From IMG/VR virus record IMGVR_UViG_3300031857_000259, positions 1 to 53,332 of that record: a stretch of DNA of 53,332 nt; one strand, 5' to 3'. The DNA comes from a virus. Numbering within the stretch: the first letter of the stretch is position 1; every line of letters begins with the position of its first letter. Positions 1 through 53,332 of this stretch are shown piece after piece. Under the pieces are notes generated by a model. It made no database searches, had not been told where the DNA came from, and saw only the letters and a list, made by a program, of their open reading frames with translations. Position numbers and translations under genes: made by a program.

Positions 1-1
1 C

Positions 2-226
2 CGACCAGCGGATGAGATAGGCACAATGCCGTTCATTAGAACGCTTGAGGACTGGGCTAAGTTTGATATTAATGACCGAACAAAGCACGATGCATCAATC
101 AGTTCTGGATTAGCTATAATGGCAAATCAAAAACATGTATATTTACCAGATAAAAAAGAGTCGAAAATTAGTGTTAATTTCGCAAAGTACGCTAACACTG
201 GAAATCAAAGTCAAATTATTAGATGA
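2..226 (+). CDS. Terminase large subunit, C-terminal fragment (5' end outside window)
   Basis: The frame is open from base 2 and ends at 226, so only about 74 C-terminal residues are present. The segment 'DRTKHDASISSGLAIMA' fits the end of the TerL nuclease domain, where a D-R-x-KHD motif lies near the C-terminus of many phage packaging ATPases. The next gene, a portal, overlaps it by ATGA, and TerL-portal is the usual order in tailed phages. The ATPase domain and most of the nuclease domain lie to the left of the window. The ATG at 26 is internal and is not the start. The family call rests on a short tail plus gene order. Confidence 0.6.
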   Translation, partial: RPADEIGTMPFIRTLEDWAKFDINDRTKHDASISSGLAIMANQKHVYLPDKKESKISVNFAKYANTGNQSQIIR

Positions 227-2658
227 AAGATGTCGTAGTTAATATATCTTCAACAGCATTTCCAAGCCAGTTTCTTTCGGATTCGGAGAAAGCTAGCCCT
301 GAGTTTGGTCTTCAGGTTGGTCAAGCCATTCAGTATGAGTGGTTTAGAAAAGATGGAAGTCAATGTAGATATTACAATCAGTGGGCTGAGTTTAATCGCT
401 TGCGTTTATACGCACGTGGTGAGCAGTCCATTCAGAAATATAAGAATGAGTTAGCGATTGATGGTGACTTGTCTTACCTAAACCTTGACTGGACTCCTGT
501 ACCTATCTTACCAAAGTTTGTAGACATTGTCGTTAACGGCATGAATGACAGACTATTTAAGGTTAAGGCGTATGCACAGGATGCAATGTCTCAGGCAAAG
601 AGAAGTAAGTATCAGGACATGATTGAGAGTCAGATGCTTGCTAAGGACCTGCTCTCTAAGATACAGAATGAAACTGGAGTTGACCCATTTGTAACAAATC
701 CAGAGGAGCTTCCTCAGACTGATGAGGAGCTATCACTATACATGCAGCTTAAGTATAAGCCTGCGATTGAGATAGCTGAAGAGGAGGCTATCAATACAAT
801 ATTTGATGAGAACCACTACCAGGATACACGTAAGCGTATTGACTATGACCTTGCTGTTATTGGTATTGGTATTGCTAAGCACGAGTTCCTACTAGGGTCT
901 GGTGTTGAGGTGTCCTATGTAGACCCAGCTAATGTTGTGTACAGCTACACTGAGGACCCATTCTTTAAGGACTGCTTCTATTGGGGAGAGATAAAGACTC
1001 TTCCAATGACAGAGCTACTAAAGATTGACCCGACTCTTACACGTGAGCAGATGGATGAGATATCCAAATACTCTCAGAGCTGGTATGACTATTACAATGT
1101 AGCTCGATTCTACGAGAACAGTATGTTCTATCGTGATACCTGTACCCTTCTTTACTTCAACTACAAGACCACTAAGAAGATGGTCTACAAGAAGAAGATA
1201 CTTGAGGGTGGAGGCAGTCGGATTATAGAGAAAGATGACAAGTTCAATCCTCCTGTAGAGATGATGGAGGATGGGAAATTTGAGAAGATTGAGAAGACAA
1301 TTGACGTTTGGTATGATGGTGTGATGGTGATGGGCACTAACTTCTTGTTGAAGTGGGAGCTATCAGAGAACATGGTAAGACCAAAGTCTTCTTCTCAGCA
1401 TGCTATACCAAACTATGTGGCATGTGCACCACGCATGTACAAGGGAGCTATTGAGTCGTTGGTTAGAAGGATGATACCTTTTGCTGACTTGATTCAGTTG
1501 ACTCACTTGAAGCTACAGCAGGTCATTGCACGTACGGTACCAGATGGTGTGTTCATTGATGCGGATGGATTGAATGAGGTTGACTTGGGAACAGGTGCGG
1601 CTTACAACCCAGAGGATGCGTTGAGACTATACTTCCAGACAGGTAGTGTTATTGGTCGAAGCTATACCCAGGATGGTGAGTTTAACAACGCACGAGTTCC
1701 TATTCAGCAGCTTACATCTAACTCAGGTGCGGCTAAGACTCAGATGTTGATTGCTAACTACAATCACTATCTAGATATGATTCGTTCTGTGACTGGTCTC
1801 AATGAGGCTAGAGATGGATCTAACCCTGACCCTAATGCATTGGTTGGTGTACAGAAGCTTGCAGCTCTTAACTCTAACACAGCTACTAGACATATCCTTG
1901 AGAGTGGTCTATTTATTTACCGCACACTTGCTGAGGCACTTACGTATCGTGTTGCAGATATTTTGCAGTACGCTGACTTTAAGGATGACTTCGCTAATAA
2001 GATTGGTAAGTACAACGTATCTATCTTGAACGACATTAAGGATCTGTACATCTACGACTTTGGTATCTTCATTGAGATATCTCCTGATGAGGAGCAGAGA
2101 GCACAGCTAGAGGCAAACGTACAGATGGCATTGTCTAAGGGTGACATCAACCTTGAGGATGCTATTGACATCAGGGAGTTAAAGAATCTTAAACTTGCTA
2201 ACCAGCTACTTAAAATGAAGAGGGTTAAGAAGCAGGAGAGAGAGGAGAAGATGATGATGCAGAAGCAGGACATGATGGCTCAGCAGCAGTTGCAGTCTCA
2301 GGAGTTTGCTGCTCAGGTAGCTATGCAACAGCTTCAGTTGGATACCCAATCCAAGATGCAGATTAAGCAGGCAGAGGTTGCGTTCGATATTGAGAAGCTA
2401 AAGGCAGAAGCTGAGCTAAAGAGAATGTTGATGGCTGAAGAGTTTAACTATCAGATGCAGATTGCTGGTGTCAAGGAGACCGCACTTGCAGATAGAGATA
2501 TGATGAAGGAGGACTCTAAGGCTAAGCGAATTAGTCAGCAGAATTCTGAGCAGTCTAAGTTGATTAATCAGAGGAAGAACAACTTACCTCCACTGAGTTT
2601 TGAATCCAATGAGGATACGCTCGATGGGTTCGACATGGCAGAGTTTGAGCCACGTTAA
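223..2658 (+). CDS. Portal protein
   Basis: 811 aa, overlapping the terminase end by ATGA. The portal forms the dodecameric ring at the capsid vertex through which DNA is packaged and ejected. The N-terminal part carries 'PKFVDIVVNGM' near residue 100, similar to portals of crAss-like and related Bacteroidota podoviruses as I remember them. The C-terminal third (about residues 690-790) is a Gln/Met/Lys-rich predicted helix, typical of long podovirus portals whose helical barrel extends into the capsid. Length and position between TerL and a scaffold-like gene agree. Family assignment is by motif and synteny. Confidence 0.85.
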   Translation: MKDVVVNISSTAFPSQFLSDSEKASPEFGLQVGQAIQYEWFRKDGSQCRYYNQWAEFNRLRLYARGEQSIQKYKNELAIDGDLSYLNLDWTPVPILPKFVDIVVNGMNDRLFKVKAYAQDAMSQAKRSKYQDMIESQMLAKDLLSKIQNETGVDPFVTNPEELPQTDEELSLYMQLKYKPAIEIAEEEAINTIFDENHYQDTRKRIDYDLAVIGIGIAKHEFLLGSGVEVSYVDPANVVYSYTEDPFFKDCFYWGEIKTLPMTELLKIDPTLTREQMDEISKYSQSWYDYYNVARFYENSMFYRDTCTLLYFNYKTTKKMVYKKKILEGGGSRIIEKDDKFNPPVEMMEDGKFEKIEKTIDVWYDGVMVMGTNFLLKWELSENMVRPKSSSQHAIPNYVACAPRMYKGAIESLVRRMIPFADLIQLTHLKLQQVIARTVPDGVFIDADGLNEVDLGTGAAYNPEDALRLYFQTGSVIGRSYTQDGEFNNARVPIQQLTSNSGAAKTQMLIANYNHYLDMIRSVTGLNEARDGSNPDPNALVGVQKLAALNSNTATRHILESGLFIYRTLAEALTYRVADILQYADFKDDFANKIGKYNVSILNDIKDLYIYDFGIFIEISPDEEQRAQLEANVQMALSKGDINLEDAIDIRELKNLKLANQLLKMKRVKKQEREEKMMMQKQDMMAQQQLQSQEFAAQVAMQQLQLDTQSKMQIKQAEVAFDIEKLKAEAELKRMLMAEEFNYQMQIAGVKETALADRDMMKEDSKAKRISQQNSEQSKLINQRKNNLPPLSFESNEDTLDGFDMAEFEPR

Positions 2659-2667
2659 AAAAAAATA

Positions 2668-2675
2668 TATATTTG
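2668..2675 (+). promoter_or_regulatory. Bacteroidota-type -7 box TATATTTG before the scaffold gene
   Basis: TATATTTG matches TAnnTTTG exactly, in an A/T-rich gap after the portal stop and 19 nt before the ATG at 2695. No clear -33 TTG was found, because the upstream DNA is portal coding sequence. Confidence 0.6.
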
Positions 2676-2694
2676 TAACATAAAATCTAATTAA

Positions 2695-3798
2695 ATGGAA
2701 ATCAAAGTAAGATCACTAGAAGGAGTTGAGCCTAAAAGTGTACAAGAAGTAGAGAGAGAACTACTTGAGAAACATGAAAAAGAACTCAATGGAGAATTAC
2801 AAAACGAACTTGTTATTGATACTACTAGTATTGACAATGGAGTTCAGGATACTACTTCGCAAGAAGAAGAACTATCTGAAGAAAAAGTTCTTTCATATAT
2901 TGGGAAGAGATACAATAAGCAGATAAACTCATTTGATGAGTTAATGGATCAGAGACAGAGCAATGAAGAATTGCCTGAGGATGTTTCAGCTTATTTGAAT
3001 TACAAGAAGGATACTGGCCGTGGCTTTGATGATTTCCTAAAGCTTAGGAAGGATTACGATGCGATGGATCAGAATCAACTTCTTAGAGAGTACCTTGCAG
3101 ATACACAGCAGAATCTAGATGACGAGGACATTGAGGTCTTGATGGAGGATTACACCTTTGATGAGGACCTAGATGATGAGTCAAAGATTAAGCATGTAAA
3201 GATTGCAAGAAAGAAAGCTATTGCCGAGGCTAAGAAACATTTCAATTCTCAGAAAGAAAAATATAAGCTTCCGCTTGAGTCAAGTGGAATGGGCTTATCT
3301 CCAGAAGAGAAAGAAGAATTTGAGGCTTATCGTCAGTATACAAAACAGTCAAAGAGTATAGAGGAGGAAAGTAATCGGAAGCGTAGATGGTTCGACCAAA
3401 AGACAGAGGAGGTCTTTAGTAAAGACTTCAAAGGATTTGAGTTCGACATTAACGAGAAGAAGATTTTATTTGCTCCGGCATCTGGTTCTGAATTAAAGAG
3501 TGCTCAGTCAAGCCCATTGAACTTTGTTAATAAGTTCTTGGATGACAGTGGACTAATTAAGGATGCAGCTGGATACCACAAGTCTTTGTCTATCGCAATG
3601 AATCCTGAAAAGTTTGCCAAGTTCTTTTATGAGCAAGGGCAAGCGGATGCTACCGATGACGTTTTACGTAAGACCAAAAATATAAATATGTCTGAGCGTA
3701 GAGCTCCTGAGGTTGTTAATAAAGGTGGAATGCAGGTGAAGGCGGTTGCGCCAGACTCTGGGAGGGGTCTAAAAATCCGCAGTATTAAAAAAATGTAA
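2695..3798 (+). CDS. Scaffold-like head assembly protein
   Basis: 367 aa, very rich in Glu, Asp, Lys and Gln and predicted mostly helical, with acidic stretches in the first 60 residues and around 140-165 and a basic C-terminus (ends 'KIRSIKKM'). It lies between portal and major capsid protein, where tailed phages place the scaffold or assembly protease. No serine-protease triad is visible, so a scaffold is favoured over a protease. Preceded by its own TATATTTG box. The function is inferred from composition and position. Confidence 0.6.
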   Translation: MEIKVRSLEGVEPKSVQEVERELLEKHEKELNGELQNELVIDTTSIDNGVQDTTSQEEELSEEKVLSYIGKRYNKQINSFDELMDQRQSNEELPEDVSAYLNYKKDTGRGFDDFLKLRKDYDAMDQNQLLREYLADTQQNLDDEDIEVLMEDYTFDEDLDDESKIKHVKIARKKAIAEAKKHFNSQKEKYKLPLESSGMGLSPEEKEEFEAYRQYTKQSKSIEEESNRKRRWFDQKTEEVFSKDFKGFEFDINEKKILFAPASGSELKSAQSSPLNFVNKFLDDSGLIKDAAGYHKSLSIAMNPEKFAKFFYEQGQADATDDVLRKTKNINMSERRAPEVVNKGGMQVKAVAPDSGRGLKIRSIKKM

Positions 3799-3817
3799 CA
3801 ACTAAAAAAACAAAACA

Positions 3818-5239
3818 ATGGCAGTATTAAACACTCCTGGGTTCCAGTTGCAGCCAAGTGCTGAGCAGGTGCCTTTATCAACTAACTACATTACCAACTT
3901 TGATTTCTTGAACCAGTATCTACCTGATACCTACGAAAAAGAATTCGAGCGTTATGGTAATCGTACCGTAGCTTCCTTCCTAAGAATGGTAGGAGCTGAA
4001 ATGCCTTCCAACTCTGATATGATCAAGTGGGCTGAGCAAGGTCGTTTGCATACTAAGTATGTGAACTGCGATTCTTCTGCTGCTGCTGCGGCAGATTCTG
4101 CAACCATCACTGTTTCTGATGCAGGTGTAACTGCAATCGCTATCCGTGCTGGCCAAACTGTATTCATTTCTGACAATGCTACAGGCCTTTCTAACAAGGG
4201 TATCGTTACCGCTGTTAACACAACTGCTGGTACTTTCGATGTTGCTTACTACGAAGCTGGTGGACAGACTTTCTCTGGAACTGCTGTACTTTCTGTATGG
4301 ATTTACGGTTCTGAATTTAAGAAAGGAACTGTTGGTATGATTGGGTCTTTGGAAGCTGAAGACGAAATCTTCGACAACTCTCCAATCATCATCAAAGACA
4401 AGTATGCAGTATCTGGTTCTGACATGGCTCAGATTGGATGGGTAGAAGTAACTACCGAGAATGGTGCGACTGGATACCTTTGGTATTTGAAGTCTGAGCA
4501 CGAGACTCGTCTACGTTTCGAAGACTATCTTGAGACTGCAATGATTGAAGCAGTTCCTGCTGAGACTGGGTCTGGTGTAGCTAACGCTGCTTTGAACCCT
4601 ATCTATGGTAACAAAGGTTCTGAGGGTATCTTCTACGTGGTTAACAACCGTGGTAACGTATGGGGTGGTGGTAACCCAACTACTCTATCTGACTTTGATA
4701 GCATCATCTCTCGTCTTGACAAGCAGGGATCTATCGAGGAGAACGTAATCTTCTTGAACAGAGCATTCAGCTTTGACATTGACGATATGTTGGCAGCTCA
4801 GAATAGCTACGGTGCTGGAGGTACTTCTTATGGTCTATTCGACAACGATGAGAAGATGGCTTTGAATCTTGGATTCACTGGATTCCGTAGAGGTTATGAC
4901 TTCTACAAGTCTGACTGGAAGTACTTGAACGATCCTACTTTGCGTGGTGGCTTGCCTACTGGGGCATCTGCAACTGGTACTGTAACTGGTCTATTGGTAC
5001 CTGCTGGTTCTACCACTGTGTACGATCAGATTATGGGTAAGAACGCTAAGAGACCATTCTTGCACGTTCGTTACAGAGCTTCTGAGACTGAAGATCGTAG
5101 ATACAAGACTTGGATTACAGGTTCTGCCGGTGGTGCACAGACTAGCGATCTCGATGCAATGGAGGTTAACTTCTTGTCTGAGCGTTGTGTATGTACCCTA
5201 GGTGCAAACAACTTTGTATTGTTCAGATACGGAGCCTAA
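3818..5239 (+). CDS. Major capsid protein
   Basis: 473 aa. It follows the scaffold-like gene and has the composition of an abundant structural protein (Ala, Gly, Thr rich, few Cys). Its C-terminal half has alternating strand/helix blocks, consistent with an HK97-type shell subunit. The segment at about residues 85-165, rich in Thr/Val/Ala/Gly, looks like an inserted beta domain. Stop is followed by a hairpin at 5251-5274. Assignment depends on gene order and on resemblance to crAss-like major capsid proteins; no catalytic motif exists to confirm it. Confidence 0.75.
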   Translation: MAVLNTPGFQLQPSAEQVPLSTNYITNFDFLNQYLPDTYEKEFERYGNRTVASFLRMVGAEMPSNSDMIKWAEQGRLHTKYVNCDSSAAAAADSATITVSDAGVTAIAIRAGQTVFISDNATGLSNKGIVTAVNTTAGTFDVAYYEAGGQTFSGTAVLSVWIYGSEFKKGTVGMIGSLEAEDEIFDNSPIIIKDKYAVSGSDMAQIGWVEVTTENGATGYLWYLKSEHETRLRFEDYLETAMIEAVPAETGSGVANAALNPIYGNKGSEGIFYVVNNRGNVWGGGNPTTLSDFDSIISRLDKQGSIEENVIFLNRAFSFDIDDMLAAQNSYGAGGTSYGLFDNDEKMALNLGFTGFRRGYDFYKSDWKYLNDPTLRGGLPTGASATGTVTGLLVPAGSTTVYDQIMGKNAKRPFLHVRYRASETEDRRYKTWITGSAGGAQTSDLDAMEVNFLSERCVCTLGANNFVLFRYGA

Positions 5240-5250
5240 TTTAAAATAAT

Positions 5251-5274
5251 AGGAGGGGCCGATTGGCCCTTCCT
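5251..5274 (+). terminator. Hairpin after the major capsid gene
   Basis: A 10-bp stem (one G-U pair) closes on the loop GATT, 11 nt after the MCP stop. It is followed by TTAATCTTT rather than a pure T run, so it may be a weak terminator or an mRNA-stabilising or processing hairpin for abundant MCP message. Confidence 0.5.
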
Positions 5275-5298
5275 TTAATCTTTAAAACAAACAAGACA

Positions 5299-5568
5299 AT
5301 GGCAAAGAAAGCAATGGGACCAGGTCCAAAGAAAAATGTAGTAAAAGCTAAGGCCCCATCTGTTGGTAGCGGTAATCCTTTTACAGGAGCATCTAAGCCA
5401 AGAGGTAGTGCATACAGTACGGCTGCTCAAAAAAGAATGTCATCTGAATCTGAGGCATTCGGTAAGTATGGAGTTCCAACAAAGACTAGAGTTCTTCCTG
5501 AGTTGATGAGCGGTAAGGTTACAGTAAAGGCATCTGTAAAGAAGCCTATTATTAAGAAGAAGAAGTAA
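5299..5568 (+). CDS. Small basic Lys/Pro/Gly-rich protein
   Basis: 89 aa, strongly basic; begins 'MAKKAMGPGPKKN' and ends in a Lys run. The ATG at 5299 is chosen because upstream in-frame codons fall in the hairpin after the MCP gene. It is predicted largely disordered. It sits in the head module between two hairpins, so it could be a minor virion or DNA-binding protein; function is unknown. Small Lys-rich proteins of this style recur near 47.8 and 49.8 kb. Confidence 0.65.
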   Translation: MAKKAMGPGPKKNVVKAKAPSVGSGNPFTGASKPRGSAYSTAAQKRMSSESEAFGKYGVPTKTRVLPELMSGKVTVKASVKKPIIKKKK

Positions 5569-5576
5569 TAATTAAC

Positions 5577-5612
5577 AGAGGGGGTCTTGGTTGACTCCCT
5601 CTATTTTAAATT
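5577..5612 (+). terminator. Intrinsic terminator-like hairpin
   Basis: A 10-bp stem (5577-5586 with 5593-5602, one G-U) closes a six-base loop and is followed by ATTTTAAATTTTAA. It lies 9 nt after the stop of the small basic protein. Confidence 0.55.
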
Positions 5613-5630
5613 TTAATCAAATTATATCCA

Positions 5631-6380
5631 ATGAAAAAATCAGCAACAAGTTCTGACAAAGTCTATAAACTCAAGGGAGATTCTGCTCCTTTATCTTTTA
5701 CTCTACCATCAAGAAATACTAGGAGATATCCTCTACTTTATTTTGATGAAGACAACAATGTAAACAGACCACTAAGATACGCCATCAATCAGAAGTCTCC
5801 ATTTGAGGATGAGCAGGATGGCAACGCAATCTTAGAGCCAATCGTATTCGAGAATGGCTTCCTATCAGTACCAAGAACTAACCCAGTCCTACAGCAGTTC
5901 CTTCACTATCACCCACTAAATGGTATCTCATTTATGCAGGTTGATTATGAAAGAGATGCAGCTAAGGAAGTAGAACAACTTACATCTGAGGTGGATGCAT
6001 TGATTGAAGCACGTCAACTTAGTGTTGATCAGCTTGAGACAATCGCTAGAGTATTGTTTAGTAAGGACCCAAATAAGTTCACAACATCTGAGCTTAAGCG
6101 TGACATCTTGATTTACGCAAAGAGAGATCCAAAAGGATTCTTGAATATCCTACGTGATCCAATGCTAAAGCTTCAGGCAAATATTCACGTGTTCTTTGAG
6201 AACAAGTTATTGTCATTCAGAAACAACAACAAGGAGGTGTGGTTTAATACACCATCAGTGAAGAAGAAGATGCTTACTGTTTCCTATGGTGATGACCCAT
6301 ACTTTGCCGTGGCTCAGTTCCTAAAGACAGATGATGGTATCGATGCTTTGAAAATGTTAGAAAATAATTTAGATTTGTAA
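5631..6380 (+). CDS. Conserved head/neck structural protein of unknown role
   Basis: 249 aa. The motif 'QKSPFEDEQDGNAILEP' (residues about 53-69) is, from memory, conserved in a family found next to the capsid gene in crAss-like and related Bacteroidota phages. A central helical segment (about 105-160) is followed by an alpha/beta C-terminus. It lies between two terminators, so it may be transcribed as a single-gene unit. Probably a capsid-associated or neck protein; no enzyme motif was seen. Confidence 0.6.
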   Translation: MKKSATSSDKVYKLKGDSAPLSFTLPSRNTRRYPLLYFDEDNNVNRPLRYAINQKSPFEDEQDGNAILEPIVFENGFLSVPRTNPVLQQFLHYHPLNGISFMQVDYERDAAKEVEQLTSEVDALIEARQLSVDQLETIARVLFSKDPNKFTTSELKRDILIYAKRDPKGFLNILRDPMLKLQANIHVFFENKLLSFRNNNKEVWFNTPSVKKKMLTVSYGDDPYFAVAQFLKTDDGIDALKMLENNLDL

Positions 6381-6411
6381 TCATGTTTTTCATAGTTTGA
6401 TGATCAAAAAT

Positions 6412-6441
6412 GGGGGTGTAATAACACCCTCTTTTTTTTTG
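6412..6441 (+). terminator. Intrinsic terminator
   Basis: GGGTGT-AATA-ACACCC is a perfect 6-bp stem with a four-base loop, followed at once by TCT and nine T's. It ends the transcript of the 249-aa structural gene and stands directly upstream of the next promoter box. Confidence 0.85.
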
Positions 6442-6443
6442 TT

Positions 6444-6451
6444 TATATTTG
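6444..6451 (+). promoter_or_regulatory. Bacteroidota-type -7 box TATATTTG before neck/tail genes
   Basis: Exact TAnnTTTG match, 13 nt before the ATG at 6465 and immediately after the terminator T-run. This arrangement starts a new transcript for the tail-assembly genes. Confidence 0.65.
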
Positions 6452-6464
6452 TAAAAAGACTAGA

Positions 6465-7208
6465 ATGATCAACTCAGTTCGAAATACCGTATTGGCAATT
6501 CTGAACAAGAATAATTACGGATACATCTCACCTTCTGACTTTAACCTGTTTGCCAAGCAGGCTCAGCTAGAGATATTTGAGGAGTACTTTTCTGACTACA
6601 ACGATACTATCAATAAGGAGAACGCTCGTGTTTCAGGTACTGACTATGCTGATATTAGAAAGGCTTTAGAGGAAGCTATTGAAGTATTTGCTACTACATC
6701 TACTCTTACTCAGGTGACTGCGGCTTCAAATAGATTCTATCTACCATCGGTAACAACTACTGGGTTTGATTACTTTATGATTAACAAGATACTTTGTTAC
6801 GATGCATCTGGTGCTACTAGGGTATTCAAGGGTGAAGCAGAGAAGGTTACTCATGGTAAGATTACAATGTTGGTTAACTCTAACTTGACTGCTCCAACAG
6901 AAACATATCCTGCTTATACTCAGGAGGGTAGTATACTTACCGTATACCCATCAACGATTAATCTTGCTAACGAGGTGGATGCTGTCTACTTCAGATATCC
7001 TAAAGATCCTAAGTGGACGTTCACTACGCTAACCAATGGTGAGCCAGTGTTCAATCAGTCTCCTGGTCTAGGATACCAAGACTTTGAAGTCCCTATTGAG
7101 GATGAGATAAAACTTGTGTCAAAGATTCTTCAGTACGCTGGTATGTCTATTCGTGAGATTGAGGCGGTTCAGTTTGGAGGCAATGAAGAACAAAAACAAT
7201 CTGTATAA
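6465..7208 (+). CDS. Neck/adaptor (ring) protein
   Basis: 247 aa. The start 'NSVRNTVLAILNKNN' followed by 'GYISPSDFNLFAKQAQLEI' is a pattern I recognise from crAss-like and related Bacteroidota podoviruses, where the gene lies between capsid and tail-hub genes and encodes a ring protein joining portal to tail. Mixed helical N-terminus and beta-rich middle. First gene after a promoter; the next gene begins 2 nt after its stop. The exact ring (first or second) cannot be told from sequence alone. Confidence 0.65.
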   Translation: MINSVRNTVLAILNKNNYGYISPSDFNLFAKQAQLEIFEEYFSDYNDTINKENARVSGTDYADIRKALEEAIEVFATTSTLTQVTAASNRFYLPSVTTTGFDYFMINKILCYDASGATRVFKGEAEKVTHGKITMLVNSNLTAPTETYPAYTQEGSILTVYPSTINLANEVDAVYFRYPKDPKWTFTTLTNGEPVFNQSPGLGYQDFEVPIEDEIKLVSKILQYAGMSIREIEAVQFGGNEEQKQSV

Positions 7209-7210
7209 TC

Positions 7211-8137
7211 ATGGCATACATAACTCAAGAAAAATACTACGAAAATAATGGTGTGACTCCTAAGGATGCAAACTGGGGGTCATATCAGTATGTTAGTCTA
7301 CAGGACATTGTCAACAACTTTATGTTGATGTACGCTGGTAACCACTCCTTGATAAATAATGAGGAGCGATATAAAATTTTGTTCCATGCCAAGAGAGCAA
7401 TACAAGAACTAAACTATGATGCGTTTAAGCAAATAAAAGTTCTTGAGCTAACTGTGGATGATACGCTTAAATATATTCTACCATCAGACTATGTCAACTG
7501 GGTTAGGGTCAACCTATACAAGGATGGGTACCTAAGACCATTGACTGAGAACATTCAGGTTCTTTCTGCTAAGGCGTACTTGCAAGACAACACTGGTAAG
7601 ATATTGTTTGACAACCAGGGCAATGCATTGTCTCCTGAGTTCTCTGATATTGACTTGCAGAGATTAGAGGGTACTAAGAAGAGCATCTACTTAAATCCTC
7701 AGAGCAGATACAATGGTCAGGAGGGATGGGATTTAGGAGGAGGTGAATGGTACTTTGATTATAGCATTGGCACTAGATATGGTCTTAATAATGAGACTGC
7801 TAACTTCAACCCTACATTTAATATAGATGCCAAGAGTGGTGTGATTAACTTCAACTCAGACATGTATGATCAGTCTGTGATATTAGAGTATGTATCTGAT
7901 GGCATGGAGAATGGTGACGATGCAAGTGTAAGTGTAAATAAATTGTTTGAAAAATTTATTTATGCGTACATTCAATACGAAATACTGAATGCCAAGCTTG
8001 GTGTCCAAGAATACATTGTGGCTCGTGCTAGAAGAGAGAAGTCTTCGCTTTTAAGAAATGCTAAAATAAGAATAAGCAACATTCATCCGGGTAGACTATT
8101 GATGAACCTACGTGGTATGGACAAGTGGTTGAAATAA
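7211..8137 (+). CDS. Second neck/tail adaptor protein
   Basis: 308 aa, 2 nt after the preceding adaptor and 1 nt before the tail-hub gene. Residues about 60-100 ('HAKRAIQELNYDAFKQIK' then 'LPSDYVNWVRVNLY') match a conserved phage structural family placed between the first ring protein and the large tail protein. The C-terminal part (about 240-308) is helical and basic. Likely a tail-completion or ring protein; inferred from synteny and remembered family resemblance. Confidence 0.6.
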   Translation: MAYITQEKYYENNGVTPKDANWGSYQYVSLQDIVNNFMLMYAGNHSLINNEERYKILFHAKRAIQELNYDAFKQIKVLELTVDDTLKYILPSDYVNWVRVNLYKDGYLRPLTENIQVLSAKAYLQDNTGKILFDNQGNALSPEFSDIDLQRLEGTKKSIYLNPQSRYNGQEGWDLGGGEWYFDYSIGTRYGLNNETANFNPTFNIDAKSGVINFNSDMYDQSVILEYVSDGMENGDDASVSVNKLFEKFIYAYIQYEILNAKLGVQEYIVARARREKSSLLRNAKIRISNIHPGRLLMNLRGMDKWLK

Positions 8138-8138
8138 T

Positions 8139-11100
8139 ATGACGAATATCACAAGAAACTTCATAGCTGGGAGAATGAATAAAGTCGTTGATGAACGACT
8201 CATTCCTGATGGAGAGTATATCGATGCGCTTAATATTCGCATGGGATCTACAGAGAACTCTGAGATTGGTGTCATTGAAAATACTAAGGGTAACAGCAGG
8301 CTGACTACAATTAAGTATGTTGATGGTACACCGCTTAGTTCCTCAGCTAGATGTATTGGTACTATAGCCGATAATACAAGTGAGACTATCTATTGGTTTA
8401 TTCATGACTCCAACTTTGGTGTTGGTGCTACTGGTAAGCTTGATATGATTGTATCGTTCAATGTGTACAACAACATATTGACATACCACGTGATTAGCAT
8501 CAACGATGGAGATGGTGATAATACCACTCTAAACTTTAACCCAGGATATCTTATCACAGGGATAAATATTATTGATGACTTGATATTTTTCACGGATGAT
8601 TACAATCCGCCAAGGTTCATAAACAGATTAAAGAACTACCCTGATCCTGTGGGTAACATAGACCAGTTTAGTGCTGAGTCTATTCTTGTTATTAAGAGAC
8701 CACCGGTAGAGTCTCCTGGTGTTACATTAATCAACACAGGGAATCAAAATGACTTCCTAGAGAACAGGTATATATGCTTTGCGTATCGATACCTATATGA
8801 GGATGGAGAATACTCTGCTACATCTCAGTGGTCTGCTCCTGCGTTTCAGCCTAAGCCGTTTGACTTTAGCATTAACAGCTACCTGAATGAGGGTATGCAG
8901 AACCAGTTTAATGCAGCTAGAGTAACTTACAATACAGGCGGACCGCTTGTGGTTGGCATTGACTTGCTATTTAAGGACACCACTAGCAATGTAATTAAGG
9001 TTATTGAGAAGCTTAACAAGGCAGACCTTGGACTAGCGGACAACCTTAACCGTACATACACATTTACAAATAGTAAGATATTTACCATCCTTCCTGAAAG
9101 TGAGCTGCTAAGATTGTACGACAACGTACCATTGCTTGCTAAGGCACAGACCATCATGGGTAACAGACTCATGTATGGTAACTATGTTGAGGGGTACGAC
9201 ATGATAGATGTCAATGGTAATCCTATTAACTTAGAGTATTCTGTTGATTTGATATCAGAGGAGATTGGAACTACTGAGGTAACAGATTCGCTTGGCTCAG
9301 GGACCTATAATTTTGGCCCTCCTCAAACGATTCCAGGAGCGGTGGTATACTTAGACCTTTCGCCATTTGAACTTGTCACAGGGGCCTCTATTACAGCCGA
9401 TATAACATTTGAGCATGAAGGGTTTGCTGGAGATACTCCGTTCCCTTCAGAAACAACAGATAGCACGTCTATCAACTTCTCATTTGTTTTGCCTAGATCA
9501 TATGCTTCAGTGTATGAGTTGGCAACAAGTGTTGAGTTTCAAGATGCGATAGGCATATCATCAAACATAGAGCCTGTAGTTGACTCTTGTAATGGCACTA
9601 CATTTACGGATCAGTTTAACTGCTCACTGCTACAGAACTTAGATGCATTGGATAAATACCAAAGCGGTATCAGTGCTGCTGGTCAGGGGATTGGTATTAT
9701 AACATCTCCAGCTAGTCAATCAATTGGTCTTCAGTTGCTTGCAATGAGGTATGTTGATGATACTACTACGCCTACATTTAGCGTGTATGAGTACTATCAG
9801 TATAATGCTGTTAATGCATTCTATCAAAAGATTAACTCTCCGAGAAGCTTACATAGCAACAGAGGGTATGAGATTGGGATTGTTTACATGGATGACTTTA
9901 ACAGATCAACAACTGCTTTAGTTAGTCCAAACAATACGGTTCATGTACCATGCTCAGCATCGGATACTAAGAACTCTATTCAAGTAACTATACCACCAAC
10001 ACAGAAGGTGCCTTATTGGGCAACACGATATAAGTTTGTGATTAAGCCTGATGAGGAAAACTACGATACAATATATAGCAGCATATTCTTTAATGATCCG
10101 CTGACTAATAACGTGTTCTTCTTGCTTGAGGGCGAGAATGCTAGGAAGGTTCAGCAGGGTGATAGATTGATTGTGAAGGCTGATACTAATGGACCTACAC
10201 AAAATTGCGTGTATACTACTGTGCTTGAGAAAGAATCTCAGGTAGAGGGGTTTATTGAGATTCCAAGTGAGCTAGATCCAAGCGTAAATATTCCTGTACC
10301 TGCTGGTGTATACATAAAGATTCTTCCAAATAACTTCTCTGTAGTTAAGGAGCAGGACGATATTATTGCTCCAGGTACTATTCAAGTAGATGAGAATAAC
10401 GGTGGGGATTATCCAATCCTAAAGTATCCAATGAATGTCTATAATGGCACTACTTGGGTTGATTATACTGTACCTGCTGGTAGTAGAATAAAGATAAACC
10501 TGAAGTTCCAAAGACTTGGTGTTGGTAAGGGTAATGGAGATTGCGAGACAAGAATCTATACCCTAGAGAAGACCATGATTGCATCAGCGGACTATGACAA
10601 CATGGTGTCTTGGTTTGAGGGAGACAATGTTCAAGTAGTTCTCAATGAGGGTGTTCAAGATGTAGGTGGAGATGGATGCGAGATTGATAATGAATACATT
10701 ACTGGAGTCTATGATTATCCTCCAGGATCAGCAACAGATGCTATTTCTGATCCTGCAACATGTACCAACAAGTATCGATTTGCTAGAAACACAACGACAA
10801 ATGAGTTGTCACTAGTTATATCTGGTACTGTTCGTTGTACAGGAACTCTTGCAAGAGAGAAGAGAAGGTCTACTATCATTGCTACCTTTGAAGTATTCAG
10901 AGCTGACAGCATAATTATATTTGAGACTGAGCCATCTGATGCTTTGCCTGATGTATTCTTTGAGAATGACTTGTCTCTCCCAATTGTAAATGGATACCAC
11001 GGAGGGAATGTTCAGACTCAGACAGCATTACTACCAGCAATAATTGACACTAATTTCTTCAACTGCTTTGCATTCGGTAACGGAGCGGAGAGCTATAAGA

Positions 11101-12545
11101 TTCTTGACTCAATTATTGGTAGGACACTTACCTTTGGTAACAGAGTAACTGCTGTAGCTGCTCAGGACTACAGAAGAATCAGAAGATTTGCAGACATTAC
11201 TTATAGTGGTGTCTATAACTTTGAGTCTAATGTAAATAAGCTGAACGAGTTTAATCTTGGTCTACTTAACTTCAAGTATCTTGAGGTAGCATTTGGTCCT
11301 ATCTTCATACTAGATGGACGTGAGACAGATGTGCTTGTGCTACAGGAGGATAAGATATCTTATGTGCTTGCTAGTAAGAATTTGATTTCTGACTCAGCAG
11401 GTGGAGGAGCTATCTCATCAGTGCCTGAGATACTAGGTACACAGATTGCTAGAACAGAAGAGTTTGGTATTAGCTTTCATCCAGAGAGTTATGTTCAGTG
11501 GGGATACGATAGATTCTTTACTGATGTAAAGCGTGGTGCAGTACTTCAATTGAGAGGGAATGACCTTGCTGTAATATCTGAGATGGGCATGAGGACTTGG
11601 TTTAGAGATGAGTTTATTGAGTCATTCAACACTCAGAAGCTTGGTGGATTTGATCCGTATCTAAATGAGTATGTTCTAAGTACTAACTCTCAAGAGTTGC
11701 CTAGACCATTAGATTGTTTATCATGTGGTATTGGTCAGACATTTACTATCCCAAGTGGTGATACATTTACTTATTGCGTTGACTTAGGTCAGCCAATTGG
11801 TGTTGTTAATATACCATATAGTGTTTCACCTTCTTCTACTGCTGAGTTTACTATATCGGTAACTTACGATGGAGCTACTGAAACTTCTGGTCTTGTAGAT
11901 GAGTCAGGGTCATTGCAGTTTGATAAGGACAAGAATAATGTTAACGTAGCCACAGTTACAATAACAGCAGCAGATCCTCTTGAGATAACTGTAACACCTA
12001 GATGTCCTGTAGAAGAGACACTTACAATTGTTAATGTAACATTGACTAGCGTGGTTGATGCAGGCAAGTTTATCCATAATCAGTACAGATATACTGATGG
12101 AACATTTGTATCACCATTGCAGTCTACTCTTGTTACATTTGCTACAAATGATTCAAGTCCAGTGGTATCTCAATACGATACAATAAATGGGCCAGAGGGA
12201 AGTTCTGGTATACCAACGGGAGGATCTACCTTACAGATTATATCGAATAAGATTGATTTTGATACATTTGATTTTGTATTAGGTCAAGATAAGTTTAGAT
12301 ATTTGCGTAGTAATACCTTATATCCAAATACTTCTGTAGGTATTTCAAACTTACTTGCAGCATCTTCATTGGTTTCACCAATAACAGGTAGTGCAGGATT
12401 ATTCTCAGGTTCATTTACTGTGCCTAGCAGTGGTGATTATCTTTATCTAATTTGGGATTACAGAAATTCATTGCCTGTAACTCTTTGTTATTCTAATACA
12501 ACTACTCAAGACGCATGCTGCGGCTGCGAAGAAGAACCAAGTTAA
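8139..12545 (+). CDS. Large tail hub/stabilisation protein (P22 gp10-like)
   Basis: 1468 aa. The N-terminus has 'VDERLIPDGEYIDALNIR' followed by 'GSTENSEIGVIENTKGN', the signature of the beta-propeller tail accessory/hub family related to P22 gp10 and the 'stabilisation' proteins of crAss-like phages. The rest is beta-rich, with Thr/Ser/Asn-rich domains near the C-terminus and a Cys-rich end ('DACCGCEEEPS'). It would form the body of the short tail below the adaptor rings. Much longer than P22 gp10 (about 470 aa), so additional domains must be present. Confidence 0.7.
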   Translation: MTNITRNFIAGRMNKVVDERLIPDGEYIDALNIRMGSTENSEIGVIENTKGNSRLTTIKYVDGTPLSSSARCIGTIADNTSETIYWFIHDSNFGVGATGKLDMIVSFNVYNNILTYHVISINDGDGDNTTLNFNPGYLITGINIIDDLIFFTDDYNPPRFINRLKNYPDPVGNIDQFSAESILVIKRPPVESPGVTLINTGNQNDFLENRYICFAYRYLYEDGEYSATSQWSAPAFQPKPFDFSINSYLNEGMQNQFNAARVTYNTGGPLVVGIDLLFKDTTSNVIKVIEKLNKADLGLADNLNRTYTFTNSKIFTILPESELLRLYDNVPLLAKAQTIMGNRLMYGNYVEGYDMIDVNGNPINLEYSVDLISEEIGTTEVTDSLGSGTYNFGPPQTIPGAVVYLDLSPFELVTGASITADITFEHEGFAGDTPFPSETTDSTSINFSFVLPRSYASVYELATSVEFQDAIGISSNIEPVVDSCNGTTFTDQFNCSLLQNLDALDKYQSGISAAGQGIGIITSPASQSIGLQLLAMRYVDDTTTPTFSVYEYYQYNAVNAFYQKINSPRSLHSNRGYEIGIVYMDDFNRSTTALVSPNNTVHVPCSASDTKNSIQVTIPPTQKVPYWATRYKFVIKPDEENYDTIYSSIFFNDPLTNNVFFLLEGENARKVQQGDRLIVKADTNGPTQNCVYTTVLEKESQVEGFIEIPSELDPSVNIPVPAGVYIKILPNNFSVVKEQDDIIAPGTIQVDENNGGDYPILKYPMNVYNGTTWVDYTVPAGSRIKINLKFQRLGVGKGNGDCETRIYTLEKTMIASADYDNMVSWFEGDNVQVVLNEGVQDVGGDGCEIDNEYITGVYDYPPGSATDAISDPATCTNKYRFARNTTTNELSLVISGTVRCTGTLAREKRRSTIIATFEVFRADSIIIFETEPSDALPDVFFENDLSLPIVNGYHGGNVQTQTALLPAIIDTNFFNCFAFGNGAESYKILDSIIGRTLTFGNRVTAVAAQDYRRIRRFADITYSGVYNFESNVNKLNEFNLGLLNFKYLEVAFGPIFILDGRETDVLVLQEDKISYVLASKNLISDSAGGGAISSVPEILGTQIARTEEFGISFHPESYVQWGYDRFFTDVKRGAVLQLRGNDLAVISEMGMRTWFRDEFIESFNTQKLGGFDPYLNEYVLSTNSQELPRPLDCLSCGIGQTFTIPSGDTFTYCVDLGQPIGVVNIPYSVSPSSTAEFTISVTYDGATETSGLVDESGSLQFDKDKNNVNVATVTITAADPLEITVTPRCPVEETLTIVNVTLTSVVDAGKFIHNQYRYTDGTFVSPLQSTLVTFATNDSSPVVSQYDTINGPEGSSGIPTGGSTLQIISNKIDFDTFDFVLGQDKFRYLRSNTLYPNTSVGISNLLAASSLVSPITGSAGLFSGSFTVPSSGDYLYLIWDYRNSLPVTLCYSNTTTQDACCGCEEEPS

Positions 12546-12546
12546 T

Positions 12547-13467
12547 ATGGCAACATCATCAACATACTATTTAGATGCCCCATCACTTAGCAGTGCTACC
12601 GTGGTATACTCAAATGCTGCGCTAACTACAGTCGCTGCAAATGGGTTCTACTCTGATGGAGCTATAGTAAGAGAGCAAGTATCAGGAGTGCTATTGCCTC
12701 AGCAAACTTGCCCTTCTTGTGCTGTCCCTTGTGGTGGTACAATAAGCGAAAGTGGAAGTCAGGGCATATATTATCTTAATACTGATTTAGGTACAGATAT
12801 TGGAGCAGTAATTATTGAGTTTGATCCTCAAAGTGTTCCAGATGGAATATTAGCAGTGTACGATAGTATTGCATATAATGGATTATCTTCACCTTCTTTT
12901 GGGTGGCTTCAAGGTACACCAAGCCTACCTACTTATATAGGATCTTCATCTAGTCCTTGTAGTAGTACAATTGTTTCTGGCTCACCATATAATTTAAATG
13001 AATTTCAATATGATGGGTCTTCATTTGTTCCATTAGGAACTGCAATTAGTGTAACTGTAACTTCGGGTCAAATGGCGTTGACTGGTTCAGGGCCTGGTAA
13101 TTGTGTGATGGTTATACCAAAGACAACTGCATCTCCATCTATTATAAACCTAACATTTATTGGTCCATGCACAGGAACTGTATTTGATGTTTCAGTATCA
13201 TGTCCAGCTGCGTTGACATCATTTGCATCTAGCACTATTAATGCAAGTAGTGCATTAGCTTGTGCTGATACTATTGACCAAACATACTACGTGGCTCACG
13301 TTACTGGGTCTGGGGGTAATTTAAGTTTGTATGATTTAGTTTTTAGTGACCCTAATGGTGAGTTTAAACTTGGTGCAGGTTACTATAAGACTAATGATGC
13401 AGGCTTATATGAGTGGTATCAAGTGGATTCCAATGGCGTAATTATTTTATTCGGATTTTGTCCTTAA
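12547..13467 (+). CDS. Tail-associated Ser/Thr/Cys-rich protein
   Basis: 306 aa, starting 1 nt after the tail-hub stop. The N-terminal motif 'YYLDAPSLSSATVVYSNAAL' then 'GVLLPQQTCPSC' resembles a short repeat seen in tail or receptor-binding proteins of Bacteroidota phages. Beta-rich, low in Lys, with about nine Cys residues (for example 'CPSCAVPC'), unusual for a phage structural protein and hinting at metal binding or disulfides outside the cell. Possibly a tail spike or tail-tip component; the function is inferred from position only. Confidence 0.55.
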   Translation: MATSSTYYLDAPSLSSATVVYSNAALTTVAANGFYSDGAIVREQVSGVLLPQQTCPSCAVPCGGTISESGSQGIYYLNTDLGTDIGAVIIEFDPQSVPDGILAVYDSIAYNGLSSPSFGWLQGTPSLPTYIGSSSSPCSSTIVSGSPYNLNEFQYDGSSFVPLGTAISVTVTSGQMALTGSGPGNCVMVIPKTTASPSIINLTFIGPCTGTVFDVSVSCPAALTSFASSTINASSALACADTIDQTYYVAHVTGSGGNLSLYDLVFSDPNGEFKLGAGYYKTNDAGLYEWYQVDSNGVIILFGFCP

Positions 13468-13472
13468 TAACT

Positions 13473-14279
13473 ATGGCAAACTATACACTATCATATAGCG
13501 AATCGGCCCAGGGGTGGCCATCATTCTACTCCTTCATTCCTGACTACATGATTGGGATGAACAACTACTTCTATACATTTAAGGGAGGGAACTTGTATCG
13601 TCACAATGTGAATGAGACCAGGAATAACTTCTATGGAACTCAGTATAACTCTAGGCTTCAGAGCGTATTCAACGTATCCCCTCTTGAGAATAAGATATTT
13701 AAGACTCTTAATTTAGAGGGTAATCAAAGCTGGGCAACGCTGATGGAGACAGACATTCAAACCTCAGGCTTCATTGAGTCTGCTTGGTATGAGAAGAAGG
13801 AGGCATCATGGTTTGCATTTGTACGTAACGCAGGTACGGTACCAGCACAGCCATCAGAGTATGCGCTTAGATCAGTGAATGGCATTGGCTTAAGTCAGAA
13901 CATAGTAGGAGGCGCATCATCACTACAGGTATTGTTTCCTATAGCTCCTGACTTGACTGAGATTGGAAGCATCGTAAGTGTAGGGGACTACCTATACTAC
14001 AGCCTACCTCCTAGCTACAGCACACCGGTGTTATGTGGTCAGATTACAAGCATTGTGGTAGACTATTTAACAGGGAACAACAAGATAGTTGTAAATGCAT
14101 TAATCGCTGGGGGTAGTATACCTCCAATAACTGACCCGTTCTTTATGTATATTAAGGGGTCCGTAGCTGAGTCTCATGGTGTACTAGGACATTATTGTAT
14201 ATTTACACTAGAGAACAACAGCACTACTAAGGTTGAGCTATTTGCAGTTGAGTCTGAAGTAATGAAAAGTTATCCTTAA
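13473..14279 (+). CDS. Conserved tail structural protein
   Basis: 268 aa. The ATG at 13473 is preferred because earlier in-frame codons lie inside the preceding gene. The N-terminus 'ESAQGWPSFYSFIPDYMIG' followed by 'MNNYFYTFKGGNLYRHNV' is a family pattern I associate with a structural protein next to the tail hub in crAss-like and other podoviruses. Rich in aromatic residues and strands. No enzymatic motif. It probably belongs to the tail nozzle or the fibre-attachment region. Confidence 0.6.
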   Translation: MANYTLSYSESAQGWPSFYSFIPDYMIGMNNYFYTFKGGNLYRHNVNETRNNFYGTQYNSRLQSVFNVSPLENKIFKTLNLEGNQSWATLMETDIQTSGFIESAWYEKKEASWFAFVRNAGTVPAQPSEYALRSVNGIGLSQNIVGGASSLQVLFPIAPDLTEIGSIVSVGDYLYYSLPPSYSTPVLCGQITSIVVDYLTGNNKIVVNALIAGGSIPPITDPFFMYIKGSVAESHGVLGHYCIFTLENNSTTKVELFAVESEVMKSYP

Positions 14280-14284
14280 ATTTG
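14277..14284 (+). promoter_or_regulatory. Possible -7 box TAAATTTG overlapping a gene junction
   Basis: Exact TAnnTTTG match across the stop of the 268-aa gene, but only 5 nt from the ATG at 14290, so any transcript would be nearly leaderless. It could be a chance match: six fixed bases in AT-rich DNA recur often. Confidence 0.25.
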
Positions 14285-14289
14285 CATTC

Positions 14290-14700
14290 ATGGGGATCTT
14301 AGTAAGGCAACTAAATGCAAATGACTACGATGACATCCTAGTAAAGTGGTGGCAAGGATGGGGATGGAATCCCCCTAGCAGGGACTTCTTACCTGATGAT
14401 GGCACTGGTGGTCTAATTGTATTCGATGGTGATGAGCCAGTATGTGCTGGGTTTATTTACACCATGAACGCAAAGGTTGCTTGGGTTGAGTGGATAGTAT
14501 CCAACAAGGAGTACAGAAAGAAGCCAACAAGAAAAGAGGCATTAAATCTTCTTATCTTTACATTAACTAAAATTTGTGAGAATAAGGGGGCTAAGTATAT
14601 TTTCTCAAACAATAATAATAAATATTTGATTGATCTCTTTGTGGGCATGGGGTTCATAAAGGGATGCACAAATTCCACAGAACTAATAAAAGTATTGTAA
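14290..14700 (+). CDS. GNAT-like N-acetyltransferase fold protein
   Basis: 136 aa. Strand order and spacing fit the GNAT fold: 'GGLIVFDGDEPVCAGFIYT' (beta2-3), 'AWVEWIVSNKEYRKKPTRKE' (beta4 with the acetyl-CoA loop region), a helix, then 'AKYIFSNNNNKYLIDLFVGM' (beta5/helix4) and a final strand. The usual Q/RxxGxG/A pyrophosphate loop is degenerate here ('EYRKKPTRK'), so acetyl-CoA binding is uncertain. Encoded within the virion gene block, as GNAT-like proteins are in some podoviruses; a role in modifying or completing the tail is inferred. Confidence 0.5.
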   Translation: MGILVRQLNANDYDDILVKWWQGWGWNPPSRDFLPDDGTGGLIVFDGDEPVCAGFIYTMNAKVAWVEWIVSNKEYRKKPTRKEALNLLIFTLTKICENKGAKYIFSNNNNKYLIDLFVGMGFIKGCTNSTELIKVL

Positions 14701-14701
14701 C

Positions 14702-15631
14702 ATGGGACTAGAGACCGGAGCAATTATTGCTATATCAACATCACTAGCAAGCGCAGGGGCTTCTGCTAAACAGGCATCTAATGCAGCTGGATTTGCTAAG
14801 GACGCAAAAAAAGAATCAGAATTAGCTTTTAAAAGAGCTATGAATGAGCTGACTGCAAATAAGTTTGCAGGACTTAGTCTTCCAAAAGAAGCCTATGAAC
14901 TTGAGCGTGAAGCGATGTTATCATCAGGTGCTCAGGCTATTGAGGCAGGAAGAGAGAGTGAACGTGGAGCTGCTGCAACCGCAGGCCGTGTTCAGATGGC
15001 TCAGCAAGAAGGGCAGAGACAGATAGCTGGGGCTATGGGCGAAGAGCTTATGAAGCTAGAAGGGCTTACTGCACAGGAGGAAGCTAGACTTGCATCTCAA
15101 AGAGCAAACCTTGAGTTGGCTCAGGCAGAAGGTGCACAGGTTGCTGCTGCTCAATTTGGTGCGCAGAGTGATGCTGCTATAACTGGAGCGTTCTCATCAT
15201 TAGCAAGTGCAGGTCAGCAGTACATGGAAGGAGCTGAATTATATAAGAAAAATGAAGGTGCTAGAGAACTACAGAAACTTAATAGGGAGTATGACAAGGC
15301 TGCTAAGGGTGGTACTTTAGGTGGAAGATTTAAAGATGCAGATGGTAAGGCTTTGCCATTTAATCAGGCTTTATTAAGAATGGAGGGATACGATAAGGAC
15401 TTGGCTAAGATTGCAGACATGACTGATTTTGAGCAGAAATCTTATTTGGCTGATAGACCTGAGTTAATTAGAGAATTAAATAACTTAGGGTTTGGAAGTA
15501 ATAAAGAATATGTAGTTCAAGCACCAGCACAACAAGGATTTAGAGTTGGTACTTCTAACTTAGCTCCTAATAATCTTAGTAACATTCAGTTCAATACAGG
15601 TTTGCAATCTCCATTTTACAGAGGATTTTAA
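14702..15631 (+). CDS. Internal virion protein (T7 gp14-like)
   Basis: 309 aa. N-terminal hydrophobic Ala/Ser/Gly segment 'GAIIAISTSLASAGASA', then long Ala/Glu/Gln-rich coiled-coil helix (about residues 25-190), then a polar tail. This matches the small internal core or ejection protein of podoviruses (T7 gp14, P22 gp7/gp20 class), which inserts in the outer membrane during DNA delivery. It is followed by two larger probable ejection proteins (495 and 3060 aa), giving the gp14-gp15-gp16 order of T7. The assignment is from architecture and order, not from direct homology. Confidence 0.6.
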   Translation: MGLETGAIIAISTSLASAGASAKQASNAAGFAKDAKKESELAFKRAMNELTANKFAGLSLPKEAYELEREAMLSSGAQAIEAGRESERGAAATAGRVQMAQQEGQRQIAGAMGEELMKLEGLTAQEEARLASQRANLELAQAEGAQVAAAQFGAQSDAAITGAFSSLASAGQQYMEGAELYKKNEGARELQKLNREYDKAAKGGTLGGRFKDADGKALPFNQALLRMEGYDKDLAKIADMTDFEQKSYLADRPELIRELNNLGFGSNKEYVVQAPAQQGFRVGTSNLAPNNLSNIQFNTGLQSPFYRGF

Positions 15632-15634
15632 GAT

Positions 15635-17122
15635 ATGGCAAGCTACTACAAATTCGCTGAGAGGCAGGCTGACAGTTTTGTAAACTGGGCAGAGATTGGT
15701 AAGGGTATTACTGACATGATCCAAACGGGAGTTGAAATCCGTGAACAGAAGAAGGCAGCTATCGACCAGGCTACTAGAGATAATCTCAAGAAGGTGGCTG
15801 AGGCTCCTGTTGGTGCACATGAGGGATTGAATACATGGACCCTAAACTATGCAGATAGTGCAAGAGAGGCAATCCTATTGCAGGATAAGTTGCTTAAGCA
15901 GGGCATGTTGAAGTTGAAGGACTATACTGTCATGCGACAGAACTTAAACGATGGCACTGATGAATTGTTTGGTGTCATTAAGAACTTCCAGAATACATTT
16001 AAGGAGAAGAGAGATAGACTAATAAGTAATGATCCAAAGAATAAGTCTCAACAAATTGAGATGGACTTGATGGCATACACTGAGCAGTTTGCTGACTTCT
16101 CTAAGTCTGCTGCTATTATTGACCCAAGAAACTTTAGTGTTAATGTTGGCCTAATGGAGCCTGATCCTGAGAACCAGGGTGTAATGAAGGTTGGTAAGAC
16201 AATTGCTACAGCTAGTTTCCTAAGGAAGATCCAGGATACCAAAGTAGATTACTTTGATGCTGATTCTGCTGCTGATTCAATTAGTAAAAGCATGGGCAAA
16301 TATGTTAGAACTACTATTGCTGAAATGAGTAGAGTTCAAGGAAAATTAATTACCAAGGAGGGTATTAAAAATAGTCCTGAATATAAAGAAATTATTAAGA
16401 CTTCTTTGAAAAGTGTATTTTCAAATCCATTTAATATGACTTCGATACTTACTGAGAACCTTATTCAAGACGATAAGGGAAGACCTTATGTATCAAGTAT
16501 ATCTGGGAAAGAAGGGAATGTAATTCAATTAAAGTTTAACCCTGCTACAAATTACTATGAACCAGAGTTAAATGAAGAGCAAAAGAATGCTGTTATAAAT
16601 TATATGACAGAGCTAATTGATATTAGACTTGATGATATTCAGAAGGAGGATCCATTCAATTACCCAACACAACCAAAAGGTGAGGCGGCACCAACTACTA
16701 GTGGTGGAGATTTTGAGTCAAAAAAGCAAGGCGTTAAAAATGATTTAATAAATATATCTAAAACTTTTAAACAGGGGGATTACCCATCAACAGTATTCCA
16801 GCCAAGCGTAGAAACTACACGAGAAAATTTACAAAAGCTATTCAGTTCTAGTCCATCTACTTCTGCTAAATATAAAGTAAAAACAATGGCTACTGATCCA
16901 GAAGATGTAAAAAGTAAAAACCTAGTTGTTGTAACAGATAATAATAATAACTTAGTGGTAAGTTACGATATAAAAAAAGTACCTCTTTCACTAGAAGGTA
17001 GAAGAGGATTTGATGCAGATGTAATTGATAAAGTAATTAACACTGAATTTGAGAGATTAATCCCTGGATCATTCTTAAATACAGGTGGACAACAATCAGG
17101 AACATCACTACCATCCAGATAA
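15635..17122 (+). CDS. Internal virion/ejection protein (T7 gp15 position)
   Basis: 495 aa, 3 nt after the gp14-like gene and 10 nt before the giant gene. Mostly helical and polar, with Lys/Asp/Glu-rich segments, no membrane segment or enzyme motif. A low-complexity linker occurs near residues 345-360. Middle component of a proposed three-protein ejection set; in T7 the protein at this position forms the periplasmic tube. Could equally be another minor virion protein. Confidence 0.5.
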   Translation: MASYYKFAERQADSFVNWAEIGKGITDMIQTGVEIREQKKAAIDQATRDNLKKVAEAPVGAHEGLNTWTLNYADSAREAILLQDKLLKQGMLKLKDYTVMRQNLNDGTDELFGVIKNFQNTFKEKRDRLISNDPKNKSQQIEMDLMAYTEQFADFSKSAAIIDPRNFSVNVGLMEPDPENQGVMKVGKTIATASFLRKIQDTKVDYFDADSAADSISKSMGKYVRTTIAEMSRVQGKLITKEGIKNSPEYKEIIKTSLKSVFSNPFNMTSILTENLIQDDKGRPYVSSISGKEGNVIQLKFNPATNYYEPELNEEQKNAVINYMTELIDIRLDDIQKEDPFNYPTQPKGEAAPTTSGGDFESKKQGVKNDLINISKTFKQGDYPSTVFQPSVETTRENLQKLFSSSPSTSAKYKVKTMATDPEDVKSKNLVVVTDNNNNLVVSYDIKKVPLSLEGRRGFDADVIDKVINTEFERLIPGSFLNTGGQQSGTSLPSR

Positions 17123-17132
17123 TAAATAAAAA

Positions 17133-20100
17133 ATGGAAGAGCAATTACTAAAAGAATACGTTGGCACCTATCTTAATCCTAAGTACAACGGTGATTGGGA
17201 TGTAGTTAATTCAAAGTTCCCTGAATTGTCTGGAGTTGATAAGGAGATTTTAAAAGAATATGTTGGGACCTATCTCAACCCTAAATATAATGGAGACTGG
17301 AATGTAGTAAACTCGAAGTTCCCTGAGTTATTCCCAGCAGGTAAATCTTCTGCTGAAAGACCTGTAGCACAGAAACCTTCCGAGCCAGTAAAAAAAAAAG
17401 ATACGGTATCACCATTTGTGGATGGTGGTTCGGAGCTTACAAAGTTTGACCCACGTACTGGTCAGGTTGTACAGGATACCCCTGAGTTTGCCACAGCTAA
17501 GCCTGAGGTAAAGGTCCCGGAGCAGAAGCTACCAGCACGTACTGAGTTTCAGTTCCAGCCAGGAAAGCCATTGCCTGAACAGAAGACAGCACCACTTCCT
17601 AAGTTTGTTGAGGAGCAGTTATCTGCTGTTAAGCCAGAACTTATAGGTAAGACTGAAGAGAATGTTGTACCACAACTTAAGTATCAGTTCGGTCCACTAG
17701 GATTTAAGTTCGAGGAGACTAGAGCTGGAGATTACATGATGGCTACATCTCCATCTGGAGAGTCCATTTATATTTCTTTAGACGTTGTAGACAACAAGGA
17801 AAGGGAGGCTGAAGCCAATAAGCTAAATGCATTTTTAAGAAAGGGTGCCACTACTGTAAAGAACTTATCTACTTTACAGAAGCAGTATACAGACGCTAAT
17901 AAAAAGATTGTATCTCAGAAGGAACTTGATGAGTCTCTAGCAAGCATCAATGCAGAGGAGACAAAAATCTTGGCAAGAAACGCTGAGTTTGTTAAGGCCC
18001 AGAATAAACTAGAGGCAGAGAAAGCACAACTAGAAAGTGTTCCTGTACAGCAAAGAAATAATCCAGCTTACATTGCTAGAGTAAATGACTTTATATCAAG
18101 AGCGGATCAGTTTAGCACAGACTTTCAAGCATTTGCAAAAGATACTGAGGACTTATCAAAGAGAAGTCAGCAATTAAATAAGTCTATAGGAAAGTACACT
18201 GAGATGAAAGCTCAGCAAGGGACTTGGTATGGTGCTGGTTTAAATGCCTTTGCTAACAAGTATATTTATGAAGAGGCCAAAGGGCAGGTTGGTGTAGCTA
18301 TTGATTTTATAGGGGAGATAATTTCACTTACTGGATTACCAATAATGAGTCCAGAAAACTATGAGAAAAACTTCATTGAGCAAGCCAAGAAAGAAGGCAT
18401 AAATGTTACTGAAGGTGAAGACTTTATATCATTGGCTAATAAGCTTGATCCTAAAACCCTTGCTAAGATAGAGAATAGAGTTATAGATGCAGGAAAGAAA
18501 AGTGTAAAGGGAGAGATTATAGGTGGTTTAGATAAGGCTTCTAAGACGATTATGGAATCATCAGGGGTTTCTGCTGATTACTACAGGTCGATTGAAGAGA
18601 CACTTGTCGGAGGGGCCTTGCTTGGCACATTATCATCTATACCAGCTATGGCAGGTGGACCATTAATAAGAACAGTATTGATGGGGACTCAAGTGCTATC
18701 AGGTATAGATGCTGAGATGGCTAACGACCCTGAGTTTGCAGACGTATCAGAGAATGAGAAGTACCTTGTTAAGGGTCCTATTGCAGTAGCTGTTGGTGTA
18801 CTAGAAAGCCTTGGCTTAAGTAACTTACTAAACCAGAAAGGCTTCTTGAATGGCTTAGTTCTTAAGGCTCTAGGCAAGGTAGGTAAAGGTGCTAGTTATA
18901 AAACATTCGGTGAAGTAATTAAGAACGAGATTGATAGTGCTGTAGGAAGAGGAGCATTAACTCTAGGAGCTGGCTTCCTAGCTGAGGCTGAGACAGGTGC
19001 GTTACAGGAAGTAGCTACTATTGGCATCAAAGAAATTTATAACATGGCTAAGGAGAAGGAGATGTTTGATACTCCTGATTCTGTAGTTCAGTTTATTGAG
19101 CAGGTTGGTAAGGCTAGTTTACAGGAAGGTATTGGGGCTGGTGTATTAAGTATACCTGGATCTGTATCTGCCGCCTATACTGGCAAGGGATTCTTAGGTA
19201 TGGATGATTCTCAGTTTGCTATGTTTGAAAAGATGGCGAACGACTCAAACATTCAGAAGGGATTCGTTGCTAGACTTAAGACTAGAATTAATAATGGTGA
19301 GATTACTGCTGCTGAAGGAAAAGACATACTTAATAATTACAGAAATTCTGTAGGCTTATTCAACTCATTACCTGAGAACCTTGACATGCAAGGTAAGAAG
19401 GAGGCTATGAACTTGCTTAAGGAGAAGCGTGACTTGGAACGTCAGATTGAGGGCAAGGATCAAGCATTGACAGTACCTCAGCGTAATAGAGTAAACGAAA
19501 TTAATAATCAACTAACTAAACTATCAGAAGATGCCATTCAAAAGCAAGCAGCAGGTGAAGTACCTGTACAGCCAGGAGCCACAGTTAGCGAAGAAGTGGC
19601 GCAAGGAGAACCCCAAGCAGAACCTCAAGGCGTTAGCCAAGAAGGTCAAGAAAAAATAAATGACATTGAAAGCAGAAGACAGGAGGAGCTCAGTGCTTAC
19701 GATGAAGAAGGACTTAATGAAGCTTATTCAGTAGGTAGCGATCAAACTGTAGGTGAGTTTATAAATGCCAAGTATGACACAGAACTAGCTGCATTAGAAC
19801 AACCTACTCAGGAGCTAGACTTAGATGGAGAGGTATCCTTACTTGAGCAGTTACTTGCACAGGAGGAGACTGCACCTACTGTATCCGCTGGTATATCAAT
19901 CTCAAGTGATACTGATGTTGAGGAGTTGAGAAATAGAACTCAGTCAAGATCTCAGCAGGCAACAACACCAGAAGATAAGGAGTCTGCAAATACAAGAGTT
20001 AAGATTATTGATACAGCTAAGAAGGCTATTAATACATTGAAGTCTATCTTACCTAATTTTGATATTGTAATACATGAAGATGAGGGTAGCTACAATGCTG

Positions 20101-23100
20101 CCATGTCAGAAGTAAGTGGGGTAGCAGGATCTAGAGGAAACTTCTTTAGTGATACAACTCCTGATGGAAATACGACAGGAAGGATTGATATCAACCTTTC
20201 TAAGGCAAACTCTAGAACAGTAGCTCATGAGATTGCTCATGGTATACTAATAAATACATTTGGAGACAATGCAAACTTGTTCAATGATTTTAGAACAAGA
20301 CTATCTAAGGTACTTAAGGCAGATGCAAACAAGCAGCTAAATGATTTTGCTGATAGGTATGTAGACCCTAATACGGGAGAGCTTCTAGATGTAAACCACG
20401 AGGAGTTCTTGGCTGAGTTAACCGGTATGTTAGAGCAGCAGGAAACCAATGTATCTGTAAGTACAATGCAGAAGGTTGCTGCGTTAATTAATGAGTTTAT
20501 ATCTAAGATTACAGGTGGTAAGTTCAAACCTTTTGAGGATACTAAGAACACCAAGGATGTAGTCGACTTCTTCAATACCATATCTGAGTCTATCCGCAAA
20601 GGAGAAGATATAGAACTAAATGGTGGAGGTGAGGTAGGTACATTTAACTTTATTTCAAGAAGCAGTTTAGATGTAAAAGAAGCTCCTAGTGTAGCGAATG
20701 ATAATAGGTCTTTCATCAGAGATTTAGTCGAGGATATCGACATGATAGATTTTAATGGAAGAAAGTTTGTCACCAATATGTATGACTACACTACTGCTGG
20801 GATTGCTGACTTGGGAAATGGTCTTAGTATAAATATGATGGGTGGCAAAAACTATGTGCCATACATGATGTCTTTACAGGACAAGAAAATAGGAGACGTT
20901 TCTAATCTAGCCGCATTCAATACCAAGGCACAAGCAGAATCCTTCGCACGTAATGCAATAAAAGGGGACGCATCCTTGTTTGCACCACACTCAGGTACAC
21001 TATCTGAGTCTTGGCAGTTTCAGCAGCACACGTTTGCAGAACTTGTGAACTTGGTTATAGATAAAAATATAATGAGTGATGCTGAATTGATTGATGTATT
21101 TAATAAAACAATTAATTCAAAGGCTAATAAAAAAGCTTTCAATGCATTTAAAAACAAGTATGGGAAAGACATCTCTAATTTTGATTCGTTTAAGGATGAC
21201 CCTAAAAAAATAGTAGAGTTATTAGATATTAAAAATAATTATTCTCCAAACTTAAGGAAGGCTCTCAACAATGCTATATCAGCAGACAAGACTTTCCAAA
21301 AGGCCATAGGTATAAAAAACAAAGAAGAGTTTTTTAAAAGAATAATGGACCCTCTTAATGATGGTGTAAAGGGAGGAGAGATAATTAACGTGGTTGAATT
21401 TGATCCTAAAACATTTCAAATAGTTCAAACAAAAGCAGGTGCTATAGACCATCACCCTTCATTTGGGTGGTCTATTCTATCCAAAATAAATGGGATATAT
21501 CAGCCTACTAAATTTTACCAATCAAGTAATGTAACTGATAGTTATGTTAAGTATAATAAGTCAGGCGAGCAGGTATCAAGAAAGGCTGAAGAAAGTAACT
21601 TTGAGAAGAAGAATGTATCATCAAGCGCAGGTTCAATTCCAAAAGTTGCAGAATTTAATGAGCCTTCAGACGTAGATACTCCAAGCTCAAAGCGTATATC
21701 AAGATCTCAAATAAATGACGCACTATCAAAGGCATCTGGATCAACACAAGTTGCAACTACAAAGGGCAGTTATAGAAAGGCTGCAAATATTTTAAAGAAT
21801 ATTGGTGTAGATGGTGATGTCCTAGACTATGGAGCAGGGCTTGGATTAGGGACTGATGCCATGAGTGAGGTCCTTGATAAGCCTGTTGATTCATTAGAAA
21901 TTAATCCAGAAAGATGGAAGGGAATTAGGCCAGTAAAATATACTGATGCCAATCAAATAGATAAGAAGTATGATGGAATAGTATCCTTGAATGTAGTGAA
22001 TGTAGTTCCAAAAGAAGTAAGGGACTTCATTGTTCTTGACATATTTAATAATCTTAAGGAAGGTGGAACTGCTATTATAAGTTCAAGAGGATTTAAAGGA
22101 GACATTGATGGTGCTAAAAACTTTGTCGATGGAGGTGAAGAAAAAAGCTACATAATAAAAAAGAGAGAGAAGGGCAAATTTATTTATGTATTCCAAAAGG
22201 GATATGATGGTAATGAGTTGTTTGAATATGTTAAAGGCTTATTAGGAGACTCTGCTGAAGTAGTATCTAACAATACATTTGGTAAAAGAGGAGTTGTAAT
22301 AACTAAACTTAGCAATGTAAAAAGCAGATCTCAATTACCTGGCAATGATGCACAGAGAATAGTTAATCTAGGACGTGCTAATGGTTTGTCTGATCAAGCG
22401 ATATCAAACGTATTGGAGAAGCGTGGCTTCACTCAAGAAGCCATTGACACTGCATTAGGTAAGGAAGCAAAGGCTGCCAAGAAGGTTGAGGTAACTGAGG
22501 AGTTTGCTCCTGGGTATAACAGAGTACTCAATAACATGTTCGGTGAAAAGGGTGTAGTAGCCAAGTCACGCAGACGTGGTGTATCTAAGGAAGATACAAT
22601 TAAAAATGCTATTAACTACTTACAGGGCACTAAGGTATATGAGAACGCTACTGATGTACAGCGTGAGGCTATGGTCCGCAATGTAAACAAGGAGCTTGAG
22701 AAGCGTGAGAAGCGTGCTCCTAGTGCTAAGAAGGTATTGGGCCAGAAGAAAGACGTTGTAACAATCACCGTTGATTTAGCTAAGGAAAGAGATAGAATCA
22801 TTAAGGAACAGATAAAACTAGCAAAGGAAGTTACTGGTGACCTTAACGAGAAGAGAGCAGCATTAGCTGATGCCATACGTATGTTTGAAGATGGAGGAGT
22901 TATAACGACTGCTCAAACTAAGACCATAGTAAATAGAATTAGTAAGGTCAATCTAAATAATCCTATCATGGTAGATAGGTTGCTTGCATACATTGAGAAA
23001 GTATTCGACAATGCAAACTATGCTGCTGACATGGATGAGCTAAGAAAGCTACAGCGTCAGGCTAGGTCTAGAAACCATACCTCAATGACTAACGTAGTCA

Positions 23101-26100
23101 AACAGTTCACGTCTATCAACCCTGAGAACATCCCACTAGATAGAATACAAGACTATAAGAAAGCACTTGACTTCTTAAACAACCTAACCCCATTCTATGG
23201 GGAGATGAATGATGTGCTTGATGAGATGTTGTCCTATCAGGTATCTGAAGAGTTCGATGCTATCAAAACATTAGAGGCTCTTGAGAAGAAGTATGAAAGT
23301 ATACAGCTTAATGAAGTAGGCAGTGTAGAAGAGTACAGGAATTTAATAAAAGACATCAACTCCTTTAAGAGAAAAGCATTCCAGTTACTACAGAACGAAG
23401 CTATTAATCAGAAGGATTATGATGACCTAATCAATATGGTTGGTAAGGATCAAGCTGAGTTAGAGAAGAGATATAAAGAAGAAATCACTCATATAAAGAA
23501 GGACTTCATTGCTGAGATAAAGAATCAGCGACCAAAGGTAAGCAGAGACTTTAGTAATGTAGAAAACGATTTGATTCGTAAGTACCTAGAGCTTAGCGAT
23601 GCTGACCTTGAGAGTCTATCTCCTGAGGAGCTATTCATCTTGAATGATTTGCTAGAGAACATTAGCAATGGGGAGATTGATGTATCTAGATTTGCGCCTA
23701 TTGTTTCAAAAGCTTATACAAGTAGTGGGCTTGATCCACTCGCTAAACAAATTAACAAATCTAAGTTTAACAAGAACTCAGAGGAAGGTAGACAAGAACT
23801 TGCTGAACAAGAGAGCTCATTCTGGGAAGGTCTTCTTGGCATGGGTCGTGCTAAGGTTGGGGCACTACAGAAGTTAATTATATCTCCATTCAATAGGGCT
23901 ATTTCATCTTTTGAGAAGTTTAACAGAGAGGGATACAATGAATTCTTAAAGCTTAAGAATAAGTATAAGATTGATAAGTTTGATCTATTAAAGAATTCTA
24001 AGGATATGCATAAGATAGGGATGCTAACCACATACCTACAGGAGTACATGGCTCAGTTTGATTCCAAGAATAAGGACGTTAAGGATATAGGCAAACGGGA
24101 TTGGTTTAAGGAGATACTTAACAGCAGGGCAATGAGAGATAACTACTCATCTGGTAAACCATCTGTATTCAAATCAATTGGATTAGGTAAGTCTGAATTA
24201 GATATCATTAAGGAAATCTGGGATAGCCTACCAAAAGATAAGGATGGTAATGTAGATCCTAAGGCGGTATATGATAGCTACATGGCTAACGATGGTAAGT
24301 TCTTTACCAAAAATCAGAAAGCATTCTTTGATGATGTGATGGCATACAAGGCATCTGAAATTACACCAAAACAAAAGTTTGCTAATGAGCTTAGTGGTGC
24401 TTCATTCAAGGAGATTCCATTCCATATGATGAGAGTTAGACTTGACAAAGGTAAAAGTCAGATTGCACCAACCTCATCTTCAGAGAATAATAACGTGAGG
24501 ATAACTGCTGGTACTGGTAAAGAGAGGGTAAGCGAAAATGTGGGGGCTGTTATGACTAACTTTGAGAAGCTATTTATATCAGGTATAGAGCAGACTGGGC
24601 GTGATTATTTCTTATCTAATGCACTACAAGATATCAACAACACTATTTCAGGTGTAAAGAAAATAGTTGGTGATAGTAAAATAGAGTTGATTAACACCAT
24701 ATCGTATACATTATCTGACGCATTAAAATTTGAGTTTGATAGAACTAAGAGCAACTTTATATTTAGGAACTTGTTGTCAGCGAGGGCAGCTCAGACATTG
24801 TTAAGACCTATTAGGACTGCTGTTGAACTTGGGTCAACACTTGTATCTTATCCGGTTCGAGCTAAAACTTTATCAGGATACAAGTCATTGTTCGGTGAAC
24901 AAGGGTCTATGAAAAAACTTCTTGAGTTTACAGATAGCCCTATGTTGCTTAGAGATAATATTAGTAAGGCTATTGATATTAACGATGGAAGTATTGAACC
25001 ACAGAGTAGATTTACTAAGGCCACTAACTACCTATCTGGTCTGCCTGAAAGGACAATGATGGTGACCTCATGGATGCCAACATTCAAGTCAGAATTTAAG
25101 ACCATTACTGGTATAGACTTTGACATTAATAAGTTTAATAATAGCGAAGCATACAGAGAGAAGTATGGTAAGGCTATTAGGGAATCATCAGCAGCGGCAG
25201 ATGCTCAGACTGAGAAGATTATTGGACCAACTACCAAAGCAGGACAAAGACGTGAGGTTAGAATAGCCCCAAGGTTCTTAGCTAATCTTGTTGGATCTGA
25301 AGGTACTGTATCAAAGAACACCGCAACCGGACAGATCTTAGGATTCTTCAGTAACTATCCATTCAGGGAGTCAACAGAATTTCTAAATGGATTTAGAGAA
25401 GCAGCAGAGGTGTTGAATGATGAAGGTGCCTTGAGTTCATTGAGTCAATTACAAAAGCCCCTAGGGGTGGCTTTGAACGTGGCTGCTTATAGCTTCCTTT
25501 CATCTGCAACATATGCATTAGGATTAATACTTCTTGGAGATGATGAAGATGAGAAGAGAGGTGAAGACCTTTTAAAAGCTTTATTAACAGGAGAGGGATT
25601 ATTAGAAGAGTTAAAATCAAATGCTATATCCCTTGCAGGAAGTCAGTATGCGGCTGGAGGAAAGGCCATAATTCAATTAGCGGTTACCATATTAATTGAA
25701 TCTACAGATGACGAGAAGCTAAAGGCTAAATATAAAAAGCTACTTAAGGATAGTGTATTCATTGATCCACTACCGGTAGATAAGGTGGTAGGATTTAAGG
25801 GAGAGCAGGAGGTAGCTGGTGCAATAGGAAAATATATCCCTCCGTTTATAGTCGCATACGCTAGGTATGCTGACTTAATCGGAACTAAAAACGAGCTCAA
25901 ATATATATACGATAAGGTAGAAAGTAAAGGTGTCGAGAGCTTAACAGAAGATGAAGGTCTTAAGATACTTGCTTTGAATACATTATTCAATGGTACTCAA
26001 ATAGTACTAAACCTATACGGAACATCCCTACCTGAATACAACAACATCAAGACTTACATGAAGAAACTTAAGGGAGAGGCAGGAGTAGCTGAAGTATACA

Positions 26101-26315
26101 AGGGAGAAGCACCTGCCAAGAAGAAGTCATCTGGTGGAAGTGGCGGTGGCAGAACTAAGACCATCAACAAGTCTGACCTTAAGAGGTACTACCCTGGTCT
26201 TAGCAAGCAATTAGAGTCTGCTACGTATGAAGTAGAGCAGGAAGTAAAAGCATTCGAGAAGGAGCAGAGAGAGTTTAAAAAGAAGATGAAGGACCAGTTA
26301 TATGGTGGGGACTAA
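17133..26315 (+). CDS. Giant polyvalent virion protein with zincin peptidase and methyltransferase domains
   Basis: 3060 aa, about 17% of the window. N-terminus: a 27-residue unit, 'LKEYVGTYLNPKYNGDW' plus ten residues, occurs twice (residues 6-32 and 40-66) with one difference. A Pro/Lys/Glu-rich linker and coiled coils follow, then hydrophobic Gly/Ala-rich segments at about 490-700. HEIAH at 1032-1036 with a downstream 'NHEEFLAELTGM' (about 1088-1099) is a gluzincin-type zinc site. 'VLDYGAGLGLG' (about 1563-1573) is an AdoMet-binding motif I of a Rossmann methyltransferase, with 'SLEINPERW' after it. The C-terminal 1400 residues are helical, with one hydrophobic stretch near 2785-2805. This fits large polyvalent proteins packaged in phage heads and injected with the DNA, and the T7 gp16 position. 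No RNA polymerase DxDGD motif was found. Confidence 0.7.
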   Translation: MEEQLLKEYVGTYLNPKYNGDWDVVNSKFPELSGVDKEILKEYVGTYLNPKYNGDWNVVNSKFPELFPAGKSSAERPVAQKPSEPVKKKDTVSPFVDGGSELTKFDPRTGQVVQDTPEFATAKPEVKVPEQKLPARTEFQFQPGKPLPEQKTAPLPKFVEEQLSAVKPELIGKTEENVVPQLKYQFGPLGFKFEETRAGDYMMATSPSGESIYISLDVVDNKEREAEANKLNAFLRKGATTVKNLSTLQKQYTDANKKIVSQKELDESLASINAEETKILARNAEFVKAQNKLEAEKAQLESVPVQQRNNPAYIARVNDFISRADQFSTDFQAFAKDTEDLSKRSQQLNKSIGKYTEMKAQQGTWYGAGLNAFANKYIYEEAKGQVGVAIDFIGEIISLTGLPIMSPENYEKNFIEQAKKEGINVTEGEDFISLANKLDPKTLAKIENRVIDAGKKSVKGEIIGGLDKASKTIMESSGVSADYYRSIEETLVGGALLGTLSSIPAMAGGPLIRTVLMGTQVLSGIDAEMANDPEFADVSENEKYLVKGPIAVAVGVLESLGLSNLLNQKGFLNGLVLKALGKVGKGASYKTFGEVIKNEIDSAVGRGALTLGAGFLAEAETGALQEVATIGIKEIYNMAKEKEMFDTPDSVVQFIEQVGKASLQEGIGAGVLSIPGSVSAAYTGKGFLGMDDSQFAMFEKMANDSNIQKGFVARLKTRINNGEITAAEGKDILNNYRNSVGLFNSLPENLDMQGKKEAMNLLKEKRDLERQIEGKDQALTVPQRNRVNEINNQLTKLSEDAIQKQAAGEVPVQPGATVSEEVAQGEPQAEPQGVSQEGQEKINDIESRRQEELSAYDEEGLNEAYSVGSDQTVGEFINAKYDTELAALEQPTQELDLDGEVSLLEQLLAQEETAPTVSAGISISSDTDVEELRNRTQSRSQQATTPEDKESANTRVKIIDTAKKAINTLKSILPNFDIVIHEDEGSYNAAMSEVSGVAGSRGNFFSDTTPDGNTTGRIDINLSKANSRTVAHEIAHGILINTFGDNANLFNDFRTRLSKVLKADANKQLNDFADRYVDPNTGELLDVNHEEFLAELTGMLEQQETNVSVSTMQKVAALINEFISKITGGKFKPFEDTKNTKDVVDFFNTISESIRKGEDIELNGGGEVGTFNFISRSSLDVKEAPSVANDNRSFIRDLVEDIDMIDFNGRKFVTNMYDYTTAGIADLGNGLSINMMGGKNYVPYMMSLQDKKIGDVSNLAAFNTKAQAESFARNAIKGDASLFAPHSGTLSESWQFQQHTFAELVNLVIDKNIMSDAELIDVFNKTINSKANKKAFNAFKNKYGKDISNFDSFKDDPKKIVELLDIKNNYSPNLRKALNNAISADKTFQKAIGIKNKEEFFKRIMDPLNDGVKGGEIINVVEFDPKTFQIVQTKAGAIDHHPSFGWSILSKINGIYQPTKFYQSSNVTDSYVKYNKSGEQVSRKAEESNFEKKNVSSSAGSIPKVAEFNEPSDVDTPSSKRISRSQINDALSKASGSTQVATTKGSYRKAANILKNIGVDGDVLDYGAGLGLGTDAMSEVLDKPVDSLEINPERWKGIRPVKYTDANQIDKKYDGIVSLNVVNVVPKEVRDFIVLDIFNNLKEGGTAIISSRGFKGDIDGAKNFVDGGEEKSYIIKKREKGKFIYVFQKGYDGNELFEYVKGLLGDSAEVVSNNTFGKRGVVITKLSNVKSRSQLPGNDAQRIVNLGRANGLSDQAISNVLEKRGFTQEAIDTALGKEAKAAKKVEVTEEFAPGYNRVLNNMFGEKGVVAKSRRRGVSKEDTIKNAINYLQGTKVYENATDVQREAMVRNVNKELEKREKRAPSAKKVLGQKKDVVTITVDLAKERDRIIKEQIKLAKEVTGDLNEKRAALADAIRMFEDGGVITTAQTKTIVNRISKVNLNNPIMVDRLLAYIEKVFDNANYAADMDELRKLQRQARSRNHTSMTNVVKQFTSINPENIPLDRIQDYKKALDFLNNLTPFYGEMNDVLDEMLSYQVSEEFDAIKTLEALEKKYESIQLNEVGSVEEYRNLIKDINSFKRKAFQLLQNEAINQKDYDDLINMVGKDQAELEKRYKEEITHIKKDFIAEIKNQRPKVSRDFSNVENDLIRKYLELSDADLESLSPEELFILNDLLENISNGEIDVSRFAPIVSKAYTSSGLDPLAKQINKSKFNKNSEEGRQELAEQESSFWEGLLGMGRAKVGALQKLIISPFNRAISSFEKFNREGYNEFLKLKNKYKIDKFDLLKNSKDMHKIGMLTTYLQEYMAQFDSKNKDVKDIGKRDWFKEILNSRAMRDNYSSGKPSVFKSIGLGKSELDIIKEIWDSLPKDKDGNVDPKAVYDSYMANDGKFFTKNQKAFFDDVMAYKASEITPKQKFANELSGASFKEIPFHMMRVRLDKGKSQIAPTSSSENNNVRITAGTGKERVSENVGAVMTNFEKLFISGIEQTGRDYFLSNALQDINNTISGVKKIVGDSKIELINTISYTLSDALKFEFDRTKSNFIFRNLLSARAAQTLLRPIRTAVELGSTLVSYPVRAKTLSGYKSLFGEQGSMKKLLEFTDSPMLLRDNISKAIDINDGSIEPQSRFTKATNYLSGLPERTMMVTSWMPTFKSEFKTITGIDFDINKFNNSEAYREKYGKAIRESSAAADAQTEKIIGPTTKAGQRREVRIAPRFLANLVGSEGTVSKNTATGQILGFFSNYPFRESTEFLNGFREAAEVLNDEGALSSLSQLQKPLGVALNVAAYSFLSSATYALGLILLGDDEDEKRGEDLLKALLTGEGLLEELKSNAISLAGSQYAAGGKAIIQLAVTILIESTDDEKLKAKYKKLLKDSVFIDPLPVDKVVGFKGEQEVAGAIGKYIPPFIVAYARYADLIGTKNELKYIYDKVESKGVESLTEDEGLKILALNTLFNGTQIVLNLYGTSLPEYNNIKTYMKKLKGEAGVAEVYKGEAPAKKKSSGGSGGGRTKTINKSDLKRYYPGLSKQLESATYEVEQEVKAFEKEQREFKKKMKDQLYGGD

Positions 26316-26509
26316 AAGTCCTCATCATATTCTATTGTCTTAATGATATCCCTAAGATCCTTGATGAGGCTCTTAACGTCATCCTTAACAGACTCATACT
26401 CCCTATCCACGATCTTCTCGTAGATGTTACTAACGCTAGCATGGAATCCTTCTGTAGTGAAGGCTATCCTTGCAGCTCTGTCTCTTTCTTGTTGGAGTGT
26501 TCCATCCAT
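26312..26509 (-). CDS. Small helical protein, last gene of the - strand operon
   Basis: 65 aa, charged and helical, predicted coiled coil in the second half ('YEKIVDREYESVKDDVKSL'). Its start lies 46 nt inside the preceding DnaA-like gene in another frame, and its stop overlaps the stop of the giant + strand gene. The long overlap makes translation coupling likely but also lowers certainty. Unknown function. Confidence 0.5.
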   Translation of the reverse strand: MDGTLQQERDRAARIAFTTEGFHASVSNIYEKIVDREYESVKDDVKSLIKDLRDIIKTIEYDEDF

Positions 26510-26925
26510 TCTTGCTCAGTTATAAAATTGTAAATAGGCCTCATTCTTTCTTTGAGTAATCTAAGTTCATGCTTAAGTGCCTCATTCTCTTGCACTAATC
26601 TACCAACAATATTGTATGAATTTACAGGTTCGTCCTTAAATTTATTCATTACAGCCATCTCCTTGCATTTAAGATACTTTAATCTGAATTCTTTGTCTGT
26701 CTCTGCAAGGTCATTGCACTTGTTTAAATAATATTGAGCAGCATACTTGCTCTTCTTTAGGTTGTATGCTATGCTCTCTACATGCATATCCATATCCTTT
26801 AGCATTGAGGCAAATATAATTCTAGCTTCAACTTGTGATCTGTGTCTTGAGTCAGAGATTACCCTTACACCAGTGACTAGTTCTATTATGTCCTTCAGTG
26901 CCTTAATCTTTTTCTGATCCTCCAT
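26464..26925 (-). CDS. DnaA domain IV-like DNA-binding protein
   Basis: 153 aa from the ATG at 26925. Residues about 26-72 ('SRHRSQVEARIIFASML', then 'SIAYNLKKSK', then 'YYLNKCNDL') align by eye with the helix-turn-helix of DnaA domain IV, which binds 9-bp boxes; the bacterial signature loop (D-H-T-T-V) is replaced by K-Y-A-A-Q. A C-terminal coiled coil (about 105-130) replaces the ATPase domain. It could be a replication initiator accessory protein, a repressor, or a terminase small subunit, which also pairs HTH with coiled coil; no TerS was otherwise found. It overlaps the upstream nuclease gene by 23 nt. Confidence 0.55.
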   Translation of the reverse strand: MEDQKKIKALKDIIELVTGVRVISDSRHRSQVEARIIFASMLKDMDMHVESIAYNLKKSKYAAQYYLNKCNDLAETDKEFRLKYLKCKEMAVMNKFKDEPVNSYNIVGRLVQENEALKHELRLLKERMRPIYNFITEQEWMEHSNKKETELQG

Positions 26926-27157
26926 AAAAGAGTTCCGCTTTAATTCCATGTTTCTGTAGTTCTTTGATTCTATATTCCTGTAGTTTACTTGGCTTACCTG
27001 TCGCTCGCTTCACCTCGTAGAACTCAACGTCAGAGTCCTTAGGTATGGCAATGAGATCCGGGATGCCATTCTTGTTGGTCTTGATTAGCTTGATGACGTA
27101 GTACCCCTGATCCTCAAGGTCCTTGATAAGCTTAGTCTGTACCTGCTGCTCTGTCAT
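26903..27157 (-). CDS. VRR-NUC type nuclease
   Basis: 84 aa. Contains the compact PD-(D/E)XK core of the VRR-NUC family: 'NGIPDLIAI' (P33, D34), a strand ending in 'EFYEVKR' (E48, K50) and 'KPSKLQEYRIKEL' with Q60. Stand-alone phage VRR-NUC proteins are usually about 80-110 aa, so this is full length. Expected role: DNA nuclease in replication or recombination (family members act on branched DNA). Preceded by the ATTACCGCC repeat region on the upstream side. Confidence 0.85.
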   Translation of the reverse strand: MTEQQVQTKLIKDLEDQGYYVIKLIKTNKNGIPDLIAIPKDSDVEFYEVKRATGKPSKLQEYRIKELQKHGIKAELFYGGSEKD

Positions 27158-27180
27158 TATACCCCTTTTATACCCTATTT

Positions 27181-27215
27181 ATTACCGCCATTACCGCCAA
27201 CATTACCGCCATTAC
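27181..27215. repeat. ATTACCGCC short tandem repeat
   Basis: Three exact ATTACCGCC units (27181-27189, 27190-27198, 27202-27210) and a partial fourth. On the - strand this reads GGCGGTAAT units, starts at the stop of the 67-aa gene and lies in the leader of the nuclease gene. A 14-codon frame (27212-27168, - strand) runs through it with TAATG overlap; its coding status is unclear. Confidence 0.8.
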
Positions 27216-27415
27216 TTTTTGTATGGTCTAAAGTTTTTCTTTGATATCTGTAATGCTTCTGCCTCAGTGTCAGCGAACCCTGTATCGTATGTGAACCCAT
27301 CGCTGTACCAGTACAGCCACTCACCTACGTGTGATTGGAACACACCTATTGATCCTACAGGAACCTCTCTCATGTAGAATAACTTTTTTGCTTGGTCTCC
27401 AATGTATATATTCAT
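27212..27415 (-). CDS. Small hypothetical protein
   Basis: 67 aa. The ATG at 27415 is chosen because it overlaps the preceding stop by ATGA; an earlier in-frame ATG would add nine residues. Rich in aromatic residues ('GEWLYWYSDGFTYDTG'). Resembles small alpha/beta phage proteins of unknown function; no motif recognised. Confidence 0.6.
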   Translation of the reverse strand: MNIYIGDQAKKLFYMREVPVGSIGVFQSHVGEWLYWYSDGFTYDTGFADTEAEALQISKKNFRPYKK

Positions 27416-27603
27416 TTCATTATATCTTTTAGTTGACCCCAAATAGCTTCGCTTAAATCTCCCCAGTACATATCACATTTACCATCCTTAATAGGTGGAT
27501 TTGTGAAGTAGGATTGATAGTCACTAGGCTTTGCCGTAAAGCGGTAGCAGCTTTCTTTGTAGGGACAATTTGTCCCCACGCACATTGTTATGTCCGGGCT
27601 CAT
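27412..27603 (-). CDS. Small Cys-rich protein, possible zinc binder
   Basis: 63 aa with 'CVGTNCPYKESCYRF' and a later 'GKCDMYW', a C-x5-C-x5-C-x23-C spacing that could bind one zinc ion. Similar short proteins with CP-x4-C-x-R occur in Bacteroidota phages and prophages, from memory. ATGA overlap with the next gene; unknown function. Confidence 0.6.
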   Translation of the reverse strand: MSPDITMCVGTNCPYKESCYRFTAKPSDYQSYFTNPPIKDGKCDMYWGDLSEAIWGQLKDIMK

Positions 27604-27607
27604 GACT

Positions 27608-27772
27608 TCATTTCTTCAATTCATTTATAGCAATCTGTGCTAATCTCTCTGCATCTTTTCTAACCCTGTTGTGATAATCTGAGTTGTCAGAAAATGGAGA
27701 CTGCCACTTTGTGCTTGCAACTTGATCGTAGACTAATGCATTGTAGAATCTTTCTGTTAGTAATTTTTTCAT
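27608..27772 (-). CDS. Small hypothetical protein
   Basis: 54 aa, begins 'MKKLLTERFYNALVYDQV', helical, charged C-terminus. Start overlaps the upstream stop by ATGA. Read directly from the - strand; unknown function. Confidence 0.55.
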   Translation of the reverse strand: MKKLLTERFYNALVYDQVASTKWQSPFSDNSDYHNRVRKDAERLAQIAINELKK

Positions 27773-27930
27773 GTGTTTGTTAGTTTAATAATTAAATTGT
27801 TTATGTTCTCATCTGATAGGAAGTTCTCCTTGTCAGTATTCCAATACTCTAGGTACCTGTCCCTGTGTACAGCGTACCACTTCTGTGTGTATTCATTCCA
27901 ATGAAATACATAGTTCCAAATCTTATCCAT
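27769..27930 (-). CDS. Small hypothetical protein
   Basis: 53 aa, begins 'MDKIWNYVFHWNEYTQKWY', unusually Trp- and Tyr-rich. First gene after the helicase gene with a 63-nt gap, ATGA overlap with the next. Unknown function. Confidence 0.5.
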   Translation of the reverse strand: MDKIWNYVFHWNEYTQKWYAVHRDRYLEYWNTDKENFLSDENINNLIIKLTNT

Positions 27931-27993
27931 ATCGTTTGTTGTTAAAGTTTGCTACTGTTGGTAGGCACTAGCGACCCAAGCATATAACCCTAT

Positions 27994-29361
27994 CTATGTA
28001 TTTTTAAAATGATTAACTGTGTAGTCCTTCTTCTTTATCACTGTCTTGTACACGTCATGCTCAATACCTCCCTTACTGAAGACCCAGTACACATGGTTGA
28101 ACGATCGCTCTTTAGTTGTCATCCTGTCCCTGCTCTGCCAGTAACTCGTAGCACTGAAGTCAATGTTGTAGTACACCAAGTACTTCGCTTGCCTGAGGCT
28201 GATCCCCTCCCTGCCACTAACTATCTGTAGTGCAATGCTCTTGTCTGTACTCTCAAATATACTAAGCTCAGTTGTAAGTTCATCACCAAACACATCCTTC
28301 AGGGCAGACAGCTCTTCCTTAAATTTATAGAAGATGCCTATCTTACTTCCTTGAAATTTTTGTTTAATGAACTCAGCCTTGGTGGTGTCAAGAACCATGC
28401 TGTTGCCACTCTCAAACTTAATCGTCCCACTGCATAGCTGGTGTACCTTCATCATTAACTTCACTGCCGTGTCCGCTAGTATCACCTCAGTCTTACCCTC
28501 AATCACGAGGTCCCTCTTTAGCTTCTTGATAAGCTGCATCGTAGACTCCTTCATCTCTACCTCTAGGATCTCCTCAGTAACTGATGAAACGAACCCTGCC
28601 TCCTTCTGTGAGAAGCTTATCATGTGTGGCTGCATCTCCTCAATGATGCTATCCAATCCAGTGCTGTAGTCATTAATGAATAGACCATTGATGTTCTTCT
28701 GCTTCACCTTCACATGCACCTCAGCAAACTTATAGAAGTTAACGAACCGCTTGAATGGGTTACCAGGTATGCCGTACACCTGGTGGTACATCTGTGAGTA
28801 GCTCTCCGGGGTTGGTGTGCCAGACATGAGTATCACCTTAGGTCTATACTTAGAGATGGCGTGTCGCATCATTACAGCCCGATTGCTGGGCTTTGGGAAC
28901 GCACCTATACTATGTGCCTCATCGATGACTATCAGGTCAAATTTGAAGATATCTACCACGTTGTGGAGGCTCTCGTAGTTGACCACCTTTATCTGGTAGC
29001 TAGGCTGTAGCAGATCGTAGTCCTTCTCGATGCTGCCGATGGCCTTCTTCTTGGTCACGAACAGCACAGACTTTGCTCCGCACTCACTGGCTATGCCAAG
29101 GCTGGTCAAGGTCTTGCCTGTCCGTACCTCCATCGCTAGGTACACGAAGCCATGTTGCTCTATGGCTCGTGCCCCCTGCGATATTATGTCCCTCTGATAT
29201 GGTCTAAACTCCATGCTTCTTGTTCCGTAATGAGATAAGCAATTCTTTACACTAGTTAGTACATCTGGGTCAACTGACTTGCTCTTTGATACAACATTGT
29301 AAAGTGTACCGCAGTAGCGTAGCATCTGCTCATCCGAATAGCCTGGTACTCTCTCAATCAT
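27994..29361 (-). CDS. Superfamily 2 DNA helicase/translocase
   Basis: 455 aa. Motifs in order: Q-motif-like 'FRPYQRDII' (about 52-60), Walker A variant 'EVRTGKT' (78-84), DEAH box 'VIDEAH' (145-150), 'SGTPTP' motif III (180-185), and a C-terminal 'SREGISL' and 'YWQSRDRM' (motifs V and VI). This is the SNF2-like/DEAD-like helicase type common in phage replication modules. Overlaps the upstream primase-helicase gene by 8 nt, so the two are probably co-translated. Substrate (fork or recombination intermediate) cannot be told from sequence. Confidence 0.85.
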   Translation of the reverse strand: MIERVPGYSDEQMLRYCGTLYNVVSKSKSVDPDVLTSVKNCLSHYGTRSMEFRPYQRDIISQGARAIEQHGFVYLAMEVRTGKTLTSLGIASECGAKSVLFVTKKKAIGSIEKDYDLLQPSYQIKVVNYESLHNVVDIFKFDLIVIDEAHSIGAFPKPSNRAVMMRHAISKYRPKVILMSGTPTPESYSQMYHQVYGIPGNPFKRFVNFYKFAEVHVKVKQKNINGLFINDYSTGLDSIIEEMQPHMISFSQKEAGFVSSVTEEILEVEMKESTMQLIKKLKRDLVIEGKTEVILADTAVKLMMKVHQLCSGTIKFESGNSMVLDTTKAEFIKQKFQGSKIGIFYKFKEELSALKDVFGDELTTELSIFESTDKSIALQIVSGREGISLRQAKYLVYYNIDFSATSYWQSRDRMTTKERSFNHVYWVFSKGGIEHDVYKTVIKKKDYTVNHFKNT

Positions 29362-31744
29362 TTGAATGAATTATGATCCACCTGCCCATCATGTCACGCC
29401 CTTCCTCTGGAGCAACGCCATACTTGAACATGCCATAAGATACCAACCACTTGTAGAACTTAGTTCTGCTGATGGTCATCTTGGACTTTGGTCCGTAGTC
29501 AGGGTACTCGTTGACGAAGTCATTGTACAGATCGTTCTTGTACAGCCTTACCTCTGGCTCTAGCGTGGTGTTCTTAGGCTGACCCTCCACCAGACCACAC
29601 CACTCGATGAAGTCATGAGAAGTCTCAGCAGATAGCTGTCTGATCTTTAGGTTAACGAACTTACTTCTCACTAGCCCAGTGTTCAGGTAGTTAGCCAAGC
29701 ATCTGATCATGTAGTTGTCAAACTCACACCAGTCATCATCGTTCCAGTCCCCGAACATCAGCTTACCAAATTCGTCTAGAGGCGTAAAGGCTTTAGAATA
29801 ATACTGGTGCAGCTCTAACTCCCACTTACGTCTAGCAAACGAGTTGCCTGACCCCTTGATAGCATAGTTAGTAGTGATAGCAATCTTTGGAGACTTGCTG
29901 AACGGTATCTTGATTGCATCCTTGTTCTTCTTCTCTAGCGTGAGACCCTCAGTTACCACACTGAATAGTCTCTCGAAGTCAAAGTACTTCTTCACATCAT
30001 CGAACACTAGGATCTGCGTATCGGCAGACACTAGCTGGTAGGCGAAGCTACGCTCAAACGTGAAGGACTTGCCATCAATAGTTACTACCTTCTTCATCCT
30101 ACCCAATGCGTTCATGAACAGACCCTTGCCTGTGCCACCCTCAGGGTTGTCGCTTATCACCTCATCGTTGAGGATCACTGCCGGACAGAAGCTTAGGTTC
30201 TTGTAGCCATGTAGTAGGAACCCGATGGTACTCTCCATCGATTCAACTCTGCCATCATCACCCCCACAGATGTTACGTATAAACTTCCTGTAGCTGCATG
30301 CATCTGTCACATCGCACATGTTAAAGTTGCGGTCAATCACGTGGTCATTCCACACGTATCCACCCAAGTCAAGGTAGTCAATAGGCTTGACCTGATCCTT
30401 AGTCACCTGCACAGCACAGTTCTTGTAGTACAGGTAGGACGTATCCTTGGTGTCCTCAATGAAGAAAATGTCTATGGTTGATAGCATGGACAGGAACTCC
30501 TCCTTAAAGAAGCGAGTGTTGTCAGCAAAGTAGTTGTACACCATGATGTCATCCAACTCAAGTAGGTGGTTCAGAACGTAGTCCTTTATCTCCTTCTCAG
30601 ATGTGTGGTCAATCAAGTTGTTTGTAACCTTGACGAACACGTAGTTCTTACCACCCTCAGGGCAGTACTTGTAGAAGCCATTGTCCTCAAGGAACTGCTT
30701 AAACTGAATGTGTACTATTCGAATGACTCCCTTCTCGCTCTTTTCCCAGAATGTCTTCTTTGCGTTCTCCTCCTCCACCTTGGTCAAGACTGCTTCGATA
30801 GTATCCGTATCCAGTTGAGAGTCCTGTAGCTGAATACGTATTTCTTTTTTTGATACACCCCTTCTAAGCTTAGCCTTGATGGTGTTGATCTTCTCCTCGT
30901 CCTCGTAGTACTTGGTGCCAAAGTTGGTGGTGTTACGGTAGGCTGAGTCAATTGTGGTAGCGATCTCACGTACAGAGAAGTCCTCCGTAGCGTACTGGTT
31001 CAGCACGTAGGATGCAAGACTCTTGTTGATACCGAAGTCATTGAACGCCATCGCTAGGATGTACACGTTATGGTTACGCTGTCCCTCCATCATTGGGTAC
31101 TTCTTTACCCACCACTTGACCAAGATCTCAACCACCTTGTTCTCATCGGTGATAGGAATGGTAGGCTTGTCCTTGAACTTACTTACCTCTGTGTACTCTG
31201 GCTCCTCCAGTACATCCCATACAGATGAGTTCTCATTGATGTGAATGAGCGGATCATAAGACTCGTAGCATACACGTGATACGTTCTTGCTAGTCTTGTC
31301 AAAGTACTCGCTGTTGAAGTGCTTCTCTAGGCTGTTGAAGTAGTTGATGTGGTTGTCTTGGTCTGCCGGTATCTTTACCAATGCCTTAAGGCCATTGCCA
31401 GAGGGAGAGGTGAATACTGAGTAGACGTACTTGTTCTTCGATAGGGTCTCCTTGTCCTGTAGCAAGGTCTTCTGGTTCTGGTAGCCATCAAAGTCTAGGC
31501 ATATCAGACCACTGTGCTGGGTGAGTGATGCATCGGATCTCTTGGTGAATATACCACTGAAGCATATCGCTGGGAGTAACTTCTTTAAGTCATTCCTTTC
31601 CTGCTTACGCTTCTCTGCTCTGATCTTCTTGACCAGTTCCTTTGACGATCCAGATTTAATTCGCTCTAGGATTAGCCCAACATTCCTGTGGAATGGCATG
31701 CTTGTATCCTTGATACTCTGGAATATGGTCACTTGATGTATCAT
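29354..31744 (-). CDS. Primase-helicase (VirE_N/BT4734-like N-terminus, D5-like SF3 helicase C-terminus)
   Basis: 796 aa. The N-terminal 200 residues ('GLICLDFDGYQNQKTL' then 'SPSGNGLKALVKI') match the BT4734-like VirE_N primase-type domain of Bacteroidota mobile elements. The C-terminal half is a superfamily 3 helicase: Walker A 'PEGGTGKGLF' near residue 535, Walker B 'ILVFDDV' near 580 and motif C 'AITTNY' near 623. It would prime and unwind phage DNA at the origin. Its upstream region holds the AT-rich repeated element and an upstream terminator, so it probably has its own promoter there, though no perfect TAnnTTTG was found. Confidence 0.85.
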   Translation of the reverse strand: MIHQVTIFQSIKDTSMPFHRNVGLILERIKSGSSKELVKKIRAEKRKQERNDLKKLLPAICFSGIFTKRSDASLTQHSGLICLDFDGYQNQKTLLQDKETLSKNKYVYSVFTSPSGNGLKALVKIPADQDNHINYFNSLEKHFNSEYFDKTSKNVSRVCYESYDPLIHINENSSVWDVLEEPEYTEVSKFKDKPTIPITDENKVVEILVKWWVKKYPMMEGQRNHNVYILAMAFNDFGINKSLASYVLNQYATEDFSVREIATTIDSAYRNTTNFGTKYYEDEEKINTIKAKLRRGVSKKEIRIQLQDSQLDTDTIEAVLTKVEEENAKKTFWEKSEKGVIRIVHIQFKQFLEDNGFYKYCPEGGKNYVFVKVTNNLIDHTSEKEIKDYVLNHLLELDDIMVYNYFADNTRFFKEEFLSMLSTIDIFFIEDTKDTSYLYYKNCAVQVTKDQVKPIDYLDLGGYVWNDHVIDRNFNMCDVTDACSYRKFIRNICGGDDGRVESMESTIGFLLHGYKNLSFCPAVILNDEVISDNPEGGTGKGLFMNALGRMKKVVTIDGKSFTFERSFAYQLVSADTQILVFDDVKKYFDFERLFSVVTEGLTLEKKNKDAIKIPFSKSPKIAITTNYAIKGSGNSFARRKWELELHQYYSKAFTPLDEFGKLMFGDWNDDDWCEFDNYMIRCLANYLNTGLVRSKFVNLKIRQLSAETSHDFIEWCGLVEGQPKNTTLEPEVRLYKNDLYNDFVNEYPDYGPKSKMTISRTKFYKWLVSYGMFKYGVAPEEGRDMMGRWIIIHSND

Positions 31745-31757
31745 AAATGTCGTTAAT

Positions 31758-31889
31758 ATGTCATGTAACTTATTGATAATTAACTCTATGTCGATTATGT
31801 CAATTTAAAAACCCTTTTAGATTCAAAGAAATAATAATAATATATAAGTAATTATATATATATATAGGGAAAAGTAAAAATGACATGGA
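31758..31889. repeat. AT-rich repeated element, copy A
   Basis: 132-bp noncoding element related to copy B at 42210-42342 in the same orientation. Shared blocks in order: ATGTC, TGTAACT-N3-TGATAWT (31764-31780), GATTATGTCRATTT, an A/T run with ATATATAA, ATATATATATATAGGGAA, and TGACATGGA. Contains three ATGTC boxes, with a fourth just outside at 31747. It lies between a - strand terminator and the primase-helicase ATG. Candidate replication origin or operator/promoter element. Confidence 0.75.
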
Positions 31890-31894
31890 CTAGA

Positions 31895-31923
31895 GAAAAA
31901 AAAGAGGGGTAGTAAACCCCCTC
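31895..31923 (-). terminator. Intrinsic terminator after the SSB-like gene (- strand)
   Basis: On the - strand, GAGGGG pairs with CCCCTC over an eight-base loop and is followed by eight or nine T's. It starts 5 nt after the stop of the 88-aa gene, separating the recombination genes from the primase-helicase transcript. Confidence 0.85.
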
Positions 31924-31927
31924 CATT

Positions 31928-32194
31928 TTAGAAAGGCACCTCGTTGGTAGGCTCATCTACCTTATTGTCCTCACCTGGGTTATAGGTGTTCACTACTAGG
32001 TGGTGACTAGGTTTGTTAGGAACTTGCTCCTTATTCTTTACTATATTTAGGTTGACCCACTCAAGGTTTTTCTCGTTAAGGTAGGCTAAAAGATTCTGCA
32101 AGTCCCTCTTGCTTTGGCTTACTGTTGTAAGCGGGCCGTACTTGGTTTGAATAACTCTAGAACTTCCTCCGTAAATTTTGTCTTTCTTTTCCAT
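31928..32194 (-). CDS. Putative single-stranded DNA-binding protein
   Basis: 88 aa. Predicted small beta-rich domain followed by an acidic tail ending 'EPTNEVPF'. An acidic C-terminus with terminal P-F is the partner-recruiting tip of bacterial SSB. Similar short proteins (starting 'MEKK...GGSSRVIQTKYG') sit in replication modules of Bacteroidota phages. Location between an exonuclease/annealing pair and the primase-helicase supports this. The OB fold itself cannot be confirmed by eye and the protein is short for SSB (usually 110 aa or more). Confidence 0.5.
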   Translation of the reverse strand: MEKKDKIYGGSSRVIQTKYGPLTTVSQSKRDLQNLLAYLNEKNLEWVNLNIVKNKEQVPNKPSHHLVVNTYNPGEDNKVDEPTNEVPF

Positions 32195-32198
32195 TTGA

Positions 32199-32930
32199 TT
32201 AAAGTGTTTCGTTTATAAAGTAATTGTCAATATCATCTGTTGGATTTGGTCCGAAGTACCTGTAGTATACCTCCATTGCTCGCTCGACCTTAGCTTCTCC
32301 ACCCTTTACGAACTCCTCGGATGGTCTGAACAGACCAAGCTGCTCAGATTCCTTGTCAATAACGTAAAAGTATAGGGGTTTTCCAAATAATTGCTGGTAA
32401 ATGTAGCACTGGGAGTCATAGTTGTAGCTCTTTGCAGACCATCTGAACTTGTTGATGTCCGATGTAGTCTTCAGATCAATGATTGAATCGCTAGTAACTA
32501 TGTCTGCCTTTGCTTTCCATTGCAGTCCCTTGATCTCACCAATGGTTGGCTCCTCGTATAGGTTGCCATCCCTGTAGATGTCATCGTAGAACTGAAGGTT
32601 GGACTTCATCACACTAGCAAGTCGCACAATTTCCTCGTACTCCTTGGTCAACATGGCGAATCCAAGGTCGTTGTCCTCAAGGTACTTCTTGTACTCCTTT
32701 GTATTCCTTGTACTGACATCCACCTGTGGCACGATTACAGCCTTCTCAGGCTCAAGAATTAGCTGATGGAATAGTCTACCCTCATGAAAGTGTTTGGAGT
32801 CCCCAGATGGCACTCTAAATAGCTTAGGATTGGTAAGCAACGAATAGATGTCTGAGTTGGATAGGTAGTACCTACCCTTTCCATTGTAGTACTCATCATC
32901 ATTCCTTAGTTCATCGATTACTGATTGCAT
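32199..32930 (-). CDS. PD-(D/E)XK exonuclease (lambda-exo/YqaJ/RecB-like)
   Basis: 243 aa. N-terminal 'GRLFHQLILEPE' (51-62) matches the G-x3-H-x3-LEP block of phage PD-(D/E)XK exonucleases (DUF3799-like). Catalytic candidates follow: E132, 'KAKADIV' (D143) and 'IIDLKTT' (D152, K154), then Q in 'YDSQCYIYQQLFG'. It would make 3' single strands for the annealing protein encoded just upstream, whose gene overlaps this start by 13 nt. A classic two-gene recombination pair. Confidence 0.8.
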   Translation of the reverse strand: MQSVIDELRNDDEYYNGKGRYYLSNSDIYSLLTNPKLFRVPSGDSKHFHEGRLFHQLILEPEKAVIVPQVDVSTRNTKEYKKYLEDNDLGFAMLTKEYEEIVRLASVMKSNLQFYDDIYRDGNLYEEPTIGEIKGLQWKAKADIVTSDSIIDLKTTSDINKFRWSAKSYNYDSQCYIYQQLFGKPLYFYVIDKESEQLGLFRPSEEFVKGGEAKVERAMEVYYRYFGPNPTDDIDNYFINETL

Positions 32931-33538
32931 AGTTCAGCGATTTCTTTCTTAAGTTCTACAGAGATGTCATACTTGGTGGTCAACTGCTTGCCAATGAATG
33001 CAAGACCCTTGCTCTTGTTGTCAGCCACATACTTTAGCACCTTCTTCCACTCAGTGCTGTCCTTCACTAGGGTAACCAGTGCAGTAGGTACGCTCTGCTC
33101 CACTACCTTTGGCTCACTCTCTGGTAGATCCTCTCCGGCATAGATGTAGATGCCCAATCCAAACATCGCTAGGTTCTTAACCAAGCAACGCATCAAGGTC
33201 TTGTTGATGTCGAAGGTAGTCGCTGCATCCACCTGCTTGTCTCCGTACTTGGTAGCATAGGAGTAAGCCTTCTTCTTCATGCTCTTGTTCTTCCCATCCA
33301 TGACAGGCAACCACATCTCTAGGGTCTGACCCTCAATCGTAACTGATGTATGGCACATGAATCCTAAGTCATCATCGTAGTCCGTAGGTAGGATGGTGTA
33401 CGATGCATCTGGGCACTCCTTCTTAGTCACAGACCATGCCCATGCCCATGATAGGTAGGTTAGGTTGTCCTTCTTCTCAACATGCTCGTTCACATTGATA
33501 GCTGAGAGTCTCTCGAATACTGATTTTTCTGATTTCAT
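32918..33538 (-). CDS. DUF1071-type single-strand annealing protein
   Basis: 206 aa. 'LTYLSWAWAWSVTKKECP', a central 'KKKAYSYATKYGDKQVDAA' (approximate) and 'CLVKNLAMFGLGIYIYAGEDLP' are the recognisable blocks of the DUF1071 family, grouped with Erf/Sak/Rad52-like phage recombinases. Paired with the adjacent PD-(D/E)XK exonuclease, as usual. Role: annealing single strands during phage recombination or replication restart. The start ATG overlaps the preceding stop (ATGA). Confidence 0.75.
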   Translation of the reverse strand: MKSEKSVFERLSAINVNEHVEKKDNLTYLSWAWAWSVTKKECPDASYTILPTDYDDDLGFMCHTSVTIEGQTLEMWLPVMDGKNKSMKKKAYSYATKYGDKQVDAATTFDINKTLMRCLVKNLAMFGLGIYIYAGEDLPESEPKVVEQSVPTALVTLVKDSTEWKKVLKYVADNKSKGLAFIGKQLTTKYDISVELKKEIAELCNQ

Positions 33539-33825
33539 TTCTCTAGGTTTTTAATTAGTTGCTTGTAGTCTGTGTCTGCTTGTACTTTACTGTCGATTGA
33601 TTTGATCCCATGAATAATGGATGAGTGACCTATCACATACCCATTCATGTCCATGTACCTCTGGATGTAGCTCACCGGTATGTTTCTCTGTGAGCATAGG
33701 TAGTACAGCATGTGTCTTGCATCCACTACCTCCATCTTTTTATTCTTTGAGAAGATCCATTCCTTGGGGATGGAATAACGCTTGATAATGTTTTCTAAAT
33801 AGTTATTAAAGATTTCAATTTTCAT
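33535..33825 (-). CDS. DnaA domain IV-like protein
   Basis: 96 aa. Residues about 32-76 resemble the DNA-binding domain of DnaA: a helix with 'VVDARHMLYYLC', a second helix, then 'GHSSIIHGI' (66-74) in the place of the DnaA signature D-H-T-T-V-x-H. There is no AAA+ domain. It may recognise origin boxes or act on host DnaA boxes. Overlaps the upstream membrane-protein gene by 11 nt and the downstream annealing gene by ATGA. A second DnaA IV-like gene is at 26464. Confidence 0.65.
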   Translation of the reverse strand: MKIEIFNNYLENIIKRYSIPKEWIFSKNKKMEVVDARHMLYYLCSQRNIPVSYIQRYMDMNGYVIGHSSIIHGIKSIDSKVQADTDYKQLIKNLEK

Positions 33826-33994
33826 AATTATGTACGATTAAAATATATGCTAGGAATAACACGATGGATATCCCTATACTAACTGCATCCATGATGAGCT
33901 TCTCGTAGCCATCACGATCCTCTTTGTATAGTAGCCTAGATACTACTGCATTGGAAAGAATAACTATCAATCCCACTACGATATACATAATCAT
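33815..33994 (-). CDS. Small membrane protein, two TM helices
   Basis: 59 aa read from the - strand: a hydrophobic segment at residues 3-22 ('YIVVGLIVILSNAVV'), a charged loop ('LYKEDRDGYEK'), and a second at 36-55 ('DAVSIGISIVLFLAYILIV'). Start overlaps the preceding stop by ATGA. Unknown role in the inner membrane, expressed with replication genes. Confidence 0.6.
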   Translation of the reverse strand: MIMYIVVGLIVILSNAVVSRLLYKEDRDGYEKLIMDAVSIGISIVLFLAYILIVHNYEN

Positions 33995-34266
33995 AGCTTG
34001 TCAAAAATAGCATCCACTATAGCATCAGTAAGTTCTCTGGTAGGCATAAGAGAAATTGTCTTGCCCTGTTCCTCATCCCATGTGCATAGCTGATGAGTAC
34101 CTAAAATATTTACAACTGTCTCGCTGTCACCAACATAGTCACAGTCCGACTCTTCACCATGACTAGCCACCTCGTAGCTACCCACCCAAAAGTAGTCCTT
34201 GTCATCAATGCTGAACTCAATCTCCTCATTGATGAACACCTCGCTTTCATTAAAATTTTTCCCCAT
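33991..34266 (-). CDS. Hypothetical acidic protein
   Basis: 91 aa, very acidic, alpha/beta. 'YFWVGSYEVASHGEESDCDY' suggests a compact beta domain, followed by a C-terminal helix 'TDAIVDAIFDKL'. No known family recognised. A 48-nt leader separates it from the upstream gene, longer than usual in this operon. Confidence 0.6.
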   Translation of the reverse strand: MGKNFNESEVFINEEIEFSIDDKDYFWVGSYEVASHGEESDCDYVGDSETVVNILGTHQLCTWDEEQGKTISLMPTRELTDAIVDAIFDKL

Positions 34267-34314
34267 TAGATTTGATTTAAATTTGATACAATATAAGACA
34301 ATAAATAAACAAAG

Positions 34315-34446
34315 TCAATCTTTTTTTGCAGAAACTTTGCTCCTGTTCAACCAGTAATGCTCGTTGCAGATCCGGTCAATCGCTTCCCACTTGGTGGTAC
34401 ATACCAATCTTGCGTATAGACTACCGCAGTAGTACACATTAAACAT
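34315..34446 (-). CDS. Small hypothetical protein
   Basis: 43 aa, begins 'MFNVYYCGSLYARLVCTTK', ends in Lys/Asp; three Cys. Its ATG overlaps the end of the upstream gene by 8 nt. Unknown function; coding status supported by the tight packing. Confidence 0.45.
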   Translation of the reverse strand: MFNVYYCGSLYARLVCTTKWEAIDRICNEHYWLNRSKVSAKKD

Positions 34447-34633
34447 TTGCTTCGCTTCCATCCTTTAGTCTAGCTTCTGATCCATACCTCACCTCTCTTG
34501 GGCATGGATAAATTTGAAACAATGCATCCATCCCTTTCACAAACTTAGCCTTGCTCTTCTCATCTAGATAAAGCAGTCTGTCATTCATTCCATGTACCAA
34601 TCTGTACATCTCTAGTCTTCCTTCTAGTGTCAT
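34439..34633 (-). CDS. Small hypothetical protein
   Basis: 64 aa, helical N-terminal half ('MTLEGRLEMYRLVHGMNDRL'), basic. ATGA overlap with the upstream 167-aa gene. Unknown function. Confidence 0.55.
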   Translation of the reverse strand: MTLEGRLEMYRLVHGMNDRLLYLDEKSKAKFVKGMDALFQIYPCPREVRYGSEARLKDGSEANV

Positions 34634-35133
34634 AATTCTTTTCCTGTTAATGCAAAATATATATTCTGTACTTGATGTATGTACCTGATGTTGGGCATTT
34701 CAAAACGTGCTCCATTGTAATCTGTTTTTGGTTCTAGTTTAGATCCAACTTCTATTCCATCTATGTCTATTATAAAAACATTTTGCATAGTATCAAAGTC
34801 ACATGATTCATCCCATCGTAACTTAAATACAGAAACTACTTTATCATAACCAATTCTATCACTTAGGTATTCACAAACTATTCTATTATCAATTTTTAAT
34901 TTTTTAACTAGTCCTTCTTCAATATTTATTGGACTTAAATCAAATACAGATACATTAACATAGCTTGAATACGCTACTCTTGAATCCATTAGTTGCTCTT
35001 TAAATATTTCATCATTAACATATTGATCCAAGTCTATGCATACATGATTCCTAAATGTATCTACAAACCGTACTTCGCAGGGGTATCCCTTGTAACTTAC
35101 AAGGTTACCACTTCTAAGTTCACTTATATTCAT
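34630..35133 (-). CDS. Conserved hypothetical protein ('YIHQVQNIYFALTGKEL' family)
   Basis: 167 aa. The N-terminus 'MNISELRSGNLVSYKGY' and the C-terminus 'IRYIHQVQNIYFALTGKEL' mark a family often seen in Bacteroidota phages and genomes, from memory, always with 'ELR.GN' at the start and 'YvHqLQNlyfaLtG.EL' at the end. Beta-rich centre. Function unknown. ATGA links on both sides. Confidence 0.65.
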   Translation of the reverse strand: MNISELRSGNLVSYKGYPCEVRFVDTFRNHVCIDLDQYVNDEIFKEQLMDSRVAYSSYVNVSVFDLSPINIEEGLVKKLKIDNRIVCEYLSDRIGYDKVVSVFKLRWDESCDFDTMQNVFIIDIDGIEVGSKLEPKTDYNGARFEMPNIRYIHQVQNIYFALTGKEL

Positions 35134-35534
35134 TGTAGTTTTAGATTTGTGAATTCAATAATAGTATCAACCCAGTCCCCATCCCATACCCTATTCTCAT
35201 AGGTGTTACAGAACTCATTGGTCAACTCTATGCCCAAGTCATATAGTCCACCGAATCCTTCAGTATCTAGAATCTTTTCTAGTCTAGATGGCATCGTATC
35301 ATTGTCAATCATGGCATGAATCGTGCATACTATCTCATGGTGCGTCTCTGCCCAGTCTCTGAAGCCATGCTTTAGTATGCCTTTTGACTTATTGTATGCC
35401 AATTGATTGAGGATACTTGATACAAGCAATACTTCTTGCTTGCTTACATTGTCTGAATTGTACATGGCATCCATTACTGCTTGGTAGGTATGGTCAAGAT
35501 CCAAGTACTTCGGTACATTCACTTCGATTTTCAT
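35130..35534 (-). CDS. Hypothetical helical protein
   Basis: 134 aa, predicted all-helical; 'LKHGFRDWAETHHEIVCTIH' in the middle. No recognised motif. Start context AACTATG, ATGA overlap downstream. Confidence 0.6.
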   Translation of the reverse strand: MKIEVNVPKYLDLDHTYQAVMDAMYNSDNVSKQEVLLVSSILNQLAYNKSKGILKHGFRDWAETHHEIVCTIHAMIDNDTMPSRLEKILDTEGFGGLYDLGIELTNEFCNTYENRVWDGDWVDTIIEFTNLKLQ

Positions 35535-35752
35535 AGTTGAATTGTTATAGTGTCGCTGAAATTTGATAAGGTAATTCTCTTTGGATATGCATCCTCCAAT
35601 GCTACGATGTAGTCCTCGATGAAATAGTTCATCTCCTCATGTCGCTTAGCCATTGGTTCTAATACCTTTCTGAGTTGCTCCTCAGTTATAGTGGTGTATA
35701 AAGTACACTGGTCACCATCCCAGTTGCCGATTTTTAATTTGAATACATTCAT
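35531..35752 (-). CDS. Small hypothetical protein, paralogue of 37194-37418
   Basis: 73 aa. Shares with the 74-aa product at 37194 the pattern T-x-[IL]-T/N-E-x-Q-[LI]-[RK]-K-V-[LI]-E-P, then R, then a Y-containing segment and 'AL.DAYP'. The two genes lie 1.4 kb apart in the same operon and probably arose by duplication. Unknown function. Confidence 0.6.
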   Translation of the reverse strand: MNVFKLKIGNWDGDQCTLYTTITEEQLRKVLEPMAKRHEEMNYFIEDYIVALEDAYPKRITLSNFSDTITIQL

Positions 35753-36099
35753 AGTTCTACTTTAAGACTTAAGTTATATTGTTCAAGAAGATTTTTTATT
35801 TCAATCAATCCAATCTTCCCAAAATTTCTTAATTTCATTAGTTCTTTTTCTGTGTACATAGTTAAGTCCTCTAGTGTTTTTATCCTTGCAAAATAAAAAC
35901 AATTATATGTTCTTACAGATAAATTAAGTTCACCTATAGGAGTTTTAAGCAAGTCATTCCTTTCAAAAAATTCCTTTCTCATTTTAGTATTCCCATTGAA
36001 TAGCATAATATGTATTACCCTATCAGCTATTCTATCAACCAATGTATCGATATCAATCGATGTGAATACTAGATTTTCAGTTCCGTTTTTTTCTTTCAT
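35749..36099 (-). CDS. RNA polymerase alpha-CTD-like protein
   Basis: 116 aa. Residues 50-114 align by eye with the C-terminal domain of bacterial RpoA: 'PIGELNLSVRTYNC' (E. coli 'PVDDLELTVRSANC'), a helix with 'IKTLEDLTMYTEKELMKL', then 'FGKIGLIEIKNLL' and 'LSLKVEL'. DNA-contact residues match at R63, N66, C67, G94 and E100 (E. coli R265, N268, C269, G296, E302); the positions of K298 and S299 are I96 and G97. The first 50 residues are unrelated to the alpha N-terminal domain, so it cannot dimerise or assemble as alpha does. A role in redirecting host transcription is inferred. One base separates it from the upstream stop. Confidence 0.75.
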   Translation of the reverse strand: MKEKNGTENLVFTSIDIDTLVDRIADRVIHIMLFNGNTKMRKEFFERNDLLKTPIGELNLSVRTYNCFYFARIKTLEDLTMYTEKELMKLRNFGKIGLIEIKNLLEQYNLSLKVEL

Positions 36100-36100
36100 A

Positions 36101-36343
36101 TTAGTTATCTGATAATTCTGTGAATTGGGTAAAGCCCTCTGCCATCTGAAGCAGATGATTGGTTGCTAGTAGCAGTAAGATGTTGTAGTCCACACATTTG
36201 TGCATCATCTCGCTTACTTTACTCACCCTATCCATCTCCCCACTAGATAGTAGGGTTAGGATCGTGGCTAACTGAGAAGCATACTTGTGCTGCTCCACTC
36301 CTAGTGATTCCACTAGGGAGATTGCTTCGTGATTGAATGTCAT
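36101..36343 (-). CDS. Hypothetical helical protein
   Basis: 80 aa, predicted all-helical, with a hydrophobic central part ('YNILLLLATNHLLQMAEG'). One base upstream of the alpha-CTD-like gene, so co-translation with it is likely. No family recognised. Confidence 0.55.
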   Translation of the reverse strand: MTFNHEAISLVESLGVEQHKYASQLATILTLLSSGEMDRVSKVSEMMHKCVDYNILLLLATNHLLQMAEGFTQFTELSDN

Positions 36344-36723
36344 TTGTCTATTAAGTTTGAGAATTGTGCAACAATAAACTGCTCGTAGTTAAACATACTT
36401 TCCTTCATTGGGATGGATTCATACATCTCCCTAAGTTTATAACCATTATGTCCCATGTATTCATACATTACCTCAAGTACATCCGAATCCAAATCATCAA
36501 CCCATAGCGGAGTATTTTCCCCTACATAAGCATTGAAAGTATTGTACTCTAGGTAGTCTATTGCATCCTCATAAGACATGTCTTCATTCTGAACCAAAAT
36601 ATCTACACATTTTCTCCTAGAGTATACCACCTTCCACATGTTAGGCTCGAACCCAATGATCGCATCATCAAATCCATCCGCAAATAGTACCTCATCGTAT
36701 GATTCTAAAATCTTATCTCTCAT
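36340..36723 (-). CDS. Conserved hypothetical protein
   Basis: 127 aa. The ATG at 36723 overlaps the upstream stop as ATGA, which favours it over one 18 nt upstream. 'DDAIIGFE', 'VVYSRRKCVDIL', 'MSYEDAIDYLEYNTFNAYVG' then 'TPLWVDDL' define a small family of phage and bacterial proteins in which a Y-x-x-x-N-x-x-x-A-Y-x-G motif recurs, from memory. Function not known. Confidence 0.6.
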   Translation of the reverse strand: MRDKILESYDEVLFADGFDDAIIGFEPNMWKVVYSRRKCVDILVQNEDMSYEDAIDYLEYNTFNAYVGENTPLWVDDLDSDVLEVMYEYMGHNGYKLREMYESIPMKESMFNYEQFIVAQFSNLIDK

Positions 36724-36926
36724 TTGATTTTTCTTTTCCATTCTGCTACAATTTTAGTTGCCTCGTATAGTGCATCGGCACATTCACCTATGCCCATGTC
36801 CTCGTTGGACATTATCCATTGGTAGATCTCTTCCACCAACATCTGCTCATGCTCCTCTCGGATCTCCTTGAGCCTCTTAATTTCGCTTCTGAGAAAGTCA
36901 TTCTCTAATCCTTCAATTGTCTTCAT
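36720..36926 (-). CDS. Small coiled-coil protein
   Basis: 68 aa; the first 40 residues form a charged amphipathic helix ('LRSEIKRLKEIREEHEQMLV'). Overlaps the upstream gene by 14 nt in another frame and the next by ATGA. Unknown function. Confidence 0.5.
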   Translation of the reverse strand: MKTIEGLENDFLRSEIKRLKEIREEHEQMLVEEIYQWIMSNEDMGIGECADALYEATKIVAEWKRKIK

Positions 36927-37197
36927 TTCTTTCTAAGTTTAAGTCTTCTGCTACTAAATAAATTGTATCCCAAATCTGCTCCATGAGATACTCGTTTGTC
37001 AATGCATCATTTAGTACTCCGTAGGCTTGTTCATCCGTACATTTGTATGTGCTAGTCACATCATAAACATGCCATAGATTAGCCACAAAATAGCCATTGC
37101 TCTCTAAGATTTGTTTAGCATCCTCAATGCTCAATTGTGTTTTTGCGTAATCCAATACCTCTTGTCTTGCAGTCTCGCTTGTTGGGTTAAATGTCAT
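36913..37197 (-). CDS. Conserved hypothetical protein
   Basis: 94 aa with 'ILESNGYFVANLWHVYDV' and 'YKCTDEQAYGVLNDALTNE', a pattern common in small proteins of Bacteroidota phages and plasmids as I remember them. Helical, acidic C-terminus. No catalytic motif. Confidence 0.6.
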   Translation of the reverse strand: MTFNPTSETARQEVLDYAKTQLSIEDAKQILESNGYFVANLWHVYDVTSTYKCTDEQAYGVLNDALTNEYLMEQIWDTIYLVAEDLNLERNEDN

Positions 37198-37418
37198 ATG
37201 CTTATTAGTTTAGGTTCGTTGTAGTAGTAGAATTTATTCTCTGGATAGGCATCCAATAGGGCATCGATAAGCATATCATTGTCGTAGTATATACCATCCT
37301 CTCGCTCCCGATTAACTATAGGCTCAATCACTTTCTTAATTTGAGTCTCATTCAAGTCTGTGAGGATTACAAAGTTCTCCTCATCATATGCAGTTGTGTT
37401 AATTTCAAAGGGTTTCAT
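37194..37418 (-). CDS. Small hypothetical protein, paralogue of 35531-35752
   Basis: 74 aa; shares 'LTDLNETQIKKVIEPIVNRE' style sequence and 'ALLDAYPE' with the 73-aa product at 35531. Overlaps the preceding ferredoxin-like gene by 14 nt. Unknown function. Confidence 0.6.
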   Translation of the reverse strand: MKPFEINTTAYDEENFVILTDLNETQIKKVIEPIVNREREDGIYYDNDMLIDALLDAYPENKFYYYNEPKLISI

Positions 37419-37974
37419 TGTATATTTTAGTTAGTTCTTTCTTGTCATAAGTAGGTAAGTAGTCATAATCTTCTAGGAATTCCTCGACAGATTGTCCATC
37501 CTCAATTGCAGACTCAACATACCATTGAATTTCCATCCAGAAATAGTCTGCATCAAAATGATATAGTCCCTCCATGTATCCATAGTCCTCCTCTGTGTAT
37601 GTGCCATCTGAGTTGATGTATGTCTTGCCACAGAAATCGTTCCCTTGTTCATGGTAGAACATATCCACTTCCACACCATACTTCTTGGCTAGGTTAACAC
37701 AGAACTCAATTGGTGGAGACCATGCCGTGTTTGGAGTTAGTACCAACCCTCCATCAAATTCTTGGGGATCAGATTCCTCATGTGATACATCCCACTTTGT
37801 ACCAAAGTATTTAAGATTTGTGTTGTACCAGTCCTTTTCGTACTCATCCTGTGGTACATCAATTAAACTTTTGAATAAGTTTCTATCTTCCTTATTCTCA
37901 ATAGACTCCAGAGCTTGTACAATCTTTGTAACATCCCCAGAAATTGTGATTTCGTTTGAACACCAGTTTGGCAT
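37405..37974 (-). CDS. Api92-like/DUF1281 ferredoxin-like fold protein
   Basis: 189 aa. N-terminal 'MPNWCSNEITISGD' and the central 'TAWSPPIEFCVNLAKKYGVE' then 'EQGNDFCGKTYI' match the Api92-like (DUF1281/YubB) family seen on plasmids and phages, with W-C-x-N and T-A-W-S-P-P blocks. Function is unknown in the family. Acidic C-terminal third. Five nucleotides upstream lies the stop of a 47-aa gene. Confidence 0.75.
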   Translation of the reverse strand: MPNWCSNEITISGDVTKIVQALESIENKEDRNLFKSLIDVPQDEYEKDWYNTNLKYFGTKWDVSHEESDPQEFDGGLVLTPNTAWSPPIEFCVNLAKKYGVEVDMFYHEQGNDFCGKTYINSDGTYTEEDYGYMEGLYHFDADYFWMEIQWYVESAIEDGQSVEEFLEDYDYLPTYDKKELTKIYNETL

Positions 37975-37978
37975 AGCT

Positions 37979-38122
37979 TTATCCTTTTGATTGGTTTAAA
38001 TATAGTTCGTATGCTTCCTCAAAAGAGAGGACATCCATGCCCTCTCTTATACTATCCTCGTCCCTATAGACTCCATTAGGGTCGTTCCAACATAGCCATT
38101 CAATTAATTGTTCTCTGTTCAT
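37979..38122 (-). CDS. Small hypothetical protein
   Basis: 47 aa read from the - strand, begins 'MNREQLIEWLCWNDPNGVY', helical and acidic. Start is in the AACTATG context and overlaps the upstream stop. Unknown function. Confidence 0.5.
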   Translation of the reverse strand: MNREQLIEWLCWNDPNGVYRDEDSIREGMDVLSFEEAYELYLNQSKG

Positions 38123-38289
38123 AGTTCTTTTATTTCTTTCTCATCCACTACTGACTCCGATATGAAATCAAATCCATGTTTCTTTCTTAACTTCTCTAAT
38201 GCATCTAAGCATGCATCGTAAGTCTCCTCACTATCAAAGATTGCCACTAGTTCGGCATGTACTTCCGTTTCAAAATATACCTTTACCAT
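38119..38289 (-). CDS. Small hypothetical protein
   Basis: 56 aa, begins 'MVKVYFETEVHAELVAIFD', predicted beta-alpha-beta, acidic. ATGA overlap with the next gene. Unknown function. Confidence 0.5.
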   Translation of the reverse strand: MVKVYFETEVHAELVAIFDSEETYDACLDALEKLRKKHGFDFISESVVDEKEIKEL

Positions 38290-38290
38290 T

Positions 38291-38482
38291 TTATTTATTG
38301 ATTTGATTGATAAACATTCCAGTCACCTTGTCTTTCAAAGTGATTTCATCTTGCAATTCTATTTTCTCATAGACTACATTGCATTGTTCCAATTCCATTG
38401 CGTAGATTTCATTGCCCAATTCTTGGTCATCTTCTACTTCAATGTAGGTCTCGTAAACCCTAGTCATTTTGTAAGTTTTCAT
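38291..38482 (-). CDS. Small protein with 'TGMFINQINK' C-terminus
   Basis: 63 aa, acidic beta-rich N-terminus. The last 15 residues, 'LKDKVTGMFINQINK', are nearly identical to the end of the 71-aa product at 38626 ('LQDRITGMFINQLNK'), while the N-terminal parts differ. A shared C-terminal peptide suggests a common docking or degradation tag. Unknown function. Confidence 0.6.
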   Translation of the reverse strand: MKTYKMTRVYETYIEVEDDQELGNEIYAMELEQCNVVYEKIELQDEITLKDKVTGMFINQINK

Positions 38483-38486
38483 AGTT

Positions 38487-38621
38487 TTATTCTTCTATAT
38501 CTGCTTTGATTACCCAGTTGTCTAAATCACCCACATTTGGATGCTGATTTTTAAATTCTTCAAGAATTAAAAGGTATAATTCTTCACTGATTAGGTCGAT
38601 GTTTAATTCAATTGTCTGCAT
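38487..38621 (-). CDS. Small hypothetical protein
   Basis: 44 aa read from the - strand, begins 'MQTIELNIDLISEELYLL', acidic, one strand and one helix. AACTATG start context. Lies between the two genes with the common C-terminus. Confidence 0.5.
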   Translation of the reverse strand: MQTIELNIDLISEELYLLILEEFKNQHPNVGDLDNWVIKADIEE

Positions 38622-38625
38622 AGTT

Positions 38626-38841
38626 TTATTTGTTTAATTGATTGATAAACATTCCTGTAATTCTATCTTGTAGACTTAATTCTCTATATGGTTTACTCTC
38701 CTTTATCACATAGTACTCTCCTAATGCATCATCATCATTGGGATACTCACAATACAGAAAGTCCCATGCATCCTCATAACTTTTAAATTTTTTGTTGGAG
38801 TAACACCTTGTGCTTGTCCAATCTACAATTATCCATTTCAT
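38626..38841 (-). CDS. Small protein with 'TGMFINQLNK' C-terminus
   Basis: 71 aa. N-terminal 'WIIVDWTSTRCYSNKKFKSY' is unlike the 63-aa product at 38291, but the last 15 residues match it at 12 positions. Start context AACTATG. Unknown function. Confidence 0.6.
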   Translation of the reverse strand: MKWIIVDWTSTRCYSNKKFKSYEDAWDFLYCEYPNDDDALGEYYVIKESKPYRELSLQDRITGMFINQLNK

Positions 38842-38843
38842 AG

Positions 38844-39158
38844 TTATATTATATTAAGTTTTAAAATTGTTTCGGCAATCTCTTCTGTCATTGGTTCTAG
38901 TATATACATTGTGCCACCATAGTTATCATATGACTTCCTATCTATACTTCTTTCTTTTACATTAGTAGATAGTATTAACTGCTTCCTATCTGGTAGTCTA
39001 AAGTCAACTCTTACTTCTCTTGAACCAGCATTGCATGAGTACATTTTGCAATTCTCCCATTCAGATATTACAACAGGATTACTTGAATGTATATATAGTA
39101 CATTGCCATCCCAACTCCTATCAGATATTTTCTTGTGTAATTTTTCAGTAGCTTTCAT
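38844..39158 (-). CDS. Hypothetical protein
   Basis: 104 aa, predicted alpha/beta; basic middle part with 'REVRVDFRLPDRKQLIL' and a C-terminal 'EPMTEEIAETILKLNII'. Coupled by ATGA to the upstream 49-aa gene. No family recognised. Confidence 0.55.
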   Translation of the reverse strand: MKATEKLHKKISDRSWDGNVLYIHSSNPVVISEWENCKMYSCNAGSREVRVDFRLPDRKQLILSTNVKERSIDRKSYDNYGGTMYILEPMTEEIAETILKLNII

Positions 39159-39304
39159 AGTATTTTAGTTCCAATTACCTTAACTCGATTCTGATTTTTG
39201 TCCATCCATGACAGCCAATTGTCTAGATGTTTATCATCTTTGAATTCTTTAGTTTGACTGAATGTCCCTCCGTAGATTCCTCTCATGTGTATCACTGCTT
39301 TCAT
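39155..39304 (-). CDS. Small hypothetical protein
   Basis: 49 aa read from the - strand, begins 'MKAVIHMRGIYGGTFSQTK', basic. ATGA overlap downstream; unknown function. Confidence 0.5.
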   Translation of the reverse strand: MKAVIHMRGIYGGTFSQTKEFKDDKHLDNWLSWMDKNQNRVKVIGTKIL

Positions 39305-39305
39305 A

Positions 39306-40013
39306 TTAATGTTCTAAGATTTGAATATTTGTTTTACCTTTTCTCATTCCACTACATAAGCCACATTTCTCACATGTAGATTTGTATCCCATCTCCTTAC
39401 TTGCAGGACATTGGACTGCATTTGGAATCTTATTTTTTACTGCCATGAATGACCTATAGCCTAATTTCATAGCCATATCCGATTGACCTACATTATGTGT
39501 ACTTGCCATGAAATAGGCTGAATACTCAGGCTTTTTTGCCCATTGATGTGTATATCCTGTATGTGATTTTGATAGACCAATCATGTTGGATACCATGTCA
39601 ATTGGAATCAAACTTGGCTCACCATATGTCCCAAATCTGATGTACCTATCCTTTGACATCTTCATTACTTTTGCCCAGACATCGTCCAAACTTGGGATTT
39701 CTTTCTCTTTGAATTCTTTCACCAGACTTTTAAACATGCTACAGAATCCTGCATATTGTTCGTACTTGTGAGTATAGCATTTCAGATATCCTCTGAATGG
39801 GCAATCAAAACAAACTGCATCCGCTAAGTCAAAGAATTCTTTTGGGATCATTTTCTCACCATTGGAATACTTATTATCGGCATACTCCAATTGAGATTTA
39901 CTGAATGAATAAACTTGCAAGATTCTTTCTTTGCCAGATGTTATCTTACCATTTGTACTTTTGTCCAATCGGAATACAATAATTGCATCCTTGATTTGTG
40001 CAGTTACTCTCAT
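39306..40013 (-). CDS. Cys-rich conserved phage protein (DUF7227-like)
   Basis: 235 aa. Cys groups: 'AVCFDCPFRGYLKC' (about 87-100), a Cys in 'GFCSMF', and C-terminal 'CPASKEMGYKSTCEKCGLC'. Between them are 'RFGTYGEPSLIPIDMV' and 'HTGYTHQW'. This set of motifs is familiar from a widespread phage family of unknown function (DUF7227, name from memory). Eight or more Cys could bind zinc or an iron-sulfur cluster. Separated from its upstream neighbour by a 64-nt gap with a hairpin. Confidence 0.65.
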   Translation of the reverse strand: MRVTAQIKDAIIVFRLDKSTNGKITSGKERILQVYSFSKSQLEYADNKYSNGEKMIPKEFFDLADAVCFDCPFRGYLKCYTHKYEQYAGFCSMFKSLVKEFKEKEIPSLDDVWAKVMKMSKDRYIRFGTYGEPSLIPIDMVSNMIGLSKSHTGYTHQWAKKPEYSAYFMASTHNVGQSDMAMKLGYRSFMAVKNKIPNAVQCPASKEMGYKSTCEKCGLCSGMRKGKTNIQILEH

Positions 40014-40041
40014 TTTTTTTGGGGTTTAAGTTTGATGCCAT

Positions 40042-40060
40042 GAGGGAAAACGATTCCCTC
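40042..40060 (-). other. Intercistronic hairpin in the - strand operon
   Basis: Perfect 7-bp stem GAGGGAA/TTCCCTC with a five-base loop, no T run on either strand. It falls in one of the few gaps in the early operon, so it may be an mRNA processing or stability element rather than a terminator. Confidence 0.5.
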
Positions 40061-40077
40061 CATGCTCCATAGATGGC

Positions 40078-40302
40078 CTATTTTAGTTTGCTTAGCAGTC
40101 CATTGATGTCATAGGACTGGAATACTATTCCTCCGCCAAAATCCTTTCCTCTGTATACCTTTCCGCCAAACTTTTTTGCTTTGCTTACTGCCAATTCATA
40201 CTTTTCCATGAATCTGAAATCTTTGCTTTCCTCATCATTTAGGATATCTAGAAAATGTACTACATATCTTGGATTCCCATTTACATCATTTTTGATTCTC
40301 AT
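40078..40302 (-). CDS. Conserved hypothetical protein ('GNPRYVVHFLDI' family)
   Basis: 74 aa, 'NGNPRYVVHFLDI' at the N-terminus and 'AKKFGGKVYRGKDFGGGIVF' at the C-terminus; a short family I recall from Bacteroidota phages and plasmids. Small alpha/beta basic protein; function unknown. Confidence 0.6.
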   Translation of the reverse strand: MRIKNDVNGNPRYVVHFLDILNDEESKDFRFMEKYELAVSKAKKFGGKVYRGKDFGGGIVFQSYDINGLLSKLK

Positions 40303-40448
40303 TTTGATAATTGTTTAAGGATTTCGAATAAGTTTTTTGCGACATCTAATGATAAGTTTGTAGTTATTTTGTCGCTATTTGCTACACCAAATTGCCCATT
40401 TTGAAACCTAACTAGGCTAATGAATCCATGCGTTTTGATAATTGTCAT
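40299..40448 (-). CDS. Small hypothetical protein
   Basis: 49 aa read from the - strand, begins 'MTIIKTHGFISLVRFQNGQ', one beta hairpin then a helix. ATGA overlap with the next gene. Confidence 0.5.
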   Translation of the reverse strand: MTIIKTHGFISLVRFQNGQFGVANSDKITTNLSLDVAKNLFEILKQLSK

Positions 40449-40627
40449 AATAGATAGTTTTTTACCTTGTTTTTTGCTTCTGCAATTGTATTACATTCGA
40501 AATATTTTGTACCAAAATCACAGTGATATTGCTGATTTGGTTTGCTATAGTATAGCCACAATGACCATTCATTCCCATTGAATTTTACTGAATAGCAATT
40601 CTCGTTTACTTTCTTAAATTTTACCAT
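40445..40627 (-). CDS. Small hypothetical protein
   Basis: 60 aa, basic, aromatic-rich beta segment 'EWSLWLYYSKPNQQYHCDFG' and a C-terminal helix ('IAEAKNKVKNYLL'). Compact strand-strand-helix pattern; unknown function. Confidence 0.55.
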   Translation of the reverse strand: MVKFKKVNENCYSVKFNGNEWSLWLYYSKPNQQYHCDFGTKYFECNTIAEAKNKVKNYLL

Positions 40628-40725
40628 ATTGTTTTTTCAAGTTCAAGGCCAAAGAAATGTCCGATTGTGATTGCTACTGCTAAGATTGCAATGGTGATAA
40701 GCCATGATTTTTTGTTGTCGCTCAT
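40621..40725 (-). CDS. Tiny single-pass membrane protein
   Basis: 34 aa read from the - strand; 'SWLITIAILAVAITIGHFFG' is a clear transmembrane helix after a polar N-terminus. Overlaps neighbours on both sides. Role unknown. Confidence 0.5.
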   Translation of the reverse strand: MSDNKKSWLITIAILAVAITIGHFFGLELEKTIW

Positions 40726-40952
40726 TTTATTTTTTCGTTTATGTAGTAATATCTCGAATAGTAATTAGGCTGTCCTACCCTATTGTCTTCATGTAAAAAT
40801 GAAAATCCTTTGTAGTTATCAGTCCTAAGTAGAATTTCCTCAATCATTACACAAATCCCAGCTTTGAACTTTGAATCTGCAAATTCATCTTCCCTTGCCA
40901 ATAAATTGTTAGCGTAGTTAAGGATTTCGAGTACTTCAATAGTTTTTCTCAT
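40722..40952 (-). CDS. Small hypothetical protein
   Basis: 76 aa, helical first half ('EVLEILNYANNLLAREDEF'), Tyr-rich end ('YYSRYYYINEKIK'). AACTATG start context. Unknown function. Confidence 0.55.
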   Translation of the reverse strand: MRKTIEVLEILNYANNLLAREDEFADSKFKAGICVMIEEILLRTDNYKGFSFLHEDNRVGQPNYYSRYYYINEKIK

Positions 40953-40955
40953 AGT

Positions 40956-41114
40956 TTATTTAATTAGTTCGTAAGTTCCATTTCCATGCACAAGGATTTT
41001 TACTTGTTTAGGTTTGAATCCAAATTTTTCCTCGTTTGTTATCCAAATAATGTATGGAATCGAATCCTCATACATTAACTCAGCACATGCATCGTAGATA
41101 GTCTTGAATTTCAT
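40956..41114 (-). CDS. Small hypothetical protein
   Basis: 52 aa read from the - strand, begins 'MKFKTIYDACAELMYEDS', basic C-terminus. Three bases separate its stop from the next gene. Unknown function. Confidence 0.5.
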   Translation of the reverse strand: MKFKTIYDACAELMYEDSIPYIIWITNEEKFGFKPKQVKILVHGNGTYELIK

Positions 41115-41121
41115 AGATTTT

Positions 41122-41370
41122 TTAGTTTAGTCCGTGGAATAACTCATTTGTAATAAAGCAAACTTCATATTCTCCTCCAACTTCGTCAATCTCTCCTAAC
41201 TCATAGAAATCTGAATAGTCAGCCAATGCTAATTCTTCGCATACAACTATGATTGGGCTTTCGTCCCCTCTCAATGGGTGTTCTACCAATAGAATCAATT
41301 GGTCAAGTGAATTGGTGAATGTCTTATAAATCGTAGGATTCAGAGACATTAGTTTAGTGTAGTTTAACAT
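41122..41370 (-). CDS. First gene of the - strand operon, hypothetical
   Basis: 82 aa from the ATG at 41370, which follows an A/C-rich leader typical of this phage; an in-frame ATG at 41508 would give 128 aa but would put a repeat motif (41474-41490) inside the gene. The shorter start is preferred. Acidic C-terminal half ('LGEIDEVGGEYEVCFITNEL'). Function unknown; as the promoter-proximal gene it would be among the first expressed. Confidence 0.5.
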   Translation of the reverse strand: MLNYTKLMSLNPTIYKTFTNSLDQLILLVEHPLRGDESPIIVVCEELALADYSDFYELGEIDEVGGEYEVCFITNELFHGLN

Positions 41371-41473
41371 GGGTTTGTTTATTTGTTGTTGTTTGATGAT
41401 GTAAAGTAAGTTCATTTCTAGTTCATATGCAAGTGGTGTGTCAAAATAAATATGAATATTTCTTAAACTTTTA

Positions 41474-41490
41474 TGTAACTGCTTGATAAT
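41474..41490. repeat. TGTAACT-N3-TGATAWT motif, third copy
   Basis: TGTAACT-GCT-TGATAAT. The same 17-bp pattern occurs inside copy A (31764-31780) and copy B (42216-42232) of the AT-rich element, always in noncoding DNA and the same orientation. The rest of the element is absent here. Confidence 0.6.
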
Positions 41491-41604
41491 CAGCGAGAAA
41501 AATTTCATGTGAATCGCATGAATAATTTATCTGTAGAATCTAGCTAGGGGATATAAAGCAAAGTATTGCTACATGTGATGCACAAAAAAGTCTTGGGGAT
41601 TTCA

Positions 41605-41617
41605 TGGGGATTCCCCA
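41605..41617. promoter_or_regulatory. Palindrome TGGGGA-T-TCCCCA, candidate operator
   Basis: Perfect 6-bp arms around one base. It overlaps the end of the - strand -7 box (41616-41623) and the expected start of transcription, where a bound protein would block RNA polymerase. Confidence 0.5.
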
Positions 41618-41642
41618 AATGTATTTGTTGACTGATGGTCAA
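41616..41642 (-). promoter_or_regulatory. Putative early promoter of the - strand operon
   Basis: Read on the - strand, TTG (41642-41640), 16 nt, then TACATTTG (41623-41616). The expected start near 41611 would give a leader of about 240 nt to the ATG at 41370. The same TTG-N16-TACATTTG spacing occurs at 47689-47715. Confidence 0.5.
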
Positions 41643-41645
41643 GTT
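41629..41645. repeat. Operator-like repeat, copy 1
   Basis: TGACTGATGGTCAAGTT; contains TGAC-N5-GTCA. It lies in the spacer between the -33 and -7 elements of the putative early promoter. 14 of 17 bases match copy 2, 25 bp away. Confidence 0.6.
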
Positions 41646-41653
41646 CTCTGTAT

Positions 41654-41670
41654 TGACTGGCAGTCAAGTT
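41654..41670. repeat. Operator-like repeat, copy 2
   Basis: TGACTGGCAGTCAAGTT; the first 13 bases are a perfect palindrome (TGACTG-G-CAGTCA). Just upstream of the -33 element of the putative early promoter. Confidence 0.6.
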
Positions 41671-41690
41671 TAACTGGAACAAAGGCAAGG

Positions 41691-41714
41691 TAGCTAGGTA
41701 GGTAGCTAGGTAGG
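41691..41714. repeat. 12-bp tandem repeat TAGCTAGGTAGG x2
   Basis: Two exact adjacent copies; further AGCTAGG and CTAGGGCA words follow at 41721 and 41792. In the GC-richer half of the control region. Confidence 0.8.
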
Positions 41715-41907
41715 GATGCAAGCTAGGGCATAGGCGTTCGCAATGTCGCAGTCATGGTCATGCAGACATGCCCATAGGAAAAGCCAAAAAATCTAGGGCA
41801 AGCCTAAAGCATGCCTACCCCCCATGCCGAAAAAAAGATCACTTCCGGTTCGGGCCGGCTGTCGTAATTTGGTGGTATTACCCAATCTCTCCTATCATCT
41901 AAATTCT

Positions 41908-41915
41908 TATATTTG
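41908..41915 (+). promoter_or_regulatory. -7 box TATATTTG before the 65-aa gene
   Basis: Exact consensus, but only 3 nt from the ATG at 41919, closer than the 13-25 nt seen elsewhere. The message may be leaderless, or translation may begin at a later non-ATG codon. Confidence 0.5.
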
Positions 41916-41918
41916 TGC

Positions 41919-42116
41919 ATGTACGATGGACTAACAATTAAGAATGGTCGTTTGATAAATGATCGTCCTAACGGTATCACTGGGATTCAGGAGGCTCTTA
42001 ATATTAAGAAGACCTTGAAGCGAGCGGAGAAACTTCAGATGTATTCTGAGGCTGTATCACTAGGTGTCCAGAAAGCTGAGAATGTCGAAAATATTAAGGA
42101 GATGTTCTTGAAGTAA
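41919..42116 (+). CDS. Small helical protein after the control region
   Basis: 65 aa from the ATG at 41919, basic N-terminal part then charged helices ('LNIKKTLKRAEKLQMYSEAV'). Single-gene unit bounded by a TATATTTG box and a strong terminator at 42139. Opposite in direction to the early operon, which suits a regulator, but no helix-turn-helix is clear. Unknown function. Confidence 0.6.
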   Translation: MYDGLTIKNGRLINDRPNGITGIQEALNIKKTLKRAEKLQMYSEAVSLGVQKAENVENIKEMFLK

Positions 42117-42138
42117 TAGCTTTATGGGTTATTTGAGA

Positions 42139-42168
42139 AGGGGGATTTTATGGTCCCTCTTTTTTTTT
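42139..42168 (+). terminator. Intrinsic terminator
   Basis: AGGGGGA pairs with TCCCTCT (one G-U) around an eight-base loop, followed by eight T's. Terminates the 65-aa gene and isolates AT-rich element B from upstream transcription. Confidence 0.85.
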
Positions 42169-42209
42169 ACCCTATATGCTAGAATATCTGTCATGGCATG
42201 TACGAAAAT

Positions 42210-42342
42210 ATGTCGTGTAACTAACTGATATTCAATCTACTGATAGATTATGTCGATTTTTAAACTGATTCTAAGTCAGAAAAAAAAATAATATATATAA
42301 ATATATATATATATATATAGGGAAGAAGGACTTTGACATGGA
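42210..42342. repeat. AT-rich repeated element, copy B
   Basis: 133 bp, matching copy A (31758-31889) block by block: ATGTC, TGTAACT-N3-TGATAWT, GATTATGTCGATTT, A/T run, ATATATATATATAGGGAA, TGACATGGA. It lies between a terminator and the promoter of the 96-aa gene. The poly(AT) part is 26 bp or more of strict alternation. Candidate origin DNA-unwinding region or regulatory site. Confidence 0.75.
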
Positions 42343-42363
42343 AAAGTGATTCCATTTTTTCAT

Positions 42364-42371
42364 TATCTTTG
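42364..42371 (+). promoter_or_regulatory. -7 box TATCTTTG before the 96-aa gene
   Basis: Exact TAnnTTTG match, 25 nt before the ATG at 42397. TTTGACA at 42332-42338 could be an upstream element but the spacing (28 nt) is long. Confidence 0.6.
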
Positions 42372-42396
42372 TCTGAACCAAAAACCAAAAAACAAA

Positions 42397-42687
42397 ATGG
42401 AGAAGTTTTTAAGTATCCCCGTAACAAACGAGCAGAGACAATTGCTTTCTGCAACAGGTATTGTATTAATCGAGCAGGAGTCAACAACAACTGTTCACGT
42501 GCACTACAAGGCAAGCACAGGAACTGATGTTGTGACAATTACTCACGCAGCAGCTCCAGCAGGAAATGAGTCTATGCGTGATGCTATTCAGAACGCTGTC
42601 GTTAGTGCATTGACTACATCATGGACGTATGTAGCCTTTGAGGTTGAGAACCTACCGTTTGCGGTATCAGGTATTACCATTGCTTAA
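42397..42687 (+). CDS. Small beta-rich protein, unknown
   Basis: 96 aa from the ATG at 42397, which follows the A-rich leader 'ACCAAAAACCAAAAAAC' seen before other genes of this phage; earlier in-frame codons overlap the promoter. Begins 'MEKFLSIPVTNEQRQLLSAT' and is predicted to be two-layered alpha/beta with Thr/Val-rich strands. A single-gene transcript with its own promoter and strong terminator suggests high expression. Possibly a minor structural protein; unknown. Confidence 0.65.
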   Translation: MEKFLSIPVTNEQRQLLSATGIVLIEQESTTTVHVHYKASTGTDVVTITHAAAPAGNESMRDAIQNAVVSALTTSWTYVAFEVENLPFAVSGITIA

Positions 42688-42707
42688 TATTCCTGATGTA
42701 TTGAGAG

Positions 42708-42733
42708 AGCCATTCTTCGGGATGGCTTTTTTT
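42708..42733 (+). terminator. UUCG-tetraloop intrinsic terminator
   Basis: 8-bp stem (AGCCATTC/GGATGGCT, one G-U) closed by TTCG, followed by six T's. The T tract runs directly into the -33 TTTG of the GroEL promoter. Confidence 0.9.
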
Positions 42734-42760
42734 GTTTTATATAAAATTTCTTTAGATTTG
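42731..42760 (+). promoter_or_regulatory. Promoter of the phage groEL gene
   Basis: TTTG (42731-42734), 18 nt, TAGATTTG (42753-42760): both Bacteroidota promoter elements with a normal spacer, 16 nt before the ATG at 42777. Confidence 0.75.
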
Positions 42761-42776
42761 GTAAAATTTAATTCAA

Positions 42777-44390
42777 ATGGAATACTCACCTAAAGATTTA
42801 GTGTTCGCCCAGGAGGGCAGGCTAAAGTTAATTTCTGGCATCAAGAAGATTGCTGGAGCGGTCAAGAGTACGTTGGGACCTTACGGTAACACGGTGCTTA
42901 TTGAGAGTCCTAACCACACGCATGGTATTACGGTAACTAAGGATGGTGTAACTGTCGCTAAGTCGGTTGACCTGATTGATCCTGTTGAGAACCTTGCGGT
43001 TAAGATGATGAAGGAGGCTGCGGATAGAACGGCTACCTCTGCTGGTGATGGCACGACTACTGCCATAGTGTTGACTGAGGGTTTGGTGCTTGGATGGTTA
43101 GAGCACATTGGTGCAGGCCAGACAGAGCTCAATACCACTGAGGTGCTGCGCAACATATCTGAGCTAAGTTCAAAAGTGATTGAGGGGTTGAAGAAGAAGG
43201 GCAAGAAGGTGACTAACTCAATGCTGCTTGACGTGGCAACAATCTCTGCGAACAATGACAGCCAGATCGGTCGCATTATTGCTGAGGTGTACAAGGAGGT
43301 CGGCAAGACTGGGATTGTAACGGTGGAGCGTAGCCAGACAAATGAGACCTATGCTGAGACCACTAAGGGTCTAAAGATTGACAGGGGGTATACAAGCCCA
43401 TTGTTCATCAACGATCAGAGCAGAGACGAGTGCGTATTTGAGGACGTGCATGTGCTGGTGGCTGACATTGAGATAAGTAACATCTTGCAGATTGAGAACA
43501 TTCTAAAGCCAATCATTACTGATGGGAAGAAGCTACTCATTGTATCGCCATGCCATGTGAACGTTGTGAATACATTGGCTGCAAATGTTATGAAGAACAA
43601 CCTAAAGATCTGCGTGGTACAACCACCTAGCTTTGGGTATCGACAGCATGAGCTGATGCAGGACCTGGCGGTGAGTGTAGGAGCGACATACTTCAGTGAG
43701 AAGACCGGAGATGACCTGAGTCAAATTACTATTGAGGACCTGGGGCATGCAGCCAGAGTAGTGGTTAGCAATGACAAGACCATCATTCTTAAGTCAGACT
43801 TGAGAATAGACCCAGTCAAGGTAGAGGAGCGAGTAGCTCAGCTATGGCAGTCACATAAGATTGCTAAGAGGAAGGCTGACAAGGACCACCTATTAGATCG
43901 GATTGCTTCGCTTACAGGTGGCATTGGTGTGATATACGTAGGTGGACAGACTGACCTAGAGCAGAAGGAGCTGTACGACCGTGTTGACGATGCGGTGTGT
44001 GCTGTGCGTAGTGCACTAGAGGAGGGCATCCTTCCAGGTGCCGGCAAGGCATTGCTAGATGAGACAGCTACTCTCATTCCAACTGGTAGCTTCCACTACA
44101 GCCCTGAGATGAGTGTGGCGATTAAAATCCTATCCAATGCGATGATGGCACCGTTCCAACAAATCCTTGCAAACGCTGGCCTAAAGCCTAGTGACGTGTA
44201 CAAGGATGGGGCTGAGATTGGTCATGGGTACAACCTAAAGACCGGGCAGATGGGTGACCTGATTAAGATGGGGGTGATTGACCCACTGAAGGTGACACGT
44301 ACTGCGTTGCAGAACGCTGTGAGTGTAGCGACAACTATTCTGAGCACTAACGCCATCATTACGATGGCTAGATCATACGAGACTAAGTAA
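42777..44390 (+). CDS. groEL: Phage-encoded GroEL chaperonin (group I)
   Basis: 537 aa, close to the usual 540-550 aa. Recognisable blocks: 'TLGPYGNTVLIE' (32-43), 'VTKDGVTVAKSVDL' (53-66), the ATP loop 'AGDGTTTAIVL' (89-99), and the C-terminal equatorial 'YDRVDDAVCAVRSALEEG', whose Asp (near 403) matches the catalytic D398 of E. coli GroEL. The E. coli 'GGG' motif is 'GAG' here and the protein ends at 'ARSYETK', lacking the Gly-Gly-Met tail. It would form the folding cage for phage (or host) proteins, with the GroES at 46999 as lid. Its own promoter; the gene is notably GC-richer than the neighbouring early genes. Rare in phages. Confidence 0.95.
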   Translation: MEYSPKDLVFAQEGRLKLISGIKKIAGAVKSTLGPYGNTVLIESPNHTHGITVTKDGVTVAKSVDLIDPVENLAVKMMKEAADRTATSAGDGTTTAIVLTEGLVLGWLEHIGAGQTELNTTEVLRNISELSSKVIEGLKKKGKKVTNSMLLDVATISANNDSQIGRIIAEVYKEVGKTGIVTVERSQTNETYAETTKGLKIDRGYTSPLFINDQSRDECVFEDVHVLVADIEISNILQIENILKPIITDGKKLLIVSPCHVNVVNTLAANVMKNNLKICVVQPPSFGYRQHELMQDLAVSVGATYFSEKTGDDLSQITIEDLGHAARVVVSNDKTIILKSDLRIDPVKVEERVAQLWQSHKIAKRKADKDHLLDRIASLTGGIGVIYVGGQTDLEQKELYDRVDDAVCAVRSALEEGILPGAGKALLDETATLIPTGSFHYSPEMSVAIKILSNAMMAPFQQILANAGLKPSDVYKDGAEIGHGYNLKTGQMGDLIKMGVIDPLKVTRTALQNAVSVATTILSTNAIITMARSYETK

Positions 44391-44393
44391 GCG

Positions 44394-44627
44394 ATGGACA
44401 CAATACTAAACCCATTTGGGCACGGACAAGCAATCAGAGTGATTGACGAGAACCATAAGGTGTGGCCTAAGTACCTCAGCACTGCTGTGGTGTACGATGA
44501 GAATGAGTTCTATGTGCTGTTCGAGGATGGGCTGCTAGTGAAGAAGGTCCGCTCTAAGTTCACTACAAGCCAGTACATCAATGGTGAGCGGTTCAAGACG
44601 TTAAGAGAACACTATGGAACAACTTAA
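44394..44627 (+). CDS. Hypothetical protein downstream of groEL
   Basis: 77 aa, starts 3 nt after the groEL stop. 'KYLSTAVVYDENEFYVLFED' and a basic C-terminal half suggest a small SH3-like beta barrel, but no family is recognised. Likely co-transcribed with groEL. Confidence 0.6.
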   Translation: MDTILNPFGHGQAIRVIDENHKVWPKYLSTAVVYDENEFYVLFEDGLLVKKVRSKFTTSQYINGERFKTLREHYGTT

Positions 44628-44709
44628 GAAGATGGCATTCACTGTAGGGCTAGCACTGCTATTCGCATTGCTAGTCATATGGTGGTATGAGTTCCTTAAA
44701 ATAAACTAA
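44614..44709 (+). CDS. Tiny single-pass membrane protein
   Basis: 31 aa; 'MAFTVGLALLFALLVIWWY' is a transmembrane helix with Lys residues before it. Overlaps the preceding gene by 14 nt and ends 1 nt before the next ATG. Unknown role. Confidence 0.5.
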   Translation: MEQLKKMAFTVGLALLFALLVIWWYEFLKIN

Positions 44710-44710
44710 G

Positions 44711-44968
44711 ATGGAGGCACCATTTGCAATTAAAGTAGGCGAGGTACTTGAGCATATTGAGAGGATGCTCATTGAGAAGAACCGGAAGTACGGCAATTCT
44801 GCATTAGAGCCGCTTGGGGTGTTCAGTCAGTTGTCCGCAAAAGAAGGACTACTGGTGCGAATCGATGACAAACTAAAGCGAATCAAGAACGGGAGCTTGG
44901 ATAAGGACGATGAGGACGTGGTGAATGACCTGATTGGATACCTAGTGCTGCTAAAGATTAGTGGATAA
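44711..44968 (+). CDS. Nucleotide modification associated domain 1 (DUF1599)-like protein
   Basis: 85 aa, all helical. 'EKNRKYGNSALEPLGVF', 'VRIDDKLKRIKNG' and 'DEDVVNDLIGYLVLLK' match the pattern (K-N-x-x-Y-G-x-S ... R-x-x-D-K-x-x-R ... D-x-x-x-D-L-x-G-Y) of the DUF1599/Nmad1 family, helical phage proteins related to MazG-like nucleotide pyrophosphatases and linked to DNA-modification gene sets. No other modification enzyme is in the window. The 85-aa form is minimal for the family. Confidence 0.6.
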   Translation: MEAPFAIKVGEVLEHIERMLIEKNRKYGNSALEPLGVFSQLSAKEGLLVRIDDKLKRIKNGSLDKDDEDVVNDLIGYLVLLKISG

Positions 44969-45033
44969 CGTAAAATATATTTTACAAATGAGTGACATAT
45001 TATTCATTGTGCTTTACATTATGGGTTAATGCA

Positions 45034-45088
45034 TGAGATATGTCTCAAATATTGTCAATTTTTGAGACAGAACTCGGATGATATCCGA
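45034..45088. promoter_or_regulatory. Cluster of inverted repeats in a convergent intergenic gap
   Basis: Three nested or adjacent dyads: TGAGA-N4-TCTCA (45034-45047), TGTCTCAAA-N11-TTTGAGACA (45041-45069, perfect 9-bp arms) and TCGGAT-GAT-ATCCGA (45074-45088). Two can be alternative structures of one transcript because they share the TCTCA arm. Lies between the + 85-aa gene and the - 178-aa gene. Confidence 0.6.
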
Positions 45089-45110
45089 ATTGTATAATAA
45101 AAAAAAAATG

Positions 45111-45145
45111 ACCCAAGAGCAGATCCTACGGTATGCTACTTGGGT
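45111..45145. terminator. Hairpin between convergent genes
   Basis: ACCCAAG pairs with CTTGGGT over a 21-nt loop; the + side is followed by ACTTTTAG and the - side by a T-run (9 A's on the + strand at 45100-45109). A possible bidirectional terminator, better on the - strand. Confidence 0.45.
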
Positions 45146-45149
45146 ACTT

Positions 45150-45686
45150 TTAGAATAACTTTTTACTTACTCCTAAGCTGTGAATCTTTGTCACGGGTTG
45201 GTATTGGTACTCGAAGATATACTTGTTGTCCAAGTATGAAGCTTTAACACCTGGGTCTAGTAGAGAGTTTACTCCTACTCCTAGGTAAATACCCCTTGGT
45301 TTCTGTATAATTGTACGAGTTTCTGTGTTGGTAACAGTGTTAGTTACCACAGGTATTTTAAAATCGTTCGTAACGCTCATTTTAAGTACCTCTCCGAGGA
45401 CTTCTCCATTCACGTAGGTGTTACCATACTCGAAAGGTGTCGTTGAACTGAAGGCATTTATAGTAGGTGTATGGCCAACTAAGATTGTATCCCTAAGAAT
45501 CTCTGTTTTGATTTCTTTTTTAGGGATATAAACTGTCGACACTTTGTCGACAAACAAAGTATCGGTTTCTGTTACAGTTGTAAACTTATAAATCTCTTCT
45601 GCTTCAGGCTTAGGGTAGATAATAATCGTAAGGATTGCACCTATTAAGAATGAAATGATTGCGATTTGTATTTTTTTATCCTCCAT
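45150..45686 (-). CDS. Membrane-anchored hypothetical protein (DUF6808-like)
   Basis: 178 aa. N-terminal anchor 'IAIISFLIGAILTIIIYP' (about residues 8-25), then an extracytoplasmic part with Thr/Val/Glu-rich helical or strand region and a C-terminal part 'YLGVGVNSLLDPGV' ending in Phe. The architecture resembles DUF6808 phage/conjugative-element proteins, remembered from Bacteroidota. Unknown role at the envelope. ATGs overlap with the upstream gene by one base. Confidence 0.5.
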   Translation of the reverse strand: MEDKKIQIAIISFLIGAILTIIIYPKPEAEEIYKFTTVTETDTLFVDKVSTVYIPKKEIKTEILRDTILVGHTPTINAFSSTTPFEYGNTYVNGEVLGEVLKMSVTNDFKIPVVTNTVTNTETRTIIQKPRGIYLGVGVNSLLDPGVKASYLDNKYIFEYQYQPVTKIHSLGVSKKLF

Positions 45687-45907
45687 TATTGTTCTATAAA
45701 TAAATTGTCCTCTGCTAGTATTTTTCTTAGCTCCTCACGGCACCATTTATAGGCCTGATAAGTTTCGTCAGATAGTTCCTTGTACTTCATTTCAGAACGA
45801 AGTAGTTGGTCAAAGTCCCATATGGCACTACAATAATTACTTCCATTAATAGCGGCTTTAAAGTCGCTGTTATCTTCAGGTAAATTAAATTCTAGTACTG
45901 CTTTCAT
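45686..45907 (-). CDS. Conserved small hypothetical protein
   Basis: 73 aa. The ATG at 45907 overlaps the phosphoesterase stop by ATGA and is preferred over one 15 nt upstream. 'MKAVLEFNLPEDNSDFKAAI' and 'SAIWDFDQLLRSEMKY' form a small family common in Bacteroidota phages, from memory. Function unknown. Confidence 0.65.
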   Translation of the reverse strand: MKAVLEFNLPEDNSDFKAAINGSNYCSAIWDFDQLLRSEMKYKELSDETYQAYKWCREELRKILAEDNLFIEQ

Positions 45908-46785
45908 AGTGGAAACTTGCAACTATCTACTAATAATTCATAATTTCTAAAGTCTTTCTTGTGTATATCCTTACCAGATAGGGTAAGTATCCTTCCTCCT
46001 GTAGGTTTGACAGGAGCACCACGCTCTACGTGCCAGCCAAATGCCCCATCTTGGTACTCTTCCTTGTAAGATCCCGTGATTGCCATGTGAATCTGCTTGT
46101 GAACAATCTCATGTACATGCTTTCCAGGATTAAATTGAATAGCATCACGAACATCGTTACGGCTAGAGTTCTCATGTATGTGACCCATGATAAATATGTC
46201 CATGTTTTCGTAAATCTCTAAAGCTCTAGTCAAGTTAATAGCTCCCTTTGTAACTATTCCACCACCACCTGATCCATGGAAGTACTTCAAATTTTTTGAG
46301 AGTACAGTGTTACCATTTAGATTATACTTAATGACTAACCATCCGCCATATCCACCAGTATAAACACTTGTCTTGTTGGTATAGTTGAGCAGATCAACGA
46401 ACCGTTGTAACGGATCGGTCTCTAGGTTCTTAATGATTGCAGTCTCGTGGTTGCCATACCCAATAACTGTGAGTAGATGTGCGTACGGAGACCAATAATC
46501 TACTGCATCTTCAATAACTGCATCTATATAATTTGCTTTATTGTGTTCAGGCAGAATATCCTTCTTGTTTCTTCTTGGATCGTACTTACCCTGCATTAAA
46601 CAAAAGAAATCACCGTTGATAAAAATAGGGATATTATTTTTTTTGCAGTAGTCTAGGTGATCCTTTAGCTTTTCTCTATCACACTTTGGATTATCCCAGT
46701 GCACATCTGATAGTAATGCTAACTTTGTCTCTTCTCTTGTAAGTTCAAGGACGTGAACATTTCTGCTAATCTTTTTTAGATCCAT
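45904..46785 (-). CDS. Calcineurin-like metallophosphoesterase
   Basis: 293 aa with the complete metal-binding set: 'LLSDVHWDN' (D27, H29), 'INGDF' (D59), 'YGNHE' (N112, H113), 'KYFHGSG' (H170) and 'MGHIHENS' (H202, H204). The fold uses two metal ions to hydrolyse phosphoesters; phage members may act on nucleotides, RNA/DNA 3' phosphates or proteins, and sequence does not decide. First gene of a three-gene - strand unit; upstream is an 85-bp divergent promoter region. Confidence 0.85.
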   Translation of the reverse strand: MDLKKISRNVHVLELTREETKLALLSDVHWDNPKCDREKLKDHLDYCKKNNIPIFINGDFFCLMQGKYDPRRNKKDILPEHNKANYIDAVIEDAVDYWSPYAHLLTVIGYGNHETAIIKNLETDPLQRFVDLLNYTNKTSVYTGGYGGWLVIKYNLNGNTVLSKNLKYFHGSGGGGIVTKGAINLTRALEIYENMDIFIMGHIHENSSRNDVRDAIQFNPGKHVHEIVHKQIHMAITGSYKEEYQDGAFGWHVERGAPVKPTGGRILTLSGKDIHKKDFRNYELLVDSCKFPL

Positions 46786-46870
46786 CAGAAGCTTATTTGT
46801 TGTCCATAAAGTTACTATTATTTTTTATTTTACAAATTACTTTTTATATTGGAAACATAAAAATAATCTT

Positions 46871-46987
46871 ATGGCACTAAATCAAAGAGATTATCAGAAC
46901 TTCATAGATGGACTTCTGATAGGGGTTGTATTCGGGGTAGTTGTTTCTAGTATCTTGTTTCTAGTCTTTAGAGGAGTATCTTTGTAA
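46871..46987 (+). CDS. Tiny single-pass membrane protein upstream of groES
   Basis: 38 aa, polar 'MALNQRDYQNFIDG' then a transmembrane helix 'LLIGVVFGVVVSSILFLVF'. Its last codons contain the -7 box of groES. Divergent from the metallophosphoesterase. Unknown role; a holin- or lysis-regulator type small protein is possible. Confidence 0.5.
   Translation: MALNQRDYQNFIDGLLIGVVFGVVVSSILFLVFRGVSL
46977..46984 (+). promoter_or_regulatory. -7 box TATCTTTG before groES
   Basis: Exact TAnnTTTG, 14 nt before the ATG at 46999; a TTG at 46955-46957 gives a 19-nt spacer. Confidence 0.6.
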
Positions 46988-46998
46988 AAAAAATACGC

Positions 46999-47256
46999 AT
47001 GAAGGCGATAGGCAAAAACATTGTAATCAAATCTATTGACGAGGAAGTTAAGACTTCTTCAGGATTAATTCTATCTGGTGAGGATACAAACCAATTACGC
47101 TACAAGCGTGGAGTAGTAATCAACTCAGGCACAGACGTTCATAACATTAAGGCTGGGGATGAGGTGTACTACGACAAGGCGAATAGCTATGTGATGATCA
47201 TCAATGATGAGCACTGCGTAATTATTCAGGAACGTGACGTAGTTCTTGTCCTGTAA
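46999..47256 (+). CDS. groES: Phage-encoded GroES co-chaperonin
   Basis: 85 aa (cellular GroES about 95). 'KAIGKNIVIKSIDEE', mobile loop 'KTSSGLILSGEDTNQ' with the GroEL-binding tripeptide L-I-L in place of I-V-L, then 'KRGVVINSG', 'IKAGDEVYYDKAN' and 'CVIIQERDVVLVL'. Compared with E. coli GroES about nine residues are missing between 'VINSG' and 'AGDEV', the place of the roof beta-hairpin; T4 gp31 also lacks it, which widens the dome of the cage. 2.6 kb from groEL with a separate promoter. Its 3' end overlaps the wHTH gene on the other strand by 35 bp. Confidence 0.92.
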   Translation: MKAIGKNIVIKSIDEEVKTSSGLILSGEDTNQLRYKRGVVINSGTDVHNIKAGDEVYYDKANSYVMIINDEHCVIIQERDVVLVL

Positions 47257-47698
47257 GTCTATTCTCCTTTAGTTCCTCATTCATAGTGATAATCATATTC
47301 CTGTAGACCTTGTCAGAGAACCTTACGTTCTTCTTGAACATGGGATTGTTACACATTGTCTCAGGAATTTCTTCTCCTTCCAACTTTTTGTAGATTGAGT
47401 TAATCATTCTCTTTGCCTTATAGGAAAGGCAGTACATTGCCTTAGATCTCATGGCAGGTCTACCCTTTTGCCTGCTTGCAAATAGTTCAATCCATCCTTC
47501 ATCCTTGAGTCGGTAGAATCTTTTTTTGTCCCAGATAAATATTTTTTCATATTGTCTGAAGGTGGTAATATTAAAGTAGCGTTCTGAGTATAGGTACAGA
47601 AGCATGTCTAGGTCTGCTTGGCTGAGATTATGCCTTACCTTAAAGTATTCACGGATTACTTTCCAGAATTTCAGGTAGTCTCTTTTATTTGATTTCAT
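47222..47698 (-). CDS. Winged-helix (MarR-like) DNA-binding protein
   Basis: 158 aa from the ATG at 47698 (an upstream non-ATG codon would extend it into the promoter). Helical N-terminus ('RDYLKFWKVIREYFKVRH'), then 'LSQADLDMLLYLYSERYF', a recognition-helix region 'WDKKRFYRLKDEGWIELF' and a basic wing 'ASRQKGRPAMRS', the order of a MarR-type wHTH. It is transcribed from a promoter that overlaps the promoter of the divergent late block, so it probably regulates itself and those genes. Remembered as a widespread Bacteroidota phage family. Confidence 0.65.
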   Translation of the reverse strand: MKSNKRDYLKFWKVIREYFKVRHNLSQADLDMLLYLYSERYFNITTFRQYEKIFIWDKKRFYRLKDEGWIELFASRQKGRPAMRSKAMYCLSYKAKRMINSIYKKLEGEEIPETMCNNPMFKKNVRFSDKVYRNMIITMNEELKENRLTGQELRHVPE

Positions 47699-47715
47699 TT
47701 TTATTATTACATTTG
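47689..47715 (+). promoter_or_regulatory. + strand promoter of the small basic protein block
   Basis: TTG (47689-47691), 16 nt, TACATTTG (47708-47715); first ATG at 47749. It overlaps the start of the wHTH gene and its promoter. Confidence 0.6.
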
Positions 47716-47719
47716 TAAA

Positions 47720-47747
47720 CAAAGGTATCACATTTAAACAATAACAA
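47720..47747 (-). promoter_or_regulatory. - strand promoter of the wHTH gene
   Basis: On the - strand, TTG (47747-47745), 17 nt, TACCTTTG (47727-47720), 21 nt before the ATG at 47698. The two divergent -7 boxes are only 4 bp apart, so both promoters cannot be occupied at once. Confidence 0.6.
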
Positions 47748-47748
47748 T

Positions 47749-47808
47749 ATGCAACCTTGCACTCAAAAAGTTAAAGCAGCAACATCTTACAAACCAAAAA
47801 AGAAATGA
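47749..47808 (+). CDS. Very short basic peptide or leader peptide
   Basis: 19 codons: 'MQPCTQKVKAATSYKPKKK'. ATGA overlap with the next gene and a promoter just upstream support translation. Basic like the two small proteins after it; could be a leader peptide. Confidence 0.4.
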   Translation: MQPCTQKVKAATSYKPKKK

Positions 47809-47936
47809 AAGGAGATCAAATGATGGCTATGGGTATGCCCAAGGCCGCAGTCCTAAGTGGACCAAAGAAAGCAATGGCTGCTAAGGCTGTAGTTAAGAAG
47901 GCAGTAAAAAAAGCTGTAGGTAAGAAGAAGAAGTAA
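47805..47936 (+). CDS. Small Lys/Ala/Met-rich basic protein
   Basis: 43 aa; ends in alternating Ala/Lys/Val and a final K-K-K-K. The ATG at 47805 is coupled to the previous stop, while an internal ATG at 47820 has a GGAG five bases before it, so either may be used. Histone-H1-tail-like composition, possible DNA- or RNA-binding; role not known. Confidence 0.5.
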   Translation: MKGDQMMAMGMPKAAVLSGPKKAMAAKAVVKKAVKKAVGKKKK

Positions 47937-48226
47937 TGGCTGAAAAGTCTACAATGAAATGTAACCGTGTCGTTGCTTCTGACAGACCCGGCAAGAAGAG
48001 AATGGTTAAGGCTTGTGCTAATGGACAAGAGAAGCTAATTCACTTTGGTGCTGAGGGTTATGGTCATAACTATTCGGCAGCGGCACGGTCTTCATTTAAG
48101 GCTCGTCATAAATGCGATAGTGCTACAGATAAATTGTCTGCTAAGTACTGGGCATGTAAGAACTTATGGGCAGGTCCTGGAGGATCTACTCAATCATCAC
48201 CTAAGAGTAAGAAAGGTAAGTACTAA
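47936..48226 (+). CDS. Conserved Cys/Lys-rich protein (DUF5754-like pattern)
   Basis: 96 aa, TAATG overlap with the preceding stop. 'EKLIHFGAEGYGHNYSAAAR', 'FKARHKC' and 'AKYWACKNLWAG' recall a family (DUF5754-like, name from memory) shared by phages and large DNA viruses, with F-G ... R-H ... W ... L-W positions. Basic, three Cys. Probably a virion-related small protein because it sits in late gene blocks; unknown biochemical role. Confidence 0.55.
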   Translation: MAEKSTMKCNRVVASDRPGKKRMVKACANGQEKLIHFGAEGYGHNYSAAARSSFKARHKCDSATDKLSAKYWACKNLWAGPGGSTQSSPKSKKGKY

Positions 48227-48561
48227 TGAAAGACTCTTGCTACAAAAAGGTAAAGGCATCGTATGATGTGTTCCCTTCTGCAAGGGCATCTCAGGCTATT
48301 GCCAAGTGTCGTAAGGCATCTGGGAATGTTACTAAGTCTGATAAGGGTTCTAGTCTGAAGAGATGGGAAGCAGAGAAGTGGCAGGATACCAAGACTGGTA
48401 AGGCATGTGGTGCAGGAGGACGTAATGAGTACTGCCGACCAACCAATAGGGTATCATCAGAGACGCCAAAGACTAAGAGTGAAATAAGTTCAGCGAAGCT
48501 TGCTGCAAAGAAGGCAGAGAAAAGTAGAGTTGGCATGGGTAAAAGAATTTCTAAAGTTTAA
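48226..48561 (+). CDS. Conserved small protein (DUF5872-like pattern)
   Basis: 111 aa, stop/start overlap with the previous gene. 'KRWEAEKWQDTKTGKACG' and 'NEYCRPTNRVSSETPKT' match the W-x4-W-x6-x-C-G ... CRP-x6-TP layout I associate with DUF5872, found in phages and giant viruses. Strongly basic with a Lys/Ala-rich end. Paired with the preceding gene, both often occur together near capsid genes as far as I recall. Function unknown. Confidence 0.55.
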   Translation: MKDSCYKKVKASYDVFPSARASQAIAKCRKASGNVTKSDKGSSLKRWEAEKWQDTKTGKACGAGGRNEYCRPTNRVSSETPKTKSEISSAKLAAKKAEKSRVGMGKRISKV

Positions 48562-48562
48562 C

Positions 48563-48570
48563 TATATTTG
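48563..48570 (+). promoter_or_regulatory. -7 box TATATTTG before the 133-aa gene
   Basis: Exact consensus right after the stop of the 111-aa gene, 22 nt before the ATG at 48593. Confidence 0.65.
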
Positions 48571-48592
48571 TTCATCATTATAATCAAATCAA

Positions 48593-48994
48593 ATGGCACA
48601 GAAAGTAACAAAGACAAACGCTGAATTATTAGAACTAGTTAAAGCGTTAAACATCACTCCTGCTGAAAAAGGCAGCAAGGCAGAGGCTAAGCTTAAGAAG
48701 ATTGCTGAAAAGATTAAGCCTCTATTTGAACAGTACCATGAGAAGCGTGAAGACATTCGTCTTGATAATGCTCATACTGAATCCAATGGTGTATTGGACT
48801 TAAATGAGAAGGGTGAATACAAGTTCACTAAGGATGGTATCAAGGCTATGGCCAAGGACATGAAAGCATTGCTTGATGATACCTTTGAGTTCTATCAGTT
48901 TACTTTCTCAAGTGAAGGTATTGAGAGCTTTAAGTTCTTAGCAGGATGGGTAGAAAGTATTGAGGCTGAACAATCTGCTGAAGAGGTTGAATAA
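48593..48994 (+). CDS. Hypothetical helical protein
   Basis: 133 aa; Lys/Glu-rich helices ('KAEAKLKKIAEKIKPLFEQY'), 'LDLNEKGEYKFTKDGIKAMA' in the middle and an acidic tail. Transcribed from its own promoter with a hairpin downstream. Resembles small phage proteins that accompany tail genes, but no role can be assigned. Confidence 0.55.
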   Translation: MAQKVTKTNAELLELVKALNITPAEKGSKAEAKLKKIAEKIKPLFEQYHEKREDIRLDNAHTESNGVLDLNEKGEYKFTKDGIKAMAKDMKALLDDTFEFYQFTFSSEGIESFKFLAGWVESIEAEQSAEEVE

Positions 48995-49022
48995 ATTATT
49001 CATCTAAAAAAACAGTAAGAGC

Positions 49023-49048
49023 GGCATCAGTCTTAATTGGTTGGTGCC
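49023..49048 (+). terminator. Terminator-like hairpin
   Basis: GGCATCA pairs with TGGTGCC (one G-U) over a 12-nt loop, then ATTCTTTCTTAT. T tract is interrupted, so efficiency is uncertain. Confidence 0.5.
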
Positions 49049-49067
49049 ATTCTTTCTTATAAAGAAT

Positions 49068-49226
49068 ATGAAAAGCAAAGGACTAGGGGATACTATAGAG
49101 AAAGTAACTACAGCTACTGGAATTAAGAAGGTAGTTGAAACTGTTGCTAAGGCAGCAGGAAAAGATTGTGGCTGTAATAAAAGAAAAGATGCACTTAACC
49201 GTGCGTTCCCATATAAAGAAGAATAA
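49068..49226 (+). CDS. Small conserved protein with C-x-C motif
   Basis: 52 aa; 'KGLGDTIEKVTTATGIKKVV' then 'GKDCGCNKRKDALNRAFPY'. This 'GLGDtI.k.T..tGIk' plus 'DCGC.kRk..LN..FPY' pair is common in late regions of Bacteroidota phages, from memory. Basic amphipathic helix and a C-G-C site; unknown function. ATG at 49068 chosen; earlier in-frame codons lie in the hairpin. Confidence 0.65.
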   Translation: MKSKGLGDTIEKVTTATGIKKVVETVAKAAGKDCGCNKRKDALNRAFPYKEE

Positions 49227-49237
49227 TTAATAAGATC

Positions 49238-49495
49238 ATGGCATATCAAAAATTACAACAATCAAGAGCGGCAGTAGTGACTAAGAGTGACACTGTTAAT
49301 ATTCCTAATCCAGGAAACGGAGCAGTAGAGGGATGCGTGTTATATGTTGGTACAGGAGGAATCCTACGAGTGCTTACAGCAGGAGGAGATGACATTACGT
49401 TTACAAACATACCAAACGGATTCCTAACTACCTTTCAAGTAATCAGAGTATTCAATACTACTACAACAGCTAACAATATTGTAGCACTCTGGTAA
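49238..49495 (+). CDS. Small beta-rich structural protein
   Basis: 85 aa; 'SDTVNIPNPG', 'GCVLYVGTGGILRVLTAGGD' and 'TTFQVIRVFNTTTTANNIVA' show a small beta sandwich pattern recurrent in Bacteroidota phages. Probably a capsid decoration or spike-base protein; its stop overlaps nothing and the next ATG follows directly. Confidence 0.55.
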   Translation: MAYQKLQQSRAAVVTKSDTVNIPNPGNGAVEGCVLYVGTGGILRVLTAGGDDITFTNIPNGFLTTFQVIRVFNTTTTANNIVALW

Positions 49496-49780
49496 ATGAA
49501 TCCTCAAGAAAACAATAGGCTTGATTATATGGCAGCTGAATTGGATGCGTTAAAGAATGACGTAGCTGAGGTTAAAGCTATTGTTAAAGACATGCACACT
49601 TTACTTTCAGGGAACCCTATTGACAGAGACTCTAATGGAATGATTGGAGACTTGAGGACAATGAAGAAAGAGGTGTATGAATTAAAGTCTGAATTAAAAA
49701 AATACAAGAATTATTTCTATGCTCTTGTCACACTTGTTGGACTTGGTGCATTAAAAGTTATTGTTGAAATACTAAAATAG
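49496..49780 (+). CDS. Tail-anchored coiled-coil membrane protein (XhlA-like topology)
   Basis: 94 aa. Coiled coil in the first 70 residues and one C-terminal transmembrane helix ('NYFYALVTLVGLGALKVIVE'). This layout is shared with XhlA-type holin-associated proteins, and the gene precedes the holin-like gene. Starts directly after the preceding stop. Proposed role in lysis. Confidence 0.5.
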   Translation: MNPQENNRLDYMAAELDALKNDVAEVKAIVKDMHTLLSGNPIDRDSNGMIGDLRTMKKEVYELKSELKKYKNYFYALVTLVGLGALKVIVEILK

Positions 49781-49781
49781 A

Positions 49782-49904
49782 ATGGCAAAGGCAGTTGCAA
49801 GTGCAAGAAAAGTTAGCTTCGGCAAAAAGAGAACCGGTGTAGCTAAGAAGTCATACGGGAAGTATAATCCAAAACCTAAAAAATACAGAGGACAAGGACG
49901 ATGA
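49782..49904 (+). CDS. Very small basic protein
   Basis: 40 aa: 'MAKAVASARKVSFGKKRTG' followed by a Lys/Tyr/Pro/Gly-rich end. No acidic residue in the sequence read. Overlaps the holin-like start by ATGA. Similar short Arg/Lys proteins are found in late regions of Bacteroidota phages; role unknown. Confidence 0.5.
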   Translation: MAKAVASARKVSFGKKRTGVAKKSYGKYNPKPKKYRGQGR

Positions 49905-50146
49905 AAAAGTTTTTCGAGTGGCTCAGTGGATTCTTGTCTGAGAATGGACAAGCATCAAGTAAGAGATTTGTAGGGGTGTTCTCAGCTATTGCTTTGTCCT
50001 ACACTTTGTACGCAAATCATGATTCAGTAAACGAGCCTTCAGAGGCTTTAGTATATTCAGTAGCGGCTTTATCTGCTGCTGCTTTGGGGATTAGTGCAGC
50101 TGAAAAGATATTTAAGAACCCAATTAAAAAAGAAGAAAATGACTGA
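49901..50146 (+). CDS. Holin-like membrane protein
   Basis: 81 aa with two hydrophobic segments ('FVGVFSAIALSYTLYA' and 'ALVYSVAALSAAALGISAAE') and a charged C-terminus ('KNPIKKEEND'), the layout of a class II holin. Encoded with spanin-like genes and an M15 peptidase. It would make the inner-membrane lesion that releases or activates the endolysin. The next gene begins inside its last codons. Confidence 0.65.
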   Translation: MKKFFEWLSGFLSENGQASSKRFVGVFSAIALSYTLYANHDSVNEPSEALVYSVAALSAAALGISAAEKIFKNPIKKEEND

Positions 50147-50426
50147 GAAAAAAGAAATCAAAGCCAATCCTTTGCCTATTAGCTTTGCAGAATTTGCAAA
50201 AGAGCCTGTGAAAGGAATGCTATTCCTTGTGATTATTGCAATCGGATATTTGTACATTGATGGAAAGATTAACTACACTTCGCAAATCGAAAAGCAAGGT
50301 GTAAAAATTGATGCATTGGAATTAAAGATTGACAATGCCACGATGAATCTAAAGCGGTCTGATAGCTTGTTGTCTGCATCACTTGCAAAATTGACAACCT
50401 TACAGGAGCTAGGTAAAATCAAATAA
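50139..50426 (+). CDS. Inner-membrane spanin-like protein (i-spanin topology)
   Basis: 95 aa from the ATG at 50139, which overlaps the holin stop (ATGACTGA). A cytoplasmic N-terminus, a transmembrane helix 'GMLFLVIIAIGYLYIDG' (about 30-46) and a periplasmic coiled coil ('DALELKIDNATMNLKRSDSL') fit the i-spanin half of a two-component spanin. Partner candidate is the lipoprotein encoded next. Function inferred from topology and order. Confidence 0.6.
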   Translation: MTEKKEIKANPLPISFAEFAKEPVKGMLFLVIIAIGYLYIDGKINYTSQIEKQGVKIDALELKIDNATMNLKRSDSLLSASLAKLTTLQELGKIK

Positions 50427-50428
50427 CT

Positions 50429-50788
50429 ATGAAATACTTATTCATCTTATCATTGCTGGTTTTAGCTTCTTGTGGTAAAGAGCAAGAGGTAATCGAAGAG
50501 CAGGTGGTAGATACCTTGTTTCTAAAAAGCGACAGTCTATTTAACCAGGCGATTGTAACTCTGCCCAAGTCAGATAAACAGTTTACCAAGATGGTCGAAA
50601 AGGTAGATAAGAAGATTGAAACGCTAAAGACAGAGGTAGTCGTAGCCAAGAAGGCGGTTGAATTAGCAAAGGCAGAAAAGACAATTGTCTACATTCGAGA
50701 TACTATTTTCATTAAAGAGGAAAAGAATTTTTGGGGAAAGAAGAAGGTAACCATAGATTCTGTTGGATTAGACTCACTTAACAACTAA
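50429..50788 (+). CDS. Lipoprotein with coiled coil (o-spanin-like)
   Basis: 119 aa. Signal peptide II: 'MKYLFILSLLVLASC' with lipobox L-A-S-C and Cys15 as the lipidation site. A long helical periplasmic part (about 30-90) and 'IVYIRDTIFIKEE' follow. Outer-membrane attachment plus coiled coil next to an inner-membrane coiled-coil protein is the o-spanin arrangement; the two would fuse the membranes at the last step of lysis. Confidence 0.65.
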   Translation: MKYLFILSLLVLASCGKEQEVIEEQVVDTLFLKSDSLFNQAIVTLPKSDKQFTKMVEKVDKKIETLKTEVVVAKKAVELAKAEKTIVYIRDTIFIKEEKNFWGKKKVTIDSVGLDSLNN

Positions 50789-50793
50789 AGTAA

Positions 50794-51255
50794 ATGAAAA
50801 TTAGTCAACACTTAAATCTATCAGAGCTTACTAGAAGTGACTCTGCAAAACGTAATGGCATTGACAACACTCCTACTTCTGAGCATTTGGAGAATTTTAA
50901 ATTGTTAGCTGAAAAAGTATTCGAACCTATCCGTTTACACTTTGGAGTTCCTATTCACATCAGCTCTGGGTACAGATCAGAGGCTCTTAATAAATTCATT
51001 AAGGGAAGTTCATCCTCTCAGCATTGCAAGGGTGAAGCGATTGATATCGATATGGATGGTAGCAGCAGTGGAGTTACTAATGCTGACGTTTACAATTTCA
51101 TTAAGGATAATCTTGATTGGGACCAATTGATTTGGGAGTTTGGTACTGACAAGAACCCGGATTGGGTACACGTATCTTATACTAAAGGCAAGAACAGAAA
51201 GCAAAAGTTAAAAGCTGTTCGTACAAATGGTAAGACTTCTTACGTTAATCTTTAG
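50794..51255 (+). CDS. M15 family peptidase (endolysin)
   Basis: 153 aa. Zinc-ligand motifs: 'SSQHCKGEAIDIDMDG' (H77, D84) and 'WVHVSY' (H126), with 'SSGYRSEALN' (R61) before; this is the Peptidase_M15 (D-Ala-D-Ala carboxypeptidase/L-Ala-D-Glu endopeptidase) fold that cuts peptidoglycan cross-links. Full length for the phage family. No signal peptide, so it needs a holin. Last gene of the lysis cassette. Confidence 0.88.
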   Translation: MKISQHLNLSELTRSDSAKRNGIDNTPTSEHLENFKLLAEKVFEPIRLHFGVPIHISSGYRSEALNKFIKGSSSSQHCKGEAIDIDMDGSSSGVTNADVYNFIKDNLDWDQLIWEFGTDKNPDWVHVSYTKGKNRKQKLKAVRTNGKTSYVNL

Positions 51256-51263
51256 TATATTTG
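51256..51263 (+). promoter_or_regulatory. -7 box TATATTTG before the tail fibre gene
   Basis: Exact consensus immediately after the endolysin stop and 19 nt before the ATG at 51283. Confidence 0.65.
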
Positions 51264-51282
51264 TTTAATTACCTGAAAGCTA

Positions 51283-53332
51283 ATGGCAAAGATAAGTACA
51301 TACCCCATACTATCAGATCCTACTATCAATGACATTCTAATTGGAACTGATGTACAGGATTTAAATATCACTAAGAACTTTTCGATAGGTTCTATAATTG
51401 ATATAGTTGGGGAAGGATTTGTGCCATATGTTGGGGCTATTGATGATGTAAATCTAGGATCATTCGATATTACTTCTTCCGCATTTATTGTTGGAGGAGG
51501 ACTTTCTTCTGAGTTTTTAAAAGCAGATGGTAGCCTTGACCCAACAATATATCAGCCTGCTGGTAACTACATTACTCAATTATCAGGTGAAGCTACTGCT
51601 TTAGGGCCTGGTAATGCAACTATCACTCTTAGCAATTCTGCTGTAATAAACAAGGTCCTTACAGGACTCAACATTACAGGAAGTGCAGTTGTTGCTACTG
51701 ATAGCATTCTTACTGCATTTGGTAAGGTTCAGAATCAAATTAACACACTTGTTGGTGGAGTTCAGTACAAGGGTACATGGAACGCAGCAACCAATACACC
51801 AACATTGCAGAGCTCAGTGGGCGTGCAGGGTAACTACTATGTAGTGAGTGTAGCTGGTAGTACAAACCTTAACGGCATTACCGATTGGAGGCTTGGTGAT
51901 TGGGCTATCTTTAACGGATCAGCTTGGGAGAAGGTTGACAACACTGATGCAGTAATTTCTGTTAACGGACAGGTTGGTGCAGTTGTGCTTACAACTACTG
52001 ACATTGCTGAGGGTACTAACTTATACTACACTGACCTACGATCTAGAAGCGCAATTAGTTTAACGACTACAGGCAACAGCGGTGCTGCTACTTATAATTA
52101 CACGACTGGCATTTTTAATATCCCTAACTACACATTAGGGGGGCTTGGTGGTGTTCCAACAACTAGGACACTAACTATTAATGGTACAGCCTTTGACTTG
52201 TCTGCTGACAGAAGTTGGAGCGTGGGTACAGTTACGTCAATTGCCACAACTGGACCACTTACAGGCGGTACAATTACAGGTTCTGGCACAATTGCAATTA
52301 CGCAGGCAGGAGCAAGCTCAGATGGGTACTTGTCAAGTACTGATTGGAATACATTCAACAATAAGCAGAATGCTATTACTAACCCTGTAACGGGGACTGG
52401 TACTCCAAACACATTACCAATGTGGGGAAGTACTACGTCATTAGTAAATAGTCCACTTTCATATGCTGCTGATGCGTTTAACTTTCAATACAATAGCGCA
52501 ACCGGTGGTACGGTAAACTTTACAAACATTGGGTTGACTGCGTATACGTATTCAATTCAGATGAATAACTTCGGTTCTCCGAGGTCAACTGTACATAGCT
52601 ATACTGATGGCTTGGTGATTCAGTTTATTGGAGGCACTCAGGTGTCACGGATGTTTGCTAATGGCAACTTAATTCTAGGGACTGGAGTTGTAGACAACGG
52701 ACACAAGCTTGAGCTTAGTGGAACTTTAGCTTTAAGGGCATCTGCTAGTGCTTCGGCTGCTACTCAGGTACCTGTGTTTATTGCTGACCCATCAGGTACA
52801 ACTAGGGAGCTAGTAACACGAACTCCTGCTCAGTTGCTTGGTGATGCAGGTGGAGTAACAGGCACAGGAGCAAATGGTCAAGTAGCCTTTTGGAATGGCA
52901 TAAGGTCTCAGACGGGAGATACTTCATTCACTTGGGATAATACAAATAAGCGTTTAACTGTTGGTGCGGTATCTTCTTTTCCTTGGTTAGGCTCTCAGCT
53001 TGAAGTTAGAAATCAAATCAGAATATTTGACCCTCTTTCTAGTTCTCACGGCGTGAGATTTGGTTTTAATTCTAATATCCCTTTTATACAAGGTTTTAGA
53101 GAGACAGTCGGGGCTGTAAACCTTCAGTTGCAACCAAGTGGTGGCAATGTCCTAATCAACACCACCACCGACGCAGGCTTTCGCTTGGATGTGAACGGCA
53201 CTGCTAGGGTGCAGGGGGTGCTTACCACTACTGCTGATGCGGTGGTGAATGGGGTGAACATTGGAATTGGTGGAGGTGCTGTTAATACCAATACAAGGGT
53301 AGGACAAACTGCTTTAAGAGACAATACAACAG
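51283..53332 (+). CDS. Tail fibre protein, 3' end outside window
   Basis: The frame stays open from the ATG at 51283 to the last base (at least 683 residues). Begins 'MAKISTYPILSDPTINDIL'. Contains 'GTWNAATNTPTL', a carbohydrate-type tail repeat, 'GNYYVVSVAGSTNLNGI', then 'TDIAEGTNLYYTDLRSR' and 'SDGYLSSTDWNTFNNKQ', which are known fibre repeat motifs, followed by repeated Gly/Thr/Asn-rich beta segments and 'LDVNGTARVQGVL', which usually precedes an S74 intramolecular chaperone domain. It would bind a cell-surface polysaccharide. The start of the 'RVGQTALRDNT' repeat is visible at the cut end. Confidence 0.85.
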   Translation, partial: MAKISTYPILSDPTINDILIGTDVQDLNITKNFSIGSIIDIVGEGFVPYVGAIDDVNLGSFDITSSAFIVGGGLSSEFLKADGSLDPTIYQPAGNYITQLSGEATALGPGNATITLSNSAVINKVLTGLNITGSAVVATDSILTAFGKVQNQINTLVGGVQYKGTWNAATNTPTLQSSVGVQGNYYVVSVAGSTNLNGITDWRLGDWAIFNGSAWEKVDNTDAVISVNGQVGAVVLTTTDIAEGTNLYYTDLRSRSAISLTTTGNSGAATYNYTTGIFNIPNYTLGGLGGVPTTRTLTINGTAFDLSADRSWSVGTVTSIATTGPLTGGTITGSGTIAITQAGASSDGYLSSTDWNTFNNKQNAITNPVTGTGTPNTLPMWGSTTSLVNSPLSYAADAFNFQYNSATGGTVNFTNIGLTAYTYSIQMNNFGSPRSTVHSYTDGLVIQFIGGTQVSRMFANGNLILGTGVVDNGHKLELSGTLALRASASASAATQVPVFIADPSGTTRELVTRTPAQLLGDAGGVTGTGANGQVAFWNGIRSQTGDTSFTWDNTNKRLTVGAVSSFPWLGSQLEVRNQIRIFDPLSSSHGVRFGFNSNIPFIQGFRETVGAVNLQLQPSGGNVLINTTTDAGFRLDVNGTARVQGVLTTTADAVVNGVNIGIGGGAVNTNTRVGQTALRDNTT

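Follow-up and report, generated by a model that had tools for sequence, protein, structure and literature searches.

A complete phage-encoded GroEL/GroES pair separated by a single cassette insertion

The chaperonin locus

The stretch of DNA analysed here, referred to as the window, comprises 53,332 nucleotides (IMG/VR virus record IMGVR_UViG_3300031857_000259) and encodes both halves of a group I chaperonin on the same strand. The following features make up the locus.

42,703-42,732: terminator-like stem ahead of groEL
42,731-42,760, plus strand: Bacteroidota-type promoter-like element for groEL, TTTG-N18-TAGATTTG (motif reading; -7 element in 70/80 relatives)
42,777-44,390, plus strand: groEL, group I chaperonin large subunit, 537 aa (Pfam and PHROG matches)
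44,394-44,627, plus strand: 77-aa ORF of the cassette, co-directional with groEL (tblastn matches in the 17 split loci and in no non-split locus)
44,711-44,968, plus strand: 85-aa cassette ORF that matches PHROG 1485 (no assigned function)
45,150-45,686, minus strand: 178-aa cassette ORF whose N-terminus has a hydrophobic segment (sequence reading), in 17/17 split loci and none elsewhere
45,686-45,922, minus strand: 78-aa cassette ORF, present in all 17 split loci and in no other locus
45,904-46,785, minus strand: 293-aa calcineurin-like metallophosphoesterase of the cassette (Pfam Metallophos, E=8e-5; PHROG 7339 'DNA repair exonuclease', E=2e-14)
46,871-46,987, plus strand: 38-aa ORF that includes a hydrophobic stretch and lies immediately before groES (sequence reading)
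46,955-46,984, plus strand: promoter-like element near the groES start, TTG-N19-TATCTTTG, overlapping the end of the 38-aa ORF
46,999-47,256, plus strand: groES, co-chaperonin, 85 aa, with mobile loop GLIL and no roof hairpin
47,222-47,731, minus strand: 169-aa gene that runs towards groES and overlaps its 3' end (PHROG 17028), a conserved neighbour of the pair

A preliminary description of this DNA had placed the two chaperonin halves 2.6 kb apart with minus-strand genes in between, and both points are borne out: the two ORFs are present with a gap of 2608 bp, and the three minus-strand ORFs between them (178, 78 and 293 aa) are regarded as real genes because they are conserved in 17/17 split loci. 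The large subunit matches Pfam Cpn60_TCP1 (E=5.1e-59) over residues 25-530 of 537 and profile positions 1-488 of 490, the extent expected of a full-length GroEL, as well as PHROG 5725 'chaperonin groEL' (E=4.6e-133), and the small subunit matches Pfam Cpn10 (E=5e-11) and PHROG 3188 (E=1.3e-14). Both the Cpn10 domain and the beta-barrel fold are found in the window GroES, whose AlphaFold model (pLDDT 92) contains no roof strands and retrieves cpn10 structures in Foldseek at probability 1.00, along with GroES and gp31. Around nine residues are deleted from the roof hairpin (residues 44-58 in E. coli); this hairpin is not defining for a GroES-type lid, since gp31, an accepted lid of this type, also lacks it. 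The hydrophobic tripeptide of the mobile loop (I25-V26-L27 in E. coli) is present as LIL or similar, with Leu at position 25 in 72/83 proteins and Met in 5/83, and 79 of the 83 are 85 aa long. The window thus carries a complete, phage-encoded group I chaperonin pair. Phage GroEL/GroES pairs are already known, and this one adds to a known kind. The host of the window phage is probably a flavobacterium, judging from its virion relatives and promoter type.

Co-occurrence of groEL and groES in relatives

A megablast search of window positions 30,001-53,332 against phage records gave no match, and relatives were subsequently found via proteins. The 82 relatives examined (80 IMG/VR loci, a Manatee Spring genome and one Elemovirus; 17 with split and 65 with non-split genes) all carry both genes on one strand, always groEL and then groES, so that the bacterial-type order, with groES directly upstream of groEL, is reversed in the window and in 82/82 relatives. 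The earlier suggestion that a phage with both subunits is rare does not hold for this group, as these relatives and the cultured flavophages Elemovirus and Callevirus encode both. Of the 19 capsid-bearing records, eight contain groEL and the same eight contain groES; all five records with a length of 54 kb or more are among them. The records lacking groEL are probably fragments, because the six tested for the neighbouring 169-aa gene lack it too; that gene has tblastn matches in 83 loci, including ctfjg026 (45%) and Elemovirus (29%). The capsid gene is common to 20/20 of the lineage's records tested. Defence-system models gave no match for groEL or three neighbouring genes.

Active site, selection and ancestry of the phage GroEL

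The residues for ATP/Mg binding and hydrolysis (TLGP, D52, D87, T89-T91, D398 and D495) are invariant in 80/80 members, and the sole difference in the ATP site is G415A. One of 20 positions is replaced in the site versus 45% overall (P=7e-5), a conservation far above background. The ATP loop and catalytic aspartate had been described as intact, as confirmed here by the presence of D52, D87 and D398. Both genes are free of stops and evolve under purifying selection (dN/dS 0.04-0.15 for groEL and 0.04-0.13 for groES), and together with the intact site this suggests that the GroEL is probably active, as had been predicted.

Capture of GroEL genes from hosts does occur in other phages: in the tree used here, the proteins of Bacteroides phage DAC23 and Vibrio phage 2.275 branch from within host clades. 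However, to regard the genes studied here as recently captured, dispensable or decaying host genes is extremely improbable, as both the tree and the substitution rates contradict it among the bacterial GroELs listed: the phage GroELs form a clade outside bacteria with 100/100 support and a long phage-only stem, identity to bacterial GroELs is at most 41% among the matches listed, no stops are present, dN/dS is well below 1 and the active site is retained. The preliminary description had asked for such a phylogeny and had named placement inside a host clade with recent decay, or loss of ATP-site residues, as signs of a captured, non-functional gene; neither was found for GroEL, which represents an old phage lineage and not a recent host capture. 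Whether the Elemovirus GroEL is a sister group differs between two trees, in a region where long branches meet.

Other parts of the protein depart from the bacterial pattern. The C-terminal GGM tail, common in GroEL and not defining for it, occurs in 0/80 phage members versus 28/34 bacteria. At the bacterial inter-ring contacts K105, A109, R452 and E461, the lineage majority has E, E (T in the window), Q and K, and V464D is likewise found in the phage GroEL; inter-ring contact residues are also replaced in another phage GroEL, that of immuto. Double-ring contacts are a usual bacterial feature and do not define the family, and their replacement is not taken as grounds for exclusion. Apical residues that bind GroES and substrate in E. 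coli are changed as well (L234E, E238K, V263A and V264A). These apical-groove changes were considered as a sign of special selection and rejected, as 7/12 positions are replaced, which is not above the 45% background. An AlphaFold model of GroEL built from 31 lineage sequences reached pLDDT 56 and was discarded.

Origin of the split and transcription of groES

The five-gene cassette between groEL and groES is common to 17/17 split loci and absent from every other locus examined, and in the GroEL tree the split members form one clade (support 98/99) inside the non-split ones. The split thus has a single origin, in which a cassette entered an ancestral groEL-groES unit, and since relatives usually have both genes side by side it is a later insertion and not a special design. 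The ancestral layout would have been groEL followed by an adjacent groES, opposed by the convergent 169-aa gene; in the sub-clade of the window, a cassette of ~2.6-3.5 kb (metallophosphoesterase, small genes, sometimes an amidase endolysin) would then have been inserted, turning groES into a separate transcription unit. The metallophosphoesterase was found in the whole records of 2/27 relatives, both of them split, and its transfer from elsewhere in the genome was rejected, as it has no match in the records of 25 non-split relatives, several of which are fragments.

Each gene had been proposed to have its own Bacteroidota-type promoter. Promoter-like elements do precede both genes, and that of groEL is well represented, with TAnnTTTG in 70/80 relatives versus 6.4% of random 70-nt windows. 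For groES the proposal stands only in part: TAnnTTTG precedes the gene in 11/17 split loci versus 1/65 non-split loci, and in some of the 11 it is coding sequence. The window element shares bases with the final codons of the 38-aa ORF, a similar small ORF lying upstream of groES in split relatives (for example, L007, L009, L011, L012 and L016), and in four relatives (L004, L005, L010 and L021) the motif TATCTTTG is the coding end of another ORF. For these reasons the groES element is the weaker evidence, and the motif was rejected as proof of a promoter. A sigma-70 scan was uninformative (18 promoter-like sites versus 15.8 expected). Because the split is a single derived insertion, a separate groES promoter would be secondary to it.

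The preliminary description further held that separate promoters allow the phage to set the ratio of lid to barrel. The promoter-like elements ahead of both genes would fit such an adaptive arrangement, as would the three intervening minus-strand genes, which force groES to be transcribed apart from groEL in the window. Nevertheless, we consider it very unlikely that the split serves to tune this ratio: it has a single origin and is restricted to one sub-clade, 6/17 split loci lack the groES-proximal element, and in most of the lineage the two genes lie 2 bp to 1.3 kb apart, with the element before groES in a single non-split locus. In addition, the cassette genes are unrelated, and some members' cassettes include lysis amidases, as in an insertion hotspot.

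Comparison with known systems

The closest described relative, Podoviridae sp. ctfjg026 (MW202828.1, Manatee Spring, uncultured), shares 61% identity in groEL, 62% in groES, 71% in the capsid and 76% in the portal, and has the same gene order and convergent downstream gene, but its groEL and groES are 16 bp apart and it lacks the cassette. Cultured Flavobacterium Elemovirus phages (e.g. MT497078.1) likewise encode GroEL and then GroES on one strand with a convergent downstream gene, and their portal and capsid are homologous (46-48%); however, the two genes are adjacent, GroEL and GroES are only 36% and 35% identical, respectively, and the ATP site differs at 5/20 positions. Cellulophaga Callevirus phi40:1 and Calle_2 also possess both subunits and homologous portal and capsid proteins (34-40%), whereas their genes have the opposite order, groES-ORF-groEL, and their sequences are distant. 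Subunit gene order was reportedly linked to GroEL phylogeny among virioplankton chaperonins by Marine et al. in 2017. The bacterial groES-groEL operon shares the group I fold and ATP site with the window pair, which differs in its reversed order, missing roof hairpin and GGM tail, and replaced inter-ring residues. Pseudomonas phage EL gp146 is, like the window GroEL, an ATP-dependent chaperonin that is encoded by a phage and far removed from bacterial GroEL (PMC7185714), but it has no known GroES partner and many insertions and deletions relative to GroEL. T4 gp31 is, like the window GroES, a phage co-chaperonin that lacks roof loops (PMC6318259), and the two match structurally (TM 0.69); in contrast, gp31 acts on the host GroEL, and its mobile loop has 22 residues versus 16 in GroES (PMC6318259), while only about two are added in the window GroES.

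Proposed function of the pair

We propose that vertically inherited, phage-adapted groEL and groES are core genes of an uncultivated podovirus-like lineage related to Elemovirus and Callevirus. The best overall explanation, which we consider probable, is that they form a folding chamber dedicated to the phage. In infected cells, the GroEL ring of the phage would work with ATP and with the roofless GroES lid that the phage itself encodes, perhaps with an enlarged or open dome, and would fold at least one phage protein for which the host chaperonin is poorly suited. The foremost guess for the client is the 473-aa capsid protein; gp31, which is also roofless, is needed for the T4 capsid protein (PMC6318259). 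Because the apical residues that bind GroES and substrate in E. coli are replaced, it is only the co-conservation of the two genes that points to a pairing of phage GroEL with phage GroES.

Alternatively, the phage GroES could act on the host GroEL in the manner of gp31 (PMC6318259), while the phage GroEL holds or protects a protein separately. The roofless lid and the altered apical groove of the phage GroEL are in line with this, as is the phage EL chaperonin, for which no encapsulating state was seen and to which E. coli GroES does not bind (PMC7185714), but strict co-occurrence, fixed order and close spacing in the non-split majority speak against it, and we regard it as unlikely.

A further proposal, suggested by the residues at the ring interface, is that the folding chamber works naturally as a single-ring GroEL/GroES machine that is peculiar to the phage and could not be exchanged for that of the host. 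Each of the four tested inter-ring positions that are conserved in bacteria carries a replacement (K105E, A109E or T, R452Q and E461K), overlapping the four-residue mutation set of single-ring GroEL SR1 (PMC5653362). The key position 25 of the lid is Leu in 72/83 proteins, and I25L is among the GroES variants for which function with single-ring GroEL has been reported in E. coli (PMC5575113). This is conceivable, and we put it forward tentatively, as a minority possibility.

Implications

Many GroEL and GroES sequences that occur as pairs, with changed ring contacts and a lid lacking the roof, are available from this lineage, and such natural variants open single-ring cycling, lid specificity and cage size to protein chemistry. 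With cultured relatives available (Elemovirus on Flavobacterium sp. BAL314), removal of the genes is feasible in principle. For phage biology, the finding means that an entire chaperonin can be a lasting part of the core of a common phage lineage and not an occasional stolen gene.

The groEL-groES pair and its surroundings

The chaperonin pair of the window is complete, under selection and vertically inherited, has an intact ATP site and was split once by insertion. Both genes lie where the preliminary description had placed them, with clear family matches:

Features at the chaperonin locus
42777-44390, + strand: groEL
groEL-groES gap, + strand: ORFs of 77 and 85 aa
groEL-groES gap, - strand: ORFs of 178, 78 and 293 aa, the last a calcineurin-like phosphoesterase by family matches
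46999-47256, + strand: groES
47222-47731, - strand: 169-aa gene that converges on groES, with overlap at the groES 3' end

Among solved structures, GroEL matches bacterial GroELs (best E=1.6e-112) and GroES matches Cpn20 and Thermus cpn10. The 169-aa gene, kept in 83 loci including that of the cultured flavobacterial phage Elemovirus, gave no match in a Pfam search; it is annotated as "repressor protein" in the uncultured podovirus ctfjg026 and is possibly a regulator of the pair.

Phage and host

The window, a virus record of 53,332 bp, also encodes a portal, structural proteins, a helicase, an exonuclease, an endolysin and a primase-like protein with a BT4734-like domain. Compared with ctfjg026, the portal has 76% and the capsid 71% identity; for both proteins, identity is 46-48% to Flavobacterium Elemovirus and 34-40% to Cellulophaga Callevirus; further Cellulophaga and Maribacter phages (portal and capsid) and Tenacibaculum phages (portal) are more distant. 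As all these cultured virion relatives infect flavobacteria, and groEL is preceded by TAnnTTTG, an element of the Bacteroidota kind, the host is likely a member of the Bacteroidota, probably a flavobacterium. The terminase region, which precedes the portal in ctfjg026, is absent from the record, so several kb of the genome are probably missing. A single 3060-aa ORF without a convincing Pfam match (17133-26315, + strand) adjoins the virion genes.

Ancestry and origin of the split

Placement inside a host clade, with decay, had been named as one sign of a captured gene; instead, the phage GroEL lineage sits on a long phage-only stem (support 100/100), and dN/dS of both genes is far below 1. Two other phage GroELs nest within host clades in the same tree, which indicates that the method is able to detect capture. 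No bacterial GroEL above 41% identity was found among the matches listed from a scan of ~85,000 species genomes.

The same cassette genes occur in all loci with a gap above 2 kb and in no other locus. In GroEL trees of 95 sequences and, under a site-mixture model, of 50 sequences, the split members form a single clade nested among the non-split ones (support 100 and 98/99, respectively). In many non-split relatives a small ORF stands between groEL and groES; four split members retain it beside groES. A search of the records of 25 non-split relatives for the metallophosphoesterase at other sites gave no match. These patterns are most simply explained by a single insertion event in a groEL-groES unit, with more gene traffic afterwards. 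Gap content varies, and in some members it includes amidase endolysins of either strand, making the gap a site of lysis-gene traffic. These Amidase_2 endolysins, whose Pfam match was checked on one member per endolysin family, lie on the + strand in loci L004, L005, L010, L012 and L021 and on the - strand in L008, L011, L013, L014, L016 and L019. A 133-aa ORF of the window (36340-36741, - strand) is related to the small ORF of the non-split relatives, and together they perhaps represent a small mobile or duplicated family.

Of 80 relatives, 70 have TAnnTTTG at most 70 nt from groEL; near groES it occurs in 11/17 split versus 1/65 non-split loci (background 6.4%; Fisher P=1e-8, uncorrected for shared descent). 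Among the 11 motif-bearing split loci, four have the motif within a different coding ORF; in the window it overlaps the final codons of a 38-aa ORF, and it is absent from six split loci. The exact groES promoter is therefore uncertain and the motif a candidate. The groES of the window does need transcription separate from groEL, but nothing points to the setting of a lid/barrel ratio by separate promoters, as had been proposed earlier.

GroEL ring contacts and the GroES lid

At 118 of 263 bacterially conserved GroEL positions (45%) the phage lineage has a different majority residue, compared with only 1/20 at the ATP site (P=7e-5). The ATP site is thus intact, as had been claimed, with 19/20 positions keeping the bacterial residue, and on this sequence evidence ATP hydrolysis has very probably been kept. 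None of the inter-ring contacts keeps the bacterial residue (4/4 replaced, P=0.04), and 80/80 GroELs of the lineage lack the GGM tail. The GroEL of Flavobacterium phage immuto is overall much closer to bacteria (56/263 replaced), yet has also lost 4/4 contacts, suggesting that loss of ring contacts may be a repeated trend among phage GroELs. The GroELs of Vibrio phage K469 and of Panino have each lost 3/4 of these contacts, and altered ring pairing is possibly a general trend of phage chaperonins.

Alignment indicates that the window GroES lacks ~9 roof-hairpin residues and has ~2 extra in the mobile loop; its predicted structure is a confident cpn10 barrel (pLDDT 92), with the T4 co-chaperonin gp31 among its structural matches (TM 0.69). 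Gp31 has no roof loops and hence a wider opening, thought to aid the large capsid protein gp23 (PMC6318259). Mobile-loop position 25 is Leu in 72/83 phage GroES proteins and mostly Ile among sampled bacteria; GroES I25L was reported to function with single-ring GroEL in E. coli (PMC5575113), and the single-ring mutant SR1 carries R452E/E461A/S463A/V464A (PMC5653362). Together with the replaced ring contacts, this makes a natural single-ring GroEL/GroES cycle a concrete, testable possibility, although the evidence fits a rewired double ring equally well. Phage GroEL and GroES would cooperate as a folding chamber with an open dome and a phage protein as client; in view of the T4 case, the best guess for this client is the 473-aa capsid protein.

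Another protein carrying the annotation co-chaperonin GroES is encoded close to the terminase of ctfjg026 and of Elemovirus, in a genome part absent from the window:

L002:28506-29069 and L331:239-781 (loci of relatives): ~187-aa protein, PHROG 13932

Homologues (65-78%) are present in the records of 19/20 relatives. The C-terminal half of this protein, perhaps a degenerate tandem GroES, is weakly GroES-like (hhalign probability 86%).

Distribution of the pair

An IMG/VR scan with the window GroEL gave 238 relatives, the best 80 of which were retained (72-97% identity). In all of these 80, in ctfjg026 and in one Elemovirus, groES follows groEL on one strand, with 2 bp to 3.5 kb between them; a second scan starting from GroES agrees. 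A capsid-based search found groEL in 8/19 records and groES in exactly the same 8, including all five records of at least 54 kb. The records without groEL are probably fragments, since the neighbouring 169-aa gene is also absent from all six of those tested. Both subunits are present in GenBank phages including Elemovirus, immuto, Callevirus, DAC23 (groES unannotated, identified by alignment) and Maribacter phage Panino. Among environmental genomes of putative Flavobacteriaceae phages, 36 have been described as carrying GroEL (PMC5332604), a cpn10 is reported to be a core gene of Pervagoviridae (PMC8776804), and an 85-aa "Co-chaperonin GroES [uncultured virus]" in a viral structure library (A0A221S3G2) is 62% identical to the window GroES. 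Hence, with the pair in 82/82 relatives, the supposed rarity of phages with both subunits finds no support, and the window pair, a sound finding, is a further case of already known phage chaperonins. Because it occurs throughout its lineage, the pair surprises less and serves better as a model.
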